A stretch of 64,000 nt of DNA from a bacterium (GTDB lineage: Bacteria; Hinthialibacterota; Hinthialibacteria; H5-UNCL2). This document shows positions 1 through 64,000 of the stretch, piece by piece. Position numbers and translations under genes: made by a program. The DNA is taken from NCBI GenBank assembly GCA_015075175.1, contig JABTUV010000001.1, positions 310,001 to 374,000 of the forward strand, read 5' to 3'. The notes under the pieces are model-generated. The model made no database searches. It was not told where the DNA came from and saw only the letters and a program-made list of their open reading frames with translations. Position 1 is the first letter of the stretch, and each line of letters opens with the position of its first letter.

Positions 1-855
1 TGCGGCGCCTGTCCGGAAGGCGACGGCCACCGCATGGCGGTGCTCGAGAATCATGATGGTGGCTTGGCTCGGGCATTCGTGCCCGAGACGGCAGATCTGG
101 AGACTTGCCCAACCCAGGAGGGGGAGACGGCAGATCTGGAGACCTGCCCTCCCCGATCAACTTCGCTTCGGTTGCGCCTGCGCTATCAGAAGACGGGCGC
201 CTGGGCGTGGATTTCGCATCTGGACACCATCGAGCAGGTGCATCGCGCGCTTCGGCGTGCCGGCCTTCCCCTGTCTTACAGCGAAGGATATACCCCCCGT
301 CCCAAAACCAGTTTCTCCGACCCGCGGCCCATCGGTCAGGAAGGTCTGGGCGAATACGTAGACGTCGAACTGCGCGAGGAACTGCCACCGGAGGAGGTTC
401 TGGCACGCCTGAATCGAGTGTGTCCGGACGAGCTGCGCTTCACCCATGCGCGGCAGTTACCGGAACATGCGCTCGGCCTTGGCAAGCTGAGCGAGGCGCA
501 CGAGTATGACGTGGTGGTTTCCGGCTGGCAGGGCGATATAACTGAGATTAGCGAAAAAATCGCTAAAATCAGCGAATCCGACTCGTGCCTGGTCCCCGCC
601 TACAGTCACAAAACCGGCCAGGAGACTCAACTTGACATTGCCGGCGCGCTGGTTACACTGAGCGTTTCGTGCCCGGAACCCGGCGTGCTGGGGGTGAGGC
701 TGGTTCTGCGCAACCACGTCGGGCGCGTTCCCCGACCTGAGAACGTGGTGCTCCACGGGCTGGGTTTGGCGGAGAGCGCCCGGGGGGTGCGCGTGACCCA
801 CCGGGACGTCTTGCATCAACGCGACGGGTTCTGGCGGTCGATCCTGGACGCCTGA
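1..855 (+). CDS. Radical SAM protein C-terminus fused to DUF2344 domain (5' partial)
   Basis: The reading frame is open from the first base; the residues before the first ATG read CGACPEGDGHR, a Cys-rich tail like that of B12-binding radical SAM proteins (TIGR03960 type). After a low-complexity linker comes a DUF2344/TIGR03936 domain, recognised by the HLDTIEQVHRALRRAGLP and YSEGYTPRP-type motifs. In the family DUF2344 is either fused to or encoded next to the radical SAM protein and lies beside rng and rplU, exactly the order seen here. The biochemical role of the pair is not established. The gene ends 16 bases before the RNase G start, suggesting cotranscription. The upstream part lies outside the window. 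Confidence 0.85.
   Translation, partial: CGACPEGDGHRMAVLENHDGGLARAFVPETADLETCPTQEGETADLETCPPRSTSLRLRLRYQKTGAWAWISHLDTIEQVHRALRRAGLPLSYSEGYTPRPKTSFSDPRPIGQEGLGEYVDVELREELPPEEVLARLNRVCPDELRFTHARQLPEHALGLGKLSEAHEYDVVVSGWQGDITEISEKIAKISESDSCLVPAYSHKTGQETQLDIAGALVTLSVSCPEPGVLGVRLVLRNHVGRVPRPENVVLHGLGLAESARGVRVTHRDVLHQRDGFWRSILDA
85..149 (+). repeat. In-frame 26-bp direct repeat in the DUF2344 linker
   Basis: Two copies of a 26-bp unit (85-110 and 124-149) differ at one base and are spaced by 39 bp, i.e. 13 codons, so the protein linker repeats ETADLETCP. The core GGCAGATCTGGAGAC looks like a dispersed genomic repeat captured in a coding region. Confidence 0.75.
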
Positions 856-871
856 ACGGGACTGGGGTGGT

Positions 872-2440
872 ATGCCCGTAATCCATAAAAAGCTCCTGGT
901 CTCGCGCGACGCCTACGAGACTCGGGTCGCAGTTCTGGAAAATTCGTCCCTGGCCGAGTTCTATTACGAGCGCGCCGACCAGGATCGCACGACCGGCAAC
1001 ATCTACAAGGGGCGGGTGATGTCGATCGTGCCGGGCATCGAGGCGGCGTTCGTGGACATCGGGCTGCCGCGCAACGCCTTCCTGTACGTGACCGACGTGG
1101 CGCAGGTGCGGGACGAGTTCGAGCTGCTGGCGCACGCCCACGGAAGCGGCCAGGACGAAGAGGAGGCGCACGACGACGACGAGCGGGTGAGCCTGCCGCC
1201 GGTTTCGATCCAGGACGTGCTCAAAGAGGGCCAGGAAATCCTGGTGCAGATGCAGAAGGAGCCGATCGGAGCCAAGGGCTGCCGGGTCAGTACCAACATC
1301 ACACTGCCGGGGCGATACCTGGTACTGCTGCCGGTGACGCGGCACGTGGGGATTTCACGGCGCATCGAGGACGAGGCGGAGCGGGCGCGGCTGTTGGAGC
1401 TGGTTGCGGGGCTGGTACCGGCGGGCATGGGCGCCATCGTTCGGACCGCCGGCGCGGGCATGGCCCGCGACGCATTCGCCTCCGACATCGAGTATCTTTC
1501 CGCCGAGTGGGAGAAGATCGTGGCGGTGGGAGAGGCGGCGGGCGCACCCGCCCTCGTCCACCAGGAGGTCGGCCTGGTGCAGCGCATGGTGCGCGACGCC
1601 CTCACCGACGAGGTGGGCGAGATCATCGTGGACCATCCCGACACGCATCGGGAACTCTGCGACTATCTCGCGCGCATGATTCCGCGCCTGGCCGCGCGCG
1701 TCGTGCTCTACTCCCAGCACCAGCCGCTGTTTCGGCGCATGGGAATTGAGACCGAGATCAGCAACCTGCGCAACCGCAAGGTGTGGCTGAACTGCGGCGG
1801 CTACGTGGTGATCGACGAGACGGAGGCCTTGACCGCCATCGACGTGAATACCGGCCGCTACGTGGGCAAGCACAACCTGGAGGAGACGGTCTTCCATACC
1901 AACATGGAGGCGGCGGTGGAGATCGCCCGGCAGCTGCGGCTGCGCGACATCGGCGGGATCATCATCATCGACTTCATCGACATGAAGTCGGAGAGCAACC
2001 AGCAGATGCTTCTGTCGCGCCTGAAGGAGGAACTGCGGCGCGACCGCGCCCGCACCAACGTGCTGGACATGACGCAACTCGGGCTGGTGCAGATGACCCG
2101 CAAGCGCGTGCGCAAGAGTCTCTATAAGTCGATGATGCAACCCTGTCCCTACTGCAAGAAGGAGGGCAGCATCCTCTCGCTGGAGACCATGGTCGTCAAG
2201 GTGATGCGGCGCATCGCCGAACTGTGCGCCGAAAGCCCCCTGGAACGCATCCACATGGAGGTGCATCCGCGCGTGGCCTCCAAGATCAACGAGGAGTACA
2301 GCCACCAGTTGGCGGAGCTGGAAGAACGCTACAAGGTCGAGGTCAAGGTGCTGGCCAACCCCGAGCTGCACTTCGAGGAGATCGAGCAGCCGCAGGAATC
2401 GGGGGCCGAGGCGGCGCGCGACGGCGCCGACCGTTCCTGA
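872..2440 (+). CDS. rng: Ribonuclease G/E family endoribonuclease
   Basis: 522 residues, full length for RNase G. The N-terminus carries the S1-like segment (GNIYKGRVMSIVPGIEAAFV, about residues 46-65). The catalytic DNase I-like subdomain has AIDVNTGRY and the IIIIDFIDM metal-site region. The PCPYCKKEG motif near residue 425 is the Zn-link that dimerises RNase G/E. It cleaves single-stranded AU-rich RNA and matures rRNA 5' ends. There is no long RNase E-type scaffold tail, hence G rather than E. It follows the DUF2344 gene and precedes rplU, a common bacterial cluster. Confidence 0.95.
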   Translation: MPVIHKKLLVSRDAYETRVAVLENSSLAEFYYERADQDRTTGNIYKGRVMSIVPGIEAAFVDIGLPRNAFLYVTDVAQVRDEFELLAHAHGSGQDEEEAHDDDERVSLPPVSIQDVLKEGQEILVQMQKEPIGAKGCRVSTNITLPGRYLVLLPVTRHVGISRRIEDEAERARLLELVAGLVPAGMGAIVRTAGAGMARDAFASDIEYLSAEWEKIVAVGEAAGAPALVHQEVGLVQRMVRDALTDEVGEIIVDHPDTHRELCDYLARMIPRLAARVVLYSQHQPLFRRMGIETEISNLRNRKVWLNCGGYVVIDETEALTAIDVNTGRYVGKHNLEETVFHTNMEAAVEIARQLRLRDIGGIIIIDFIDMKSESNQQMLLSRLKEELRRDRARTNVLDMTQLGLVQMTRKRVRKSLYKSMMQPCPYCKKEGSILSLETMVVKVMRRIAELCAESPLERIHMEVHPRVASKINEEYSHQLAELEERYKVEVKVLANPELHFEEIEQPQESGAEAARDGADRS

Positions 2441-2481
2441 AGATAACGATACCCATATCGATGCGTTAAAGGAGACTTGAG

Positions 2482-2796
2482 ATGTACGCGATTGTTCGGA
2501 CGGGCGGATTTCAGTACCAGGTGGAGCCGGGGGCGGTAGTGGCGTTGCCGCGGATGGAGGCGGACATCGGGGCCATGATCGACCTGCCGGAGGTGCTCCT
2601 GGTTTCGGACGAGGGCAAAGTGCAGGTCGGCCGGCCCACGCTGGCGGGCGCCAAGGTCACGGTGAAGGTGCTGAGGCACACGCGCGGGCCGAAGATCGTG
2701 GTAGGCCGGCACAAGCGCCGCAAGCATTACGACCGCAAGCTGGGCCATCGGCAGGACTACACGCAGGTGCGGGTTGCCGCGATCAGCCTGCCGTAA
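2482..2796 (+). CDS. rplU: 50S ribosomal protein L21
   Basis: 104 residues, normal length. The start MYAIVRTGGFQYQV and the C-terminal KRRKHYDRKLGHRQDYT block are diagnostic for L21, which binds 23S rRNA domain I. A strong ribosome binding site (AAGGAGACTTGAG) precedes the ATG. It is followed by a terminator-like hairpin and then a repeat block. The usual next gene, rpmA (L27), is not present before obg. Confidence 0.97.
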   Translation: MYAIVRTGGFQYQVEPGAVVALPRMEADIGAMIDLPEVLLVSDEGKVQVGRPTLAGAKVTVKVLRHTRGPKIVVGRHKRRKHYDRKLGHRQDYTQVRVAAISLP

Positions 2797-2812
2797 GGGC
2801 GCGACGTTCTTC

Positions 2813-2855
2813 CCAGCCGGGACCGGGCAACCGCTCCCGGCTGGTTTGTGTTTTG
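2813..2855 (+). terminator. Rho-independent terminator after rplU
   Basis: Perfect 10-bp stem CCAGCCGGGA (2813-2822) with TCCCGGCTGG (2835-2844), a 12-nt loop, followed by TTTGTGTTTTG. It lies 17 bases past the rplU stop and would end the DUF2344-rng-rplU transcript, leaving obg to its own promoter. Confidence 0.8.
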
Positions 2856-2872
2856 GGTCGGCGCGTAGCGCT

Positions 2873-3475
2873 CGCTTCACCTCTCCCTCAGGGAGAGGTG
2901 AAGTCCTCTCTCCCTCGGGGAGAGGTCCGGTCCCCTCTCCCTTGGGGAGAGGGTTAGTGAGGGGGCGTGGCGTAGGCGGGCTCCTCACCCGCCTCGGCTG
3001 CGCTTCGCTCCGCGGCGCGACCTCCCTCAGGGAGAGGTGGAGTCCCTCCCTCGGGGAGAGGTCCGTCCCCTCTCCCTGGGGAGAGGGTTCAGTGAGGGGC
3101 GTGCGCACAGCGGGCTTCCCTCACCCGCTCGGCATCGCTCGGCTCCGCGGCGCGACCTCTCCCTCAGGGGAGAGGTGGAGTCCTCCCTCGGGGAGAGGTC
3201 CGGTCCCCTCCCCTGGGAGAGGGCCAGTGAGGGGCGGGCGCAAGGCGGGCTTCCTCACCCGCTCGGCATCGCTCTGCTCCGCCGCGCGACCTCCCCAGGG
3301 AGGTGAGGTCCTCCCTCAGGGAGGTGCAGCCCTCCCGGGAGAGGGCCAGTGAGGGGCGGGCGCGGCGGCTTCCCCACCCGCTCGGCATCGCTCCGCTCCG
3401 CCGCGCGACCTCCCCCAGGGAGAGGTGGAGTCCCTCTCTCCAGGGAGAGGTGCGGTCCTCTCCCTTGGGGAGAGA
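2873..3475. repeat. Tandem array of a ~120-142 bp hairpin-rich repeat between rplU and obg
   Basis: About 4.5 copies, each starting near CGCGACCTCTCCCT (2874, 3016, 3149, 3285, 3404), so periods are about 142, 133, 136 and 119 bp. Each unit holds several short palindromes of the CTCTCCC-TNGG-GGAGAG type, then GAGGG-type and CTCACCCGCTCGGC segments. The copies differ mainly by small deletions. No credible gene is seen inside; open frames here simply read through the repeat. A diverged single unit lies at 7094-7231. Confidence 0.9.
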
Positions 3476-3497
3476 TTAAATGCAGCTCCCATGAGCG

Positions 3498-4580
3498 ATG
3501 AGCGGTTCAGTGCAGGCAGGAGAAGATTGTCAGGTGTTCCTGGATCGGGTGGAAATCATTGTGGAGGCGGGTCGGGGCGGAAACGGCGCGCGCAGTTTCC
3601 GGCGGGAGAAGTACGTGCCGCGGGGCGGGCCGGACGGCGGGGACGGCGGGCGTGGCGGGGACGTCGTTCTCGTCGGGCATGAGGGTATGAACACGCTTTA
3701 TGACCTTACCGCGCGTCCCCACTATCGCGCGGGCCACGGCCGGCACGGCGCGGGCGCGCGCAAGACCGGCGCGGACGGAGCGGACGTGCGCTTGTCGGTT
3801 CCCCTGGGTACGGTCGCCATTGACGCCGACACCGGCGACGTGATCGGAGAAGTTCTGGCCCACGGACAGGCGCTGATCGTGGCCGCCGGCGGTCGCGGCG
3901 GCCTGGGCAACGTGCACTTCGCGACTTCCACACGGCAGGCGCCGGAGAAGGCGACTCCCGGACAGCCCGGGCAGCGCCGCCGCCTGCGCCTGGAACTGAA
4001 GGTGATCGCCCAGGTCGGGCTGGTCGGTTTTCCCAATGCCGGCAAGAGCACGCTGATTTCCGCCCTCACCCGCGCCCGCGCCAAAATCGCCGAGTATCCG
4101 TTCACAACCCTCCAGCCCGTATTGGGGACGCTGCCCCTGTCGGACGGGACCTCGCTGGTGATCGCCGACATCCCGGGGCTGATCGAAGGTGCGCACGCGG
4201 GCGCAGGCATGGGCGTCGACTTCTTGCGCCACATCGAGCGCACGGAACTGCTGGTGTACGTGCTGGACGCTGCCGGGCGCGACGACGCCGATTGCCCCGC
4301 CGCCTGGAGGGTGTTGCGGCGCGAACTGGAGTGCTATGATACGGCCATCCTGGAGCGTCCCTTTCTGGTCGCGCTCAATAAGATGGACCTCCTCGGCGAG
4401 TCGGAGCGCGAGGCGGTAGTGGCGCGATTCCTTGACGAAAGCGGCGTGCCGCGCGGGCGTTGCTGGCTGATTTCGGCCTTGCAGCGGACCGGCCTGGACG
4501 GGCTGGCCGCCGCCATCGAGGACCTCCATCGCGAGCTATTGGCCGGGCGGATGGCCTTGAAGGATGACGAGGATGAGTGA
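3498..4580 (+). CDS. obgE: GTPase Obg (ribosome assembly/stress GTPase)
   Basis: The N-terminal Obg fold has the glycine-rich signature FRREKYVPRGGPDGGDGG, followed by a G domain with Walker A GFPNAGKST, DIPGLIEGAH (G3) and NKMD (G4). Obg binds the 50S subunit and couples GTP level to ribosome maturation. Two starts are possible: ATG 3498, or GTG 3534, which gives the more canonical N-terminus VFLDRVEIIVEAG and has an AGGAGA about 11 bases upstream. The C-terminus is short with an acidic tail (KDDEDE). The stop overlaps the proB start, so obg and proB are probably coupled in translation. Confidence 0.95.
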   Translation: MSGSVQAGEDCQVFLDRVEIIVEAGRGGNGARSFRREKYVPRGGPDGGDGGRGGDVVLVGHEGMNTLYDLTARPHYRAGHGRHGAGARKTGADGADVRLSVPLGTVAIDADTGDVIGEVLAHGQALIVAAGGRGGLGNVHFATSTRQAPEKATPGQPGQRRRLRLELKVIAQVGLVGFPNAGKSTLISALTRARAKIAEYPFTTLQPVLGTLPLSDGTSLVIADIPGLIEGAHAGAGMGVDFLRHIERTELLVYVLDAAGRDDADCPAAWRVLRRELECYDTAILERPFLVALNKMDLLGESEREAVVARFLDESGVPRGRCWLISALQRTGLDGLAAAIEDLHRELLAGRMALKDDEDE

Positions 4581-5847
4581 GCCGGTTGTCCATTATCAGC
4601 GCATCGTGGTCAAGCTGGGCACGCGCCTGGTCAATTCCGACGAAACGCACTTCAACACCCCCATGATCTCGGGGCTGGCGCGGGAGATGGTGGAGATGAC
4701 GGCGCGCGGGCGCGAGTTCATCCTGGTCAGCTCCGGCGCCATCGGCATGGGAATGCGCGTGTTGGGCTGGAAGAAGCGTCCCGCCGCGCTGGCGGAGAAG
4801 CAGGCCTGCGCCGCCATCGGCCAGGGCCATCTTATGCACTGCTATCACGGCGTTTTCGGACTCCTCGGCAAACCCGTCGCCCAGGTCCTCCTGACGCGGG
4901 ACGGATTGGACGTCCGCTCGCGCTACCTGCACGCCCGCAACACGTTGGAGACGCTTCTCTCGCTGGGCGTCGTGCCCATCGTCAACGAAAACGATACCGT
5001 CAGCACCGAGGAGCTGGGTTTCTCCGACAACGATCAACTCTCGGCCCTGGTGGCCTGCAAGATGGACGCGGACCTGCTCGTACTGTTGTCCGACGTGGAT
5101 GGTCTCTACCGGGATCCGCAGGATCCGGCCACGCTGGTCCCCGAGATCACGGCGGTGACGCCGGAGCTGGTCGGCTTGGCGAAGGGCGCGCGCGACCACA
5201 ACTCGGTCGGCGGCATGTGCACCAAGTTGGAGGCGGCGCGCACGTGCCTGTTGGCCGGTCTTCACGCGGTCATCGCCAATGGACACAGGCCGGGCATTCT
5301 GACCGAGCTGGTGGAAGGCGCGGGGCGCGGGACGTGGTTCCGCGGCAACTCCTGTCCTCTCTCCAGCCGCAAACGCTGGATCGCCTTCGGCAAGACCGCC
5401 TCGGGCGGGAGAGTTGTGGTCGATGCCGGCGCCTGCCGCGCATTGGTCGAAGAGGGCCGGAGTCTTTTGCCTTCCGGTATCGTGCGCGTCGAGGGGCGCT
5501 TTCCTTCCGGGCAACTGGTGGCCGTCTGCGACGAGACGGGCGTCGAGATCGCGCGCGGGCTGGTGAATTACTCCTCCCAGGAGTTGTCGGCGGTCAAGGG
5601 CAACAGTACCGCGGCGATTGCGGCTCTTTTGGGCAAGCGCAAGAGCTACGCGGCGATCCATCGCGACAATCTGGTGGTGTGGTGGAGGCGCGGTAGGGTG
5701 CGCACCGCGCACCGTGCGAGGCATTTGCTGGATGTCCCGCGCCTTCGAACGGGCGTGCATGGGGCTGCGGTGCGCGGTGCGAACCCTACGCGATCCGGCG
5801 GGAATGCCGTCGTAACGGAGACAAGAAGCCATGAGTCAAACCTTTGA
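4573..5847 (+). CDS. proB: Glutamate 5-kinase with repeat-derived C-terminal tail
   Basis: First step of proline synthesis, ATP-dependent phosphorylation of glutamate. The amino-acid-kinase fold shows VVKLGTRLV at the N-terminus, VSSGAIGMG, NENDTVSTEE and SDVDGLY, and ends with a PUA domain (about residues 280-360). ProB proteins normally finish at the equivalent of IHRDNLV; here the frame runs on for about 50 residues, because an inverted-repeat element (5693-5789) follows. The expected length is about 370 residues, against 424 here. ATG 4573 (MSEPVV) overlaps the obg stop; ATG 4564 is also in frame. The 3' end overlaps the proA start by 17 bases. Confidence 0.92.
   Translation: MSEPVVHYQRIVVKLGTRLVNSDETHFNTPMISGLAREMVEMTARGREFILVSSGAIGMGMRVLGWKKRPAALAEKQACAAIGQGHLMHCYHGVFGLLGKPVAQVLLTRDGLDVRSRYLHARNTLETLLSLGVVPIVNENDTVSTEELGFSDNDQLSALVACKMDADLLVLLSDVDGLYRDPQDPATLVPEITAVTPELVGLAKGARDHNSVGGMCTKLEAARTCLLAGLHAVIANGHRPGILTELVEGAGRGTWFRGNSCPLSSRKRWIAFGKTASGGRVVVDAGACRALVEEGRSLLPSGIVRVEGRFPSGQLVAVCDETGVEIARGLVNYSSQELSAVKGNSTAAIAALLGKRKSYAAIHRDNLVVWWRRGRVRTAHRARHLLDVPRLRTGVHGAAVRGANPTRSGGNAVVTETRSHESNL
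5693..5789. repeat. 97-bp inverted-repeat element at the 3' end of proB
   Basis: 22-nt arms at 5693-5714 and 5768-5789 are inverted copies with a single mismatch (core GTGCGCACCGCGCACC), enclosing about 53 bp. It starts 3 codons after the conserved ProB C-terminus and is translated into the ProB tail. No coding capacity of its own; it looks like a non-autonomous REP/MITE-type element. Confidence 0.85.
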
Positions 5848-7087
5848 TCTGGATGCCATGCTCTCCGCGGCGCGGCGGGCGACGCGGATGCTGGCCGACT
5901 GCAATCCCGGTGAGAAGAATCGGGCGCTTGCGGCTGTGGCGGATGGTCTGGTTGCGCGTGGCGCGGAAATCATGGCGGAGAACGCGAGGGACATGGCGGA
6001 GGGCCAGGCGGCGGGTTTGTCGCCGGCGCTCCTGGATCGGCTGCGGCTGGACGAGACGCGCGTCGCGGCGATGGCGGAGGGCGTGCGGCAGGTCGTGGCG
6101 CTGCCGGATCCCGTCGGTCGCATCGACGGCATGACGCGGCGTCCCAACGGGCTTCTGGTGGGCCGCATGCGCGTGCCCATCGGCGTGATCGGCATGATCT
6201 ACGAAGCGCGGCCCAACGTGACGGTGGACGCGGCGGCCCTGTGCATCAAGGCCGGCGACGCCGTCATCCTGCGCGGCGGTCGCGAGGCGCTCCACTCCAA
6301 TCTGGTCCTGACCGAGGTCGTGCGCGGCGGCCTCGTGCAAGCGGGCCTTCCCCCCGACGCCGTGCAGTCCATTCCCGATCCCGACCGGCAGCACGTGCTG
6401 CGGTTGATCGCCGCCGAGGGCCGGATCGACGCAGTGATTCCACGCGGCGGGCATGAACTCATCCGGGCGATCGTCCAACATGCCCGCGTGCCCGTCATCA
6501 AGCACTACCAGGGCATCTGTCACGTTTACGTGGACCGGGCGGCCGATCTGGACATGGCCGAAAGGATCGTTTTCAACGCCAAGGTGCAGCGTCCCGGAGT
6601 GTGCAACGCCATGGAGACGCTGCTCGTGCATCGGGACGTGGCGGAGGCGTTTCTGCCGCGCATGTTGAAAAAACTGTCCGAGGCGAAAGTGGAAATCAGA
6701 GGCTGCGCGGAGACGTGTCGCCTGTATCCCTCCGCAAAGCCGGCGAAAGACGGGGACTTCGGCTGCGAGTTTCTGGACCTGATTGTGGCGGTGAGAGTCG
6801 TGGACGGCTTTGAGGCGGCGCGCGACCACATTCATAGTTACGGCAGCGGCCACACGGAAGCCATCGTGACGCGGGACCATGCCACGGCGCAGCGGTTCGT
6901 GCGCGAGATCGACGCCTCGTCGGTGATGGTGAACGCCAGTACGCGTTTCGCGGACGGCTTCGAGTACGGGCTGGGCGCGGAGATCGGCATCTCGACCGAC
7001 CGGCTGCACGCGCGGGGACCGATGGGCGTGGAGGAACTGACCACGCAGAAGTGGGTGGTATACGGGGAAGGGCAGGTGCGGGAGTAG
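5831..7087 (+). CDS. proA: Gamma-glutamyl phosphate reductase
   Basis: 418 residues, full length. NADPH-dependent reduction of glutamyl-5-phosphate to the semialdehyde, acting directly after ProB. Aldehyde-dehydrogenase-type fold with MIYEARPNVTVDAAALC, the Gly-rich LRGGREALHSN, the catalytic cysteine in RPGVCNAMETLL, and HIHSYGSGHTEAIVT. GGAG lies about 10 bases before the ATG. It overlaps the extended proB frame, so it belongs to the same operon. The region after it holds a dispersed repeat. Confidence 0.96.
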   Translation: MSQTFDLDAMLSAARRATRMLADCNPGEKNRALAAVADGLVARGAEIMAENARDMAEGQAAGLSPALLDRLRLDETRVAAMAEGVRQVVALPDPVGRIDGMTRRPNGLLVGRMRVPIGVIGMIYEARPNVTVDAAALCIKAGDAVILRGGREALHSNLVLTEVVRGGLVQAGLPPDAVQSIPDPDRQHVLRLIAAEGRIDAVIPRGGHELIRAIVQHARVPVIKHYQGICHVYVDRAADLDMAERIVFNAKVQRPGVCNAMETLLVHRDVAEAFLPRMLKKLSEAKVEIRGCAETCRLYPSAKPAKDGDFGCEFLDLIVAVRVVDGFEAARDHIHSYGSGHTEAIVTRDHATAQRFVREIDASSVMVNASTRFADGFEYGLGAEIGISTDRLHARGPMGVEELTTQKWVVYGEGQVRE

Positions 7088-7093
7088 GCGCGA

Positions 7094-7231
7094 AGCGCGC
7101 TCTCCGCCTCTCCCCTGGGGAGAGGTCGGCCCGAAGGGCCGGGTGAGGGGGAGATCGCGAACGCTGCGGCGTCCCCCTCACCCGTTCGAGTTCGCCTTGC
7201 TCCGTCGAGCGACCCTCCCCAAGGGAGAGGT
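7094..7231. repeat. Diverged single copy of the CTCTCC/GGAGAG dispersed repeat
   Basis: The gap between proA and nadD contains CCTCTCCCCTGGGGAGAGG, GGTGAGGGGGA, CCCTCACCCG and CTCCCCAAGGGAGAGG in the same order as one unit of the 2873-3475 array. No gene is seen here. Confidence 0.7.
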
Positions 7232-7244
7232 ATGAAGGGATGAC

Positions 7245-7839
7245 ATGAAAATCGCCGTCGTTGGAGGCACGTTCGATCCTTTCCACAACGGACATCTGGC
7301 CGTGTGCGAAGCGGTCTCGGCGCTGGCGGACGTGGACCGGGTGCTGGTCGTGCCGGCGAGGCAGTCCCCGTTGAAGGAGGGCGAGACGGGCGCGCCCGGG
7401 CCGGCGCGCCTGGCGATGGCCGCCGCCGCCGTGGCCCACCTGCCCAAGTGTGAGGTGAGCGATCTGGAACTTTCCCGCCCAGGCCCGTCCTTCACCATCG
7501 ACACGCTGGAGGAGCTTTCGCGCCGGCATCCGGGAGACCAGGTCGCGCTGGTCATCGGCGCGGACCAATGGCCCATCTTTCATACCTGGAAGGATTATGA
7601 TAAGATAGGGGGCTAAGTATGAACTCCTGGCGACCACGCGGGCCGGGTATGATCTTCCCGCGGAGCTTGCGGCGGGCTATCCGCGCGCGCGGTGCGTGCC
7701 GGTCCGACCGGTCGCCGTCACCGCCACCGAGCTGCGCCGGCGGCTGGCGCATGACCTGGCCGTCGAGGAGTGGGTTCCCGCGGCCGTATTGGCGATCATC
7801 CGCCGTGAAGGGCTGTACCGACAGACAGGCTCTCGATGA
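7245..7839 (+). pseudogene. nadD: Nicotinate-nucleotide adenylyltransferase, frameshifted
   Basis: The first frame (7245-7616) encodes VVGGTFDPFHNGHL with the HxGH nucleotidyl-transfer motif and continues to FHTWKDYDKIGG before a stop. The rest of NadD follows in another frame from about 7617: YELLATTRAGYDLP, then TATELRRRLAH and VPAAVLAIIRREGLYR, the normal NadD C-terminus, ending at 7839. Removing one G from the GGGGG run near 7608-7612 restores one continuous protein of about 197 residues. NadD is the NAD-synthesis step from nicotinate mononucleotide and is normally essential, so a homopolymer sequencing error is likely. The stop overlaps the next start (ATGA). Confidence 0.85.
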
Positions 7840-8237
7840 CCAACGCCTTGTCCGACACGATTGAGAAGATCAACCGCATGCTCTCCGCGGAATCGGTGCT
7901 GTTCCTGGTCGGTTACAAGACCAACGGGGTGGAGCAGAAGGGCAGCACGCTGCGCAGCTATTGTCCCATTCACAGGGAGGAGATGATCCGCAGCCTGGTG
8001 ATCGATACGGCGCGGAGCACGTTTCGCTGCATGTACTCGGGCTGTCGGGGGCATCGGGGCGGCACGTTTTTTCAGCTTTACCAGCTGGCGAAGGGCCTGG
8101 ACGAGGCGACGGCGCGCGAACTGGCGGGCGAGGCTGGGATTGAAACTCCGATCCTGGGGTCTGGGAGGACTGCGGGACGGACACGGCGTCGCCGCCGGAA
8201 ACCACCGGCTAATCCCGGCGGATGTCGAAGCGAATAG
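7836..8237 (+). CDS. CHC2-type zinc-finger protein (primase-like Zn domain)
   Basis: 133 residues. A DnaG-like Zn ribbon is visible: SYCPIHREE gives C-x2-H, and FRCMYSGCRGHRGGTFFQLY gives the second Cys pair plus the GGTxFxL segment typical of CHC2 fingers. In primase this domain binds template DNA. No TOPRIM catalytic domain follows, so this is not a primase. After about residue 105 the sequence becomes Arg/Pro-rich and probably reads in the wrong frame, because the next gene is also frame-disrupted. It starts in an ATGA overlap with nadD and is the first of a run leading to the histidine kinase. Confidence 0.7.
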   Translation: MTNALSDTIEKINRMLSAESVLFLVGYKTNGVEQKGSTLRSYCPIHREEMIRSLVIDTARSTFRCMYSGCRGHRGGTFFQLYQLAKGLDEATARELAGEAGIETPILGSGRTAGRTRRRRRKPPANPGGCRSE

Positions 8238-8912
8238 CCGATGCGCGGGCGGCTTGAAGATCTGCAGGAACCCTGGCGGCGCGGGAAAGGGATTTTTCCG
8301 CCGGTTTGGAGGGCGCCTGGCGGAGGTGCAGGAACGCTTGGGTGAGTTGGAGCGAAACGGGACGGAAGAGCGCGCGCGCCTGGAGCAACTGGCCGAGTCG
8401 CTGGCGCGCGAAAGCCAACAGCGGTCGCGCCTCTTCGCGCTGGCAGACGGATGCCCGCGTTGCGCAGCGCTTGAGCGACTGGCCGGGCCTCACCGACGCC
8501 GCCGGCCGACGCGCGCTGGAAGAGAGGGCCTGCGATCACGCCCAGGCGCTGGAGGATTGCGGGCCGAGCCTGCTGACCGTGCGCGAGACGCTGGCTACGA
8601 GAGCCGTGGAGTACCCTCACGGCGCGTGTGGAGGCGCTGTCGCAGGAGCTCAGTGGGTTGGTCGAGGCGCGCGCCCAGCTGGCGGCGCGCGTGGACGGGC
8701 TGGCCGATTCAATGACCTCCATCGCGGGAGCCGGACGCGACGCGCAGCTCGTCTCCGAGAGCCTGGGCGGCGTCATCCGTCGTCTGGAGGAGGTTTGGAC
8801 GCGCCTGGATCGCCTGGAGGAGCAACTGGCGGCCCTGACGCGGCAGGGCGCGCGCCGCCCCGCTTCGCCCGCCGACGCCGACCGCCCCGCCAACCGGATC
8901 GCCTATCTATGA
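8222..8912 (+). pseudogene. Coiled-coil protein, broken by several frameshifts
   Basis: Successive pieces in three frames make one Ala/Glu/Arg/Leu-rich helical protein: RLAEVQERLGELERNG (about 8319-8440), LTDAAGRRALEERACDHAQ (about 8490-8600), then EALSQELSGLVEARAQLAAR to the stop at 8912. The last piece is rich in heptads (VIRRLEEVWTRLDRLEEQL). A likely start is ATG 8222 or 8241. No family recognised; it could be a scaffold or sensor partner of the kinase, whose ATG overlaps its stop. At least three indels are needed to restore it. Confidence 0.6.
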
Positions 8913-10903
8913 AACCTCTCCCGGCAACGTTGACAGCCCCGGACGGCGGCCCGCACGAGAGCGACCTGTCCCGCCACCTGCTCCTGCTCAATCAGATCAG
9001 TCTGACCATGCAGAGCACGCTGGAGCTGTCGCGCCTCATGCATGTCATCCTCTCCGCTTGCACCGCCGGCGACGGCCTCGGCTTCAATCGCGCCTTCCTG
9101 GCGCTGGTCTCCGAGAAAGGCGACGAACTGGTGGGCGAGATGGGCGTCGGGCCCATCAACGCCGCCGAGTGCGCCTCCATCTGGGCCGCCATCCGCGACC
9201 AGGAACTGACCATCTCCGATTTCATCGAGCGTTTCGATCAGGCGCGGAGTTTCCAGGACAGCGACTTCAACCAGATGATCCGCCGCCTGCGCATCCCCCT
9301 GCGGCCCGAAGGCGGCGTGCTGGCCCTGACCGCCCTGGAGAGAAAACCCTTTCTTATCACCCATGCCTCCAGCGACAGTCGCACCGACAAGGCGCTGATC
9401 GCCCAGCTGGGCGTGGCGGAGTTAGAGACCGCACCGCTACTGGCGAGAGATTCCGTTTTGGGCGTGATCGTGGTGGACAACCGCTTCAATCAGCGGCCCA
9501 TCACCCGTCACGACCGCCATCTGCTTTCGATTCTGGCGGGGCAGGCGGCGGTGGCCATCTCCAACTCGCGCCTTTATCAAAAAGTCGAGGAGCTGAATCA
9601 GCGACTGGAGCAGCGCGTGGCCGAATCGACGGCCGACCTGCGCGACCGGCTGGCGGAACTCTCGACGCTCTACGAAGTGCAGCAGGCGATCGTGACCACG
9701 CTGGACCTGGAGCGGGTGCTGGACCTGATCGTGCGCAAGGCGGTGGAAGTGCTGTCGGTGGAAACGTGCAGCATTCATCTGGTCGACGGGGAGCGACTGG
9801 TGCAGGTCGCCAGTTATCGTCCCTTGGAAGCGGAGGAGCGGGGATATCTGCCCAACCTGCCGGCGCTGTTGGCGACGCGGGCGAACATTCTCCCGCCGGT
9901 GACGGCGCCGGACGGGCGCGACCACATCTGCCTGCCGCTGCGGGCGCAGGAGCGTTTGATCGGCGTCCTGCATCTGGCCTGCAATCGCTGCGACCTGGAC
10001 GCGGCGCGGCTGTCGCGGCTGGCGGTGACCATCGCCAACCAGGCGGCCATCACCATCGAGAATGCCCGCCTGTACCAGGACCTGGAGGAGAAGCGGGCGG
10101 AAGCCCAGCGCTCGCTGGCCGAGTTGCGACGAACCCAGGCGGAATTGATCCGCAAGGAGCGCCTGGCCAGTTTGGGCGAAATGGCGGCGGTGATGGCGCA
10201 TGAGATCAGGAATCCTCTCACGTCCATCCGCGGTTTCGCCCAGCGCATCGGGCGCGCCCAGGAGAATCCCAAGTATCGTAACTACACGCGCATCATCATG
10301 GAGGAAGTGGACCGGCTCAACGAGGTGATCGCCAACGTGCTGGAGTTCGCCCGTTCGCTGGAGCCGCGCTTCTCCGAGTGCGACTTGCGCGAGACGCTGG
10401 CGGAGACGCTGACGCTTCTGGGCGAGGAGCTGCGCGCCGCGGCCATCGCCGTGGAATGTCGCTTTCCCGAGACTTTTTCGCTGCTGCGTTGCGACGCCGG
10501 CCAGCTCAAGCAGCTCTTCCTCAACATGCTGCAGAACGCCATTCACGCCATGCCTCACGGCGGAGTGCTGACGGTAGCCCTTACCGACCATCCCGAGCGC
10601 GTGGAAATCGAGATCGCCGACACCGGCGTGGGGATTCCCGCCGACAAGCTGGAGCGCATCTTCGAGCCGTTTTTTACCACCAAGGCCCGTGGTACGGGAC
10701 TGGGATTGCACCTGGCGCGGCGCATCGTGGAGGGCCACGGCGGGCGCATTCGCGTGACCAGCACGGTCGGCCGCGGGACCAGCTTTATCATTGACATCCC
10801 CCGCCCGCGGCGACAGTGTCCCATCCCACGACGGAGTTACCGGCATGAAGAGCATCCTTGTGGTGGACGACGAAGAGCATATCCGGCTGCTGTTTCAGGA
10901 TGA
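8909..10903 (+). CDS. Cytosolic GAF-GAF sensor histidine kinase
   Basis: ATG 8909 overlaps the previous stop (ATGA). No signal peptide or membrane segment, so the kinase is cytosolic. Order: GAF-like domain (about 20-180), coiled coil (about 190-225), second GAF (about 235-385), helix, HisKA with the phospho-acceptor in VMAHEIRNPLTS (His431), then HATPase_c with N box LNMLQNAIHAMP, DTGVGIP, FFTTKARGTGLGLHL. The second GAF contains Cys residues (VETCSI, LACNRCD) that could hold a ligand. The last ~35 residues after IDIPRP overlap the response regulator by 59 bases and look like out-of-frame sequence, so the true stop may be nearer 10820. Confidence 0.9.
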   Translation: MKPLPATLTAPDGGPHESDLSRHLLLLNQISLTMQSTLELSRLMHVILSACTAGDGLGFNRAFLALVSEKGDELVGEMGVGPINAAECASIWAAIRDQELTISDFIERFDQARSFQDSDFNQMIRRLRIPLRPEGGVLALTALERKPFLITHASSDSRTDKALIAQLGVAELETAPLLARDSVLGVIVVDNRFNQRPITRHDRHLLSILAGQAAVAISNSRLYQKVEELNQRLEQRVAESTADLRDRLAELSTLYEVQQAIVTTLDLERVLDLIVRKAVEVLSVETCSIHLVDGERLVQVASYRPLEAEERGYLPNLPALLATRANILPPVTAPDGRDHICLPLRAQERLIGVLHLACNRCDLDAARLSRLAVTIANQAAITIENARLYQDLEEKRAEAQRSLAELRRTQAELIRKERLASLGEMAAVMAHEIRNPLTSIRGFAQRIGRAQENPKYRNYTRIIMEEVDRLNEVIANVLEFARSLEPRFSECDLRETLAETLTLLGEELRAAAIAVECRFPETFSLLRCDAGQLKQLFLNMLQNAIHAMPHGGVLTVALTDHPERVEIEIADTGVGIPADKLERIFEPFFTTKARGTGLGLHLARRIVEGHGGRIRVTSTVGRGTSFIIDIPRPRRQCPIPRRSYRHEEHPCGGRRRAYPAAVSG

Positions 10904-11210
10904 ATTGACCGACGAAGGCTACCACGTGCGCACCGCCGCCAGCGCCCGAGAAGGTTGGGACTTGATCGCCGAGCGGGTTCCCGATCTGGTGATCCTGGAC
11001 ATCCGCATGCCCGAGCAGTCGGGCCTGGAGATGCTGGAAGATCTGCGGCAGCGCTTTCCCCATCTTCCCATCATCATGTGCACGGCGTTGCGCGCGCTGG
11101 AGGATGATTACACCATCTGGGAGTCGCAGGTCTCCGCGTTCGTGTCCAAGCCGGTAGACTTGGACGATCTGATCGTGAAGGTGAAGGACGCCATCGGCGC
11201 CCCGGACTGA
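10845..11210 (+). CDS. Single-domain response regulator
   Basis: 121 residues, one receiver domain and no output domain. It has the acidic pair VVDDEE (D8, D9), phospho-acceptor D52 in LVILDIRMPEQSG, MCTALRA and the conserved Lys in FVSKPVD. The gene sits in and just beyond the 3' end of the GAF-GAF kinase, its presumed phosphodonor. As a CheY-like protein it would act by protein contact rather than DNA binding. Confidence 0.93.
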   Translation: MKSILVVDDEEHIRLLFQDELTDEGYHVRTAASAREGWDLIAERVPDLVILDIRMPEQSGLEMLEDLRQRFPHLPIIMCTALRALEDDYTIWESQVSAFVSKPVDLDDLIVKVKDAIGAPD

Positions 11211-11211
11211 A

Positions 11212-11284
11212 GGGACGGTCACGGATTGCCTCCGGGAACTGGCGGTTAAGCGGAGAGGTTCGATTGGAAATCCGTGCCTGTCCC
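11212..11284. repeat. GGGACAG-type inverted-repeat element (copy 1)
   Basis: 17-nt imperfect arms (11212-11228 and 11268-11284; GGGACGGTCACGGATT versus inverted AATCCGTGCCTGTCCC) starting 1-2 bases after the response regulator stop. Related elements lie at 17339-17446 and 18335-18408. It can fold as a hairpin and may also end transcription. Confidence 0.7.
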
Positions 11285-11378
11285 TTGCCGCACGAGGGAC
11301 CGGCGCCGGTTTTGGAGCCACAGCTCAGACCTCAAGCAGGTCGGTCAAAATCCGCAACTTTCCTGATCCTCCCCGCGG

Positions 11379-11407
11379 TTGACATGCAGACCGGTAGCCA
11401 GTGAAGC
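11379..11407 (+). promoter_or_regulatory. Possible promoter of tRNA-Gln
   Basis: TTGACA at 11379-11384 is a perfect -35 box; 17 bases on, TGAAGC at 11402-11407 is a poor -10. The predicted start would fall at the tRNA 5' end, which is too tight for a normal leader, so this is only a weak call. Confidence 0.25.
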
Positions 11408-11414
11408 CTCCCTT

Positions 11415-11487
11415 TGGGGAGTAGGCGAATGGTAAAGCCACCGGTCTTTGGAACCGGAGTTTGAAGGTTCGAGTCCTTCCTCCCCAG
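11415..11487 (+). tRNA. tRNA-Gln (anticodon TTG)
   Basis: 73 nt. The acceptor stem TGGGGAG/CTCCCCA pairs completely, with discriminator G. The anticodon arm CCGGT-CTTTGGA-ACCGG gives anticodon TTG. The T arm GAAGG-TTCGAGT-CCTTC is canonical. CCA is not encoded. Confidence 0.95.
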
Positions 11488-11503
11488 CTCCCCCGCTCTT
11501 TTT

Positions 11504-11631
11504 CCTAATCTTAATCTTAATCTTAATCCTTAATCTCGCTCTTAATCTTAATCTTAATCTTGCTCTTAATCTTGCTCTTGCTCTTAATCTTGCTCTTGCT
11601 CTTAATGTTGCTCTTGCTCTTAATCTTGATC
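11504..11631. repeat. Interleaved hexanucleotide microsatellite downstream of tRNA-Gln
   Basis: Some twenty 6-bp units, mainly CTTAAT and CTTGCT with few variants (CTTAATGTTG once), run without interruption. It is far lower in GC than the surroundings. The open frame through it gives only Leu/Asn/Ala/Ile and is not a gene. Confidence 0.9.
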
Positions 11632-11803
11632 TCCCGTTCCGGGTGCCTCAGTCATTCCCGTCTGAGACCGGCCCGCGAGATCGACTTGACTTGAAGCTTG
11701 CGGCATCGCACAGTGTCCCCGCGGCATTGGCCGGAGATGCGGGGAAGGAGCGTGGATGTGAGAGCCAAGTGGAGGGGAGCGACGGCCGGGCCGTGGCGCG
11801 GGA

Positions 11804-12903
11804 TTGATTCTCTTCGTAGTCCTGGCGTTGGCGCTGGGATGCGGCGGCGGATTACGCCTGGGTCGGAACGGGACCGCCCGCGCGAACCGTCGCCCGGCCG
11901 GGTCGAGCGGCCCCAGGTACCCGTTGCGCCGCCGGTGGACGCCGTCTATCCCGGCGCGACCTGGGAAAGTTGGCCGCGGCCCGAGGACGCCGGCTGGTCC
12001 CTCAGCCGGCCTCGTGGAGGCCCGGAGGTACGCCGAGGAGATCGGCTCGGACGCGGTCTTCGCCGTCTATGCCGGGCGCGTGCTCTGCGACTGGGGAAAG
12101 AGCGACGCACCCACCCAGATCCATTCCGTGCGCAAGAGCCTCTTGTCGGCTTTGATCGGGATCGCCGTCTCGAGGCAAGATCAACCTGGATGCGACCATG
12201 AAGAGTGGGAATCGACGATAACGAGCCATCCCTGACGGAAGAGGAAGACGGCGACGGTGCGTATGTTGCTGTGCGCGCGCTCGGGGGTCTACCATCCGGC
12301 GCTGGCGGAGACGCCGGGCATGAGGGCGCGCCGGCGGGCGCGGCAGCCATCCGCGGAACCTTCTGGTATTAGCAATTGGGACACAATGCTGGGACCATTC
12401 TGGAGAACGCGCGCGGGGGGACCAGCCTGTTCGTGGATTTTGCCGAGCGGATCGCCAAGCCTTTGCAGATGGAGGATTTTGCGCTCCGCTACTGCCGCTA
12501 TCAGCGGGGCGGCGACTCGATCCATCCGGCTTATATTTTCAGGATGTCGGCGCGCGACTTGGCCCGCTTCGGACTGCTTTACTTGCGCCGGGGCGCCTGG
12601 AACGGCAGGCAGATCGTTCCCGCCGACTGGGTCGCCGAGAGCTTGGTCAGCTACTCCAACGCGGGGCGCGGCGGCTACGGCTACATGTGGTGGGTGTCGC
12701 GCCAGGGCCGCCTGATCGGCAATCTCGAACTGCCCGGCGAACATTTCGCCGCCCAAGGCAACAAGGGGCAGATTATCTTCGTCTACCCTCAGCTGGATCT
12801 GGTTGTCGTGCATCGGGTCGACAGCCGGATTCCGGGCAAGGAGATACCCAATTCCCAAATCGGGGAGCTTCTGCGACGGATCATCGCGGCGCGGGCCTCC
12901 TGA
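11804..12903 (+). pseudogene. Serine hydrolase (beta-lactamase class C/PBP-like) lipoprotein, frame-disrupted
   Basis: Pieces in different frames line up with a PF00144-type serine hydrolase. The start LFVVLALALGC is a lipoprotein signal with lipobox LALG-C. IHSVRKSLLSALIGIAV carries the SxxK nucleophile motif, CARSGVYHPA follows, and from about 12376 comes a long intact C-terminal half (MSARDLARFGLLYLRRG, YGYMWWV, AAQGNKGQIIFV, the last resembling the HxGx(G/Q) region). At least three frame changes lie between about 11,900 and 12,400. Function if intact: periplasmic esterase or peptidase. It could be decayed or mis-sequenced. Confidence 0.7.
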
Positions 12904-13169
12904 CGGCCTGCCGGGTGGCATGGGCATCTTGACCGTGCACGCCCGCATGGGCAGGGTGCCCAGGCCACGGGCCGCCTCAATTTTGTTTGCGTTTTTTGCT
13001 GATACTGGTTAGGCTTTACGATAAAATAGGGGAAGGAACTGTATGACGGGTTTCTTCCCGGAATGATAAATCTAATAATTGCAGGGAGATTCAGCTACTT
13101 TTTGCACGCTGAGAGTGAAACACCCCCGCTCACCCCTGTTTGAGCGTTCGGACCCTGCGGGAGGTTGAA
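12904..13169. other. Intergenic region, partly AT-rich
   Basis: No gene recognised. 12,975-13,100 is clearly poorer in GC than its surroundings and includes ACGATAAAATAGG and GATAAATCTAATAATTG, so it probably holds the promoter of the receiver gene at 13170, but no well-spaced -35/-10 pair stands out. Confidence 0.5.
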
Positions 13170-13950
13170 TTGTCGAAGGTTACGTTGCTTGTGATGGATG
13201 ATGAGCCGGCCATGGGCCGGCTGATGCAGGAGGTTGTCGGTTACCTCGGATTCGACGTGCGCGTGACGCCCAACGCGGAGGACGGGTTGGCGCTGGCCGA
13301 GCGTTTGGCGCCGGACCTGATCCTCCTGTCGCTGCGGATGCCGGGCATGGAACCGGCGCGGGTGTGCGAGCGCCTGCGGACCCTTGAGGCGACGGCGGAG
13401 ACGCCGGTACTGCTGTTATCCAATCGACCGCACAGCGGCGATCTTTACGAAGAGGCGGCCACGAGCGTCTCAGAAGCCGTTTCTGGCCAACGACTTTGCC
13501 GCCGACCTGTACCATCTCAGCCATGCCGGGTTTCGGTTGCCGCCGAGCAGCCAGGAGCTGTTGCGCGTGACGCGCATCCTGCCCGAGCCGGCTCCGGTGG
13601 AAGCGCCGGCGGAGGCCGTCGAGGCGCGCGCCGACGGCGGCAACCCCAACGGCAACGGCCGGCAGCCGGAGGCGGTGGAAGCGGTGGAGAGTGGGCCGGA
13701 GGCGGAGCGCCAGCCTGAGGAAGCGCCCGGTCGGCGCCATCTGCGCCGCTTCGCCCAACGCGAGGCCGGACCCGGACGTGAACTTGAGGAACTCTTGGCC
13801 GAGGTGCGCGCCATCCGCCAGACCTCCGTCGCCAACGCCTATCGCATCAAGGCCGTCGTGGCGGTCCTGGAGGAGGCCGGGCTGGTGACGCGCGGCGCGG
13901 TGGATCGCGCCATGCACCAGGCCATGCGTGACGCGCGCAACGGCTCGTAA
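13170..13950 (+). CDS. Degenerate receiver protein with C-terminal helical domain (one frameshift)
   Basis: TTG 13170 is preceded by GGGAGG at good spacing and gives MSKVTLLVMDDEPAMG. It is a receiver domain with the acidic pair D10/D11, but the phospho-acceptor position is Ser54 (DLILLSLRMPGM) where Asp is expected. The receiver continues in another frame after about 13,460 (QKPFLANDF supplies the conserved Lys-Pro). Then comes an Ala/Glu/Pro-rich linker and a C-terminal helical region (ELEELLAEVRAIRQTSVANA). One indel near 13,455-13,470 separates the halves. Probably a pseudo-receiver that cannot be phosphorylated in the usual way. Confidence 0.7.
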
Positions 13951-13969
13951 CGCCCAAATGCGCACGTAG

Positions 13970-14010
13970 CGGCGACATCCTGTCGCCGGTCTCGGCGGCG
14001 TCCCGCCGCC
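13970..14010. repeat. Two adjacent short hairpins with TCC loops
   Basis: CGGCGACA-TCC-TGTCGCCG (13970-13988) and GGCGGCG-TCC-CGCCGCC (13994-14010). The same style (stem around TCC or ATCC) recurs at 20456-20575. They lie just after the receiver gene. Confidence 0.65.
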
Positions 14011-14108
14011 GGCTTGCGCGGGTCAGGTGTCAAGAAATGCGTGCGCGTGGGGACAGGAGAATGATCCGAATCGACGCACGAGGGAAGGGTTGAACCCCGC
14101 TTCGTAGC

Positions 14109-14294
14109 TCACGCGTCGTGAAGCCCATCCTGCGTGTTTTTCCGTCGTTTCCGCATTTCCTCCATTTTTCGCAGAGATGCCTCACTTTCGCGGCGAAAGC
14201 AGTCGATTTGCTCTTCGGCTGACATGCCCTTGATCGCCTCATCTATGGCTTCCTGAGCCTGGCGCTTCATCGCCACGCAATCAAACTCCTTCAT
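14109..14294 (-). CDS. Small Lys/Glu-rich hypothetical protein
   Basis: 61 residues starting MKEFDCVAMKRQAQEAIDEA, then GMSAEEQIDCFRRESEASL and a Lys/Arg-rich tail; all helical, no membrane segment. A strong ribosome binding site (AGGGAGGTGATCGCGG before ATG) supports translation. The layout (FDCVxMKR, then a GMxxEEQ helix) recalls a recurrent small-protein family seen singly in many environmental genomes, some near toxin genes, but no partner gene is visible here. Function unknown. Confidence 0.65.
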   Translation of the reverse strand: MKEFDCVAMKRQAQEAIDEAIKGMSAEEQIDCFRRESEASLRKMEEMRKRRKNTQDGLHDA

Positions 14295-14550
14295 CCGCGA
14301 TCACCTCCCTCGGCGTGACGAGGCTTGACATCGGGTGTCAGCTTGCCTCAATTCAAATTGAAGTCTGTACTCCGAACCAACTGCATTCTCCTTCGAGATC
14401 AGTTACGGGTCAACTCGACTCGCGCCGGCGGGAGCAATCACGGACGCTTCGACTCTTGTCGATGATGAGAAAGGGTTCCTTCAGGCCTCTCCAAAAGGGA
14501 GTGGAAACGGCTGCGGCCTGCCCTTACTCTTGCACTCAGCGGGAGGTGAG

Positions 14551-15471
14551 ATGCAAACTTCCAACGTCGTCGCAACTGAGGGGCTGACGGTGCGGCTGGG
14601 GTCGCGGGTGGTCCTGTCGGAACTGTCGGTCTGCGTCCCGGCGGGGGCGGTGGGATTGTTGGGGCCGAACGGGGCGGGCAAGACCACGCTGATTCGGGTC
14701 CTCTTGGGACTCCTGCCGCCGCAACGCGGGCGCGTCTCGGTGCTGGGCATGTCCAGCCGGCGCGACTTTCGGCGCATCCGCGAGGCGGTCGGCTACATGC
14801 CCGAGGACCCGGTAGCCCTGCCGCGGCGCGACGCGGTCGAGAGCGTGGCGCTGCTGGCTGAGATGTCCGGCCTGCCGCGCCAGGCCGCGCTGCAGCGCAC
14901 CCACGAAGTCCTCTGGTACGTGGGCTTGGGCGAGGCCCGCTACCGTCCCGTCGAGGATTTTTCCACCGGCATGAAGCAGCGTTTCAAACTCGCCGCCGCG
15001 CTCGTGCACGATCCGAAACTGCTCATTCTGGATGAACCGACCAACGGGTTGGATCCCGCCGGACGGCGCGAGATGCTCGAACTCCTGGCCGATCTCGCGC
15101 GCCATCATGGCAAGAGCCTTCTGCTTTCCACACACCTCTTGGGTGACGTGGAGGAAGTGTGCAGCGAGGTGGTGGTCTTGGACGCGGGGCGGCTGGTGCG
15201 ACAGGCCAGGGTGCAATCGGGGCGGGCGGACGGCCGGCGCATTTATCGCGTGCGCGTGTCCGGCTCACCGGACGAATACGCGCTGCGGCTGCGGCAGGTG
15301 GGGTTGGCGGCGGAGCGAAGCGGCGAGTGGGTGGAGGTGGCGCTGGGCGAGGGGGCGGCGACGGCGCCGCTCTTCTCCGCGGCGCGCGCCGCGGACATGC
15401 TCGTGCGCGCGCTGGAGCCGCGTCCGGCCGGCTTCGCCGAGCAGCTGGCCGACTGGTTGGGGGCGCGGTAA
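14551..15471 (+). CDS. ABC transporter ATP-binding protein (ABC-2 type, first pair)
   Basis: 306 residues; GGGAGGTGAG directly precedes ATG 14551. Walker A LGPNGAGKTT, degenerate signature FSTGMKQRFKLA, Walker B LLILDEPTNGLD, H-loop LLSTHLLGD. The STGMKQR signature is typical of exporters working with ABC-2 permeases (NatA/CcmA/DrrA style). The C-terminal ~90 residues form the regulatory tail found in these ATPases. Its stop overlaps the permease start (TAATG), so the two are translationally coupled. Substrate not deducible. Confidence 0.93.
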   Translation: MQTSNVVATEGLTVRLGSRVVLSELSVCVPAGAVGLLGPNGAGKTTLIRVLLGLLPPQRGRVSVLGMSSRRDFRRIREAVGYMPEDPVALPRRDAVESVALLAEMSGLPRQAALQRTHEVLWYVGLGEARYRPVEDFSTGMKQRFKLAAALVHDPKLLILDEPTNGLDPAGRREMLELLADLARHHGKSLLLSTHLLGDVEEVCSEVVVLDAGRLVRQARVQSGRADGRRIYRVRVSGSPDEYALRLRQVGLAAERSGEWVEVALGEGAATAPLFSAARAADMLVRALEPRPAGFAEQLADWLGAR

Positions 15472-16376
15472 TGGCCATCTACGCGCAGGTCTATCGCGAG
15501 TACGCCGGGAGCCGCCGGGGGCGTCTCTCCCGCTGGTGGGCGTTCGTCTCCGGTGAATTGGGGCTTGTGCTCAGGCATCGCGGCCTCTTCTGGATTTCGC
15601 TCTTCGTCGCCGTGCTGTTCTTCGCGCGCCTCACGCAGATGTGGCTGGTCGCCAATCAGAGCGATATTCTCAAATTCGTCACCCAGATGGAGCGCTACCA
15701 GCACCACGCCAGCGTTTCCGCGCGGACCTATCTGGGGTTTATGACCAACATGCAGTTTTACGTGTTTCTCCTGGCTGCAGTCGTGGGAGGTAGCCTGATC
15801 GCGCGCGACCAGGCGGCGGGGGCGGTGCCGCTCTACTTCTCGCGTCCGCTGTCGCGCTGGGGTTACATTTCCGCGCGCTTCCTGCAACTGGCCGCCGCCC
15901 TTTCGCTGGTGTCGCTGGTACCGGGACTTCTGCTCTACTTCGGCTATAGCCTCGTTACCAGCGACTGGGAGCATCTCTGGCGCGACCGGGAGGTGGCCGG
16001 CGGCATCGTGGTGGTGTCGGTGATCTACATTACCAGCGCGGCGCTGCCCATGCTGGCGCTCTCCTGCGTGTGCGGCGGGGGGCGGCTGGCGGGCGCGGCC
16101 TTTGCCATGTTCTACCTCTTCGGCTGGATGATGGTGGGCTTCTTCCGCGCCGTGCCCTGGCGCGGCGGCGGCGAAATCTGGACCCGCTTCGAGCACTACT
16201 GCTCGCTCTTGTCGCTGCCTCTCAATTGGTACCAGATCTCGGAGGCGTTCTTCGGCGAGAAGTACCTCCTCCTGGACACGCCCTGGACCTGGAGCCTCTA
16301 TGCGCTGGCCGGGCTGTCGGCGCTTTCGTTTCTCGTGCTGTGGACGCGCCTGCGGCCGGTGGAGGTGGTCAGGTGA
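15471..16376 (+). CDS. ABC-2 type permease (first pair)
   Basis: 301 residues beginning MAIYAQVYREYAG, with about six hydrophobic membrane segments (LFWISLFVAVLFFARL, FYVFLLAAVVGGSLI, LAAALSLVSLVPGLLLYF, and others). The charged loop ARDQAAGAVPLYFSRPLSRWGY is the ABC-2 coupling region. It is sandwiched between two ATPase genes with 1-4 base overlaps. Probable inner-membrane exporter or envelope-maintenance transporter. Confidence 0.9.
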   Translation: MAIYAQVYREYAGSRRGRLSRWWAFVSGELGLVLRHRGLFWISLFVAVLFFARLTQMWLVANQSDILKFVTQMERYQHHASVSARTYLGFMTNMQFYVFLLAAVVGGSLIARDQAAGAVPLYFSRPLSRWGYISARFLQLAAALSLVSLVPGLLLYFGYSLVTSDWEHLWRDREVAGGIVVVSVIYITSAALPMLALSCVCGGGRLAGAAFAMFYLFGWMMVGFFRAVPWRGGGEIWTRFEHYCSLLSLPLNWYQISEAFFGEKYLLLDTPWTWSLYALAGLSALSFLVLWTRLRPVEVVR

Positions 16377-17323
16377 CGGCCACGCTGCGCATGGAGAATC
16401 TCACGCGCTGGTACGGGCACGTGTTGGGCGTAAACGCCATCACGGCGGAAATCGGGCCGGGCGTGACGGGACTTCTGGGCCTGAACGGTGCGGGCAAGAG
16501 CACGCTCTTGAATCTGTTGGCGGGGCACCTGCGGCCCGATTTCGGGTCGGCCTACGTGTGCGGGCGGCGCGTCGGCGACGATTGGAGCGTCTATTACCGG
16601 CTTGGTTACTGCCCGGATGCCGAGAAGGGCTTTGGCAACATGTCGGGGATGCAGTTTCTCACGCATCATCTGCGCGTCTCGGGCTATGGTCGGCGGCAGG
16701 CGCGGGCGCGGGCGGAAGAGCTGCTGGCGCGCGTGGGCCTGAGCGAGGCGGCGCAGCGCGCCGCGGCCGGCTACAGCAAGGGCATGAAGCAGCGGCTCAA
16801 ACTGGCCCTCGCCGACGCCCTGTCGCCCGAAGTGGTGCTCCTGGACGAACCCTTGACCGGACTTGATCCGCAGGGACGCGCCGCCATGAGCCGCCAGATT
16901 CGCCAGTGGGGGGAAGAAGGGCGCACCGTGCTCGTGTCCAGCCACATTCTGCACGAAGTGGAAAGCCTGACGCGGCGCGTGCTGCTGCTCCATCGCGGGC
17001 GGCTCTTGGCGGAAGGCGACGTGCGCGACATCCGCGACGAAATGGAGGATGTGCCGCGGCGGGTGGTCCTCGAGTCGCCCGACCGGCTGGCCATTCGGCG
17101 AACGCTGGCCGCCGATCCCGCCGTGCTCTCGCTGGAGGACGGCGAAGTTGATGGACAACTGACGCTGCGCACGCGCCGGTTGTCGCAGTTTCTTTCCAAC
17201 TTCAACGAGAGCGTGGCGCGCGAGGGGTGGCGCGTCGTCCGTCTGTCCACTCCGGACGAGAGCATGGAGGCCGTGTTCCGCGATCTACTTGAACGCAAGG
17301 GCGGAACGCGGGGTACGGGATGA
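16373..17323 (+). CDS. ABC transporter ATP-binding protein (second pair)
   Basis: 316 residues from GTG 16373, whose GTGA overlaps the permease stop. Walker A GLNGAGKST, signature YSKGMKQRLKLA, Walker B VVLLDEPLTGLDP, H-loop VLVSSHILHEVE. The sequence differs clearly from the first ATPase, so this is not a recent duplication. It probably pairs with the permease at 17384 or makes a heterodimeric ATPase with the first. Confidence 0.93.
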   Translation: MTATLRMENLTRWYGHVLGVNAITAEIGPGVTGLLGLNGAGKSTLLNLLAGHLRPDFGSAYVCGRRVGDDWSVYYRLGYCPDAEKGFGNMSGMQFLTHHLRVSGYGRRQARARAEELLARVGLSEAAQRAAAGYSKGMKQRLKLALADALSPEVVLLDEPLTGLDPQGRAAMSRQIRQWGEEGRTVLVSSHILHEVESLTRRVLLLHRGRLLAEGDVRDIRDEMEDVPRRVVLESPDRLAIRRTLAADPAVLSLEDGEVDGQLTLRTRRLSQFLSNFNESVAREGWRVVRLSTPDESMEAVFRDLLERKGGTRGTG

Positions 17324-17338
17324 CGGTGGGCGCGGGGG

Positions 17339-17446
17339 GGGACAGGCGCCGATTCTCAGGAAGGTTATCGCTGAAATGAGGGGTTGCGAGTGGGCGGGGG
17401 CGATTGCGTATCGGGAGGCCTGGAAGTGAGAATTGGCGACTGTCCC
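17339..17446. repeat. GGGACAG-type inverted-repeat element (copy 2)
   Basis: 19-nt arms 17339-17357 (GGGACAGGCGCCGATTCTC) and 17428-17446, inverted with two mismatches. The right arm lies inside the 5' part of the following permease frame. Confidence 0.8.
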
Positions 17447-18289
17447 GAAGTCTCCTGTCCCGAAGTCTCTTCTCTCGCGCGCACGTTTTCCGCCGCGCGG
17501 GTGCTCTTGGGGCATTACGCAGGCGCCACGGTCAGAAGCAGGCGCTTTCTCTACATGCTGTTTCTCCTGTGCGTGCCGCTGGCGCCGGTGGTGCTGGTGC
17601 GCATCGTCTCGTACCTCCAACCGGGCGCGGCGCTGTGGCGGACCGAGGCGCTGCGCTTCTTCGACATCCTCGCCAGCTACGGCTATCTCAACTTCATGGT
17701 CGTGCTGATCGCGCTGTTCTGGGCCACCCCGCTCTACAGTGAGGAGCTTTCCAGCGGTGCGGCGCGGTTTCTCTTTCTCTGTCCTGTCCCGCGGGCGGCG
17801 CTTCCCCCGGCCAAGTTTCTCGCCTACAGTTTCGTTTCCTCGATTCTGGCCGGCGTCTCGCTCTTCGCCGCGTACTATCTCCTGGGTTCCGGGCCGGCCT
17901 ATCCCATGTGGCGCGAGAATCTCCCTGTCTTCTTCATCGACTGGGGATTGATCGCGCTGGCGCTGGCGGCCTACGGCGCCTTCTTTTCGCTCCTGGGCCT
18001 CCTGGTGAAGCGGCCGCTTCTCTGGGGCCTCCTCTTCGCCTTCATCTGGGATACCGGCGCCAACGTCCTGCCCGGCTCGACCCACTATCTGACGCTGCGG
18101 CATTACTTCCGCTCGCTCTTTCCCAATTACTACGGCAGCGAAAACATGTTTCCGCTGCTTGTGACCGAGCGCCCGCTCTCCGCGCACGTGACGTGCTACG
18201 TGGTGTTGGCCGCGTTCATCGTCGTTTCGCTTCTCTGGGCGGGACGGCGGCTGTCGAGGATGGACGTGGTCGTCGGCGGGGAGGAGTGA
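17384..18289 (+). CDS. ABC-2 type permease (second pair)
   Basis: 301 residues if started at ATG/GTG near 17384. About six membrane helices (FLYMLFLLCVPLAPVVLVRI, LNFMVVLIALFWATPLY, FVSSILAGVSLFAAYYLL, and others). The motif YSEELSSGAARFLFLCPVPR matches the ABC-2 coupling loop of the first permease. The first ~25 residues are encoded by the inverted-repeat element, so the real start may be further in, near RTFSAARVLLGHYAG. It follows the second ATPase by 60 bases, making an ATPase-permease-ATPase-permease operon. Confidence 0.85.
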   Translation: MRVGGGDCVSGGLEVRIGDCPEVSCPEVSSLARTFSAARVLLGHYAGATVRSRRFLYMLFLLCVPLAPVVLVRIVSYLQPGAALWRTEALRFFDILASYGYLNFMVVLIALFWATPLYSEELSSGAARFLFLCPVPRAALPPAKFLAYSFVSSILAGVSLFAAYYLLGSGPAYPMWRENLPVFFIDWGLIALALAAYGAFFSLLGLLVKRPLLWGLLFAFIWDTGANVLPGSTHYLTLRHYFRSLFPNYYGSENMFPLLVTERPLSAHVTCYVVLAAFIVVSLLWAGRRLSRMDVVVGGEE

Positions 18290-18334
18290 CTCGCCTCTTC
18301 CCATTCCCGCTTGCGCGTGCTAATGGATACACCA

Positions 18335-18408
18335 GGGACAGGCACCGGGTTCCCATGATAGACTGCCGATGGCCGCCGGAATTCGCCTGGAAAACCGGTG
18401 ACTGTCCC
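18335..18408. repeat. GGGACAG-type inverted-repeat element (copy 3)
   Basis: Arms 18335-18354 and 18389-18408 (about 17 of 20 bases paired; ends GGGACAGGCACC and GGTGACTGTCCC). It sits between the permease and the dipeptidase. Confidence 0.75.
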
Positions 18409-18429
18409 TTACTTCCCGAGGAGACGCAT

Positions 18430-19401
18430 ATGAAACCCGACAATCTGCTGGCCTCCGTGCCGGTATTGGACGCGCACATCGACACGCTCACCAAGATGCT
18501 CTACTTCAACGAGGGCAAGACCGTGTACGGCATACCCGGCGGACACGTCAACCTGGATCGCATCAGGAAGGGCGGAGTAAATGTCATATTTCAGGTGCAC
18601 TGGCTGCGCGACCGCAACTCGTTTTATTCGCCGCTGCAGGAGTGCTTCAAACAGTATCGGCTCATGCTGCGCACGGTGGAACGTTACGCCGACCGGCTGG
18701 CGGTCACGACCAGTTCGCGCGAGATCACCGCGGCCCACAAGGCCGGCAAGGTGGCCCTCGTTCCCGTGATCGAAAACGGCGTGGTGCTTGAGGGCAACAT
18801 CGACAACCTGGAAATCCTACATCGCTTGGGGTTCCGCGAGATCGGCCTGGTCTGGCAGGGGCGGAACGAGATCGGCAACGGCAACTTTGAAAAGAACCCC
18901 GGGGTGGGCGGGCTGTCGGACTTCGGCATTCGCGTGGTGCGCGAAATGAACCGGCTGCGGATGCTGGTGGACGTGTCGCATCTGAACGAAGACGGCTTCT
19001 GGGACGTGGCGGAGCACTGCGAGGGTCCCTTCATCGCCACCCACAGCAACGCGCGCGAGCTGTGCAGGAACAACCGCAACCTGTGGGACGATCAGATCGT
19101 TGCGCTGGCCGAGGCGGGCGGGGTAGTGGGCATGAACTTCGCCCCGCATTTCGTGGACGACGATCCGAAGAAGGCGTCGCTGTCGCGCGTGGTCGATCAC
19201 GTGTGCCACATCGCCAACCTGGTGGGCGCAAGACACATCGGGATCGGGACCGATTACGACGGCACTCGGCGACGCCGCGGGCCTGCTGCACTACGGGGCG
19301 TTCCCGAAACTGGCAGCCGAGTTGCAGAAGCGGGACCTCCGACGGGAGATCACGGGATTGTGGGGGAACTCCTGCGCGTGTTCAAACAGGTGTGCGGGTG
19401 A
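18430..19401 (+). CDS. Membrane dipeptidase family (peptidase M19), C-terminus frame-disturbed
   Basis: GGAG precedes ATG 18430. The TIM-barrel metallopeptidase is visible from DAHIDTLTKM (first metal ligands HxD), through VSHLNEDGFWD and FIATHSNAREL (metal His) to GIGTDYDG. After 19,262 the conserved C-terminus (LGDAAGLLHYGAFPKLAAEL) is in another frame, and LRVFKQVCG returns to the first frame, so two compensating indels are likely between 19,262 and 19,375. No signal peptide, so cytosolic. The family cleaves dipeptides, often with D-residues. It converges with recR, overlapping by 20 bases. Confidence 0.85.
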   Translation: MKPDNLLASVPVLDAHIDTLTKMLYFNEGKTVYGIPGGHVNLDRIRKGGVNVIFQVHWLRDRNSFYSPLQECFKQYRLMLRTVERYADRLAVTTSSREITAAHKAGKVALVPVIENGVVLEGNIDNLEILHRLGFREIGLVWQGRNEIGNGNFEKNPGVGGLSDFGIRVVREMNRLRMLVDVSHLNEDGFWDVAEHCEGPFIATHSNARELCRNNRNLWDDQIVALAEAGGVVGMNFAPHFVDDDPKKASLSRVVDHVCHIANLVGARHIGIGTDYDGTRRRRGPAALRGVPETGSRVAEAGPPTGDHGIVGELLRVFKQVCG

Positions 19402-20104
19402 ATTGACGAATAGGACCTATGGGACCGATGGCGACCTGCCGCGCCCAGGCAGCCCGTGTTCCATTGATCTCATAGGTCCCTAGCCATCCCCGCCTTACGG
19501 CGACGAGATCGATGCGGCCGTCCAGCGCCATGCCGAGGGTGGATTGAACGACGAACTCCAGCGTGCCGCCGACCGGCACGCCGCGGGCGATACGGGTGGC
19601 GCGCACGCCCAGTGGTTTGAGGAGCTTGGCGAGATAGAGCGCCGTCGCATCGCCCTCCATGTCGGGATCGGTCGCCACGATGACCTCCTTAAAGGCGCCC
19701 GACTCCAGCCGCGCCAGCAGGGCGGCGATACGCAGGTCTTCCGGGCCGCGCCCCTCCAGCGGCGCCAGGGCGCCTCCCAGTACGTGATACTGCCCGTGAT
19801 AGCGTCCCGAGCGCTCGATGGCCAGTACGTCGCGCGTCTCTTCCACCACGCAGATGACGTCGGTCTCGCGGTCGGGATCGGAGCAGACGGGGCAGCCGGA
19901 CTTCTCGGAGAGCGCGCCGCAGACGGAGCAGGTCTCGACGGCTTGCAGAACGTGCCGGAGCGAGTCGAGCAGCGCCTGGTTCTCCTCGGGAGTGCGGCGC
20001 AAGAGGTGAAAGACGATGCGGCGGGCCAGCGAGGGGCCGACCCCCGCCAGCCGCGACAGTTGCGCCACCGCCTTGCGCAAGGCCTCCGGTTCGCCGACGC
20101 GCAT
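19382..20104 (-). CDS. recR: Recombination mediator RecR, with repeat-encoded tail
   Basis: HhH region RLAGVGPSLARRIVFHLL, Zn finger CSVCGALSEKSGCPVC, then a TOPRIM domain (VICVVEETRDVLAIE, IVATDPDMEGDATALYLA). Works with RecF/RecO to load RecA at gaps. RecR normally ends near the equivalent of TLGMALDGR; here about 35 further residues are read from a GGGACC-type repeat (19411-19482). Last gene of the minus-strand trxA/ffs/dnaX/ybaB/recR block, 7 bases after ybaB. Confidence 0.94.
   Translation of the reverse strand: MRVGEPEALRKAVAQLSRLAGVGPSLARRIVFHLLRRTPEENQALLDSLRHVLQAVETCSVCGALSEKSGCPVCSDPDRETDVICVVEETRDVLAIERSGRYHGQYHVLGGALAPLEGRGPEDLRIAALLARLESGAFKEVIVATDPDMEGDATALYLAKLLKPLGVRATRIARGVPVGGTLEFVVQSTLGMALDGRIDLVAVRRGWLGTYEINGTRAAWARQVAIGPIGPIRQFTRTPV
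19411..19482. repeat. GGGACC/GGTCCC palindromic repeat (copy 1)
   Basis: TAGGACCTATGGGACC (19411-19426) faces CATAGGTCCCTA (19471-19482). It is one of about five copies of a decamer-like family (GGGACCTATN) in the window; others at 23768, 49562, 57966 and 60496. This copy supplies the end of recR. Confidence 0.8.
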
Positions 20105-20111
20105 CAGCGCC

Positions 20112-20435
20112 TCACGCCGTCAGGCCCGGGATGGGCGGAATCGGCAGGCCGCCGGCGGCGTCCTGCAGCTTGGCCTTGGCTGTCTCCGCCGCCTTCTTCT
20201 GCGCTTCGGCTACCGCCAGGACCACCAGGTCCTCCACGACTTCGGGATCGGCGGGATCGATGATCGAGGGATGGATGGTGAGGTCGAGCAACTGGAGTTT
20301 TCCGTTGACCTGGGCCTTGACCATGCCGCCGCCGGAGATGCCCTCGACGCGCAGCGCCTCCAGCTCCTCCTGAATGGCGGCCAGGCGCTTCTGCATCTCC
20401 TGCACCTGTTTGAGTAATCCACCCATGCCCAACAT
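20112..20435 (-). CDS. ybaB: YbaB/EbfC nucleoid-associated protein
   Basis: 107 residues. Starts MLGMGGLLKQVQEMQKRLA, followed by ELEALRVEGISGGGMVKAQV and the LLDLTIHPSIID strand, the family pattern. Small dimeric DNA-binding protein. Its place between dnaX and recR is highly conserved in bacteria. Confidence 0.95.
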   Translation of the reverse strand: MLGMGGLLKQVQEMQKRLAAIQEELEALRVEGISGGGMVKAQVNGKLQLLDLTIHPSIIDPADPEVVEDLVVLAVAEAQKKAAETAKAKLQDAAGGLPIPPIPGLTA

Positions 20436-20455
20436 GACTCTCTCCTAGTGTAGCG

Positions 20456-20575
20456 CCGGCGTCCCGCCGGCTCGCATGGAGGGCGTCTCGCCCCCACGCT
20501 TCCGTGGTCGTGTCCGCGTTCGCCGAAGCGAGCCGGCAGGATGCCTGCACGCGAGCCGGCAGGATGCCGGCGTTA
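20456..20575. repeat. Short GC hairpins in the dnaX-ybaB gap
   Basis: GCCGGCG-TCC-CGCCGGC at 20456-20472 and two copies of GCGAGCCGGCAGGATGCC (about 20541-20572), the second running into GCCGGCG. They occupy most of the 137-bp gap between dnaX and ybaB and resemble the hairpins at 13970. Confidence 0.7.
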
Positions 20576-22188
20576 GGCCTTGCGCGATGTCTTGACGATC
20601 TTGCCGGAGAAGAGTTCCAGCGTCTTTTGCACCGCGGGGTCCAGGGGCTCCTCGGCCTGGGCGGCGCCGGTTTCGCGCACGGGCGCGGCGGGCGCCTCGC
20701 TGCCGAACTCCAGCACCACCGGAATGGAGCGACCCCAGCGCGCGCGCATGGCCTCGTCCAGCGCGCGCCGCGCCTCCGGGCTCTTCAGCGTGTCCATGTA
20801 GAAGGCGTAACCCTTGGGAATCTCCAACACCAGCTGCGAGCCCTCGAAGCGAACCGGCTGCGCGTCGGCCAGGCAGCCGGCCACGCGCGAGTTGGCGATG
20901 GCAGCGGCCAACGCCGGCCAGGCGTCGCGGATTTCGGAGAGCAGCGGCAACTGCGCCTCGCCGGCGGCGGCGTCGCGTGCAGGCGTCGCGGGTTCTTTCC
21001 TGGGCGACGGAGTTGCAGGCTCGGATTGGGCCGGCGGCCGGGTGGGAGGCGGCGTGGGCGCGCCGCCCAGGCGCTGCTCCAGCTCCGCCAGGCGGTCCAG
21101 GAGTCGGTCCAGCGAGGCTGACTCCGCAAGTCGCACGGCCTTCAAGAGCGCCACTTCCAGCATCAGGCGCGCCTCCGCGCTCCAGCGCATGCGCGCCTCC
21201 AGGTCCCACAGCAGCTCGGAGATGGACAGAAGGCTCCCCACCTCGAAGCGTTTGGCCTGCTGGATCACGCGCTCCGCCAGGTCGGGAGGAAGCTCCAAGA
21301 GGTGCGCGGGGCTGGGATGATGCTTGGCCACAAGCAGATTGCGTATGTAATTCTCCAGGTCGCGCACAAGTTGCTGCGCGTCCTTGCCTTCGGAGAGCAG
21401 GCGGTCCACAAGGTCGAGGAGCTCATTGGTCTTGCGCTCGGCCACGCAGTCGAAGAGCGCCGCCAAGGCGTCCAGCTCGACCATACCCAACAGCTCTTCC
21501 ACGTCGCGATAGCGCACCTTGTCGCTCGAGAGGGCCAGCACCTGGTCGAGCGTGCTCTGGGCGTCGCGCAGGGAGCCTTGCGCGCTGCGCGAGACGTAAT
21601 AGAGCACCTGCTCGGCCTCGTCCGGAGCCAATCGCGAGAGGCCCTCCGGCCCGATCACGCGCTTGAGATTGTCGACCATCTCCGCCAGCGGGATGGGGCG
21701 GAAGCGATACTTCTGGCAGCGCGACAGGATGGTTGCGGGGACCTTGTGGAGCTCCGTCGTGGCCATGACGAAGCGGACGTAATCGGGCGGCTCCTCCAGC
21801 GTTTTTAACAAGGCATTGAAGGCGCCCATGGAGAGCATGTGGACTTCGTCGTTGATGTAGACCTTGAAGCGGGAGACGCCGGGGGGGAAGCGGACCTGCT
21901 CGCACAGGTCGCGGATGTAGTCATTTAGCGTTGTGGCTGGCGGGCGTCGATCTCGATTACGTCGATGTCGGTTCCGCGCAGAGTTTGTTGCAGGTGCATT
22001 GGTTGCAGGGTTCGCCGTCGCGGGGTGCGGCGCAATTGAGAACCTTGGCGAGGGATGCGGGCGGTCAGTCTTGCCCGCGCGGAGAAGAGCAGCGCGTGCG
22101 CCACCTGGCCGCGGGCGATGGCGTGGCGCGTGACTGTGATGTGCTTCTGGCCACCACGTCGGAGAAGTTCTGCGTACGCCAGGAGCAT
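20573..22188 (-). CDS. dnaX: DNA polymerase III subunit gamma/tau, 5' end frame-disrupted
   Basis: From about 21,930 downward one frame encodes an intact DnaX: FKVYINDEVHMLSMGAFNALLKTLEEPP (with DEVH, so a variant Walker B), TTELHKVPATILSRCQ sensor 1, RSAQGSLRDAQSTLDQ sensor 2, domain III, a Pro-rich linker and a short tau-like C-terminus. Upstream the N-terminus is scattered over three frames: GQKHITVTRHAIARGQVAHALLFS, a shortened Walker A region near 22,080, then PCNQCTCNKLC-like Zn-binding residues and DIDVIEIDA. Several single-base deletions are needed. The clamp loader is essential, so sequence error is likely. Confidence 0.88.
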
Positions 22189-22242
22189 GATGACTATGAA
22201 GGATGTACATCGGTCATCAGCATGATCCTGGGACTACAGGAT

Positions 22243-22361
22243 GGGCGGCGCCGATGGCCCAGGCGACCCGCAGCTTTGATGTCAATCATAGCGCTGCTTC
22301 CTTCCGGACCTGGCGCGGTTCGGAAATCGTCGCTGCGCGGGACCGGCCATCAGCGCCGCCC
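22243..22361 (-). ncRNA. ffs: Signal recognition particle RNA (4.5S/small SRP RNA)
   Basis: The minus strand carries the conserved SRP core GGTCCGGAAGGAAGCAGC (22293-22310), including the GGAA tetraloop and symmetric loop bases that bind Ffh. The ends GGGCGGCGCTGATGGCC and GGCCATCGGCGCCGCCC pair almost perfectly, closing a ~119-nt hairpin. Location immediately upstream of dnaX on the same strand is the usual arrangement in many bacteria. Confidence 0.93.
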
Positions 22362-22374
22362 ACCTCCGACTTAA

Positions 22375-22681
22375 GATGCGGACTCACCTTGTTGAGGATT
22401 TCGGCCTTGGGCATGGCCCCCACGAGGCGCGCCACCTCCTGGCCCATGCCAGGCGACCAGCGTCAGGTTAAGGCAGATCCAGTTCTGGAGGCCAGGTCCT
22501 GGTGCTCGTCCACGTTGCATGGTCACGGTCAGGCAGCCGGCCGTCTCGCCAGGCGATCTCTTCGACCAGGGCGACCATCTTGCAGGGTCCGCACCACTCC
22601 GCCCAGAAATCGATCAGAACCAGGTGTCCGATTCTTCAAGCTCTCAGTTTGTTCATCAAGTTCCAATACACCTGTCGCCAT
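22375..22681 (-). pseudogene. trxA: Thioredoxin, broken by several frameshifts
   Basis: ATG 22681 follows AAGGAG at good spacing on the minus strand and starts MATGVLELDEQ. In a second frame the strand then encodes [20 protein letters not shown], with the complete WCGPC active site. Further pieces in other frames give [28 protein letters not shown] and the end of the thioredoxin fold. Four or more indels in 300 bases interrupt it. Intact, it would be a cytosolic disulfide reductase. It lies just upstream of the SRP RNA and dnaX. Confidence 0.8.
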
Positions 22682-22754
22682 AGGCAACTCCTTGTTTGGT
22701 CTCAGCGTATTGCCCGGTAAAACGCAGAAGAGGATTCGTCGCCGGAAACGTTCC

Positions 22755-23540
22755 TCACCACGTGGCGTAACCATGACATAGAGGAAACCAGGAGTCGGCG
22801 TAAAGGCGCTTGTTGAGGGACAGTGGAATTTCTTTTTGCGGTATTTCTATTTCTACGACATAGACGTGTGTGTAGGAGAGGGCGTGGGTGTCGGACTGCG
22901 CCAGACGGCGCCCCTCGGTGGAGAGCCAGGCGCGGACTTCGGCCTCGCGGCCTGCCCAGAGGGGGACGCGGGCGTCGAAATCGGCCAGGGCGGCGCGGCG
23001 GGCGGCGGCGCGCGCCGACTCGGGAACGGCCTGCCGGCTGGAAGGCTCGACGCCCAAGCCCAAGGACTCGGCCAAGGGGGCCAGGGGCAGCTCGTAATCG
23101 ACCTCCACGCTGCTCTCGGCGCGATCCACGAGTAAAACGATGCGCGCAATGGCCCGCGCCACGCCTGGAAGCAGCGACGCGGTCGGTCGTTGTTCTGCCA
23201 TGACTTTGCGGCCGTCGGGCAGGGTGAGCGAGATCAGCGCGCGTGCCAGAAGGTCCAGCGATTCGCCGCGGCTGCGCGAGAGCGCGTCGCGCTCGGACTC
23301 CTCCCGGCGCATGCCGGTGAGCCAGGCGGTGTGAGCCGTCGTGATGAGCGTCCAGCGACCAGTACTTTCGGAGGAGACTTTCACCGCGGCGGAGCGAGGC
23401 CTGATGGCGTGCAGATAACAGCCCGGATCGAGGATTGCGCGATGACAGGTCCAGGCAGCCAGCGCACGAGCAGCAGAGGTCACTTCAGGCCCCATCTTCC
23501 AGCACGCTCGTCGGAGATCAGGGCGCAGGCGCGAGCGCAT
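22755..23540 (-). CDS. Hypothetical protein, probably 5'-extended in another frame
   Basis: About 260 residues, no family recognised. Features: RESERDALSRSRGESLDLLARALIS-like helical segment, VMAEQRPTASLL, VDYELPLAPLAESLGLG, and a C-terminal THVYVVEIEIPQKEIPL strand region. Upstream (23,541-23,750, minus strand) there is further coding-like sequence in other frames, including ISQEPYYETLC and RRGARAAKRAERALDQEA, so the real gene probably starts near 23,750 and is interrupted by indels. It lies in the worst-quality stretch of the window. Confidence 0.45.
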   Translation of the reverse strand: MRSRLRPDLRRACWKMGPEVTSAARALAAWTCHRAILDPGCYLHAIRPRSAAVKVSSESTGRWTLITTAHTAWLTGMRREESERDALSRSRGESLDLLARALISLTLPDGRKVMAEQRPTASLLPGVARAIARIVLLVDRAESSVEVDYELPLAPLAESLGLGVEPSSRQAVPESARAAARRAALADFDARVPLWAGREAEVRAWLSTEGRRLAQSDTHALSYTHVYVVEIEIPQKEIPLSLNKRLYADSWFPLCHGYATW

Positions 23541-23767
23541 TCGGCCTGGAGGCAGAGGTCAGGACAGCCTTTCAGCCAGGCGCGAGCGTCCCCGCCTCGC
23601 CCGCCGGCCTCTTGGTCGAGCGCGCGCTCAGCTCGTTTGGCAGCGCGAGCGCCACGGCGTAGCGTGACTCGTCCGCGCGGCGTCAGCGCGAGAACCAGGT
23701 CACGAGGCGCACAAAGTCTCGTAATAGGGCTCCTGCGAGATGGGTGGCAGGGTTAGCAGACCCAGCC

Positions 23768-23807
23768 GATGGGACGTATGGGACCTATATAGGACGATGG
23801 GACCCGG
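23768..23807. repeat. GGGACC-type repeat (copy 2)
   Basis: GATGGGACGTATGGGACC followed by TATATAGGACGATGGGACC, tandem decamer-like units between the hypothetical gene and the protease. Confidence 0.75.
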
Positions 23808-23858
23808 CGGCAGGGCTTTACAAATCAGGGGCTGCCTCGCGCAAAATTGGCGTGAAAG

Positions 23859-25192
23859 ATGGTCACTATTGCATCACGACTCCTGTCGTTATCGTGTGTG
23901 TCAGTCTCCTGGCCAGCCCCGGCGGCCGAAGGATCCGCCAAACAGTCGGCTCATTCTGGCCCGCGCCCCTGGCCAGTCGTGCAGGTCTACTCGCAGACCC
24001 AGCAGCACTGACCAGTTCGGCAGCTGATGGGGCGGTAATCCACCCTGCGGACGTATGATCGCAAACTATCAAAGATTCCCGACCTCGTTTCGCCTATCCT
24101 CACTATCTCGGCAATTTCCACCTGCGCCCTGCCGGCCAACCGGGAAGCTATCGCAGGTCAGGCGCGGCTGGAGGGCTGCGGCGGGCGTCGTTGGAGAAGT
24201 TGGGTTACTATCCGCAGCGGCGGTTTCTCACGACCGCGGTTAATCCGGGCGGCGGCGGATCGGGGGCGATTATCGACCCGCGCGGCTACGTGCTGACGGC
24301 CGGGCACGTGGTGGCGCGGGCGCAGAACTTCGGGGCGCCCGTGTTGGTGCTCTTGGCCGCGCCGGTCGAGCGCATGCGCCAGGACACCGGCATGGCCCAC
24401 TCGCATCCCGAGTCCGCCCGCCAGGGGTTGGGACAGGTCGAGTACGAGGCGACCATCATCGCCTACGACCGCGCCAGCGACCTGGCGTTGCTCAAGATTC
24501 ACTCCGAGACCACCTTTCCCTACATTCCTCTTGCGGCGGAGTCCCGGCCGAAGGAGGGCGACGCGGTTTTCGGCTTCGCCATTCCCGACGGCGCCAGCCA
24601 TCGCATCCAGAGCTGGACCGGCACGGTGACGGGCCGCAACCATTCGCAGTTTTCGGGCGAGAACGTCTTTTTTGTGGACTATCTGATCAAGCCGGGCTAC
24701 AGCGGCGGTCCGGTGTGCAACCTGAAGGGCGAAGTGATCGGCCAGTCCTCGGCGCTGGTCGCCATCTCGCATCCCAACATCGACTCGGAGATTCCCGGCC
24801 GTACGTCCGTGTGCCTGGCGGACCGGCAACACCCGGTGATGCGGCCCCTGCGCCAGCGACCCACGCTGGAGAGCCGTCCCGGCCTGGAATGGGTGGAAAA
24901 GCAGGGCTGGCGCTTTACCGAGACCGTCCCCAAGGCGCTGGCGGACATCGGCGTCGAAGCCGGCGACGTGATCGTCTGGGCGACCCATCGCCGATGCGAT
25001 CGCTACGGCGTGGAGGATGGACGCATTGTCTGCATCTGGGACGAGAAGAAGACGGGAGTCTGGGATGTCAGCGCCAACAAGGAGGCGCTGGGCAAGGCGA
25101 TGGAGAACGCCGGCGTGGGCGGCTGGCTGCTCCTGCGGCTGGCGCGCGGCGGGCAATCGCGGGTAGCCCAAGTCAGGATTCAAGGAACCTAG
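23859..25192 (+). CDS. Exported trypsin-like serine protease (S1C/DegP-like), N-terminus frame-disrupted
   Basis: The intact part begins by about 24,059. Catalytic triad: His in VLTAGHVVA, Asp in ASDLALLKI, Ser in GYSGGPVCN. The C-terminal part ([19 protein letters not shown]) resembles a PDZ-like segment. Upstream, ATG 23859 gives [17 protein letters not shown], a plausible signal peptide ending in PAPAAEG, but in a frame separated by at least one indel from the protease domain. Likely periplasmic quality-control protease. It ends 11 bases before asnS. Confidence 0.8.
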
Positions 25193-25203
25193 CAGTAACA
25201 ACC

Positions 25204-26574
25204 ATGAAGAGACAGAAAATCAAGGCGCTCCTGGAGGCGGGCCGACCGCAGGACGATGTGCTGGTGAAGGGTTGGGTGAGAACCCGCCGCGGGTCAAAAA
25301 AAGTCGCGTTCATCGAGCTGAACGACGGTTCCACGCTGGACAACCTGCAACTGGTGGTGGACGGAGAAGCGGCGTGCTTCGCCCAAGTGGAGAAGTTGTC
25401 GACGGGAGCCGCGATGGCGGCGCGGGGCCGGCTCGTGCCTTCGCAGGGCCGGGGCCAGACACTGGAACTGCAAGTCGCCGAAGTCGTCGTGTACGGCGGC
25501 GCGGATGAGAAGTACCCGCTGCAAAAGAAGGGCCACAGCCTGGAGTTTCTGCGCGAGATCGCCCATCTGCGTCCGCGCACCAACACCTTCGGCGCGGTCT
25601 TCCGCCTGCGCCACGCGCTCGCCTACGGTATCCACAAGTTCTTTCACGAGCGCGGATTCTATTACGTCCATACGCCCATCATCACCACCAGCGACTGCGA
25701 GGGGGCGGGGCAGATGTTTCAAGTCACCACGCTGCCGCTGGCCTCGGGCGCTCCGCCCGACTTCGCAGCCGACTTCTTCGGCAAGCCCGCCTATCTGACC
25801 GTCTCAGGGCAACTGGAGGGCGAGCTCTTCGCCCTGGCGCTGGGCGAAATCTATACTTTCGGGCCGACGTTCCGCGCCGAGAACTCCAATACTCCCCGCC
25901 ACTTGGCCGAATTCTGGATGATCGAACCGGAGATGGCCTTCTATGATCTTGACGACAACATGGACCTGGCGGAGGACTTTCTCAAGTCGATCATCCTCCA
26001 TTGCATGAGCGAATGTCCGCGCGATCTGGCCTTTCTCAATGACCGCTATCAGAAGGACCTGCTGGACACGCTGAAGAACGTGACGGAGAGCCGGTTTGCG
26101 CGCATTACCTACAGCGAGGCCATCGAGATACTGGGAAAAAGCGGTGAGACGTTCGAGTTTCCCACGCACTGGGGCGCGGACTTGCAGACCGAGCATGAGC
26201 GCTATCTCACCGAAAAGCACTTCCGGCGGCCCGTGATCGTTTACAACTATCCCAAGGCGATCAAGGCGTTTTACATGCGCCAGAACGACGACGGCCGGAC
26301 GGTCGCGGCGATGGACGTGCTGTTTCCGCGCATCGGGGAGATGATCGGGGGCAGCCAGCGCGAGGAGCGGTTGGAGGTGCTCAGCTCGCGCATCCGCGAG
26401 CTGGGACTGCCGGAGGCATCCTACCAGTGGTATCTGGACACGCGCCGGTTCGGGACGGCGCCGCACTCCGGTTTCGGGCTGGGCTTCGAGCGGACGCTGC
26501 AGTTCATCACGGGCATGGGCAACATCCGCGACGTGATCCCGTTCCCCCGCACCCCCGGCAGCGCCGAGTTCTGA
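25204..26574 (+). CDS. asnS: Asparaginyl-tRNA synthetase
   Basis: 456 residues. N-terminal OB-fold anticodon domain ([20 protein letters not shown]), class II catalytic core with motif 2 [20 protein letters not shown] and motif 3 [29 protein letters not shown] is characteristic of AsnRS rather than AspRS. Presence of AsnRS suggests direct Asn-tRNA charging. No sequence damage seen. Confidence 0.96.
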
Positions 26575-26577
26575 GCG

Positions 26578-26777
26578 AAAAATGGGGTCAGCGCCCATTT
26601 TTGTCGCTAGTGCCGTTTCAAGAAAAGTTGTAGCGCCCCGGTCGTCCTCTCGATACGCGGAGTACCGCTACGGCCGGACTCGGTTTCTCCTTTCTCGCAA
26701 CTACTTTTTGAGAAACGGCACTAGCACGTCGGTTTGACTCGGATTCCCTGCAAAAATGGGCGCTGACCCCATTTTTC
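26578..26777. repeat. ~200-bp nested inverted-repeat element
   Basis: Outer arms of about 25 bp (26578-26602 and about 26752-26777; AAAAATGGG and GCGCTGACCCC core) are near-perfect inverted copies. Inside is a second imperfect inverted repeat of about 30 bp (26606-26635 and 26696-26726, GCTAGTGCCGTTTC core). No coding capacity. It fills the gap between asnS and the convergent GH172 gene. Confidence 0.88.
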
Positions 26778-26779
26778 GA

Positions 26780-28870
26780 CTAGCGTCGCCGTTCCACCGG
26801 GCGCAGCCAGAGGAAATCGCCGGTGATGATGGGCCCCTTGCTGTCCGGATTACGGCTCTTGTAGACCAGCGTCAAGGTATGTTCGCCCGCCGAAAGCTCA
26901 ATCGGACGCTGGAAGGCGAACTCCCTGAGCTGGACCAGATACGGCTCGAAGAGATCCACCATCCAGTCGCCCTCTTCCCCGCCGAGTGGGGTTCCATCGA
27001 TGGAGACGCCGAATCTTCCTGCGTCGGGGGACATCTGCATGACCAGATGCAGGCTGTAGCGGCCCGGTTGGGCGACGTTGATCTTGAAGTTGAGGGTATC
27101 GCCCTCGCGGCTGGGGACCCACTGTACGGCGCGGGCGCCGGCGAAGAGCTCGCCGCGCACCACGGTTCCCTCGCGGCAGGGCAACGCCTCGCACTGGTAT
27201 ATGATGCCCCGGTCCGCCCCGCCCCGCGCCAAAGGCTCCCAACCCACCGGATACTGCGGCAACTCCAGGTCGGCGTCGGTCATGGGGACGTGCTCGTCGT
27301 AGGTCCCCGGTTTACCGTAATAATAACCCATGCGCGCGTAGCTGAAACCCTCCGTGGGCGTGTGGTGCAAGAGTTCCATGAAAAACGCCAGGTTCTGCTT
27401 GAAAGGCAGGTCATCCAGTACGTGCCAGCGGCTGTTGACGATGAAACCGCGCGTGCCCGGCCCGTCGCAGCGCGGCTGGGCGAAGTAGGCGTGCTTGAAG
27501 ATGTCCGGGCTGCTCCAGGCGTAGTTGAAATAATCCTCCGAGCCGGTACCGAAGGTCGAAGGGAAGGCTTCGTTGTCGACGAAAATTTTCTCGTCCCCCT
27601 CGCCCCACCAGCCGCCGCCCGGGGTGGGGATGGGCGTGGGGTTCATCAGGTAGACGACCGCGCCCACGAAGCGTCCGGCGCCGTGGGCGACCACGAAGGG
27701 CACGTCGAAAGGCCCGCGGGCGGTGGAAAGGCCGTGATTGGCGCGCCAGCGCGCGAAGAGATACATGGACCGGCGGCTCCAGGGGGAGTCGTTCACGATG
27801 GCCGCGCCCCGTATTTCCACCGGCCGGCCGGAGCGGTTCTCCAGCCGGATGCGGGCGGATTTCTGGTAGGGCATGACGAAGCGGCAGACCATGGTCCCAT
27901 CGGTTTCCACTTTCATGGGGATGGAGTCGTAGGGATTGACGCCGGGGCCCGCGCCGAAGAAGTCGCCCACGGGTGAATCCACCTGGGGCAGGCTGTAACC
28001 GTCGCAGCTGACGCGCAGGACGGTCTGGCGCAGGGCGCGGTCCATGTCCTGGGCTGAAAGCTGCAGCGTGAGGCGCGCAATGGCGCCGGTTCCCTCCAGG
28101 GTGAGCGCGTCCGTCGCCGTTCCCGCCGGCAGGGACAGCCGGAAGTCATGAGTCCGGCCCGCGGGCGCGGGCATGGCGCTGGGATCGGCCAGGTATTTCT
28201 GCGCGCGGGCGATTTCGTCCTTGTAGGTAGTCAAGTCCTCGACGCGAAACGTCCGCACGCGCGCGCCCGGCTCATAGCGCCGAATCTGAATCTGATAAAA
28301 GTGGGTGCGCGCCAGCCTTCCGATCCACACGATGCGGCACTTGCGCGCGAAGGGCACGGGATAGTAGCCGGCCATGCGCTGCGAGAGCGAGTTGGCGTAA
28401 CCTTCGGCGGGCAGGCCGTGGGCCTTGGCCAGGGTGGGATAGAGGCGCATGAGGAAGTCTTCGGCGCCGCCGGAATACACCGGCGACTTGGCGCCGTCCA
28501 GGTAGAGCTCGATGCGCCCGTCGATCAGGGCGGTCCAGAGCCGCACGATGGCGCCCGGCCCGTCGACTTCCGCGATCACGTAATGGCCCACGCCCTCCGC
28601 GTCGGGTTCCTTGAGCGTGGAGAGCACGGCCGGAATCCGTTCGCGTCCGAAGCCGTCGTTATTGGCGAACCAGCCGGGTCCGCCGGCGATCTGACTGGTG
28701 CGATCGTAGGACGAGAATTGCACCGTGTCGTAGGCCGGGTCGGGGAACTCCCTCAGGCGGGCCAGGTCGGTCATTTCCGAAAGGAGCGTGCCGGTCGTTA
28801 CGGTCTCTGCGGCGAGTGCGCCGGCGGTGACGAGGACCGCGAGGATCAACGGGACGATGCGTGCGTGCAT
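26780..28870 (-). CDS. Secreted GH172/DUF2961 glycoside hydrolase
   Basis: 696 residues from ATG 28870 (GGAGG 8 bases upstream) with signal peptide MHARIVPLILAVLVTAGALAAE. DUF2961 core: FSSYDRTSQIAGGPGWFANNDGF, GPGAIVRLWTA, YSGGAEDF and the TFGTGSEDYFNYAW block. GH172 members act on alpha-fructofuranosides or D-arabinofuranosides with two catalytic Glu; the Glu of WWGEGDE and of GSEDYF are 21 residues apart, fitting that pair (inferred). A C-terminal beta domain (about 600-696) looks carbohydrate-binding. Monocistronic. Confidence 0.88.
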   Translation of the reverse strand: MHARIVPLILAVLVTAGALAAETVTTGTLLSEMTDLARLREFPDPAYDTVQFSSYDRTSQIAGGPGWFANNDGFGRERIPAVLSTLKEPDAEGVGHYVIAEVDGPGAIVRLWTALIDGRIELYLDGAKSPVYSGGAEDFLMRLYPTLAKAHGLPAEGYANSLSQRMAGYYPVPFARKCRIVWIGRLARTHFYQIQIRRYEPGARVRTFRVEDLTTYKDEIARAQKYLADPSAMPAPAGRTHDFRLSLPAGTATDALTLEGTGAIARLTLQLSAQDMDRALRQTVLRVSCDGYSLPQVDSPVGDFFGAGPGVNPYDSIPMKVETDGTMVCRFVMPYQKSARIRLENRSGRPVEIRGAAIVNDSPWSRRSMYLFARWRANHGLSTARGPFDVPFVVAHGAGRFVGAVVYLMNPTPIPTPGGGWWGEGDEKIFVDNEAFPSTFGTGSEDYFNYAWSSPDIFKHAYFAQPRCDGPGTRGFIVNSRWHVLDDLPFKQNLAFFMELLHHTPTEGFSYARMGYYYGKPGTYDEHVPMTDADLELPQYPVGWEPLARGGADRGIIYQCEALPCREGTVVRGELFAGARAVQWVPSREGDTLNFKINVAQPGRYSLHLVMQMSPDAGRFGVSIDGTPLGGEEGDWMVDLFEPYLVQLREFAFQRPIELSAGEHTLTLVYKSRNPDSKGPIITGDFLWLRPVERRR

Positions 28871-28951
28871 GGGGGCAACCTCCGGGAACAGATGCCCCCA
28901 TCTAAGCACACTTCTTGAGCGAAGTTCAACAAGGACCGTCGCACGCCGTGT

Positions 28952-29020
28952 CTGTCATTTCGACCGCACTGTCCTTTCGACCGTGTTGTCCTTTCGACCG
29001 CACTGTCATTTCGACCGCAG
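28952..29020. repeat. Tandem TGTCATTTCGACCG repeats
   Basis: Four head-to-tail copies of an about 17-18 bp unit (TGTCMTTTCGACCG plus 3-4 variable bases), the last running into CAGGGAGAAATCT. In the 296-bp gap between two minus-strand genes; no gene seen in it. Confidence 0.85.
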
Positions 29021-29121
29021 GGAGAAATCTTCTGCCCCGCGGCGGGCCGGCGTATGGATGGGAATAGAACACGGCATTCCGGCAGACACAAACATAGGGG
29101 GCGGCTTGGGTCTGAACGTGG

Positions 29122-29157
29122 CTCTGGAATGCGGCAGCGAGCTGCCGCACTCCAGAG
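29122..29157. repeat. 36-nt near-perfect palindrome
   Basis: CTCTGGAATGCGGCAGC-GA-GCTGCCGCACTCCAGAG: a 17-bp stem with one mismatch, 9 bases beyond the stop of the minus-strand Cys-rich gene. No T-run follows on either strand, so it is called a repeat rather than a terminator. Confidence 0.8.
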
Positions 29158-29166
29158 GGTGAGCCG

Positions 29167-29619
29167 TCAGCTGGGGCGGGCCGCCGCCTGTTTCTCCTCG
29201 CGCAACTGGCAGGTCGCGCAGCCGGTGCACGCGCGGATGTGGTCGGTGAGGAGATCCACGGCGATTTCCGCCTCCGCCGTCATGCCCTCCTGGTCGTACT
29301 CGACTCCCACCAGCGTGCAGGTCTCCCCCACGCCGGCCGGCTTCTCTCCCAGGATGGCTCCCACGACTGCCTGCAAGCCGAAGAGATGCTTGAGGTTGAT
29401 GAACTCCTCCAACTCGCTTCGGGGCGGGTAATCCCGATGCAGCCGCTCCGGCGTCAGCCCAAGAATCTCTTCGCACGTCATGCACTTCACTACCGGCAAC
29501 AGCTTGCAGTAGTTGCCGATCTCGCCTCCGCACGTCTTCTTGGAAAAGACGTACATTTCCAGTCGATCCGAAGGATCAAGTCGCAGGGCCAGGTTTTCCG
29601 TCACGTCTGAGCAGGGCAT
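29167..29619 (-). CDS. Cysteine-rich conserved hypothetical protein
   Basis: 150 residues; AAGGAG precedes the start. Cys residues are at both ends: MPCSDVTENL, TCGGEIGNYC, VVKCMTC and the C-terminal ACTGCATCQ. The last, CxxCxxC, suggests a metal or Fe-S centre. Middle part helical (EEFINLKHLFGLQAVVGAILG). No signal peptide. I do not recognise a named family; a role in metal or redox handling is only inferred from the Cys pattern. Confidence 0.75.
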   Translation of the reverse strand: MPCSDVTENLALRLDPSDRLEMYVFSKKTCGGEIGNYCKLLPVVKCMTCEEILGLTPERLHRDYPPRSELEEFINLKHLFGLQAVVGAILGEKPAGVGETCTLVGVEYDQEGMTAEAEIAVDLLTDHIRACTGCATCQLREEKQAAARPS

Positions 29620-29854
29620 GATCGTTCTCCTTCGCCGTTCAGAGTTTCGGAGGGAGTAGACTGCGCTCTCGTCCCTTCAGTTTATCCTTGCCCCTTACAA
29701 CGTCAACATGAACTTGCAGCGACGACGAAAACGTTGGAAAAAAGGGAATCATTCCGCGAATCCTGTTGCGACGGATTGAGATAGGTCCGTACATTAACGT
29801 TGACACGTGAACGGGAGCGGCAGCTGGGACTTGGGGCAGGACTGAAAAAAGTTC

Positions 29855-29883
29855 TTGCTCGCGATTGGTTTCTCAATTATATT
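29855..29883 (+). promoter_or_regulatory. Candidate promoter of the TSP3-repeat gene
   Basis: TTGCTC (29855-29860), 17-bp spacer, TATATT (29878-29883; five of six -10 bases). It lies in the 347-bp gap 29620-29966, which is otherwise AT-richer than the window and shows no gene. Confidence 0.5.
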
Positions 29884-29966
29884 AGGTCTCATTAGCAGGT
29901 ATCGCGGTCAAGGACGGGCGGCGGTGGCGACTGAGGCGCCGGCTGTTTGTAACACCTGAATCACCC

Positions 29967-31025
29967 ATGAACAATTCGGATCGGCCTCTGGCACGCACGG
30001 CGTGGCGGACGGCGGAGTTTGCGTTTCCGGGCTTGCTCCTTTTCGGCTGCCTTGTGAGCATGCAGGCCCAGACCACCAAGGTCTTCGACCAGGACGCACT
30101 CCTGCGCTATATCGAGCACCGCGAGGAACTGGCGGGCGCCTTCGCCTGCACCCCGCGTGCGCCCTACCTCGACCTCTTGTTTCTTTCCACCAAGTGGCAG
30201 ACCGCTTTCAGCAGCAGCGGCCTTGTTGGTTGCGCCTGCGATCCTGACTTTGATGGTCTGTCCAGTTGTTTCGAGATCGCCCTGACGACCGATCCGCTCG
30301 ATCCGGACACCGACAACGACTGCATGGGCGACGGCCTGGAAATCCTGTTGGGGACCAATCCCCTGGCGGCGGATACGGTCGGCGACGGCACGCGCGACAA
30401 CCTGCGCGACATGAACCAGAACGGCATCCCCGACGGCAACGACGACTACGACAAGGACGGGCTGGGCAACTGCGAGGAGGTGCTGGTCCACCACACCAAT
30501 CCGTTGGAGGCGGACACGGACTTCGACCTGCTTAAAGACGGCGACGAGATCACCAAGGGGACCGATCCACGCGTGGCCGACACCGATCAGGACGGTTTCA
30601 TCGACGGCGAGGAGGTCGAGTTCAACTCCGATCCGTTGGACAAGAACAGCCTGCCGGTGGATCCCAACGCCACCTACGGCCTCTCAACGGGCTTGGCGTT
30701 TTCGGTCGTCAACCAGGCCGATCCGAGCGACCCGCCCTATGGACTTGCGGTCGTGACCGTGCTTTCGGTGGAAAACCGGGCTGATCCGACGGGGCCGGGC
30801 TATGGCGAGGCGTTCGGACCGACCTTCGCCCTTGAGAACCGCGTGGACCCGACGGGCGACGGTTACGGCTTGGCGTTTTCCCTGCCCGTGGCCGTCGAGA
30901 ATCGCGCCGACCCCACAGAGGACGTTTTCGGCGGGACGTTCCGCCGTCCCTTCTCAGTTCAAAACACCGGCGGCGGCAAGGCCGCTTTAAGAACATCGAC
31001 GGACGAAACAGAGGCGTCGCAGTGA
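29967..31025 (+). CDS. Secreted protein with thrombospondin-3-type Ca repeats and a C-terminal 21-residue repeat
   Basis: 352 residues. Hydrophobic N-terminal segment FAFPGLLLFGCLVSMQAQ looks like an export signal. Residues about 95-230 are Asp-rich calcium-binding repeats (DPDFDGLSSC, DPDTDNDCMGDGLE, DKDGLGNCEE, DTDQDGFIDGEE) as in thrombospondin type 3 modules. Residues about 235-340 hold four to five copies of an about 21-residue unit with core VENRADPTGxGYG. Function probably structural at the cell surface. It is followed 22 bases later by another exported protein. Confidence 0.82.
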   Translation: MNNSDRPLARTAWRTAEFAFPGLLLFGCLVSMQAQTTKVFDQDALLRYIEHREELAGAFACTPRAPYLDLLFLSTKWQTAFSSSGLVGCACDPDFDGLSSCFEIALTTDPLDPDTDNDCMGDGLEILLGTNPLAADTVGDGTRDNLRDMNQNGIPDGNDDYDKDGLGNCEEVLVHHTNPLEADTDFDLLKDGDEITKGTDPRVADTDQDGFIDGEEVEFNSDPLDKNSLPVDPNATYGLSTGLAFSVVNQADPSDPPYGLAVVTVLSVENRADPTGPGYGEAFGPTFALENRVDPTGDGYGLAFSLPVAVENRADPTEDVFGGTFRRPFSVQNTGGGKAALRTSTDETEASQ

Positions 31026-31047
31026 GGCCTCAGGAGGTGGGGATACC

Positions 31048-32298
31048 ATGTTCGGGTCAAGCATGAGAACGAGGCGGGGGTGGTTGGCCGTCCTGGGGGC
31101 GGCGGTGCTCGTGGCGATGCCGGCGGGATGGGGGCAGACGTTCAGCAGCACGTCCACGGGCGCGGACGGGGCGCTGGATTACACCGGCACGCCCGCGGGA
31201 ACGGTCATTATCTTCGATCCCGCCACGCACCAGCCGGCGTTGGACGTGGACGGCGACAACGTCTATCACTTCACCACGATTACCATCCCGGCCAACGTGA
31301 CGGTGAAGCTGACGGCGCCCAAATTGAACTACGGGCCGGTTTACTGGCTGGCGACGGGGGCGGTACTGATCGACGGGACGCTGGACCTGTCGGGGGAGGA
31401 CGGCCACGCCGAGGGGGTGAGCGCGACGCGCACCATCTCGCTGCCCGGGCCGGGGGGATTTCCCGGGGGAGTGGGGGGCAGCGCGGATTCGCCGGCCAGC
31501 CAGGGCTTCGGTCCAGCGGGCGGTACGAATGGGCTTGGGGGCGGCTACGGGACACCGGCTGCGTTCAGCGGGGCCACGTATGGGAACGTTTTTCTGCTTC
31601 CCTTGATTGGAGGTTCGGGCGGGGCCGGCAGCGGTACGGTGGGTCAGTTCGGCAGCGGCGGCGGGGCGGGCGGCGGGGCGATTCTGATCGCCAGCTCCGC
31701 CTCGATTCGAGTCAATGGAACCATCCGCGCCGTGGGTGGAAACGGCGGCGACCGGTCCGTGTTGGGGCCGGGCGGCGGAGGCAGCGGCGGCGCGGTACGG
31801 CTGCTGGCGCCCCGCATCCTGGGTACCGGTTCCATTACGACCGAGCGTGGTTTTGCGCCGGGCGGTTATTCCAACGGCGGCGGGCAGGGGCGCATCCGCC
31901 TGGAGGCCTTTCGGTTTGACTCGGTTCCCGCGCTGACGGGAGTTTCTCGCGTGGTTACGCTCAGCCCGCAAGCCATTTTCCTGCCCACTTCGAACATCCC
32001 CTCGGTGCGCGTGGCGACGGTAGACGGAGAGGCCGTGCCGACGGATCCGACGGGAAGTTTTCTCTTGCCCGACGTCGTGATCAACAAGCCCACGCAACTG
32101 ATCATGACCATCCAGGCCAAGAATATCCCCCTGGGGACGACGGTGCAGTTGCGCATCCTGTCGCAGGGAGGAGCGGACCAGGTGTGGACTACCAATCCGC
32201 TGGCCGGGACGGTCGCCAACTCGGTTGCGGATGCCAGCGGGATTCTGCCGCCGGGCTTTTCGCGTTGCTTCGTGCACGCGACGTGGACGCCGCAATAA
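31048..32298 (+). CDS. Secreted glycine-rich protein
   Basis: 416 residues; AGGAGG lies about 10 bases upstream. Signal peptide MRTRRGWLAVLGAAVLVAMPAGWGQ (from the second Met). Middle part rich in Gly runs (PGGVGGSA, GGSGGAGSG, GGGAGGGAILIASSASI, GPGGGGSGGAVRLLAPRI), consistent with a repetitive beta-solenoid or glycine-rich surface protein; C-terminal ~130 residues non-repetitive. No enzyme motif seen. Close spacing suggests cotranscription with the TSP3 protein. Confidence 0.7.
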   Translation: MFGSSMRTRRGWLAVLGAAVLVAMPAGWGQTFSSTSTGADGALDYTGTPAGTVIIFDPATHQPALDVDGDNVYHFTTITIPANVTVKLTAPKLNYGPVYWLATGAVLIDGTLDLSGEDGHAEGVSATRTISLPGPGGFPGGVGGSADSPASQGFGPAGGTNGLGGGYGTPAAFSGATYGNVFLLPLIGGSGGAGSGTVGQFGSGGGAGGGAILIASSASIRVNGTIRAVGGNGGDRSVLGPGGGGSGGAVRLLAPRILGTGSITTERGFAPGGYSNGGGQGRIRLEAFRFDSVPALTGVSRVVTLSPQAIFLPTSNIPSVRVATVDGEAVPTDPTGSFLLPDVVINKPTQLIMTIQAKNIPLGTTVQLRILSQGGADQVWTTNPLAGTVANSVADASGILPPGFSRCFVHATWTPQ

Positions 32299-32308
32299 CG
32301 GAACGCGG

Positions 32309-34867
32309 TCAGTGCGCGGGCAGGACGGCCAGGCGATGAGGGCGTGTCGGCGGTGGGAGGGAAACGACCCCGTGGTCCACGATCTCACCCGTCAGTGAGA
32401 CGACGTGAAAGCGCATCTCGTGGGGGTCGATGTCAAGGACGAGGAGAGCCAGGGCGCGATCGAAGAGACCCTGCGTTCCGGGCAGGGCGAGACCGTCGCC
32501 CTCGTTGAGATGGCCGCTACTGCCCATCACGAATTGCAGCAGTCCATCATCGGGTCGGCGCAGTGAATAAACGTGGCTGTGGCCGCAGATTAGGGCGGCG
32601 ACGCCGGCCGCCTGCATGGCCGGCTCCAGCGAGGCGCGGATGCGCTCGCTGCCGGCGTGATCGGTGGCCACCCGGTAGATGGGGTGGTGCAGGGCCACAA
32701 ACTTCCAAGGCGCCCGGCTGGCCGCCAGCGCCGCCTTGAACCACTCCGCCTGCTGCGGATCCCCGTTCCAGTCCGGCAACGGTTGAAATCTCTTCATCGG
32801 CGTGCTGTCCAGAAAGAAGACTTCCACGAGACCATCCGCGAAGACTTGGGTGTAATAGCGGCGCCCGTTCATGTGAAAGGGCGGATAGTGGACCTGGTTC
32901 TCGCGAGTGGGTTGGTCGTGGTTGCCGAGCACGGCGTAGAAAGGGATGCCGGCGGCCAGGAGGGGGGCGTAGGGTTCCTCGAAGACCGCGGACAGGCGGC
33001 TGTCGCCGGCGGAGACGTCGGGATAGATATTGTCGCCCAGCAGGAGGACGGCATCGGGAGGCGGGAGCAGGCCGGCCAAGACGCGCGCCAGCCGGTACTG
33101 GCCGGGATAGCCGGTTCCGGTATCGCCCAGCGCCGCCAGGCGCAAGGACCCGCGCCGCGGGATCGGAACGTCCGTAGCTGACATCACGGCGGCGCGATAG
33201 CCGGCGTTGGGGACGATTCGGCGCAGGCCGAAATCCAGCTCCCAGAAGCCGGCGTCGGCGCCCAGTCCAGCCGCCGAGAGCTTGTTGCGCAGCTTGGCGA
33301 AGTTACGCTCGGAACCTACCAGGACCGCCGGTTGGCTGGCCGACAGGACTGCGCGAACGTCCTGCAATCGGTCGGTCTCGATCTCGTTAATGCGACGCGA
33401 AAGGCCCCAGAGCAGCGAGGGGCGAATCTGTTCGATGGAATAGACGGGCATTCCCGGGGGCGCCCAGTGAGCCAGAAAATCCGCGAAGGCGTGCTCGGAG
33501 GGGTAGATGCGCTCGTCGCGGCTGACCACGCGCAACACGTGCGAGGAAAGGAGCATGGCGCAGGCGGCGGCGGCGGCGACGAAGCGGGTTCCGCCCGCCC
33601 GGCGCGCGGAGAAGGTCGAGAGCGAAAGGCCGAGCACGATGGCGCCCAAGGCGGCCAACTCGGGCTCGACCGGCAGGGTACGATGGTAGGCGTCTGACAG
33701 CCACCACCAGGCCGCCAGGGCCAGGGCGGCGGCTACGGCGGGCGCCGCCCACCAGCGCGCAGGCGCCGTTGGGCGTCGTCGCGCCCACCACTCGGCCGTC
33801 AGCAGCGCCGCCGCCGGAAGCGCGGGCAGAATGTAATGCGGCAGCTTCGAGCCGCCCAGACTGAAAAAGCCGACCACCCCCACCAGCCAGGCCAGCGCGA
33901 AGGCGCGCAGCGGTTGCCTCTGCGTCCACGCGCGCACGCCCTGTCTCTTCATTTCCACCAGGCAGTCCCATGCCGCCCAGGCGACGAGGGGCGTCCAGAT
34001 GAGCAACGCCGCCGGCGCGACTCCCAGATAGTAAAAGGGATTGCCGGCGCGCTTGAACTCGTTGGTGAAATAGCGCCCCAATAGTTCGTCCTGGAAGAAA
34101 TAACGGAAGGCGTGTTCTCCCAGTTGCCAAGTGACCCAGAGATACCAAGGCAGGGAGAGCGCGGCGGCCAGGCCGAGCAGCCGCAGCCAGGGTGCGGCGC
34201 GCCAGGCTGTCCGGGTCTCGCCGCGGAGGACCAGAAAGAGGAGGAAGACGACCACGGGCACGGCCAGCGCTACCGGCCCCTTCAGGTTGACGCCCGCGGC
34301 GACGGACAACGCCGCCCAGACGAGCCACCGGACTCGGCTGCGGTTTTCGTTCCAGGCATAGAGGAGGAGGAGGGTCGCGGTCATCGAGAGACAGAGCAGC
34401 ATATCGACCATGGCCACGCGAGCCATGGCCCAGAAGAGGCCGGAGGAGGCGAGCATGGCGAAACACAGGAAGGCGACCGTCCAGGAGCCGGTGCGGCGGG
34501 CGGCGAAGCGGGCTACGAGCACCAGAACGGCGAGCGCGGCCATCAACGAGGAGAGGCGCGCTGAAGCGGCCTTTTGTCCGAATGCGGACATGAAGCCGGC
34601 CAGGATCCAGTGATAGGGAGCGGGTTTCTTGATGCGCGGCTCGTAATTGAGAGTCGGGACGTCCCACTGGCCGGTCTCCAGCATCTCGCGCGTCACTTCC
34701 AGGTAACGCGCCTCGTCGGGATCGAATGGAGGGATGGAGGGGAGGTTGACGAAGATGGAGAGAAGGAGCGCCGCGGCGACGAACAATCCCCTCCAGCTCC
34801 CCCTGTTAAGGGGGGAGCACGGCCCATTCGTCCCATAGGCCCCAATCTTCAACCACGACAACCTCAT
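32309..34867 (-). CDS. ArnT/PMT-type membrane glycosyltransferase fused to a purple-acid-phosphatase-like domain
   Basis: 852 residues. Residues 1 to about 500 are a multi-spanning GT83/PMT_2-like transferase: IPPFDPDEARYLEVTREML (the DPDEARY catalytic loop), RIKKPAPYHWI, about 10 hydrophobic helices, KLPHYILPALPAAALL. The C-terminal ~280 residues are a metallophosphatase with all five motif blocks: LGDTG, GDNIYPD, GNHD, ALHHPIY, GHSH, in the spacing of tartrate-resistant acid phosphatase. ArnT-type enzymes use polyprenyl-phosphate sugars, so the phosphatase might act on lipid or sugar phosphate (inference). The first 25 residues are partly repeat sequence. It starts 7 bases after the LacI gene. 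Confidence 0.85.
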   Translation of the reverse strand: MRLSWLKIGAYGTNGPCSPLNRGSWRGLFVAAALLLSIFVNLPSIPPFDPDEARYLEVTREMLETGQWDVPTLNYEPRIKKPAPYHWILAGFMSAFGQKAASARLSSLMAALAVLVLVARFAARRTGSWTVAFLCFAMLASSGLFWAMARVAMVDMLLCLSMTATLLLLYAWNENRSRVRWLVWAALSVAAGVNLKGPVALAVPVVVFLLFLVLRGETRTAWRAAPWLRLLGLAAALSLPWYLWVTWQLGEHAFRYFFQDELLGRYFTNEFKRAGNPFYYLGVAPAALLIWTPLVAWAAWDCLVEMKRQGVRAWTQRQPLRAFALAWLVGVVGFFSLGGSKLPHYILPALPAAALLTAEWWARRRPTAPARWWAAPAVAAALALAAWWWLSDAYHRTLPVEPELAALGAIVLGLSLSTFSARRAGGTRFVAAAAACAMLLSSHVLRVVSRDERIYPSEHAFADFLAHWAPPGMPVYSIEQIRPSLLWGLSRRINEIETDRLQDVRAVLSASQPAVLVGSERNFAKLRNKLSAAGLGADAGFWELDFGLRRIVPNAGYRAAVMSATDVPIPRRGSLRLAALGDTGTGYPGQYRLARVLAGLLPPPDAVLLLGDNIYPDVSAGDSRLSAVFEEPYAPLLAAGIPFYAVLGNHDQPTRENQVHYPPFHMNGRRYYTQVFADGLVEVFFLDSTPMKRFQPLPDWNGDPQQAEWFKAALAASRAPWKFVALHHPIYRVATDHAGSERIRASLEPAMQAAGVAALICGHSHVYSLRRPDDGLLQFVMGSSGHLNEGDGLALPGTQGLFDRALALLVLDIDPHEMRFHVVSLTGEIVDHGVVSLPPPTRPHRLAVLPAH

Positions 34868-34874
34868 GGTGTCC

Positions 34875-35978
34875 TCAAGAGGGGCGCTGGGCGCGCATCT
34901 GTTCGAGCACGCGCCGGCGGGCGGAGGCTTTGCGCGGCGAGTCCTTGCCGTCGCGCGGCGCCGGCGCCGCCTTGGCTCCGCAACTGTCCCGGATCACCAG
35001 CTCCGCCGGAATGAGAATCTTGGCGACGGGCAGATCCGGATTCTCGATCCGCTCGATCAGCCGCTTGGCGGCCTGGAATCCCATCTCTCGGAAGGGCTGC
35101 CGGACGGAGGTGAGAAGGGGATTGCTGGTGGCGGCCATGATGTCGTCGTCGAAACCGATCACCGCCAGGTCGTTGGGGACGGCCATGCCGCGCTTGAGCG
35201 CTTCCTGGATGATGACGCTGGCGATGAAGTCGTTGGCGCACACGACGGCGGTGGGAGGGCGGGGGCAGTCCAAGAGCTTGGCGGCGGCGTTGACGCACTC
35301 GCCGTGGGAGAAGAAGCGCGCCTGGGCGACGTAGCGCGGATCCCAGGGGAGACCTGCCGCCGTCATGGCCTGCCGCCACCCCTCGACCCGCTGCAAGCCC
35401 TCGGGGTGGTTGAACTCCGCCGCAAACCCGATGCGTCGATGCCCCAGCTTGAGCATGTGGTTGGTCGCCACGCTGGCCCAGTACACGTTGTCGATGCCCA
35501 CGCAGTCGATGTCCTCGCTGAAGAGGTTGCGCACCATGATGATGGGCCGGCCCTTGCGCGTTTGTCGTCCCACCGGTCGATAATAGATGTCCGTCTCCGC
35601 GGTGATGAAGCCGTCCACGAAGCCGCTGTCGAACTGGGTGAAATCCAGGCTGCCCTGGCGGTTCTTCTGGCTTACGGCCACGACCAGCGAGTAGCCGTAC
35701 TGGCGGGTGGCGCTCTCAATGCCTTCCAGGAGCTGCGAGAAATGCAGGCGCATGAAGGCCTCGGCCTCGGTGGAACAGATAAGGGCGACCAAGTGGCTCT
35801 GACCCTTGGTGAGACCGCGGGCGAACAGGTTGGGCCGGTAGCCGATCTTCTCGATGGCCTCCAGGATGCGGGCGCGGTTTTCGCGGCTGACCTTCTTAAG
35901 GTCCTTGCCTTGGACTACCAGAGAGACCGAGTTGCGGGAAACCCCCGCCAGTCGAGCTACATCCTCAAGCGTCGTCAT
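34875..35978 (-). CDS. LacI-family transcriptional regulator
   Basis: From ATG 35978: MTTLEDVARLAGVSRNSVSLVVQ is the LacI helix-turn-helix and hinge start. Then comes a periplasmic-binding-like effector domain (RIGFAAEFNHPEGLQRVEGWRQAM, VVCANDFIASVIIQEAL, VIGFDDDIMAATSNPLLTSV). A TTG start further up (36071) would add 31 residues with no family counterpart. The basic C-terminus (SPRKASARRRVLEQM) is unusual. It is adjacent to the glycosyltransferase-phosphatase gene and divergent from an outer-membrane protein gene, either of which it might control; sugar ligand not deducible. Confidence 0.92.
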   Translation of the reverse strand: MTTLEDVARLAGVSRNSVSLVVQGKDLKKVSRENRARILEAIEKIGYRPNLFARGLTKGQSHLVALICSTEAEAFMRLHFSQLLEGIESATRQYGYSLVVAVSQKNRQGSLDFTQFDSGFVDGFITAETDIYYRPVGRQTRKGRPIIMVRNLFSEDIDCVGIDNVYWASVATNHMLKLGHRRIGFAAEFNHPEGLQRVEGWRQAMTAAGLPWDPRYVAQARFFSHGECVNAAAKLLDCPRPPTAVVCANDFIASVIIQEALKRGMAVPNDLAVIGFDDDIMAATSNPLLTSVRQPFREMGFQAAKRLIERIENPDLPVAKILIPAELVIRDSCGAKAAPAPRDGKDSPRKASARRRVLEQMRAQRPS

Positions 35979-36219
35979 GTCCGCGTCGACCCCATCCCCG
36001 AGCTTGCGAAAGATCGCTTCAAGTCCGTCAAATTTAAGGGTTATCTGCGGCAAATGCAAGTTGTCTTTCAAGCCGAAGAGGGGCGGTGAGGACCTGGGGC
36101 GGGGGATCGAGGGGCGGAATTAGGCGTTTTTGCCTTCTTGACATTGCCGGCAGGAGCCGATCCCGCCTAATCCTTTGATTCGGGGGGGGTTACGAATTGT
36201 AGTACGGCGGCGAAAAAAC

Positions 36220-36248
36220 TTGACACCGCCCTCCCAAAATTGTTAGGT
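36220..36248 (+). promoter_or_regulatory. Candidate promoter of the outer-membrane protein gene
   Basis: TTGACA at 36220-36225 with a 17-bp spacer and a poor -10 (TTAGGT, 36243-36248). Upstream, TTAGGCG (36120-36126) and CGCCTAA (36164-36170) form an inverted pair around another TTGACA (36138). Both sit between the divergent LacI and outer-membrane genes; LacI control is possible but unproven. Confidence 0.35.
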
Positions 36249-36326
36249 TGGAGTTGTTCCCAAGAAGAATCCCAGTATCAGAAAACAGCAAGTCAGCCAG
36301 TACGAGTTTTAACTAGGAGGACAGTG

Positions 36327-37511
36327 ATGAAAAGATGGCTCTCCCATCTGGTCGTTGCGGGTCTGTTGGCGGCGGCGTGTGCGACCACGGGCTACGCGGA
36401 GGATGTATTCGACAGGGGCTTGCGTAACCTGGACGGACAGGTGAGCACGGACGTGCGCAGCAAAGTGAACGACGTGGCTCAGTCGATCGCGGCGCAGGCG
36501 GGCCGGGCCTATTTCGACAACGCGGTCTTTCCCACCAACCTGCGCTATGACGCGGCGGGGGAGCCGCTGGGCAACCGCGGCGGGCTTTACAACGAGCCTT
36601 TCTGGACGGTGGGCCAGCGCGAGTTTCTCTCCGGCGTCTACTTCTCCCATTGGACGTTCGAGGAGTTCGACGGGGATGATCTGTCGAATGCCTTCAATAT
36701 CGACGAGCCGTTCACGGTGTTCGCGGATACGCCGATTCCGGGCGTGGACACGCTGCGGCGCACGGCGGTGCGGGGCGGGGCCGACCTGGATTACGACGTG
36801 CTCTGGATTTCCGCCGTTTACGGCCTGACCGACCGCATCGACGTGGGCCTGGCCGTGCCCATGATGTGGGTGGAGGCCGACGCCACGCTGGACTACGGCC
36901 TGCACCTGCAGCAGGTGGACCGGCGCGTCGCGCCTCCCGTGACCACGGATATTCTCCCTCTCACCTTCGTGTCCAACCGCCGCAGCCGCGATGAGCAGGG
37001 GCTGGGGGACATCATCGGGCGGCTGAAGTGGAACGTCTTTGACGAGTTGAAGGACGACACGCCCGTCAGCTGGACGCTGGGGCTGGACGCCAAGTTTCCC
37101 AGCGGCGACGAAGAGGACCTTCTGGGCACAGGCAACGGAGCGGTCCGCTTTCGCACCCAGTTGGCCAAGGACTTGGACCGCTTCGTGCCGCAGCTGGAGC
37201 TGGCGTACGTGGTCGGCGAGGACGACGTGGCCGACGAGGATTACAACTCCTTCCAGTACAAGGTCAGTCTGCCCTTCCTGGTCTCCGAGTTCGAGAACAG
37301 CGGGGGCGAGGCGCCGGGTTCGCTGACGATTGCGCTGGAGCTCTTGGGCGACATGAGCGAGCTGGCGGATCATCACGACGTGGCCGTGTCCGCCCGGCTG
37401 GGGTTGGGCCACCGCTTTTCTTTCAACGGCGGAGTGCGCATCCCCTATTCCAGCAGCGACGCGCTCACTCCCGATTGGAGTCCCACGGTCGGAGTGGAGT
37501 TCCGCTGGTAA
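36327..37511 (+). CDS. Outer-membrane beta-barrel protein
   Basis: 394 residues; TAGGAGG precedes ATG 36327. Signal peptide MKRWLSHLVVAGLLAAACA...YAE. The rest shows alternating hydrophobic strands with turns (SGVYFSHWTFEEF, DYDVLWISAVYGLTDRIDVGLAVPM, WTLGLDAKFPSGD, GLGHRFSFNGGVRIPYSS) and ends VGVEFRW, i.e. a C-terminal aromatic residue as used by the BAM machinery. Similar in layout to PF13557-type (phenol-pathway MetA) transporters. Evidence for a diderm cell. Confidence 0.8.
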   Translation: MKRWLSHLVVAGLLAAACATTGYAEDVFDRGLRNLDGQVSTDVRSKVNDVAQSIAAQAGRAYFDNAVFPTNLRYDAAGEPLGNRGGLYNEPFWTVGQREFLSGVYFSHWTFEEFDGDDLSNAFNIDEPFTVFADTPIPGVDTLRRTAVRGGADLDYDVLWISAVYGLTDRIDVGLAVPMMWVEADATLDYGLHLQQVDRRVAPPVTTDILPLTFVSNRRSRDEQGLGDIIGRLKWNVFDELKDDTPVSWTLGLDAKFPSGDEEDLLGTGNGAVRFRTQLAKDLDRFVPQLELAYVVGEDDVADEDYNSFQYKVSLPFLVSEFENSGGEAPGSLTIALELLGDMSELADHHDVAVSARLGLGHRFSFNGGVRIPYSSSDALTPDWSPTVGVEFRW

Positions 37512-37589
37512 CGTCGGGGCCGGAAGACGGACTGGACCGTGGAGGCATTTTGAGTGGTGAAAGACATCCAGAAAGGCGGTGTTGATTTC

Positions 37590-40500
37590 ATGAAAACGGG
37601 AAACTTCGTGAGAAGTCTTCTTTGCGCAACCATGCTGCTCGTGCCGGGACTCGGGCGCGCAGCTGCTGAGGTGATCGAGCTCACGTCCGGCGTGCCCGTC
37701 GGCGGTTTCGTAACGCCGATATTAGAGGGCGCCGAACTGCACGACACGCAGTATCGCATCACGGTCCCGCAGGGGGCGGTGGCGCTGCAGGTCGTGCTCA
37801 CCTATGGCGGGACCGAGGTCAACCCGGGCGGGGCGGGGGTCTCCGACAATCTGGATCTCCTGGTGCGGCTCGGCTCCGAGGTCAGCCAGGAGCAGTACGA
37901 CCATCGCACCAGCGGCGGCGCAATCCCCGACGTGCTGACCATCACGGGCGAGAGCGATCCACCGCTGTCGCCGGGGGTGTATTACATCGGGATCGAGAAG
38001 TTCACCGTGATGTCGCTGGGATACGAGTTGACGGCGACGGTGAGCGAGGGTCCCAGCCCCACGCCGAGTCCGTCGCCCAGCCCGTCGCCCACGCCGACGC
38101 CGCCGCCCACGGGGCTGCTGGGCGTGGTGTTCCCGCCGCAGGTGGTCGAGGGCGTGCCTCTCAATCCCGTGCGCAGCGTGCAGGCGCGCGCGCGCGGCGA
38201 CGTCAGTCAGATGATCCCCCTCGCCTTCAAGATGCAGACGCCGCCGCCCACCTACTCGGCGCAGGCCGGCCATGACGTGTACCTGCCCGGCAGCGACGCC
38301 CACTTCTACTCGCTGACCTGGCAGAAGAGCGACCGCGTGCCGGGCATTCCCGAGGGCCTGATGCTGGGTGATCCCTATGTGGGCCTGCCGGGTCCGCCGC
38401 CCTATGATCCGGGCATCGGCAGCCTGTTCGGCATGTATCCCAACCTGGCGATCCCGAGGATCCCATCGACCCGCGCACGGGCGTGTTCGGAGCGCTGATC
38501 TACTCGGATCGCTTCGGCGACAATTACGGGGGCAACGCCGTGCATCACGTGGTGCGGCGGTTCCTCCTGAATCCAGGCATCGAGATTCTTCCCGGCCTGG
38601 CGGGCGACAAGCCGGACGCGCTGTCCACGGCGGCCTACGAGTTCGGCGCGTTTACCGCGCCGCTGTCGGTCGCCGACGTGCGCTTCTCGGCGGTGCGGGA
38701 CTTCGTGGTAGACAACGTGTCGCCGTCGGTCGTGAATGCGTATCTGGACGAGGTTCAGGTGCTGCCCAACGGGTCGCGGCAGGACGCCTTCTTCGTGCGC
38801 AGGACGGGCGGCAACGGCAACGAGGGCAACGGGCAGGAGCCGGCCAGCGTGGTGGTGCGTTGGGACGGCAATCCCGGCCGCCTGTGGCAATGGAGGCTGC
38901 GCGACGACATCGACATTGACTTCCAGGACGTGCTGGAGCAGTCGACCATCCCGTCGGTGTTCCCGTCGCCGAGTTACGCTCCGCGCGACACGCAATTGAA
39001 TCAGGAGAGGACGCTGACGATCGCGCCGCCGCCGGCGGTCGTGCCGTCGGGGCGCTACTATCACGAGATCGTTCCGGTGGACGTGGCGGTCGCGGGCAGC
39101 CTGGACGGCGCGGGCGATCTTCACGTGGACAGCCTGGGCAACGTGGGCGAGAGCGCGGAAGTCAATCTCGAGGTGGACAACATTCCGCCCGAGTTCGTGT
39201 CGGTGCACCTCTTCAACGTGACCATCGGCATCGACACCTGCATCGCCGGCGACGGCCCCGGCCCGTCCCCGAACGACCAGACGGTACGGCTGACGGCCGT
39301 CATCGAGGAGCCGCCGATTGACGACGGCGTGCCCGGCGCGGGCATCGATACGAACCGCATCACCGCCGACCTGACGGAGTTCGGCTTCGGCGCGGCGGAG
39401 CCGCCCGACAGCATCACGGTGGACACACGCGACCGTTACGGCAATCCCGTGCGGGTGACGGCGGTTTGGACGCGCGCCAACGTCAACGTGCGCGACGCGC
39501 TGGACGTGACCGCCCGCGTCACCGCCTACGATCTCGTGGGCAACCACAGCACCGGCTCGGACGACATCATCGGCGACAATACGCTGCCGGTGGTCGAGCG
39601 GCCGGTGATCGTGAACACCCGCGATGAAGTGGGCAAGTTCGTCATCAACCTCGACGGCACGGTCGCCAAGGTGGATCCGCGCAACAAGTATCGCACCGAC
39701 GCCCTGCGCAACGGCGACAACGCCACCGTGATCGCACACATCTCCGACGTGTTGTGCGGCATCGACATCACGGGCATCACGGCCAACCTGACGGAGATTT
39801 CCGGCAACGCGGCCGACACGGCGGTGGCGCCGGCGACCTTCGAGAACGGCGTGGCCATCTGGCAACTGGTGTGCGGCAACAACGCCGGCGCCAGTACCGA
39901 GGTGTTGGGATTCGTGCCCACGCCCATCGTCATCAACGTGGACATCACGGCCAAGGATCACGTCCTCAACACGCGCGTGGTCAACGACGCGGACCAGGGC
40001 CAGTCGGCCTTGGACAACAAGAAGTTCCCGCCGCCCAGCGGCGTGGGCATCTGGCTGGACAACACCTGCCCGACGGTCACCAACGCGGTCATCACGGCGG
40101 ACAATCCGCCGCATGAGTTCATCGCCAACGGGCAGTTGTACACGGTCACGGCGACCTTCACCGACCTGGCCATGGTCGACGTGGAGCGGACTTTCCTGGG
40201 CGTGGCCGAGCTGAATGATCCCGGCGTGACTCCCACTCAGATTCTGGCCAGCCGGGCCATCCAGTCAGCGACCAACCCGCGTCCCTACGAGCAGGTGACG
40301 CTGGTCTGGACGACCGACGCCACGACTTTCCTGCGCATCACCCGCAGCGATCCGGTGACGCAGGACGTGTACGTCGATTTCACGCCTACCGACACGCTGG
40401 GCAACAGCAAGACGTTCGAGAACGTGGCCAAGATTCGGTTGGACAACCAGGCGCCGACGCTGACGAGCGCCGTCATCACCAACATCACCGACAATCGCAC

Positions 40501-42076
40501 GGACGCCGTCAACAACGGCAAGACGGTTCGCGTCACGGTGGTGTTGACGGATGGCCCGCTGGGCAGCGGGGTGACGCGCGAGCTGATCACGGCGGACCTG
40601 TCGCAGTTGCGCGCGCCCGAGGGCTTGGAGCAGTGGAAGGCCGTCATCCCCGACAGCTTTGACGGGACGACGGCCGTCTGGACGTTCGTTCTGACCAACA
40701 ACGCCACCATTCCCACCACGGTGAACTTCAACCTCACCATGATCGACCGCGTCGGCAACCGGCGCGACGTGCCCAACGCGGATCCCGACGGCATCCTGCT
40801 GGACAATCAGGGTCCGACCATCACCAACGTGTTGATCACCAACCAGACGCTGGGGACGGAGCTGTGGATTCGCGCCGGCCAGACGGCGGTCGTGACGGCC
40901 GACGGGGGTGACGGCGGGGGCGTGGGAGTGCTGGCGGCGGGTATCTCCGCCGACCTGTCGCAGTTGACGGGCAACGCCGGCGATACGGCGGTCGCGCCGG
41001 ACAGCTTCACCGGCGGCGTGGCCACCTGGACCCGCCCGGTGGGCAACAACACGACCGGCCCGGTCAACGTCAACGTCTCCGTCAATGCGCGGGATCAACT
41101 GGGCAATAACGCGATTGCGCCGGTGGGCGATCCCAACGGCATCCTGTTGGACAACCAAGTTCCGGTAGTGCAAAACGTGTTGATCCGCAACCTGACGCGG
41201 GACCGCGAGGACGCGGCCACGCAGAATGACGCGTTGCGCGTCACCGCAACCGTCAACGACGGCACGGGCAGCGGCATCGATCCGTCGGGCATCGTGTTGA
41301 ACCTGTCGATTCTAATCGGCGGCAAGGCCTCCGGCTTCGCCGCCAGCGAGACCGATTTCGGCGAAACCCAGTTCAGCTACGCCAACGGCGTAGCTACCTG
41401 GGACTTCACGGTACTCTCGGCTTCGCCGATGGGCCAGATTCGCGCCGAGGTCGTGGCCACGGACCGCGTCGGCAACCAGAACTCCGGCGCGGACACGATG
41501 CTTCTGGACAACCAGGGTCCGAGCATCACCAACGTGGAGATCTTCAACCTGACGCGCAACATCAACACCGAGATTCGGCGTACCGAGCAGGCGCGCATCA
41601 CCGCGACGTTTGCGGACGCGGGCATCGGGTTGAACTCGGGCAGCATCCGCGCCAACCTGTTCCAGTTGTCGGGCCTGCCGGCGGACGCGACGGTGGTACC
41701 CACCTCGTTCAATCCGGCGACAGGGGTCGCCACGTGGCTGGTGACGGTGCTCAACGCGCAACCCGGGCCGCTCACGCTCAACGTGAACGTCTGGGCGCGC
41801 GACGACCTGGACAACCTGACCTTGCTGGTCGACGCCGATCCGGACGGCATTTCGCTCAACAACAGCAAGGCGTCGCTGCTGGACGCCAACGGCGACGGAG
41901 AGGTCAATTATCTCGACCTGTTGGTGCTGGCGGGGAACTGGGGTCTGGCGACTCCGGCGACCGCCGATCCGGTGGCGGCCTCGACCGCTCCGGGCGATCC
42001 CTTGGCCGACTTGAACCTGGACGGCATGGTGGATGAGAGCGACCTCATGATCTTCATGGCCGAGCTTGCGCCGTAG
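37590..42076 (+). CDS. Giant secreted protein with tandem Ig-like modules and C-terminal dockerin-like repeats (one frameshift)
   Basis: Signal peptide MKTGNFVRSLLCATMLLVPGLGRAAAE, then a pre-peptidase C-terminal-like beta domain (to about residue 150), a Ser/Pro/Thr linker (TPSPSPSPSPTPTPPP), and a domain up to about 38,450 in the first frame. The second frame continues with DPEDPIDPRTGVFGALIY (from about 38,455) to 42,076; one indel separates them. The rest is six to seven about 130-residue repeats, each opening LDNQxPTITNVxITN and holding ITADLSQL...GNA. The tail SLLDANGDGEVNYLDLLVLAGNWG and LADLNLDGMVDESDLMIF is a dockerin-type I Ca-binding pair. Intact length about 1,495 residues. Confidence 0.82.
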
Positions 42077-42098
42077 ACCGGCTGAAATGTGAAATCAA

Positions 42099-42132
42099 GA
42101 AGGCCCGCGGGGGAAACCTCGCGGGCCTTTTT
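42099..42132 (+). terminator. Rho-independent terminator
   Basis: Stem AAGGCCCGCG / CGCGGGCCTT around GGGGAAACCT, followed by TTTTTG, 25 bases after the dockerin protein stop. It could also serve the convergent rpoN, as the stem is preceded by an A-rich stretch. Confidence 0.9.
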
Positions 42133-42187
42133 GCTTCAGGCGGAATGGCCATTGGTCCCATGCTCAAGCGCATGAGAACAGAGCGGA

Positions 42188-43639
42188 TCAGATGCGTTTG
42201 CGCTGGGAGGCGCGGAGGATGCCCATCTTGTCGCGGTATTTGGCTACCGTGCGGCGGGCCAGGTTCAGGTTGTGTTTTTCCTTCAAGATGGCGGCGATCT
42301 TCTCGTCGGATAGAGGCTTTTTCTTGTCCTCGCGCTCGATCAACTCCTCGATTAGAAGCATGACCGCCTTGGCGGACTGCTCCTCGCCGTCCAGGCTGTC
42401 CAGGCCGGTGGAGAAGAAATACTTGAGTTCGAAGAGGCCCTGGGGAGTCTCGACGTACTTGCCGTTGACCACGCGGCCGACGGTGGATTCGTGCACGCCG
42501 ATGGCGTCGGCCACGTCGCGATAACGCATGGGCCGCAGGGCCGACACCCCGTCCTCCATGAAGTCCTTCTGCATCTCCAGAATCTGTTTGGTCACCTGAT
42601 AGAGGGTGCGCTTGCGCTGCTCGATGTTGTGGATCAACCAGCGGGCGGCGGAGAGCCGCTCGGAGAGATACTGCTTTTCCGCCGCCGTCAGGTTCTCGGG
42701 ATTGGCCAGCATCTGCAGATAGCGGCGGCTGACGCGCACCGGCGGCGCCCCGTCGTCGTTGACCCGCACCTGCCATTCCCCCTCGACCTTCTCGATGAAG
42801 ACGTCGGGCGTGACGTAGGTAGTCTCGACGGGGCCGTACTTGTGGCCGGGGCGCGGCTCGAAGGTCCGCAGTTCATCCGCGATCGCCTGCACCTTCTGTT
42901 CGGTGACGCCCAGCGCGCGGGCCACCTGCGCGTAGCGCTTGTGCTCCAGGTCGGGCAGGTATTTTTGAATCGCCAAAAGCAGGGTGGGATCGTTCATGCC
43001 GCGCGCGTGGTATTGCAGCGACAGACATTCCGCCAGGTCCCGCGCTCCCACGCCCGCGGGATCGAATCCCTGGATCAGCGCCAGCACCTCGGCGACTTCC
43101 TCCACGCCGTAGCCGTAATGCTCCGCCAAGTGCTCGACGGTAGTGGACAGATAGCCGTCGTCGTTGATCCAGTCGATGATGATCTCGCCGATTTCGGTGG
43201 TGCGGTCGCTGCGACTGGCCAGGCCCAACTGGCGCAGCAGTTCGTCTTTCAGGGTGGGCTTGGAGGAGAGGGGGGTCTCGAAGTCCTCCTCGGGCGCTTC
43301 GTACGTGCGGGGTGGGACGGGGCCCACGTCGCTGGCATCCTCGAAGTAACTCTGCCAGTTGTCGTCCAGGTCCACGGAGCCTTTTTCCAGGACCGCGGCC
43401 TGCCCGTCCTCGCTGCCGTTGGACTTTTCGGAGACCCGGATTTCGGGTCGCTCGGCCCCTTCCGGGTTGATCTCCAAGCTGGGGGCCTCCTCCAACATGC
43501 AGTTCTGGGCCAGCTCCTGCTGGATCAATTCCGACAGCTCCAGCGTGGGTACCTGCAGGAGGTGCAGGGACTGCTGCATCCGCGGCGTCATGATCAGCCG
43601 CTGGCCCAGTTTCAACTGCAATTGCAAACGCTGTTCCAT
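42188..43639 (-). CDS. rpoN: RNA polymerase sigma-54 factor
   Basis: From ATG 43639: MEQRLQLQLKLGQRLIMTP is the Gln/Leu-rich region I that interacts with AAA+ activators. An acidic region II follows, then the core-binding part (EIIIDWINDDGYL, IQGFDPAGVGARDLAECL), the HTH (VADAIGVHESTVGRVVNGKYV) and the RpoN box LARRTVAKYRDKM. Full length (483 residues). A TTG at 43684 is also in frame but weaker. Sigma-54 means some promoters here need enhancer-binding activators. The gene runs toward the dockerin gene. Confidence 0.96.
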   Translation of the reverse strand: MEQRLQLQLKLGQRLIMTPRMQQSLHLLQVPTLELSELIQQELAQNCMLEEAPSLEINPEGAERPEIRVSEKSNGSEDGQAAVLEKGSVDLDDNWQSYFEDASDVGPVPPRTYEAPEEDFETPLSSKPTLKDELLRQLGLASRSDRTTEIGEIIIDWINDDGYLSTTVEHLAEHYGYGVEEVAEVLALIQGFDPAGVGARDLAECLSLQYHARGMNDPTLLLAIQKYLPDLEHKRYAQVARALGVTEQKVQAIADELRTFEPRPGHKYGPVETTYVTPDVFIEKVEGEWQVRVNDDGAPPVRVSRRYLQMLANPENLTAAEKQYLSERLSAARWLIHNIEQRKRTLYQVTKQILEMQKDFMEDGVSALRPMRYRDVADAIGVHESTVGRVVNGKYVETPQGLFELKYFFSTGLDSLDGEEQSAKAVMLLIEELIEREDKKKPLSDEKIAAILKEKHNLNLARRTVAKYRDKMGILRASQRKRI

Positions 43640-43710
43640 TTCACTGGAAAGAATACCATCGGGTTGCCGGGGAATCAACTCCAAGGGGCGATCGCGGGTT
43701 GGAAAACGTT

Positions 43711-43857
43711 ATGAAAATCCGCGAATTCATTAAAGAAAAGCGGTTGGCAGCGGAGGCAGAAATAATTCTTCAGTTGCTCCTAGAGACGGGCCTACAGGCG
43801 CCGTACGGGAACGATAAAAACGACATATATATCAAATTAAACGTAACCGTCCGGTGA
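43711..43857 (+). CDS. Small ORF interrupted by the IS66 element (low confidence)
   Basis: 48 codons beginning MKIREFIKEKRLAAEAEII, with the last five read from the IS left end. Removing the IS and one target copy joins codon 44 to GNSDLLRV and a stop at 46771, restoring a 52-residue protein. The stretch is poorer in GC than its surroundings and has no clear ribosome binding site, so it may be chance. It diverges from rpoN. Confidence 0.3.
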   Translation: MKIREFIKEKRLAAEAEIILQLLLETGLQAPYGNDKNDIYIKLNVTVR

Positions 43858-43917
43858 AGTGCATCTTCCCCGGCTGGGCGGATCTTGTCAGGATGGGCGC
43901 CATGGAGGTGGAAACCC

Positions 43918-44526
43918 ATGGCACGAGCAGGCAAGAACGCAGAATCCCGGCCACCGGCGAGCCGGCAGAAGGCCAGGCGTGGAGCCCAAGAGGGGCGTGA
44001 AGCGCGCTGGCGGCGTCTCAGCCGTCAGTGGGAAGCCAGCGGGCTGACGCAACGGGAGTTCTGCGAGCAACAGAAGGTTTCCCTGGTGTCCTTGTGTTGG
44101 TGGCGGTGTGAATTGGCGCGTCGCGACCGCGAACGAGCTACCGCATCCCATCCCAACCAGTGGGCCGCGCGCAAGCACGCCGGCGCACGGCTGGCCGCGG
44201 GCCCGGCAGCACAGGAGGCCGCGCCGTCCGCCGCGGCGATTTCCAAGCGCAAGAGGACCAAGTCGGGAAAGCGGAACGAAGCGAGGCGGGAGGAGGCGCA
44301 CGTCCTACCCGCCCTGCCTGGGCAAGGCACACAGACAAAAAACCCCTTCATCCCGGTGCAGTTGATTGGCCCTTCGTTCTCCGCGGCCCCATGCCCTCCG
44401 GTGGTCGGAGCCCCCGCCGCTCTGGAGGTCGTGCTCGCCTCGGGGCGCTGTATCCGCATTCACGGGGACTTCGCCGCCGCCCTCTTGCAGAAACTGATCG
44501 CCGTCTTGGAGGCGTCCCCATGTTGA
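43918..44526 (+). CDS. IS66 accessory protein (TnpA-like)
   Basis: 202 residues. The segment RRLSRQWEASGLTQREFCEQQKVSLVSLCWWR is the helix-turn-helix region of IS66 orf1 proteins (SGLTQREFC). Ala/Lys/Arg-rich middle. It overlaps the next gene by 7 bases, as usual in IS66. Confidence 0.85.
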   Translation: MARAGKNAESRPPASRQKARRGAQEGREARWRRLSRQWEASGLTQREFCEQQKVSLVSLCWWRCELARRDRERATASHPNQWAARKHAGARLAAGPAAQEAAPSAAAISKRKRTKSGKRNEARREEAHVLPALPGQGTQTKNPFIPVQLIGPSFSAAPCPPVVGAPAALEVVLASGRCIRIHGDFAAALLQKLIAVLEASPC

Positions 44527-44885
44527 GTCTGCCGCCCAGCGTGCGCATCTATCTGTGCACCGCGCCGACCGACATGCGGCGCGGCTTCGACGGTCTGGCC
44601 GCTCTGGCGCGTGACGTGCTGCAACAGGATCCCCTCTCCGGCCACCTCTTCGTGTTTGGCAACAAGCGCGCGGACCGCGTCAAAATCCTCTACTGGGATC
44701 GCTCCGGCTTCTGCCTCTGGTACAAGCGCATCGAAAAGGGCCGCTTCCATTTCCCCGACGGCGCGACCGCCTCCGTGCAGCTCGACGCCGCCGAGTTGGC
44801 GCTGCTCTTGGAAGGAATTCAATTGCAACACGCAGTACGCCGCCCCCGCTTCGTCCCTCAATCTCACGTCATCGCCTCCGCATGA
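44520..44885 (+). CDS. tnpB: IS66 Orf2 protein (TnpB)
   Basis: 121 residues. Starts MLSLPPSVRIYLCTAPTDMRRGFDGLA and contains DPLSGHLFVFGNKRADRVKILYWDRSGFCLWYKRIEKGRF, the family signature (PF05717). Needed for IS66 transposition, role not defined. Confidence 0.96.
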   Translation: MLSLPPSVRIYLCTAPTDMRRGFDGLAALARDVLQQDPLSGHLFVFGNKRADRVKILYWDRSGFCLWYKRIEKGRFHFPDGATASVQLDAAELALLLEGIQLQHAVRRPRFVPQSHVIASA

Positions 44886-44990
44886 TTCAACCGTAACCGC
44901 ACGCCGCAATCACACATCGCCGTCACGGCAAAAAAAATCATCGCAGCAGAACTTTTTGCGAGACTTTTTTCCCGCTCGTGCGTTTTGTAA

Positions 44991-46583
44991 ATGACCATGC
45001 GATTCGATCTGAACAACCTACCCCAAGACCCGGCGCTGTTGCAGCAGATGATCCTCGATCTGCTGACGCAGCTGCGCGAGAAGGATCAGCGCATCGAGAA
45101 GCTCTCGCACCTGTTGGCGCTGCTGCAGCGCTCCCGGTTCGGGCGCAAGTCGGAGCAGGTACCCCTGGAGCAACTGCTGTTCGCCTTCGCAGAGGCCATG
45201 CGCGACGGAGAGGTGGAAACCAATCCGCAGGCAGAGGCCGCGACGGAAGCGGAAGCCATCAAACAGGACAAACCGGCGAAGTCTTCCGGCAACGGGCACG
45301 GTCGTAATCCGCTGCCCGAAAGCCTGCCGCGCGAGCGGGTGGAGTATGCGCTGCCCGAAGAGGCATGCAAGTGCCAGGAGTGCGGCGCGCCGCTGGAGCG
45401 CATGGGCGAAGAAGTGACGCGGCAGTTGGAGTACGTCCCCGCCTCCTTCATCGTGCGCGAGCACGTGCGGGTCAAGTATGCCTGCAGGCGCTGCCAGGGC
45501 AACGTGGTGGTCAGTGCCATGCCGGCGCAGCCGATTGAGAAGGGTCTGCCCGGTCCGGGTCTCCTGGCGCACGTGTTGGTCAGCAAGTATTGCGACCATC
45601 TGCCGTTGCACCGCCAGGAGGCGATCATGCAACGGTATGGCATCGAGTTGTCGCGAGGGACCATGAGCGACTGGGTAAGGGCCGGCGCGCAGTTGCTCCG
45701 GCCGCTGTATGACGTGATGCGACGAGAAGTGCTGCAAGGCAGGAAGATCAACACGGACGACTCACCCGTCCCCGTGCAAGAGCCGGGAACCAGCAAGACG
45801 CGCCAGGGGCGGCTGTGGGTGTACGTGGGGGACGGGGAGCATGAGCATACGGTGTTTGACTTCACGCCCAACCGAAAACGGGACGGGCCGATGAAGTTTT
45901 TGCATGGCTACCGGGGCTACCTGCAGGCGGATGCGTATACGGGTTACGACGAGTTGTACCGGAGCGGGGAGATCGTTGAGGTGGGGTGCTGGGCGCATGC
46001 GCGCCGGAAGTTCTATGAGGCGCAGGACAGCGACCGGGAGCGGGCGCTGGTGGCGCTGGCGTATATCGGCCGCCTCTACCAAGTGGAAAAGCGGGGACGT
46101 GAAGATGGGCTGTCCCCTGCGGATCTCTGCGCGTTACGCCGACAGGAGAGCGGGCCGATCCTCTCCGACTTGCATGCCTGGCTGAAAGAGCAGGCGCAAG
46201 TGGTGCTGCCGCGGAGTCCGATGGGCGAGGCCATCGGCTACGCGCTGGGTCAATGGCGGGCGCTCGGGCGCTACCTGGAGGACGGGGACCTGGAGATCGA
46301 CAACAACGCGGCGGAACGCGCCTTGCGGCGGGTGGCGCTTGGACGGAAAAATTGGTTGTTTGCGGGCAGTGATGAAGGTGGGCGGCGGGCGGCGATCCTC
46401 TACACCATGATCGCCAGTTGCCAGCAACATGGAGTGGAACCCTTCGCCTACCTGCGCGACGTGCTGGGCCGCATACCTTCGCACTTGCAAAGCCGCATTG
46501 AAGAGCTCTTGCCGGGCCGCTGGGAGCCTGCGCCGCCACGGGCTCCCGTCGCGGCGCACCCGGCCCAACCCATCGACGGGTGA
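44991..46583 (+). CDS. tnpC: IS66 transposase (TnpC)
   Basis: 530 residues with an N-terminal coiled coil (LLTQLREKDQRIEKLSHLLALLQ), Zn finger CKCQECG...CRRCQG, and a DDE catalytic core: NTDDSPVP (first Asp), QADAYTGYDELY (second Asp), and EIDNNAAERALR (Glu). C-terminal VLGRIPSHLQSRIEELLPGRW is typical of IS66. The frame is intact. Confidence 0.97.
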   Translation: MTMRFDLNNLPQDPALLQQMILDLLTQLREKDQRIEKLSHLLALLQRSRFGRKSEQVPLEQLLFAFAEAMRDGEVETNPQAEAATEAEAIKQDKPAKSSGNGHGRNPLPESLPRERVEYALPEEACKCQECGAPLERMGEEVTRQLEYVPASFIVREHVRVKYACRRCQGNVVVSAMPAQPIEKGLPGPGLLAHVLVSKYCDHLPLHRQEAIMQRYGIELSRGTMSDWVRAGAQLLRPLYDVMRREVLQGRKINTDDSPVPVQEPGTSKTRQGRLWVYVGDGEHEHTVFDFTPNRKRDGPMKFLHGYRGYLQADAYTGYDELYRSGEIVEVGCWAHARRKFYEAQDSDRERALVALAYIGRLYQVEKRGREDGLSPADLCALRRQESGPILSDLHAWLKEQAQVVLPRSPMGEAIGYALGQWRALGRYLEDGDLEIDNNAAERALRRVALGRKNWLFAGSDEGGRRAAILYTMIASCQQHGVEPFAYLRDVLGRIPSHLQSRIEELLPGRWEPAPPRAPVAAHPAQPIDG

Positions 46584-46813
46584 CCATCGACGGCTGACCG
46601 CGACGCCAGGACTTCTTTTGCCTCCCTTTTCCTTCAACGATTCCGAATCTTCAACCTGACAGGCTTCCATGACGGCTGGCGCCACGACCGCTCCAGCCCC
46701 GTGCCTTCCCCAGGAAGTACTTCACCGGACGCTTACAATTAAACGGCAATTCCGACCTGCTCCGGGTTTGACTGAAGTCTGGACTCCGGGCCGTATTCCC
46801 CAGGCGTTCGTGT

Positions 46814-48793
46814 CTACTTTTCAATGGATGCCACGAGGTTGTTGAGTTCGTCGGTCATGGCCGCCTCCAGTTGTGCCAGCCGGCCGTGGGCGACCTCCCA
46901 GGTCTGGTAAGCGGCGGGCAGGCGAGCCTCGATCTCGCGCCGGCGTCCCACCAGTTGGCGCGAGCGATCTCCGTCGTTGTACACCGCCGGATCGCCCAGT
47001 TGCGCATCCAGTTCGGCGCGCTCGGCCTCCAGCGCGGCGATCTCCTCTTCTATCGCTTCGGCCTCCTTCTGAATGCGAGCGCGTTCCGCGGAGTACTTCT
47101 GTCGCACGGCGGCCTCGGCGCGACGCCGGTCGCGGCGACTCTCCTTCTTGTCTACCGGAGCCTGTGGCGCCGCCTGCGGAGCCTGCGCCTCGACTTGCCG
47201 CATATGGAGATAATGGCTGTAGTTGCCGCGAATCCGGCGTACCAGCCCGTCGCGCACTTCCCAGATTTCCTCGACGACCCGGTCCATGAAGTAGCGGTCG
47301 TGGCTGACGACTACCAGCGTGCCGGGAAAGTGGTGCATGGCCTCTTCCAGAGACTGGCGCGTGGACAGGTCGAGATGGTTGGTCGGCTCGTCTAGAAAGA
47401 GGCAGTTGGCGCCGGCGCAGAGTATCTTGGCCAGGCTGACGCGACTTTTCTCGCCTCCCGACAGCACCGATAAGGGCTTTTCCACCTCGTCGCCGGAAAA
47501 GAGAAAGACACCCAAGAGGTCGCGCAGGCGTGGGAGCATGTCGCCGCGCGCGATCGACTCCAGTTCGGCCAGGATGGTGTGGTCGCCGGAGAGGCGGGCC
47601 GCCTGGTCCTGGTCGAAGGTGGCCTTGACCACGCGGCTGCCGTCGCGGACGATGCCATGGGTGGGGCGCAATTGGCCGGCCATGATCTTGAGCAAGGTGG
47701 TCTTGCCCGAGCCGTTGGGGCCGACCAGGCCCACCTTCGAGCCTGAAACGAGGTCGGCGCTGAAGGGCGCGAACACCGGACCCAGGCCGTAATCGTGGGA
47801 AACCTGCGCGAGCGAGACGGCGACCTTGGCGCACGGCGGCGGCTCGGGAAAGCGAAAGTGCACGACCGGCGGCGGGGGGGAGACTTCGATCTTCTCCAAC
47901 TTCTGCAAGTGCCGGATGCGGCTTTGCACCTGGCGCGCTTTGGTGGCCTTGTAGCGAAAACGCTCAATGAACTTCTGCGTCTTTTCCACCAGCTTGGCCC
48001 GCTCGGCGTGCTGCTTCTCCAGCATCTCCTCCTCTTTCTCGCGCGCGGCCTGGAAGTGGGTGAAGTCGCCTTTGTAGCTCCTGATTGCGCCGTTCCAGAG
48101 ATAGACGATCTCGTGCGCGAGGCGATCCAGGAACCAGCGGTCGTGGGAGACGAGCACAATGGCGCCGGAATAGTCGAGCAGGTAGTTTTCCAGCCATTCG
48201 ATGGCGGAGAGATCCAGATGGTTGGTAGGTTCGTCCAGGAGCAGGACATCGGGCTGGGAGAGGAGGAGGCGGGCGAGGCCGAGACGGGACTGCCAGCCGC
48301 CGGAGAACTCGCCGGCGTCGCGGGCCAGGTCGCGTTCGGAGAAACCGAGGCCGAAGAGCACGGCGCGGGCGCGATGCTCCAGCGCATAACCGGAGGCGTG
48401 CTCGAATCTGTCGCGTGCCTGGCTGTAGCGTGCGAGGAGGGCCTCATGCTCGGCGGGCGGGAGTCCCGGTTCAGCCAGCGCGCGCTCCAGATGATGCACT
48501 TCTTCGCCCAGCGCGAACACGTCGGCAAAGACCGTCATGGCCTCGGCCAGCACGCTGCGGCCGGACAGGCCCAAGAGTTCCTGGGGAAGATACCCCACGT
48601 GCAAGTCGGAGGACAGGATGCGCTGGCCCGAGTCGGCGGCGATCTCGCCCGCCAGGATGCGCAGGAGCGTGGACTTGCCAACCCCATTGGGACCCACCAG
48701 TCCGTAGCGCCGCCCCGGATGGATGGACCACGTCACCTCGTCCAGGATGGCGCGATCGCCGAAGCGGAGGGACGCCTTGGCAATCTGCAGCAT
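46814..48793 (-). CDS. ABC-F subfamily ATPase (Uup/EttA-like)
   Basis: 659 residues with two ABC cassettes and no membrane segment: Walker A VGPNGVGKST and VGPNGSGKTT, signatures FSGGWQSRL and LSGGEKSRV, Walker B LLLDEPTNHLDL and LFLDEPTNHLDL. A basic linker (KFIERFRYKATKARQVQSR, the P-site tRNA-interaction motif) joins them. The C-terminal region is a coiled coil (RARIQKEAEAIEEEIAALE) as in Uup. Such proteins act on the ribosome or on branched DNA. The downstream end is 77 bases from the IS66 right repeat. Confidence 0.95.
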   Translation of the reverse strand: MLQIAKASLRFGDRAILDEVTWSIHPGRRYGLVGPNGVGKSTLLRILAGEIAADSGQRILSSDLHVGYLPQELLGLSGRSVLAEAMTVFADVFALGEEVHHLERALAEPGLPPAEHEALLARYSQARDRFEHASGYALEHRARAVLFGLGFSERDLARDAGEFSGGWQSRLGLARLLLSQPDVLLLDEPTNHLDLSAIEWLENYLLDYSGAIVLVSHDRWFLDRLAHEIVYLWNGAIRSYKGDFTHFQAAREKEEEMLEKQHAERAKLVEKTQKFIERFRYKATKARQVQSRIRHLQKLEKIEVSPPPPVVHFRFPEPPPCAKVAVSLAQVSHDYGLGPVFAPFSADLVSGSKVGLVGPNGSGKTTLLKIMAGQLRPTHGIVRDGSRVVKATFDQDQAARLSGDHTILAELESIARGDMLPRLRDLLGVFLFSGDEVEKPLSVLSGGEKSRVSLAKILCAGANCLFLDEPTNHLDLSTRQSLEEAMHHFPGTLVVVSHDRYFMDRVVEEIWEVRDGLVRRIRGNYSHYLHMRQVEAQAPQAAPQAPVDKKESRRDRRRAEAAVRQKYSAERARIQKEAEAIEEEIAALEAERAELDAQLGDPAVYNDGDRSRQLVGRRREIEARLPAAYQTWEVAHGRLAQLEAAMTDELNNLVASIEK

Positions 48794-48796
48794 GGT

Positions 48797-49486
48797 CTAC
48801 GGCACGCGTTGCGGCAGGAAGGCGGACGGCTTCCATGAAGGCCTCGGCGCATCCGTGCCCGCCATGTAACCGCGCGCCCGCGCCACCCCCTCGATGAACT
48901 GCAGCACGCGCGGCATGACCGGCAACTGGCTCTCCTGCGTGCGCATGGCCGCCAGCTTCTTCTCCAGCGTGCCGGAGATGTCCACCACCGCCGTGGGATG
49001 GGAAAAGAGGTCCTGAACTTCGTAATAGTAGAGCTCGGGCGTGTAGTAGAAGTCGCCCAGCAGCGGCAGGATGTGCTCGGCGGCCTTCCAGCGCGCCTCG
49101 TCGGAGAGTAGCGAGACGGCGCGATGGTCGCGGTGCTTGTCCTCGTTCCAGTGGGTAAAGATGACATCGGGCCGCACGTCGCGGATGATGCGGATGAAGT
49201 CGTGCAGGGCGTCGCGGTCCGTGGGAACTTGTTGAGCGGGGTAGCCGAAGGTTTCGCGGCGATGGTAGCCGAGAATCTGTGCTGCGGCGGCGTTCTCGCG
49301 CTCGCGCATCTGTATGATCTTGTCGCGCTCCTGTACGCGGCTGTAGCCGGTTTCCCCGGCGGTGGCCGTAACTACCGTGATCTCCGCCGTCTCCGACAGG
49401 CGGGCCAGGGTCCCCCCCGGCCCGATGATTTCGTCGTCCGTGTGGGCGCAGAAAACGAGCACCTTCTTATACGATTCCAGATGCAT
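48797..49486 (-). CDS. LmbE/PIG-L family deacetylase
   Basis: 229 residues from ATG 49486 (GAGGAGAATCCC before it). Zn-binding motif AHTDDE (variant of AHPDDE) near residue 14, HRDH (HxxH) near 118. The family removes N-acyl groups from GlcNAc-type sugars (bacillithiol or mycothiol synthesis, cell-wall sugars). Substrate not deducible from sequence. Directly upstream of the ABC-F gene. Confidence 0.9.
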   Translation of the reverse strand: MHLESYKKVLVFCAHTDDEIIGPGGTLARLSETAEITVVTATAGETGYSRVQERDKIIQMRERENAAAAQILGYHRRETFGYPAQQVPTDRDALHDFIRIIRDVRPDVIFTHWNEDKHRDHRAVSLLSDEARWKAAEHILPLLGDFYYTPELYYYEVQDLFSHPTAVVDISGTLEKKLAAMRTQESQLPVMPRVLQFIEGVARARGYMAGTDAPRPSWKPSAFLPQRVP

Positions 49487-49561
49487 GGGATTCTCCTCTC
49501 GTCGCCGTGGGTGCGGCGAATCAAGATTAGCCGAGAACGCCGGCAAGTCAAGGCGCTGAGA

Positions 49562-49652
49562 GAATGGGACGTATAGGACGCATGGGACCTATAGGACGGG
49601 CGGAGCGGCGGTGGCATCGTCCGATAGGTCGTACCGGTCTGTAGGTCCCATT
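49562..49652. repeat. GGGACC-type palindromic repeat (copy 3)
   Basis: Tandem decamer units (GAATGGGACGTATAGGACG, then CATGGGACCTATAGGACG) face an inverted GATAGGTCG...GTAGGTCCCATTC. It fills the gap between two divergent genes. Confidence 0.85.
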
Positions 49653-49749
49653 CCGCCCTCACGATGCCTCTAGACAAGGCCGCGGCGGGCCATTAAGTTA
49701 GTTCAAATTTTGAGGTCCGCTTGCCTTTTGGGGACGCGGCGCAATCCGG

Positions 49750-50685
49750 ATGAAATCGGACACCCATCATTCGATCAGCGACGCCCGCCCGGCCGTGCTG
49801 GTCGTGGACGACGACCCGGCGGTGGGCGAGTTTCTGCGCGAGGCGCTGGCGCGCTGGGGTTATCACGTGCTGGTCGCCCACAGCGGGCAGGAGGCGCTCT
49901 CGCTCCTGGACCACGCCAGCATCGACTTCGCCATCCTGGACGTGCGCATGCCGGGCATGGACGGGGAGAAGGTGCTGCGGGCGGTGCGCGAGCGCTCGCC
50001 CGATATCCAGATCATGATGATGACCGGCTACGGCAGCATCGACGATGCGGTTAAGTTCATGCAGCTGGGCGCGGTGGACTACGTGACCAAGCCGCTGATC
50101 CTGGAGGAGCTGCGGCTGAAGATTCATCGCGCGCTGGAGGAGCGGCGCACCCGCATGTTGTCGATCACCGACAGCAAGACGGGGCTTTTCAACCACTACT
50201 ACCTGATGGAACGGCTGGAGGAGGAGATCGGGCGCGCCCGCCGTTACACGCGTCCCCTGTCGGTGCTGATGATCGACGTGGACCACTTCAAGGAATACAA
50301 CGACAAGTGCGGGCACCTGGCGGGGGACGAGGCGCTGCGGCAGCTGGGGCGCTACTGCGAGGAAATTTCACGCGAGAGCGACATCATCGCGCGCTTCGGG
50401 GGCGAGGAGTTCGTGATGATCCTGACCGAGACGGACTTGGCCAGCGCGCGCATCGTGGCGGAGCGCCTGCGCGAGTGCATCGAGGAGGCGCCGTTCTCGT
50501 GCGAGGAGCGGCTGGAGGCGGGGCGCTTGACGGTGAGCATCGGCGTGGCCCAGCTGGACGTAGGCTCCGGCGTCAAGTACGAAAGCAGCTCCAGCCTGGT
50601 CAACCGGGCCGACCACGCGCTCTACCTGGCCAAGGACCGAGGCCGCAATCGCGTCGAGGCGGCTGATCCGGAGATGGTGGCGTGA
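49750..50685 (+). CDS. Response regulator with diguanylate cyclase (GGDEF) output
   Basis: 311 residues. Receiver (about 15-130): VVDDDPAV, phospho-acceptor in FAILDVRMPGMDG, YVTKPLI. GGDEF domain: DSKTGLFNHYYLMERL, MIDVDHFKEYND, active site RFGGEEF. RESD lies five residues before GGEEF, matching the inhibitory I-site. Therefore probably active in c-di-GMP synthesis on phosphorylation (PleD-like, with one receiver). Confidence 0.95.
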   Translation: MKSDTHHSISDARPAVLVVDDDPAVGEFLREALARWGYHVLVAHSGQEALSLLDHASIDFAILDVRMPGMDGEKVLRAVRERSPDIQIMMMTGYGSIDDAVKFMQLGAVDYVTKPLILEELRLKIHRALEERRTRMLSITDSKTGLFNHYYLMERLEEEIGRARRYTRPLSVLMIDVDHFKEYNDKCGHLAGDEALRQLGRYCEEISRESDIIARFGGEEFVMILTETDLASARIVAERLRECIEEAPFSCEERLEAGRLTVSIGVAQLDVGSGVKYESSSSLVNRADHALYLAKDRGRNRVEAADPEMVA

Positions 50686-50721
50686 TTCCCACGCGAACCC
50701 TGTGCACAACGGAGGAACGAT

Positions 50722-51564
50722 ATGAAGCCTGCCGCTTCCGTGTTGCTGTCGGCGTGGGTCGCCCTGGCGTGGCTGTGCGGGGCGGCCGGCGCGGTTGAAT
50801 CAGCGACCCCCATGTCGGCCCTCAAGTGTCTTCGCATCGGCCATCGCGGCGCGGCCTCGCTGGCGCCTGAGAACACGCTGGCGGCGGTGCGCGCGGCCGC
50901 CGCGGCGGGCGTGGACGGCATCGAGTTCGACGTGCGCCGCACCGCCGACGGCCTGCCCATTGTCATCCATGACGACAACCTCAAGCGCACCACCAACGGC
51001 GGCGACCGCCTGGTCTCCTCCGCTTCATTGGAGGAATTGCGCGCGCTGGACGCCGGCAGCTGGGGCGCCTGGAAGCGGGACGGCCGCTTCGCCGGCGAGA
51101 AGCTCCCCCTCTTGGACGAGATGATCGCCGAAATCCTCCGCCTCCACGCCTTCCCTGTGGTCGAACTGAAAGTCGGCGGACTGGAGGAGGCGGTCGCCGA
51201 CTGCCTCTCCCGGCACCAGGCCGTTCAAGACGCCTGGATCATCTCTTTTCAGTATCGTGTTCTGGAGGTCTTCGCCGACCGCTATCCTCAGTTTCGACTG
51301 GCCTGGCTGGTCGACCGGAAGAACTTCGAGGAAATGGGCCTGGCGGGAGTCGTGCGTTCCGCCACGCTCATCAAGTGCAAGGCCCTCAATGCGCATTTCG
51401 AGGCGATTACTCCCGAGCTGGTCAAGGCCGTGCACGAGGCGGGGATGCTCATGTTGGCCTGGACCGTGGACCGGCCGGCGGACATGCAGCGACTCCTGCG
51501 CATGGGCGTGGACGGCATCACTACCAACCGCCCGCAGGACTTGAACGCGGTCCTGAACCCGTAG
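50722..51564 (+). CDS. Exported glycerophosphodiester phosphodiesterase
   Basis: 280 residues. Signal peptide MKPAASVLLSAWVALAWLCGAAGAVE. Catalytic residues in RIGHRGAASLAPENT, GIEFDVRRTADGLPIVIHDDNL, VELKVG, and LAWTVD near the end, as in GDPD TIM barrels. Releases glycerol-3-phosphate from glycerophosphodiesters in the periplasm. Follows the GGDEF gene by 36 bases. The 116-bp gap after it holds a Gly/Arg-coding repeat (GTAGGGTGGGTTGCGCC). Confidence 0.92.
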   Translation: MKPAASVLLSAWVALAWLCGAAGAVESATPMSALKCLRIGHRGAASLAPENTLAAVRAAAAAGVDGIEFDVRRTADGLPIVIHDDNLKRTTNGGDRLVSSASLEELRALDAGSWGAWKRDGRFAGEKLPLLDEMIAEILRLHAFPVVELKVGGLEEAVADCLSRHQAVQDAWIISFQYRVLEVFADRYPQFRLAWLVDRKNFEEMGLAGVVRSATLIKCKALNAHFEAITPELVKAVHEAGMLMLAWTVDRPADMQRLLRMGVDGITTNRPQDLNAVLNP

Positions 51565-51680
51565 GGTGGGTTGCGCCCGACGCCGGGGCGACCATCGCCC
51601 TCGGCGCTCCGCCGGACACGGGGGTGGGCGGAACCCGCTCGCAGGATCAGACCACTAGGAGCAGCGGCTGTCCTGCCGGT

Positions 51681-52436
51681 TCACGGCAGGAGGTCGGGCG
51701 TCCAATGTTCCACGGCGTCGGTCGGCTCGCCCGCCAAGAGGGCGGCGACGGCGCAAAGGACTTTGCGGGCGTCGCCGATGGGATAGTAGAAGGCGTCCCA
51801 GTTTTCGCTGTCCTCGCCATCATGATTGGGCAGGACGTGCTGGAACTGGCAGGCCATGCGTAACTCGCGGTAGGCGCTGCCGGCGCGGCGTTCGATGACT
51901 TCCAGGTCCTTCTGCGACAGGAGGCCCTTCTGGCGGACCGTGCGACGCAAGAGTTTGCGGCGCATCACGTCCGTGACCAGCTCGGGCAGGTTGACGCGCA
52001 GGGCCGGGTCCTTGAGATACACAATCTCCTCGCGGCTCAAAGGTGAAACGAAGATGGAAATGGTGGTTGCGGCGCGGGCCGGCTCGGAGCTCAACAGTTC
52101 GCGCGCGACCAGTGGATTGCCCTCGTAGAAAACGTCCCCCGCCGAGAGCATACGCGCCAGTTGCGACAGATCGACCGCCTGTAGATCCCCGCGGGCGTCG
52201 ATGACGCGGCAATGGGCGCGCTCCTCCAGCTCCTCGATTTCCTGCCGGGGCCGGAAATGGTAATCGACGCCGTTCTGTTCCCCGGGACGAGGCGCGCGGC
52301 TGTTGTAAAGGACCAGCGGTTGCAGCGTTGCCACCCGATGGGGATAGAAGCGCCACAGCGCCGCCTTCAGCGGGCCTTTTCCCACGCACGAAGGTCCAGT
52401 GAGAATGACCAGTCGTCCCACGAGCCGCTCTCCCAA
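51681..52436 (-). CDS. Guanylate-kinase-like protein
   Basis: 251 residues. P-loop LTGPSCVGKGPLKA; NSRAPRPGEQNGVDYHF matches the GMP-binding arm of guanylate kinase. The C-terminal part has RKVLCAVAALL and is longer than in Gmk (about 205). Lid region RAATTISIFVSPLSREEI is near the expected spot, but typical Gmk residues after it differ. Could be a paralog or a divergent Gmk; nucleotide kinase role inferred. Confidence 0.65.
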   Translation of the reverse strand: MGERLVGRLVILTGPSCVGKGPLKAALWRFYPHRVATLQPLVLYNSRAPRPGEQNGVDYHFRPRQEIEELEERAHCRVIDARGDLQAVDLSQLARMLSAGDVFYEGNPLVARELLSSEPARAATTISIFVSPLSREEIVYLKDPALRVNLPELVTDVMRRKLLRRTVRQKGLLSQKDLEVIERRAGSAYRELRMACQFQHVLPNHDGEDSENWDAFYYPIGDARKVLCAVAALLAGEPTDAVEHWTPDLLP

Positions 52437-52571
52437 GCGAATATGGCGAAGTTGAGTCCTTATTATTGTATCAATCGGGCCACCGATTCACAAGCTGCCG
52501 TCTGCCGCCCAGGGGAGAACCGCCGGAGGACGGTGGGGTCACCACGGGGACGCCCGAGCGCAAGACTTTTC

Positions 52572-52601
52572 TTGACATGGCGCAATGGGCGCATGTATAA
52601 G
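52572..52601 (+). promoter_or_regulatory. Strong sigma-70-type promoter
   Basis: TTGACA (52572-52577), 18-bp spacer, TATAAG (52596-52601). It lies in the 344-bp gap between the divergent guanylate-kinase-like and methyltransferase genes; the rest of that gap shows no gene. It would give the methyltransferase a leader of about 170 nt, leaving room for a small ORF or RNA element, but none is recognised. Confidence 0.6.
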
Positions 52602-52780
52602 GTCAACGTTTTCCCACCGGCCGTAATTTTTGGGGTCCGTCGCCGGAATCGGTTGGGCGTTCGTGCACCCGGCGCGTGATTGCGCGCTGTGCTTCGCTGC
52701 GGGGCGTCTCTAGGTTTGGGGGCTGGCTCGTCGGCTGGGAAGGTAGAGCAGAACGATTAGGAACGGGAGGGGGCCGGCTA

Positions 52781-53890
52781 ATGCATTCCATGCACAGGAG
52801 TATCGAATCGAGCCAGGGAGGTTGGCCGGAAGGGAGCGCGCTGGACGCGGTTGCCCTCCAGGCGCCGGCAACCGAACGGGAGGGCGGGTTTGACAACGCT
52901 TCCAGCGGCGCGGCCCTACGCCAGATGATCGGCGGTTTCTGGATTTCCCAGGCGATCTACGTTGCGGCGGAACTGGGAATCGCCGATCTTCTGAACGGTG
53001 GACCCCGGTGCGTGGAGGAGTTGGCGGCGCAGACGCACGCCCATGCGGGCGCGCTGTATCGGCTGCTGCGGGCGTTGGCAAGCGTGGGCGTGTTTCACGA
53101 GGTTGGAGAATCCCGCTTTGCCCTTACGCCGCTGGCCGAAGGACTGAGCAGCGATGTGGAAGGGTCGCAGCGGGCGTTCGCCGTCGTCATGGGCGCGGAA
53201 ATCTACCAGGCCTGGGGGAACCTCCACTTCTGCGTGGAAACGGGTGGCGAGGCCTTCCAAAAGACCTTCGGCATGGAGTGTTTCCGGTATTTCACCGAGC
53301 ATCCCGAACGCGGTCGGATTTTCGACGCCGCCATGACCGGTGTGCACGGCGGCGAGACCGAACCCATGCTGGACGCCTATGATTTCTCTCGCTTTGAGAG
53401 CGTCGCGGATGTCGGCGGAGGCAACGGCCTGACTTTGGCGGGCATACTCCAGCGACATCCCGGGATGACGGGCGTGTTGTTTGAACTGCCCGGGGTTGCG
53501 GAAGGAGCGCGCGAGCTGCTGGCGCGTCTGGGCCTGACGGACCGCTGCCGGATCGTCGAGGGGGACTTCTTCGCCTCGGTCCCGCCGGGTTGCGATGCCT
53601 ATCTGATGCGCCACGTCATTCATGACTGGGACGATGCGAAGGCGGAGGCGATTCTCTCCAATTGCCGGCGGGCGATGGGGCCGGAGGGCCGCGTGCTGTT
53701 GGTCGAGCATGTCATTGCGTCGGGCAACGCGCCGTCGTTCGGCAAGTGGCTGGATCTCATGATGCTCGTGGTAGGCGGCCGGGAACGCACGGAGGAGCAG
53801 TACCGGCGGCTCCTGGAAGGGGCGGGGCTGCGGCTGGCGCGCGTGGTTCCCACTGCGGCGGGGGTGAGCGTACTGGAGGCGGTGGGCTGA
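52781..53890 (+). CDS. SAM-dependent O-methyltransferase (Methyltransf_2 family)
   Basis: 369 residues; GGGAGGGGG upstream of ATG 52781. N-terminal dimerisation helices (FWISQAIYVAAELGIADLLNGG). SAM site VADVGGGNGLTLAGIL (near residue 215), MRHVIHDWDDAKAEAIL with the catalytic His-Asp environment, and a C-terminal LLEGAGLRLARVVPT. Closest in layout to hydroxyneurosporene or acetylserotonin-type O-methyltransferases. Substrate unknown; no pathway genes beside it. Confidence 0.9.
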   Translation: MHSMHRSIESSQGGWPEGSALDAVALQAPATEREGGFDNASSGAALRQMIGGFWISQAIYVAAELGIADLLNGGPRCVEELAAQTHAHAGALYRLLRALASVGVFHEVGESRFALTPLAEGLSSDVEGSQRAFAVVMGAEIYQAWGNLHFCVETGGEAFQKTFGMECFRYFTEHPERGRIFDAAMTGVHGGETEPMLDAYDFSRFESVADVGGGNGLTLAGILQRHPGMTGVLFELPGVAEGARELLARLGLTDRCRIVEGDFFASVPPGCDAYLMRHVIHDWDDAKAEAILSNCRRAMGPEGRVLLVEHVIASGNAPSFGKWLDLMMLVVGGRERTEEQYRRLLEGAGLRLARVVPTAAGVSVLEAVG

Positions 53891-53893
53891 GGA

Positions 53894-55810
53894 TCAATCC
53901 GCCTGGCTGCGATGCCGGCGGTTCATGTCGCGCACGAAGGCGGCGATGGCCGCGTCGTTCCAGACGAGACCGGCGTCCCGGATGATCTGGTCGCGGATGT
54001 CGCGGCGCACGCGCGCCTCCGTCTCCTCGTAGAGGTCCAGTTTCTCAATCTGGCTGCGGACTTCCTCAAAGGAGAAAGGCTCTCCGCGCGAGGCGGAGAG
54101 AATGTGCACCTTGGCCAGTCCCTCGTTCCACTCGAACGGCGGGTAATTCACGTGCGGGCGGTCCAGGTACTGCTCGATCTTGACGCGGTCGAACATGACC
54201 AGCGCGTCGGAGATGGAGAGGAGGCCGTTGTTGGCCTTGGAGGGATGCTGTGAATACTGGGCGACCAGCGCGCTGAAGCTGTCGCCCTTGGCCAGCCGCG
54301 ACTCGACCTCCGCCATGCGCTCGCGCGCCGACCGCTTGCGCGCCTCCTCCGCTTTCTCGCCCTTGTCGGCGGTGATCTCGTAGGGGATATAGAGGAATTG
54401 CAGCTCCAGCGTCGGGGGCTTCATGTACTTGTCGCGCTTGTGCAGCACGTAATACTGGCGCAGCTCTTCTTCGCTGGGCTTGTAGTCCGCCAACATGCGG
54501 CGGGTCTTCTTCATTTCCGCCGAGCTGTCGATGAGCGTGCTGTCGATGGTGTTCTGATACACGGCCTGGACGGAGGGGTCCTGCATATAGCCGTTCTCGC
54601 GCGCGTACTGCTCCAGCATGCGCCAGACGACCTGCTGCTCGATGAGTGGAAGCGCGCTGGTGCGGCGGGACATGCGCAAGGTGGTGTCGGTGTCGCTGAA
54701 GAGGTAGAGCTGCTGCACGCTGCGCCAGTCGTAGTCGCGCCCGTCGATGGTGAAGAGGACCATGTTGTAGCCCATGCGCATGTCCTCGGAGACGCGGTCG
54801 AAGTAGCGCTTGACGGCGTATTTCTTTTCCAGTTCTTGCAGCAGTTGGTCCAGCAGGGCCTGCCGATAAGGGGCGCGCAGCTCGGCCACGATGCGGCTGC
54901 GCGATTCCTCCAGCGTGAGCGGTCGCTGGGGAATCTTCTCGATCAGCTTGACGACGGCCCATCCCGACTCGGTCTGAAAGGGCTGGCTGAGCTGGCCGGG
55001 CGACAGACTCTCCAGTTCGCGCACCAGTCGCGGGGCGGCTTGGGAGAGGACGCGGACGCTTTCCTCGGCGATCTCGCCGGGATTGTCGGTGGGTTGACCG
55101 TATTCCTCGGCGATGCGCTGGAAGGGGACGCCCTCGGAGAGCCGCGCGTGGGCCTCGCGCATCTTGGCTTCCGCTTCCAGCGGGGCGTTGCCGGAAAGCC
55201 GGATCATGTGCTGGAAGCGAAAGGCCGCGGGACGCACGAACTCGCCGGCGTGCGCCGCGAAGTGCTCCTCGATGGAGGCCTCGGCGATTTCGGGCACGGC
55301 GGGATCGATCTCGCGCTCCAGAATCAGGTTGGCGATGCGCTCCAGGCGGGCGCGGTCCGCCTTGACCTGGGCGCGGAAGGTGGGCTTGGAGTACTCCTCA
55401 TAAGCCTGGGCGCGAAACTTGCGAAAGTAAACCAGCCGCCGCATGGCCTCGCGCGCGTCCTCGCGCGTCAGGGCGCGATCCTCCAGAATGTCCAGGAGCG
55501 ACGGGTCCTCCACCAGGTCGGCGGAGGTGATGGGGGTGGTGGCGTCGTAGACGGCCAGCGTGGCGTAGCCGCCCGGAGCGGAATCCGGAGTGGCGGAGAA
55601 CACGACTGGTGTGGGCCGTGGCAGGGGCGTGGGGCGCGGCTGGGGCGCCGCGGAGGCGCCCGCCGCCGTTGCATCGGCGACCACCGGCGCGCCGGTCGTC
55701 TCGTGGCGGCGCAACGACTTGGGATCCGGCAACATGGCCGGAATCAGGCAGAACACGCCCAACACGATCGCCGCAGCGACGGCCAGCGTAATCGCCCTCA
55801 ACACCGTCAT
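53894..55810 (-). CDS. Periplasmic parvulin-type peptidyl-prolyl isomerase (PpiD/SurA-like)
   Basis: 638 residues. N-terminal membrane segment [19 protein letters not shown], Pro-rich linker, chaperone helices, then a parvulin domain around [14 protein letters not shown] ... [14 protein letters not shown] ... [21 protein letters not shown] (about residues 195-310). A second, diverged parvulin-like part follows about 480-590 ([17 protein letters not shown]). Folding helper for exported proteins. It starts inside the stop of the lytic transglycosylase gene. Confidence 0.88.
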
Positions 55811-57012
55811 AGCTGGGTCACCTTCTCCGACTTGATCTTGTCCATCTCGCGCAACACCTTTTTAACATAGGCCTGCGTCTCCTTGTAGGGTGGAACTCCC
55901 TTGTAGAACTTGACCGCGCCCGGTCCGGCGTTGTAAGCCGCCAGAGCCAGCTCGTGGTTGTCGTTGAACTGGTCCAGCATCTGGCGCAGGTAGAGCGTGC
56001 CGCCGGCGATGTTTTCCTCGGGATCAAACGAATTCTTGACCCGCAGGTCGCGGGCGGTTCCCGGCATCAACTGCATGAGACCTTCCGCGCCCACGGGAGA
56101 CACGGCGTCGGCGCGATAGTTGGACTCGGTGCGAATGACCGCTTCCACCAGCGCGGGGTCCAGGCGGCGCTGGCGGGCGTAACGCTCGATCAGGGCGACG
56201 AGCGCCTGCCTCTGTTCGTCGGTCATCACAACGGCGGCGGGGCGGGCGGTTTTGGGACGGACGACGACCTCGGGCGGCAGTTCCGGCAGAGGCGGCAGGA
56301 GGGGATCGGGACGGCGCTTCTCGCGGTACTGGCGGGCCAGGGCGAACTCGTGGCGGGCCAGGCTGGTACGGCCTTCCTTGGCCTGCAGCATCCCCAGAAC
56401 CTGGTGGAGGGTGCCGGCGGGGGCCTCGTCCTCGCGCGCCTGCTCCAGGAGGGCGTAGGCCCGGCTGTACTCCAGGTGGTTCATCTCCTCGACCGCCAGG
56501 TGGCAGAGGACTTCGCCGCGCAGCGCGCGCAGGCGCGGATGGGTGCCGTGGCCTTGCTCGAAACGGTTGAGCACGGCCAGGGCGGAGTCGCGCTTGCCCT
56601 CGCGCAAGAGTTGGGCGGCCCGCCCCAGCTCGCGGTCGAGAATGGACTCCATGGCCAAGTCGCGCTGCGACTTCATCTTGACCAGGAGCGAGCGCACGCG
56701 ATTTTGATCGTACCCGGCCTCCAGCGCCTCGCGCGCGTACTCCTCGCACAGGGTCCAGCGGTTCTGCCGCAGCGCGTCCTCGGCGTAGCGATACCAGATG
56801 GGACCGTTGTTCTCTTTCTCCACGCCCAGAATCTTGTCCCTCTTCAGCGTCATTTCGCTCATGTACTGGCGCAGGACGATCTCGCCGGTACTTTCGCGCA
56901 CGATCACGCCGCGGATGGACTGGGAGCGGCTTAAATGCACCACGTCGGCGCGGGCGGGCCAGGCCGGCGCCCAAAGCAGGAGACCGAGTACCAGCGCCCT
57001 ACAGCCGCGCAT
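55807..57012 (-). CDS. Lytic murein transglycosylase (SLT domain) with N-terminal TPR-like region
   Basis: 401 residues. Signal peptide [23 protein letters not shown]. Residues about 60-240 are helical repeats ([22 protein letters not shown]) as in TPR regions. Then the SLT catalytic domain: [29 protein letters not shown] with catalytic Glu, [25 protein letters not shown]. Cleaves peptidoglycan to anhydromuropeptides. Overlaps both neighbours by a few bases. Confidence 0.93.
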
Positions 57013-57913
57013 GCCGGCGGGTCCCCATGCGGTGCGAGAGATAACCGGCCAACGCCTGGTCGAGGGGATCGGCGGTCGACAGGAGCACGTAATCCGCGTG
57101 CGCGGACAGGCAACCCTCGCGGTACGTGTCCAGAAACTGCTTCATGCGCCGCTGATACTCGCGCGCCAGGCGGCTGGGATGGGTGAGGACTTCGCGCGCA
57201 TACTCCAGGTCCACGAAACGCACCCGCCCGGTGAAGGGCAGTCGCACCTCGTCCGGATGCAACACGTGGAAGACGATCACCTCGTGATGCTGGCGATTGA
57301 GATGGGTGAGGCTCTTGAGGACGGCGTCGGGCTGGTCGAGAAGATCGGAGACGACCATGACCAGGCCGCGCCGCTTGATGCGCTCGGCGAGGGCGGTGAG
57401 GTTGTGCGAGAGGCGGGTCTTGCCCCGCCCCTCAGTGCGCGCCAGGGTCTCGGTAATGGCCTGCAGGTGCGAAGCCGCCGCGCGCGGCGGGATGTGCGTC
57501 CGCACTTCCTCGTCGAACAGGATGAGTCCCACGCTGTCGTGCTGTTTCAGCATCAGGTACGCCAGCGAGGCCACCAGGTACTTGCCGTACTCCAGCTTGG
57601 AAACCCCGTCGCCGTAGGCCATGCTGGCGCTGCAATCCAAGAGCAGATGCGCGCGCAGGTTGGTATCCTCTTCAAACCGCTTGATGAAGAAGTCGTCGGA
57701 ACGCGCATAGACCTTCCAGTCGATGTGCTTGAGTTCGTCGCCCGGGCTGTAGGGGCGATGCTCGGCGAACTCGATGTTGTAACCCTGAAAGGGGCTGGAA
57801 TGCAGGCCGGAGACGAAGCCTTCCACCACGCGGCGGGCGATCACCTCCAGGTGCCCGATGCGCGACAACACCAACGGGTCGAGATAGTTGCGCTTCTCCA
57901 GCGGCGTGCTCAT
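56999..57913 (-). CDS. DUF58 / von Willebrand-type protein
   Basis: 304 residues. DUF58 signature [20 protein letters not shown] followed by a VWA-like fold with MIDAS-type [11 protein letters not shown]. No signal peptide or membrane helix. DUF58 proteins usually partner MoxR ATPases and transglutaminase-type proteins; none of those is visible here, and instead it heads the overlapping SLT-parvulin operon. Role therefore inferred as envelope or chaperone accessory. Confidence 0.92.
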
Positions 57914-57965
57914 GTCGGGCTGATGCTAGCGGTTTTGCGGGCGCGGGTCAAAGGGTTTCGGGGGG

Positions 57966-58044
57966 AATGAGACCTATGGGACCTATGGGACACATGGGAC
58001 GCGGACACGGCGCGGGCACTCTGTCCCACAGGTCCCATCTTCCT
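57966..58044. repeat. GGGACC-type palindromic repeat (copy 4)
   Basis: Units GAGACCTATGGGACCTATGG, GACACATGGGACG; inverted end CCCACAGGTCCCATC. Between the DUF58 and methyltransferase genes. Confidence 0.8.
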
Positions 58045-58046
58045 GT

Positions 58047-58437
58047 TCAGCGGCGGCGGGCGCGGGCGAGGACGTTTTGCGGATAGAGCGAGGCCAGTCC
58101 GGCTTGGCGGTCGAGCGCGAAGAGCAGCGCGTACAGGGCCGCCAGCATCGCTCGCACGGGGCCGCGCGCCAGACGCGAGCCGAGACCCAGCCCGATCAGC
58201 GTACTGGGCGCAAAGCCCAGCATGGTCCAGAGGCCGCCGCTGGTCGCGGCGCCTTCCACTTCCCAACCCAGCTCGGAGAGGAGCAGCGACAGGCCATGAA
58301 CCGTCAGGCGCTGATAGTCGTGCGGCTCGTTGTGCATGTGCGAGATGTGGGGGAGGGAGACGAGCAGGCGGCCGCCGGGCCGGGTGACGCGCGCCAACTC
58401 GGCCACGGCGCGCGCGGTCGCGAATCCAGTGTTTCAT
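58047..58437 (-). pseudogene. Methyltransferase type 11, N-terminal half missing
   Basis: Only the C-terminal part is present: [38 protein letters not shown], typical of SAM methyltransferases after the motif-post I strands, and about 60 residues more. The start codon is likely ATG 58437 in an ATGA overlap with the GT4 stop (MKHWIR), after which the sequence jumps into the late part of the domain in another frame. The SAM-binding GxGxG is absent. Looks like an internal deletion of about 100 codons or a collapsed assembly. Confidence 0.65.
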
Positions 58438-59666
58438 CGTGCTCCACCCGGCCACAGGCCCTTCTCGCGCGCCAGTTGCGTGTACAGGTTCTCCATGTCC
58501 GCGACCAGCCGCTCCGCGCACAGGTGGGGAACGACGCGCGCGCGCCCCGCCGCGCCCATGCGCCGCGCCCGCGCCGGATCGGACAGCACCGCCAACATGC
58601 GATCGGCCAACTGCGCCACGTCGCCGGGTTGGCAGAGATATCCGGTCACTCCCTCGTCCACCAGTTCCGGCAGGCCGCCCACGCGCGTGGCGACGACCGG
58701 CAGGCCGGCTGCCATCGATTCGATGACGGCTACGGGCAGCCCCTCGTTGTAGGAAGAGAGCACGCACAGGTCGATATCGGCGTAGACGGGGGCCACGTCG
58801 GGCCAGAATCCCGCGAAGTGCAGGCGCCCGGAGAGTCCCTCGCGGGCGGCCAGGTCCCGCAGCCGACGCTCCAGTTCGCCCACGCCGACGATGGCGAAAT
58901 GCACGGGCCGCGGGCACTTTTCGTGCACAAGGCGCGCGGCGCGGATGAAATCGGAGAGACCCTTGATAGGCACGAGGCGGGCGATGTCGCCCACCAGCAG
59001 CGCGTCCGTCGGCACGCCCAGCGCCGCGCGAAAGCGTCCCCGCAAGGCCGACAGGTCCGCCAGGCGCGACAGCTCGAGTCCCAGCGGGATGTGCAGGAAT
59101 CGCTCGGGCGCGCCGATGCCCATCGCTAGAAGTTCCTCCCGCCCATGCGCGGAGACCATGATGAGGCGATCGGTTGTCTTGGCGAGGGCCTTTTCGATCC
59201 AACAAAAAAGCGCCGTCTTGACGGGGCCGAAATAGCCGCGCAGCACGTGGCCGTGGTAGGTGTGGACGCGAATGGGGACGCGCGCCAGGAACGCCGCCAG
59301 GCGCCCCACCAACCCCGCCTTGGCGGTGTGGGTGTGCACGATGTCGGGCCGTTCCCGCCGCAACAGGCGATAGAGCTGGATGAAACTCCACAGGTCGGCG
59401 CCGAAGCGGATGTTGCGCGACAGGGCGTCCACGAACAGCGGATGTACGCCTTCTCCTCAGCCAGGTGCAACATGTTGCCCTCGTGCTCCTCCTCACGGCC
59501 GGAGACGAGCAGCGTGCGAAAGCGCGCCGGGTCCATGCCGGCGGAGAAGAATCACGTGGATGGCCGGGCCGCCCACATTGAGGCGCGCGATGATGCGCGC
59601 GATTTCAGCGGCCTCGTTTCTCTTTCCCCGTGGAAAGCGGGTCAGCCGGAAGGTTGATTTCTGCAT
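58434..59666 (-). CDS. Glycosyltransferase family 4, two frameshifts in the N-terminal part
   Basis: From ATG 59666 the first frame gives [19 protein letters not shown]; a second frame gives [24 protein letters not shown] (near 59,535-59,460); the third runs from about 59,440 to the stop with [46 protein letters not shown] and [21 protein letters not shown] (EX7E region). GT-B fold, GT4 retaining transferase. Two indels break it. Pairs with the truncated methyltransferase downstream and probably builds a cell-surface or natural-product glycan. Confidence 0.82.
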
Positions 59667-59708
59667 GATTCATCCCCAAAGTATCAGGCAGGGGTGTCTG
59701 GGCGGTAG

Positions 59709-60499
59709 AATGGAAGGAGGCGGCCTGTCAGCGACTACGCGCGGCGGTGTTCACGCCCTGCTGTTGGGGGATGATCCTGGGCACGGGACTGTCCGGCCAC
59801 GGCGCGGGCTGCGTGGTCGAGCGGGGACTGCCGGCCTCGCAACTGCCGGGCTTTGCCCGCACGCGGGTTGCGGGGCATCCCGGGCGCGTTGAGATGCGTT
59901 GTTACGGGGGCGTGCCCGTGCTCACTTTCGCCGGACGCACGCATCTTTACGAGGGATTGGGAGTCGCGCCCGTGCTTGCGTCGGTGCGGCTGGCCGCCGC
60001 CTGGGGCGTCGCGCGCCTCCTCGTCGTCAGCGCGGTCGGCGCCGTCAGTCCCGCCGCGCTCGCGCATCCCTTCGTCTTCCTGTCCGACTAGCTGGTTGCA
60101 ACGCCCGACGCCGAGACAGCCTCGATGCTGGACGGCGGCGTCCGGCATCCGGTGTTCGACCCCGCGCTCACGGCGCAGTGGAGGCTCGTCGCCGACTCGC
60201 TGGGACTGGCGCACTGCACCGGCGTTTACGCCTTCTGCCGTGGACCGCAATACGAAACCGCCGCGGAGATCGCCGTGCTCTCGCAATGGGGTGCGGACGT
60301 GGTCGGCATGTCGATGGTTCCCGAGGCGACAGCCGCACGAAGCTTGGGAATCTCAGTCGTCGGGTTGGCGGTCGTAACCAACGCGGCCACGGGATTGAGT
60401 GAGAAGGCGCACGACCACGCCGACGTGCAGCAGGCTTCCTTCCGGCAGGCGCCGCAGCTGGCACGGCTGATCGCGGCGGCCCTGGAGCGCGGCGGATAG
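59709..60499 (+). pseudogene. Purine nucleoside phosphorylase with in-frame amber stop
   Basis: PNP family (PF01048): MILGTGLSG, GHPGRVEMRCYGGVPV, GRTHLYEG (PNP rather than MTAP form), AVGAVSP, GVYAFCRGPQYETAAE, GADVVGMSMVPEATAARSLG and TNAATGLSEKA in one frame (59747 to 60499). The only interruption is TAG at 60089-60091 in the normally conserved SDHL-like loop. The N-terminus before 59747 is probably frame-shifted too. Converts purine nucleosides and phosphate to base and ribose-1-phosphate. Possibly only a sequence error. Confidence 0.72.
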
Positions 60500-60564
60500 G
60501 ACCTACGGGACCTATGAGACGGGTATGGATTTTCCCATACGTCCCATAGGTCTCATAGGTCGCA
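60496..60564. repeat. GGGACC-type palindromic repeat (copy 5)
   Basis: GATAGGACCTACGGGACC and CTATGAGACG facing CATACGTCCCATAGGTCTC, just after the phosphorylase stop. Confidence 0.8.
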
Positions 60565-60573
60565 TCGCTATCG

Positions 60574-60825
60574 CTACCCTTTGTCCCTGGCCAGCGGATA
60601 GAACATCATCACGCGATGCCCGTTGACTTCCAGGAGGTCCGTGGTTGCGATCAGCCGGCGGTCGGCGGCGGCGTAGATGCGCGCCGAAGTGACGGGAATG
60701 AAGCGGTGCCGTTTGCCCGCCGAAAACGACGCGAACTCCTCACCCGGCAGGAGATGCAGGTAACCTTCCACGATCCACTGGTCGATATGCAGCGCGGTTC
60801 TGACCTTGCGTTTGGGAATGCGCAT
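60574..60825 (-). CDS. Small beta-type protein (DUF6812-like), copy 1
   Basis: 83 residues: WIVEGYLHLLPGEEFASFSAGKRHRFIPVTSARIYAAADRR, then LLEVNGHRVMMFYP. No signal peptide. The pattern is that of short proteins annotated DUF6812 in environmental genomes (identification from memory, not searched). Its neighbour at 60838 shares the layout, so the two arose by duplication. Confidence 0.6.
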   Translation of the reverse strand: MRIPKRKVRTALHIDQWIVEGYLHLLPGEEFASFSAGKRHRFIPVTSARIYAAADRRLIATTDLLEVNGHRVMMFYPLARDKG

Positions 60826-60837
60826 GACCTCGATCTC

Positions 60838-61116
60838 CTATGGAACCAGGAAGGCCATGACAATGACCTCTTTGTTGACCTGCAATTCCGGCAGCGTCTC
60901 CTGAAGGCGGCCGGTGTCCGCGGCGTAGATCGAGGCTTCGCGCACCAGCACGAAATCGTTCTGCTCGCCGTTCAGGAAATCGGAGAAGCGGGACTGCTCC
61001 AGGAACTCGATCTTGCCCTCGATGCGGAAGTTGGGGATGTAGACGACGATGTCGCGCGGCAGAGGGCGCAGCTGGGTAGGCTTGCGCCGTTCCCCTCGTT
61101 CGCGTAACGGGGCCAT
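60838..61116 (-). CDS. Small beta-type protein (DUF6812-like), copy 2
   Basis: 92 residues: VYIPNFRIEGKIEFLEQSRFSDFLNGEQNDFVLVREASIYAADTGR, then ELQVNKEVIVMAFL. It matches copy 1 over strand-turn pattern I(V/E)G...F..F..., IYAA, and a final VN(K/G). The gap to copy 1 is 12 bases and to ogt 3 bases, so the three are cotranscribed. Confidence 0.65.
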   Translation of the reverse strand: MAPLRERGERRKPTQLRPLPRDIVVYIPNFRIEGKIEFLEQSRFSDFLNGEQNDFVLVREASIYAADTGRLQETLPELQVNKEVIVMAFLVP

Positions 61117-61119
61117 GTT

Positions 61120-61626
61120 TCAGTCCTCCCGGCCGGAAGTGTCGCGGTGGAGGGCGCCGCGGCGGTCGAGGGCGCCCTCCAGTTGCAGGAGTTTGCGCTT
61201 GAGCGGCAGGCCGCCGGTGAATCCTCCCAGTTTGCCGCCGGCGGCGACGACGCGGTGGCAGGGGATGAGGAGGGGCAGGGGGTTCCGGGCCAGGGCCTGG
61301 CCCACGGCGCGGGCGGCGCCGGGCGCGCCGATATGGGCCGCGATCCAGCCGTAGCCTCGCACCTCTCCGTAGGGAATGGCGCGCGTCGCCGCCCATACCC
61401 GGCGCTGAAAGGGCGTGCCGCCGCGCGGCTCGCAAGGCACGGCGATCTCGCGCCGCTTGCCTTCCAGATAGGCCCGAATCTCGTTCAGCGCGTGGCGCAG
61501 CGCCGGCGATGCCGGCGCGCCCGTCGCTGCGCGACGGCGGCGTTCAAAATGCAGTCCCACCAGGCGGTCACCCTCGAAAGTGCACCGTAAGGAACCCAGC
61601 GAAGTATTAAGCCGTGCTTGAAACAT
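61120..61626 (-). CDS. ogt: Methylated-DNA--protein-cysteine S-methyltransferase
   Basis: 168 residues. C-terminal domain complete: TPFQRRVWAATRAIPYGEVRGYGWIA (HTH), ARAVGQALARNPLPLLIPCHRVVAAGGKLGGF with the active-site Cys in PCHRV. It repairs O6-alkylguanine by transfer to the Cys. Start ATG 61626 just inside the 48-bp repeat-bearing gap. Confidence 0.93.
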   Translation of the reverse strand: MFQARLNTSLGSLRCTFEGDRLVGLHFERRRRAATGAPASPALRHALNEIRAYLEGKRREIAVPCEPRGGTPFQRRVWAATRAIPYGEVRGYGWIAAHIGAPGAARAVGQALARNPLPLLIPCHRVVAAGGKLGGFTGGLPLKRKLLQLEGALDRRGALHRDTSGRED

Positions 61627-61689
61627 CGTCTACTTTCTTTCATGATACGGACGGTCTGCCGCAAGGTCAAGGCTGCATATTGGCCGTGG

Positions 61690-61818
61690 TGTGGGGTAGA
61701 CAGGCTGAAGCCTGAACTCCGGAGTACAAACTTTAGTTTGCTTACAGACAAGCTGAAGCCTGAACTTCGGAGTACAAACTTTAGTTTGCTTACAGACAAG
61801 CTGAAGCCTGAACTTCGG
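61690..61818. repeat. 48-bp tandem direct repeat, about 2.7 copies
   Basis: Near-identical units beginning GACAGGCTGAAGCCTGAACT (61690), then GACAAGCTGAAGCCTGAACT (61746 and 61795). Each holds the palindrome CAAACT-TT-AGTTTG. The run is open in most frames on both strands but is not thought to be coding. It separates the divergent ogt and the membrane-protein gene. Confidence 0.9.
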
Positions 61819-61839
61819 AAGAGAGCGCAGAGCGTGAGC

Positions 61840-62322
61840 ATGAAGACTGCGGAACAAGACGATCCCGGCGCGGGCTCGCGGCAGCTGTTGGCCGGCATCG
61901 CCTTTCTCCTCAGTCTGTTCTCGCTTTTCTGCACGCTTTTCATGGTCGTGGTCTTGTGGGGTGCCATTTACGCGCCGGAGGAGACGCGGACGATACTCGC
62001 GCAACAGTTGGGGACGGCGCCGTTTGATCGTTACGCGGGCCTCCTGGCGCTGAAGATGGCGGCGGGCCTGGCCAGTCTTTTCGGGATCGCGCTGTGGAAC
62101 AGCCGCGGCGCGGGCAAGCTGAGGCTGTTTCGCGCGCTTCTCTTCGGCGACATCGCCGCGGGCTTGGCGCTGCTCGCTTTCGCCCGCATGTACGACGAGG
62201 TCGGCCCCATCGGCTATTTCAAGATGCTGACTTACGTGTCGGTGGGATTGATTCTGGTATGGGCGGGAGCAGGGCTGTGGAGCGGCGCCAAGCGGCGGCC
62301 CAGCTCCGCCGGCGGGAGCTGA
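61840..62322 (+). CDS. Small four-helix membrane protein
   Basis: 160 residues from ATG 61840 (MKTAEQDD). Four hydrophobic segments: IAFLLSLFSLFCTLFMVVVLWG, YAGLLALKMAAGLASLFGIAL, ALLFGDIAAGLALLAFARMY, MLTYVSVGLILVWAGAGLW. No family recognised. It ends 3 bases before the DUF2325-like gene, so they are probably cotranscribed. Confidence 0.7.
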   Translation: MKTAEQDDPGAGSRQLLAGIAFLLSLFSLFCTLFMVVVLWGAIYAPEETRTILAQQLGTAPFDRYAGLLALKMAAGLASLFGIALWNSRGAGKLRLFRALLFGDIAAGLALLAFARMYDEVGPIGYFKMLTYVSVGLILVWAGAGLWSGAKRRPSSAGGS

Positions 62323-62325
62323 TCC

Positions 62326-63522
62326 ATGGTCGGTCGCCCTTACATTGCGACTCACGTGGACCCCCTGGAGGTGGCTCCGCTCCTGGCGCGCGTGTTGCCG
62401 AAGGCCGGTCTCTCGGTGGCCGAAACCGCCGTGCGCGACCATCCGGAGCTCTTGCGCGGCGCCGGGCCGCATCCCGCCGCCGAGGTCCTGGTCGCCCAGG
62501 CGCTGGGCGGTTCCGATCCCACGGCCGGCGCCGTGCTCTTCGCGCTCCAACATGAACTGCGCCCCGTCATGGAGGAACTGGCCGCCGCCACTCCCGAAGA
62601 GCTGGCGGAGGAGCTGTCGGTGTGCGAGCTCATGGAGCGCCGCCAGCCCGCGCACATCGTGCTGGCCCTGCTCCTGGACGGACGCCCGCAGGTGAACTCG
62701 CTGGGGACGGCCCTCCTGGACGAATATTCCCGGTTGCGCGAGACGGTCGAGGAGAAGGTCTCAACCTCCGACGACTGGCTGGAGCTGGCGCCGCTGGGAG
62801 AGACCGTGCTTGCGTCCGCCACCGACGATCGGGCGCCGTCCCAGCCGCCGGGGGGCGAGGGCGATGTCATGGCGCTCCTCTCACGCGAACTGGAGGCGAT
62901 GAAGGAAGAGAACCGCGCCCTGCTGACGCGCATTGCGCAGTTGGAGGAGAAGATCGCCGGTCTCCTGGCCGTTGCTCCCGCTTCCGGCCCGCCCGTGGAG
63001 GAAGCGGTGGGCGAAGAGCCGGTCGAGGCGCCGACGGCGCCGGAGCCGGTCGTGAGGGAGAATTCCGAGGACGCACTGGAGGACGCGCTGACCCGAGTGG
63101 TGCAGGCCCTGGAGACTCCGTCGCCTCCGCCGGCCATGGAGGCGCCGGCGCAGACGGCGGAGCTTCCGCCCCTTCCGGCAGCCGAACCGGAACGCGCGGA
63201 GAGACTGCTTTCGGGAGAGCATATCCTGCTTCTGGGCGGCGATCCCTTGCGCAAGCGGGAATACGAGGCGATGCTGCGGGGGATCGGCGCCCGCCCCATG
63301 GTCGTACCCGAGGTCGATGCCTGGGACGACTTGCAGATTCGCACTCTGGTCTCCGAGGCCGATTACGTGGTGGCGCTGGGCAACACCATCCTGGACGTGA
63401 ACGTGGCGCGCATCCTGAGGGCCGCCGACGAACGCGGCGTGCGATGCTTCCGCTATCATTCCACCGCCGTCGCCGGCGCGCGCCACTTCCTCCTCTCGCT
63501 GGCCGCGGAAGGGTTGATCTGA
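62326..63522 (+). CDS. DUF2325-like C-terminal domain protein with central coiled coil
   Basis: 398 residues. The N-terminal ~150 residues have no recognised family ([20 protein letters not shown]). Middle: coiled coil [30 protein letters not shown], then an acidic/Pro-rich stretch. C-terminus: [29 protein letters not shown]...[27 protein letters not shown], the small nucleotide-binding-like DUF2325 fold. The stop overlaps the mtnA start (TGATG style, 1 base). No signal peptide. Confidence 0.75.
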
Positions 63523-64000
63523 TGCCCGACGGATTTCGCACCCTGTGGTGGAACAGCGATCGACTCCATCTCCTGGACCAGACGCGCCTGCCGGAGAAGA
63601 AGTCGTCTTGGAATGCCGCACCAAGGAGGTGTGGGATGCAATCAAGCGGCTGGCGGTACGAGGAGCTCCCGCGATCGGCGTGGCGGCGGCGTATGGGGTC
63701 GTCTTGGGCGTCATGCAGGAGGAAGGCCGGCGCCGGCCCGACGCCGCGCTGGTGAAGGAGGTCTGCGACTATCTGGCGACTTCGCGTCCGACCGCCGTCA
63801 ATCTCTTCTGGGCCTTGAACCGCATGAGGGCCGTATCCGCGCCGCGGGGCGACTGGAAGGCGGCGCTCCTGGCCGAGGCGCGGAGCATCGAGGCGGAGGA
63901 TCAGGAAGTCTGTCGTCGCATCGGCCAGCACGGCGCCAAGTTGCTTTCCAGCGGCGACGTGGTTCTCACCCACTGCAACGCCGGCGCCCTGGCGACCGCG
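63522..64000 (+). CDS. mtnA: S-methyl-5-thioribose-1-phosphate isomerase (frameshifted, 3' partial)
   Basis: ATG 63522 gives [26 protein letters not shown], the MtnA N-terminus. Near 63,600 an extra A shifts the frame; downstream the right frame reads [36 protein letters not shown], and [12 protein letters not shown] with the catalytic Cys. Removing one base from the AAGAAG run restores it. Methionine-salvage isomerase, aldose to ketose. The window ends within the gene. Confidence 0.88.

Follow-up and report, generated by a model that had tools for sequence, protein, structure and literature searches.

In the window (the whole 64,000-nucleotide stretch analysed, from a contig of a Hinthialibacterota bacterium), a complete ArnT-like GT-C glycosyltransferase and a complete TRAP-like metallophosphatase were encoded by a single gene (Table 1). 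This domain combination of two known families is real and recurrent, and has no description in the open-access papers searched. The initial annotation had read an ArnT/PMT-type transferase and a TRAP-like phosphatase in one protein, and both sequence and fold bore this out. The open reading frame ran from an ATG to a stop codon over 852 codons with no internal stop. GC content per codon position was even along the gene (about 0.8 at the third position in both halves), showed no break at the junction of the halves and resembled that of the neighbouring lacI gene. This uniform codon composition, together with the fused relatives described below, ruled out an indel or assembly artefact as the source of the fusion.

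Pfam profiles, phmmer searches against the PDB and an AlphaFold2 model of the fused protein (pLDDT 80, pTM 0.68) were concordant in displaying two complete modules. The N-terminal half matched PMT (E 2.5e-14) and PMT_2 (E 4.3e-11), the scores for this superfamily (PF02366/PF13231) being 53.9 and 43.7 bits against gathering thresholds of 22.7 and 26.1, and the C-terminal half matched Metallophos over the full profile (residues 575-767, E 3.4e-20). Against the PDB, residues 22-487 retrieved ArnT (5ezm, E 8e-25) and residues 574-786 retrieved rat TRAP (1qfc, E 3e-14). About 6 residues formed the linker between the modules, and the model was of low confidence at residues 564-571.

Table 1. Positions of the fused gene, its modules, its upstream neighbour and the PAP2 fusions (window coordinates unless a locus is given).
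Feature	Position	Strand	Remarks
Fused gene, ArnT-like GT-C glycosyltransferase and TRAP-like metallophosphatase	32309..34867	-	852 aa
ArnT-like glycosyltransferase module, residues 21-565	33173..34807	-	13 predicted TM helices and ArnT-type C-terminal soluble domain
TRAP/purple-acid-phosphatase-like module, residues 571-840	32348..33157	-	D582, D612, Y615, N649, H650, H727, H763, H765
LacI-family regulator, directly upstream	34875..36071	-	Pfam LacI HTH (residues 34-81) and Peripla_BP_3
PAP2-ArnT-like fusion	L036:5592-8054 (G013)	-	
PAP2-ArnT-like fusion	L037:5977-8430 (G008)	+	

The predicted structure of the transferase module contained the complete ArnT GT-C fold, including the C-terminal domain of ArnT, and VIA-align superposed model residues 21-565 on residues 26-570 of ArnT 5f15 (Z 38.5, rmsd 4.3, 502 residues aligned). 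The score against the ArnT equivalog NCBIfam NF009784 was 116.9 bits for a cut-off of 567, and the module is thus referred to as ArnT-like rather than as ArnT. Among the residues required in Burkholderia ArnT (Y43, K69, R254, E493), counterparts of the Tyr, Lys and Arg were located as Y55 (the Tyr of RYA), K81 (the Lys of YFEKP) and R265 (the Arg of the second periplasmic loop). These residues, the complete fold and the 13-TM topology were common to the window protein and ArnT (lipid A 4-amino-4-deoxy-L-arabinosyltransferase, GT83; 5ezm/5f15), from which the former differed by the low equivalog score (117 vs 567 bits), by a Glu to Lys change in the YFEKP motif, which reads RIKKP, and by the phosphatase module, which ArnT lacks.

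The phosphatase module (about residues 571-839) aligned with human PAP 2bq8 over 264 residues (Z 32.3, rmsd 2.5), and the complete TRAP fold was recovered at Z about 32, rmsd 2.5 and about 264 residues against 2bq8, 1ute and 1war. The dinuclear metal ligands D582, D612, Y615, N649, H727, H763 and H765 were all kept, as was H650, in agreement with the initial claim that all metal-ligand motifs are present in this protein. Mammalian TRAP/uteroferrin (1ute, 2bq8) has this fold in full and the same set of metal-ligand positions, the Tyr among them, but is a soluble secreted enzyme of about 24% identity rather than a domain on a membrane transferase. In the other aligned fused proteins and in an unfused relative (the G037 gene) the Tyr ligand was replaced by Ser, Ala, Val or Pro, and in one of the fused proteins (G005b) GNHD had become GNQD, with Gln for His. 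By sequence and descent these proteins are TRAP-like, but not every one would qualify strictly as a purple acid phosphatase. GAP50, an anchor protein with the purple-acid-phosphatase fold, was among the nearest folds to the module (Z 30.8).

From the loss of the Tyr and the GNQD motif, catalysis may be unneeded in some fused members. These two changes, along with the closeness of the GAP50 fold, would suit a TRAP-like domain whose main role is binding or docking, in the manner of GAP50 or of the carbohydrate-binding modules on other GT-C enzymes. Precedents exist in GT-C enzymes carrying extra extracytoplasmic binding domains (PMC11127046). Such a role is nevertheless unlikely, as all eight active-site positions were intact in the window protein and the remaining ligands (D/D/N/H/H/H) were invariant across all aligned rows.

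The active sites of the two modules are predicted to lie outside the cytoplasm, based on the charge pattern around the 13 TM helices, the topology of ArnT and the N-termini of stand-alone phosphatases. With the helices taken from the model, cytoplasmic loops were somewhat richer in positive charge (a mild positive-inside bias) and the C-terminus was placed outside; the C-terminus of ArnT is periplasmic according to PEGylation and PhoA fusion (PMC5377068). Most stand-alone phosphatase relatives possessed a hydrophobic or signal-like N-terminus. The initial annotation had called for a predicted structure to find the membrane side of the phosphatase, and allowed that this domain might be non-membrane and unrelated; in the model, it shared the extracytoplasmic side of the membrane with the active site of the transferase. 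The two-module architecture and the periplasmic placement of the phosphatase are held with high confidence.

Fusions were found in 4 of the 14 genomes of the window's phylum: G000, G005 (two copies, about 58-61% identical), G007 (one copy, truncated at its 5' end where the contig stops) and G003 (one copy, with a frameshift in the phosphatase part). All three genera of family f4 carried the fusion. A second small phylum, with three genomes sampled, provided one full fusion (G322) and one genome (G037) where the transferase and phosphatase genes were adjacent and in the same frame, with a short stop-codon-containing stretch between them; this G037 phosphatase had an N-terminal hydrophobic helix of its own. 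Two overlapping samples of 386 genomes, in each of which just the two leading candidates of every genome were scored, yielded no further full fusion outside the two phyla. A scan of genome contigs yielded three loci, each matching in the transferase half alone. As for the initial caution that two separate genes might have been joined by an indel, relatives bearing the same fusion spoke against a local indel, although in one relative, G037, the pair stands as adjacent genes.

The two halves displayed different histories. In a tree with 25 other phosphatases, the phosphatases of the window, of the other fused proteins and of the G037 gene formed one clade (100/99). A single clade of the transferase halves was rejected by AU tests on 31 rows (p 1.8e-11) and on a pruned set of 18 rows with well-filled columns (p 2.5e-5), both to be read with caution since the window transferase row was long-branched and skewed in composition. 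A grouping of the window transferase with the transferase adjacent to the phosphatase gene of G037, together with the G322 counterpart of that transferase, was not rejected (AU p 0.13). A single origin of the fusion with an unchanged transferase was thus rejected for the transferase half in two row sets. Since the phosphatases form one clade and the transferases do not, either two or more separate events joined the phosphatase to ArnT-like transferases, or its transferase half was swapped; under either history, it has kept this kind of partner. Chance read-through of neighbouring genes, devoid of functional meaning, could be imagined from the G037 arrangement, with its common frame and only a short stop-containing stretch between the genes. 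It is a very improbable source of a fusion that occurs in all three genera of family f4, is duplicated in G005, is present in a second phylum and involves one phosphatase clade on two transferase lineages.

The gene context of the fusion was not conserved among the loci inspected. The LacI neighbour pointed out in the initial annotation is real in the window and was not apparent beside the other fusions, among the open reading frames looked at. The likely start of this LacI-family frame is an ATG at 35978, and its stop codon lies 7 bases ahead of the ATG of the fused gene (junction TGAGGACACCATG). Given this gap and the common strand, both genes probably belong to one transcript. Elsewhere in the window, the protein encoded at positions 29967-31025 had bacterial TSP3 repeats and, after them, several copies of a motif resembling VENRADPTGDGYGLAF, and a 1197-residue open reading frame (38483-42076) had no Pfam match at E 1e-5.

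In G322 (L032:5190-13829), a family-2 glycosyltransferase, a LAB_N gene, an ArnT-like transferase and the ArnT-like-phosphatase fusion followed one another, with another ArnT-like transferase (three in total, one of them fused) and an acyltransferase farther along the cluster. ArnC/ArnT-like pathways follow a polyprenyl-P-sugar logic, which this cluster fits, and a supply of polyprenyl-P-sugar would lead one to expect such genes. LAB_N (lipid A biosynthesis N-terminal) also occurred in the window's genome, G000 (C3:124850-125395; L100, L102), as two matches 130 bases apart. Each was reported in an open frame of 218 residues, and the two appear to reflect tandem duplication within one protein.

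In two further genomes of the window's phylum, G013 and G008, an ArnT-like transferase carried a PAP2-family lipid phosphatase fused at its N-terminus (PF01569, E 7e-18 and 1e-16, respectively). This is a second phosphatase-transferase fusion, PAP2 being unrelated to TRAP. In Pseudomonas aeruginosa, LpxT, a member of the PAP2 family, physically associates with ArnT (PMC13142001). This pair likewise brings a phosphate-handling enzyme together with ArnT, but as separate proteins, and it resembles the PAP2 fusions more than the window gene.

Taken as a bifunctional inner-membrane enzyme, the fused product would, as does ArnT, use a polyprenyl-phosphate-sugar donor and transfer its sugar to an acceptor on the periplasmic side. 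The phosphatase, which the topology would place in the periplasm on its short linker to the C-terminal domain of the transferase, may take phosphate off the donor sugar, the acceptor or the product, which would keep two steps in the modification of an envelope glycan on one chain. There is about an even chance that the phosphatase acts in this manner within the pathway of its transferase. The coupled reaction suggested in the initial annotation is supported indirectly, by the presence of the same phosphatase clade on two transferase lineages, the G037 adjacency and the parallel PAP2 fusions; the reaction itself is what we infer. Any single substrate is unlikely at best, and released polyprenyl phosphate, named at first among the candidates, would be a less likely one, on the reasoning that its hydrolysis would destroy the carrier.

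A phosphatase that merely scavenges phosphate in the periplasm, with the transferase as a membrane anchor and the two activities unrelated, would match the related stand-alone phosphatases of other phyla, G335, G204 and G377 among them, which have signal-like or twin-arginine-like N-termini and no evident link to a transferase, as well as the hydrophobic helix of the G037 phosphatase. We consider this rather unlikely, because the partners of this one phosphatase clade are specifically ArnT-like transferases, whether fused on two lineages or adjacent, and because anchoring takes one helix, not a 13-helix enzyme.

A coupled enzyme would have parallels in the three-component periplasmic glycosylation systems, which comprise a polyprenyl-P-sugar synthase, a flippase and a GT-C enzyme (PMC11127046). 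There, the 5-phosphate is taken off polyprenyl-phosphoryl-ribose-5-phosphate before use by the GT-C enzyme, and one polyprenyl phosphoribose synthase carries the phosphoribose phosphatase as a fused module (PMC11127046). These systems resemble the proposal by a GT-C enzyme acting on polyprenyl-P-sugar, a phosphatase step and fused modules, but their phosphatase is a HAD domain on the donor synthase, whereas that of the window is a TRAP-like domain on the GT-C enzyme. A ribose-5-phosphate donor was rejected as a specific prediction: homologues of decaprenyl-phosphate phosphoribosyltransferase (DPPRS) were present in 30 of the 36 genomes checked, those lacking the fusion included, so that they give no pointer to this donor. 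In a motif scan of genomes of both kinds, DPPRS had no clear link to any gene for a HAD, PAP2 or metallophosphatase protein.

Tentatively, and with less confidence than the coupling itself, these proteins may represent a new class of coupled periplasmic enzyme, in which a GT-C transferase carries its own phosphatase acting, at the surface of the membrane, on the lipid-linked sugar donor, the acceptor or the product. Such enzymes would have arisen independently, by the union of a single phosphatase clade with two lineages of transferase, and the PAP2 fusions would mirror them. If the activities are coupled, a phosphatase would work on the side of the membrane where a lipid-dependent glycosyltransferase has its active site, and periplasmic glycosylation in these little-studied bacteria would be predicted to involve a phosphorylated intermediate. 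Because two lineages of transferase bear the same clade of phosphatase, the functional link is a prediction open to testing, and the PAP2 fusions suggest that the joining of phosphatases to transferases may be a wider theme. The fold of the bone-type acid phosphatase would thereby be placed in bacterial envelope biogenesis.
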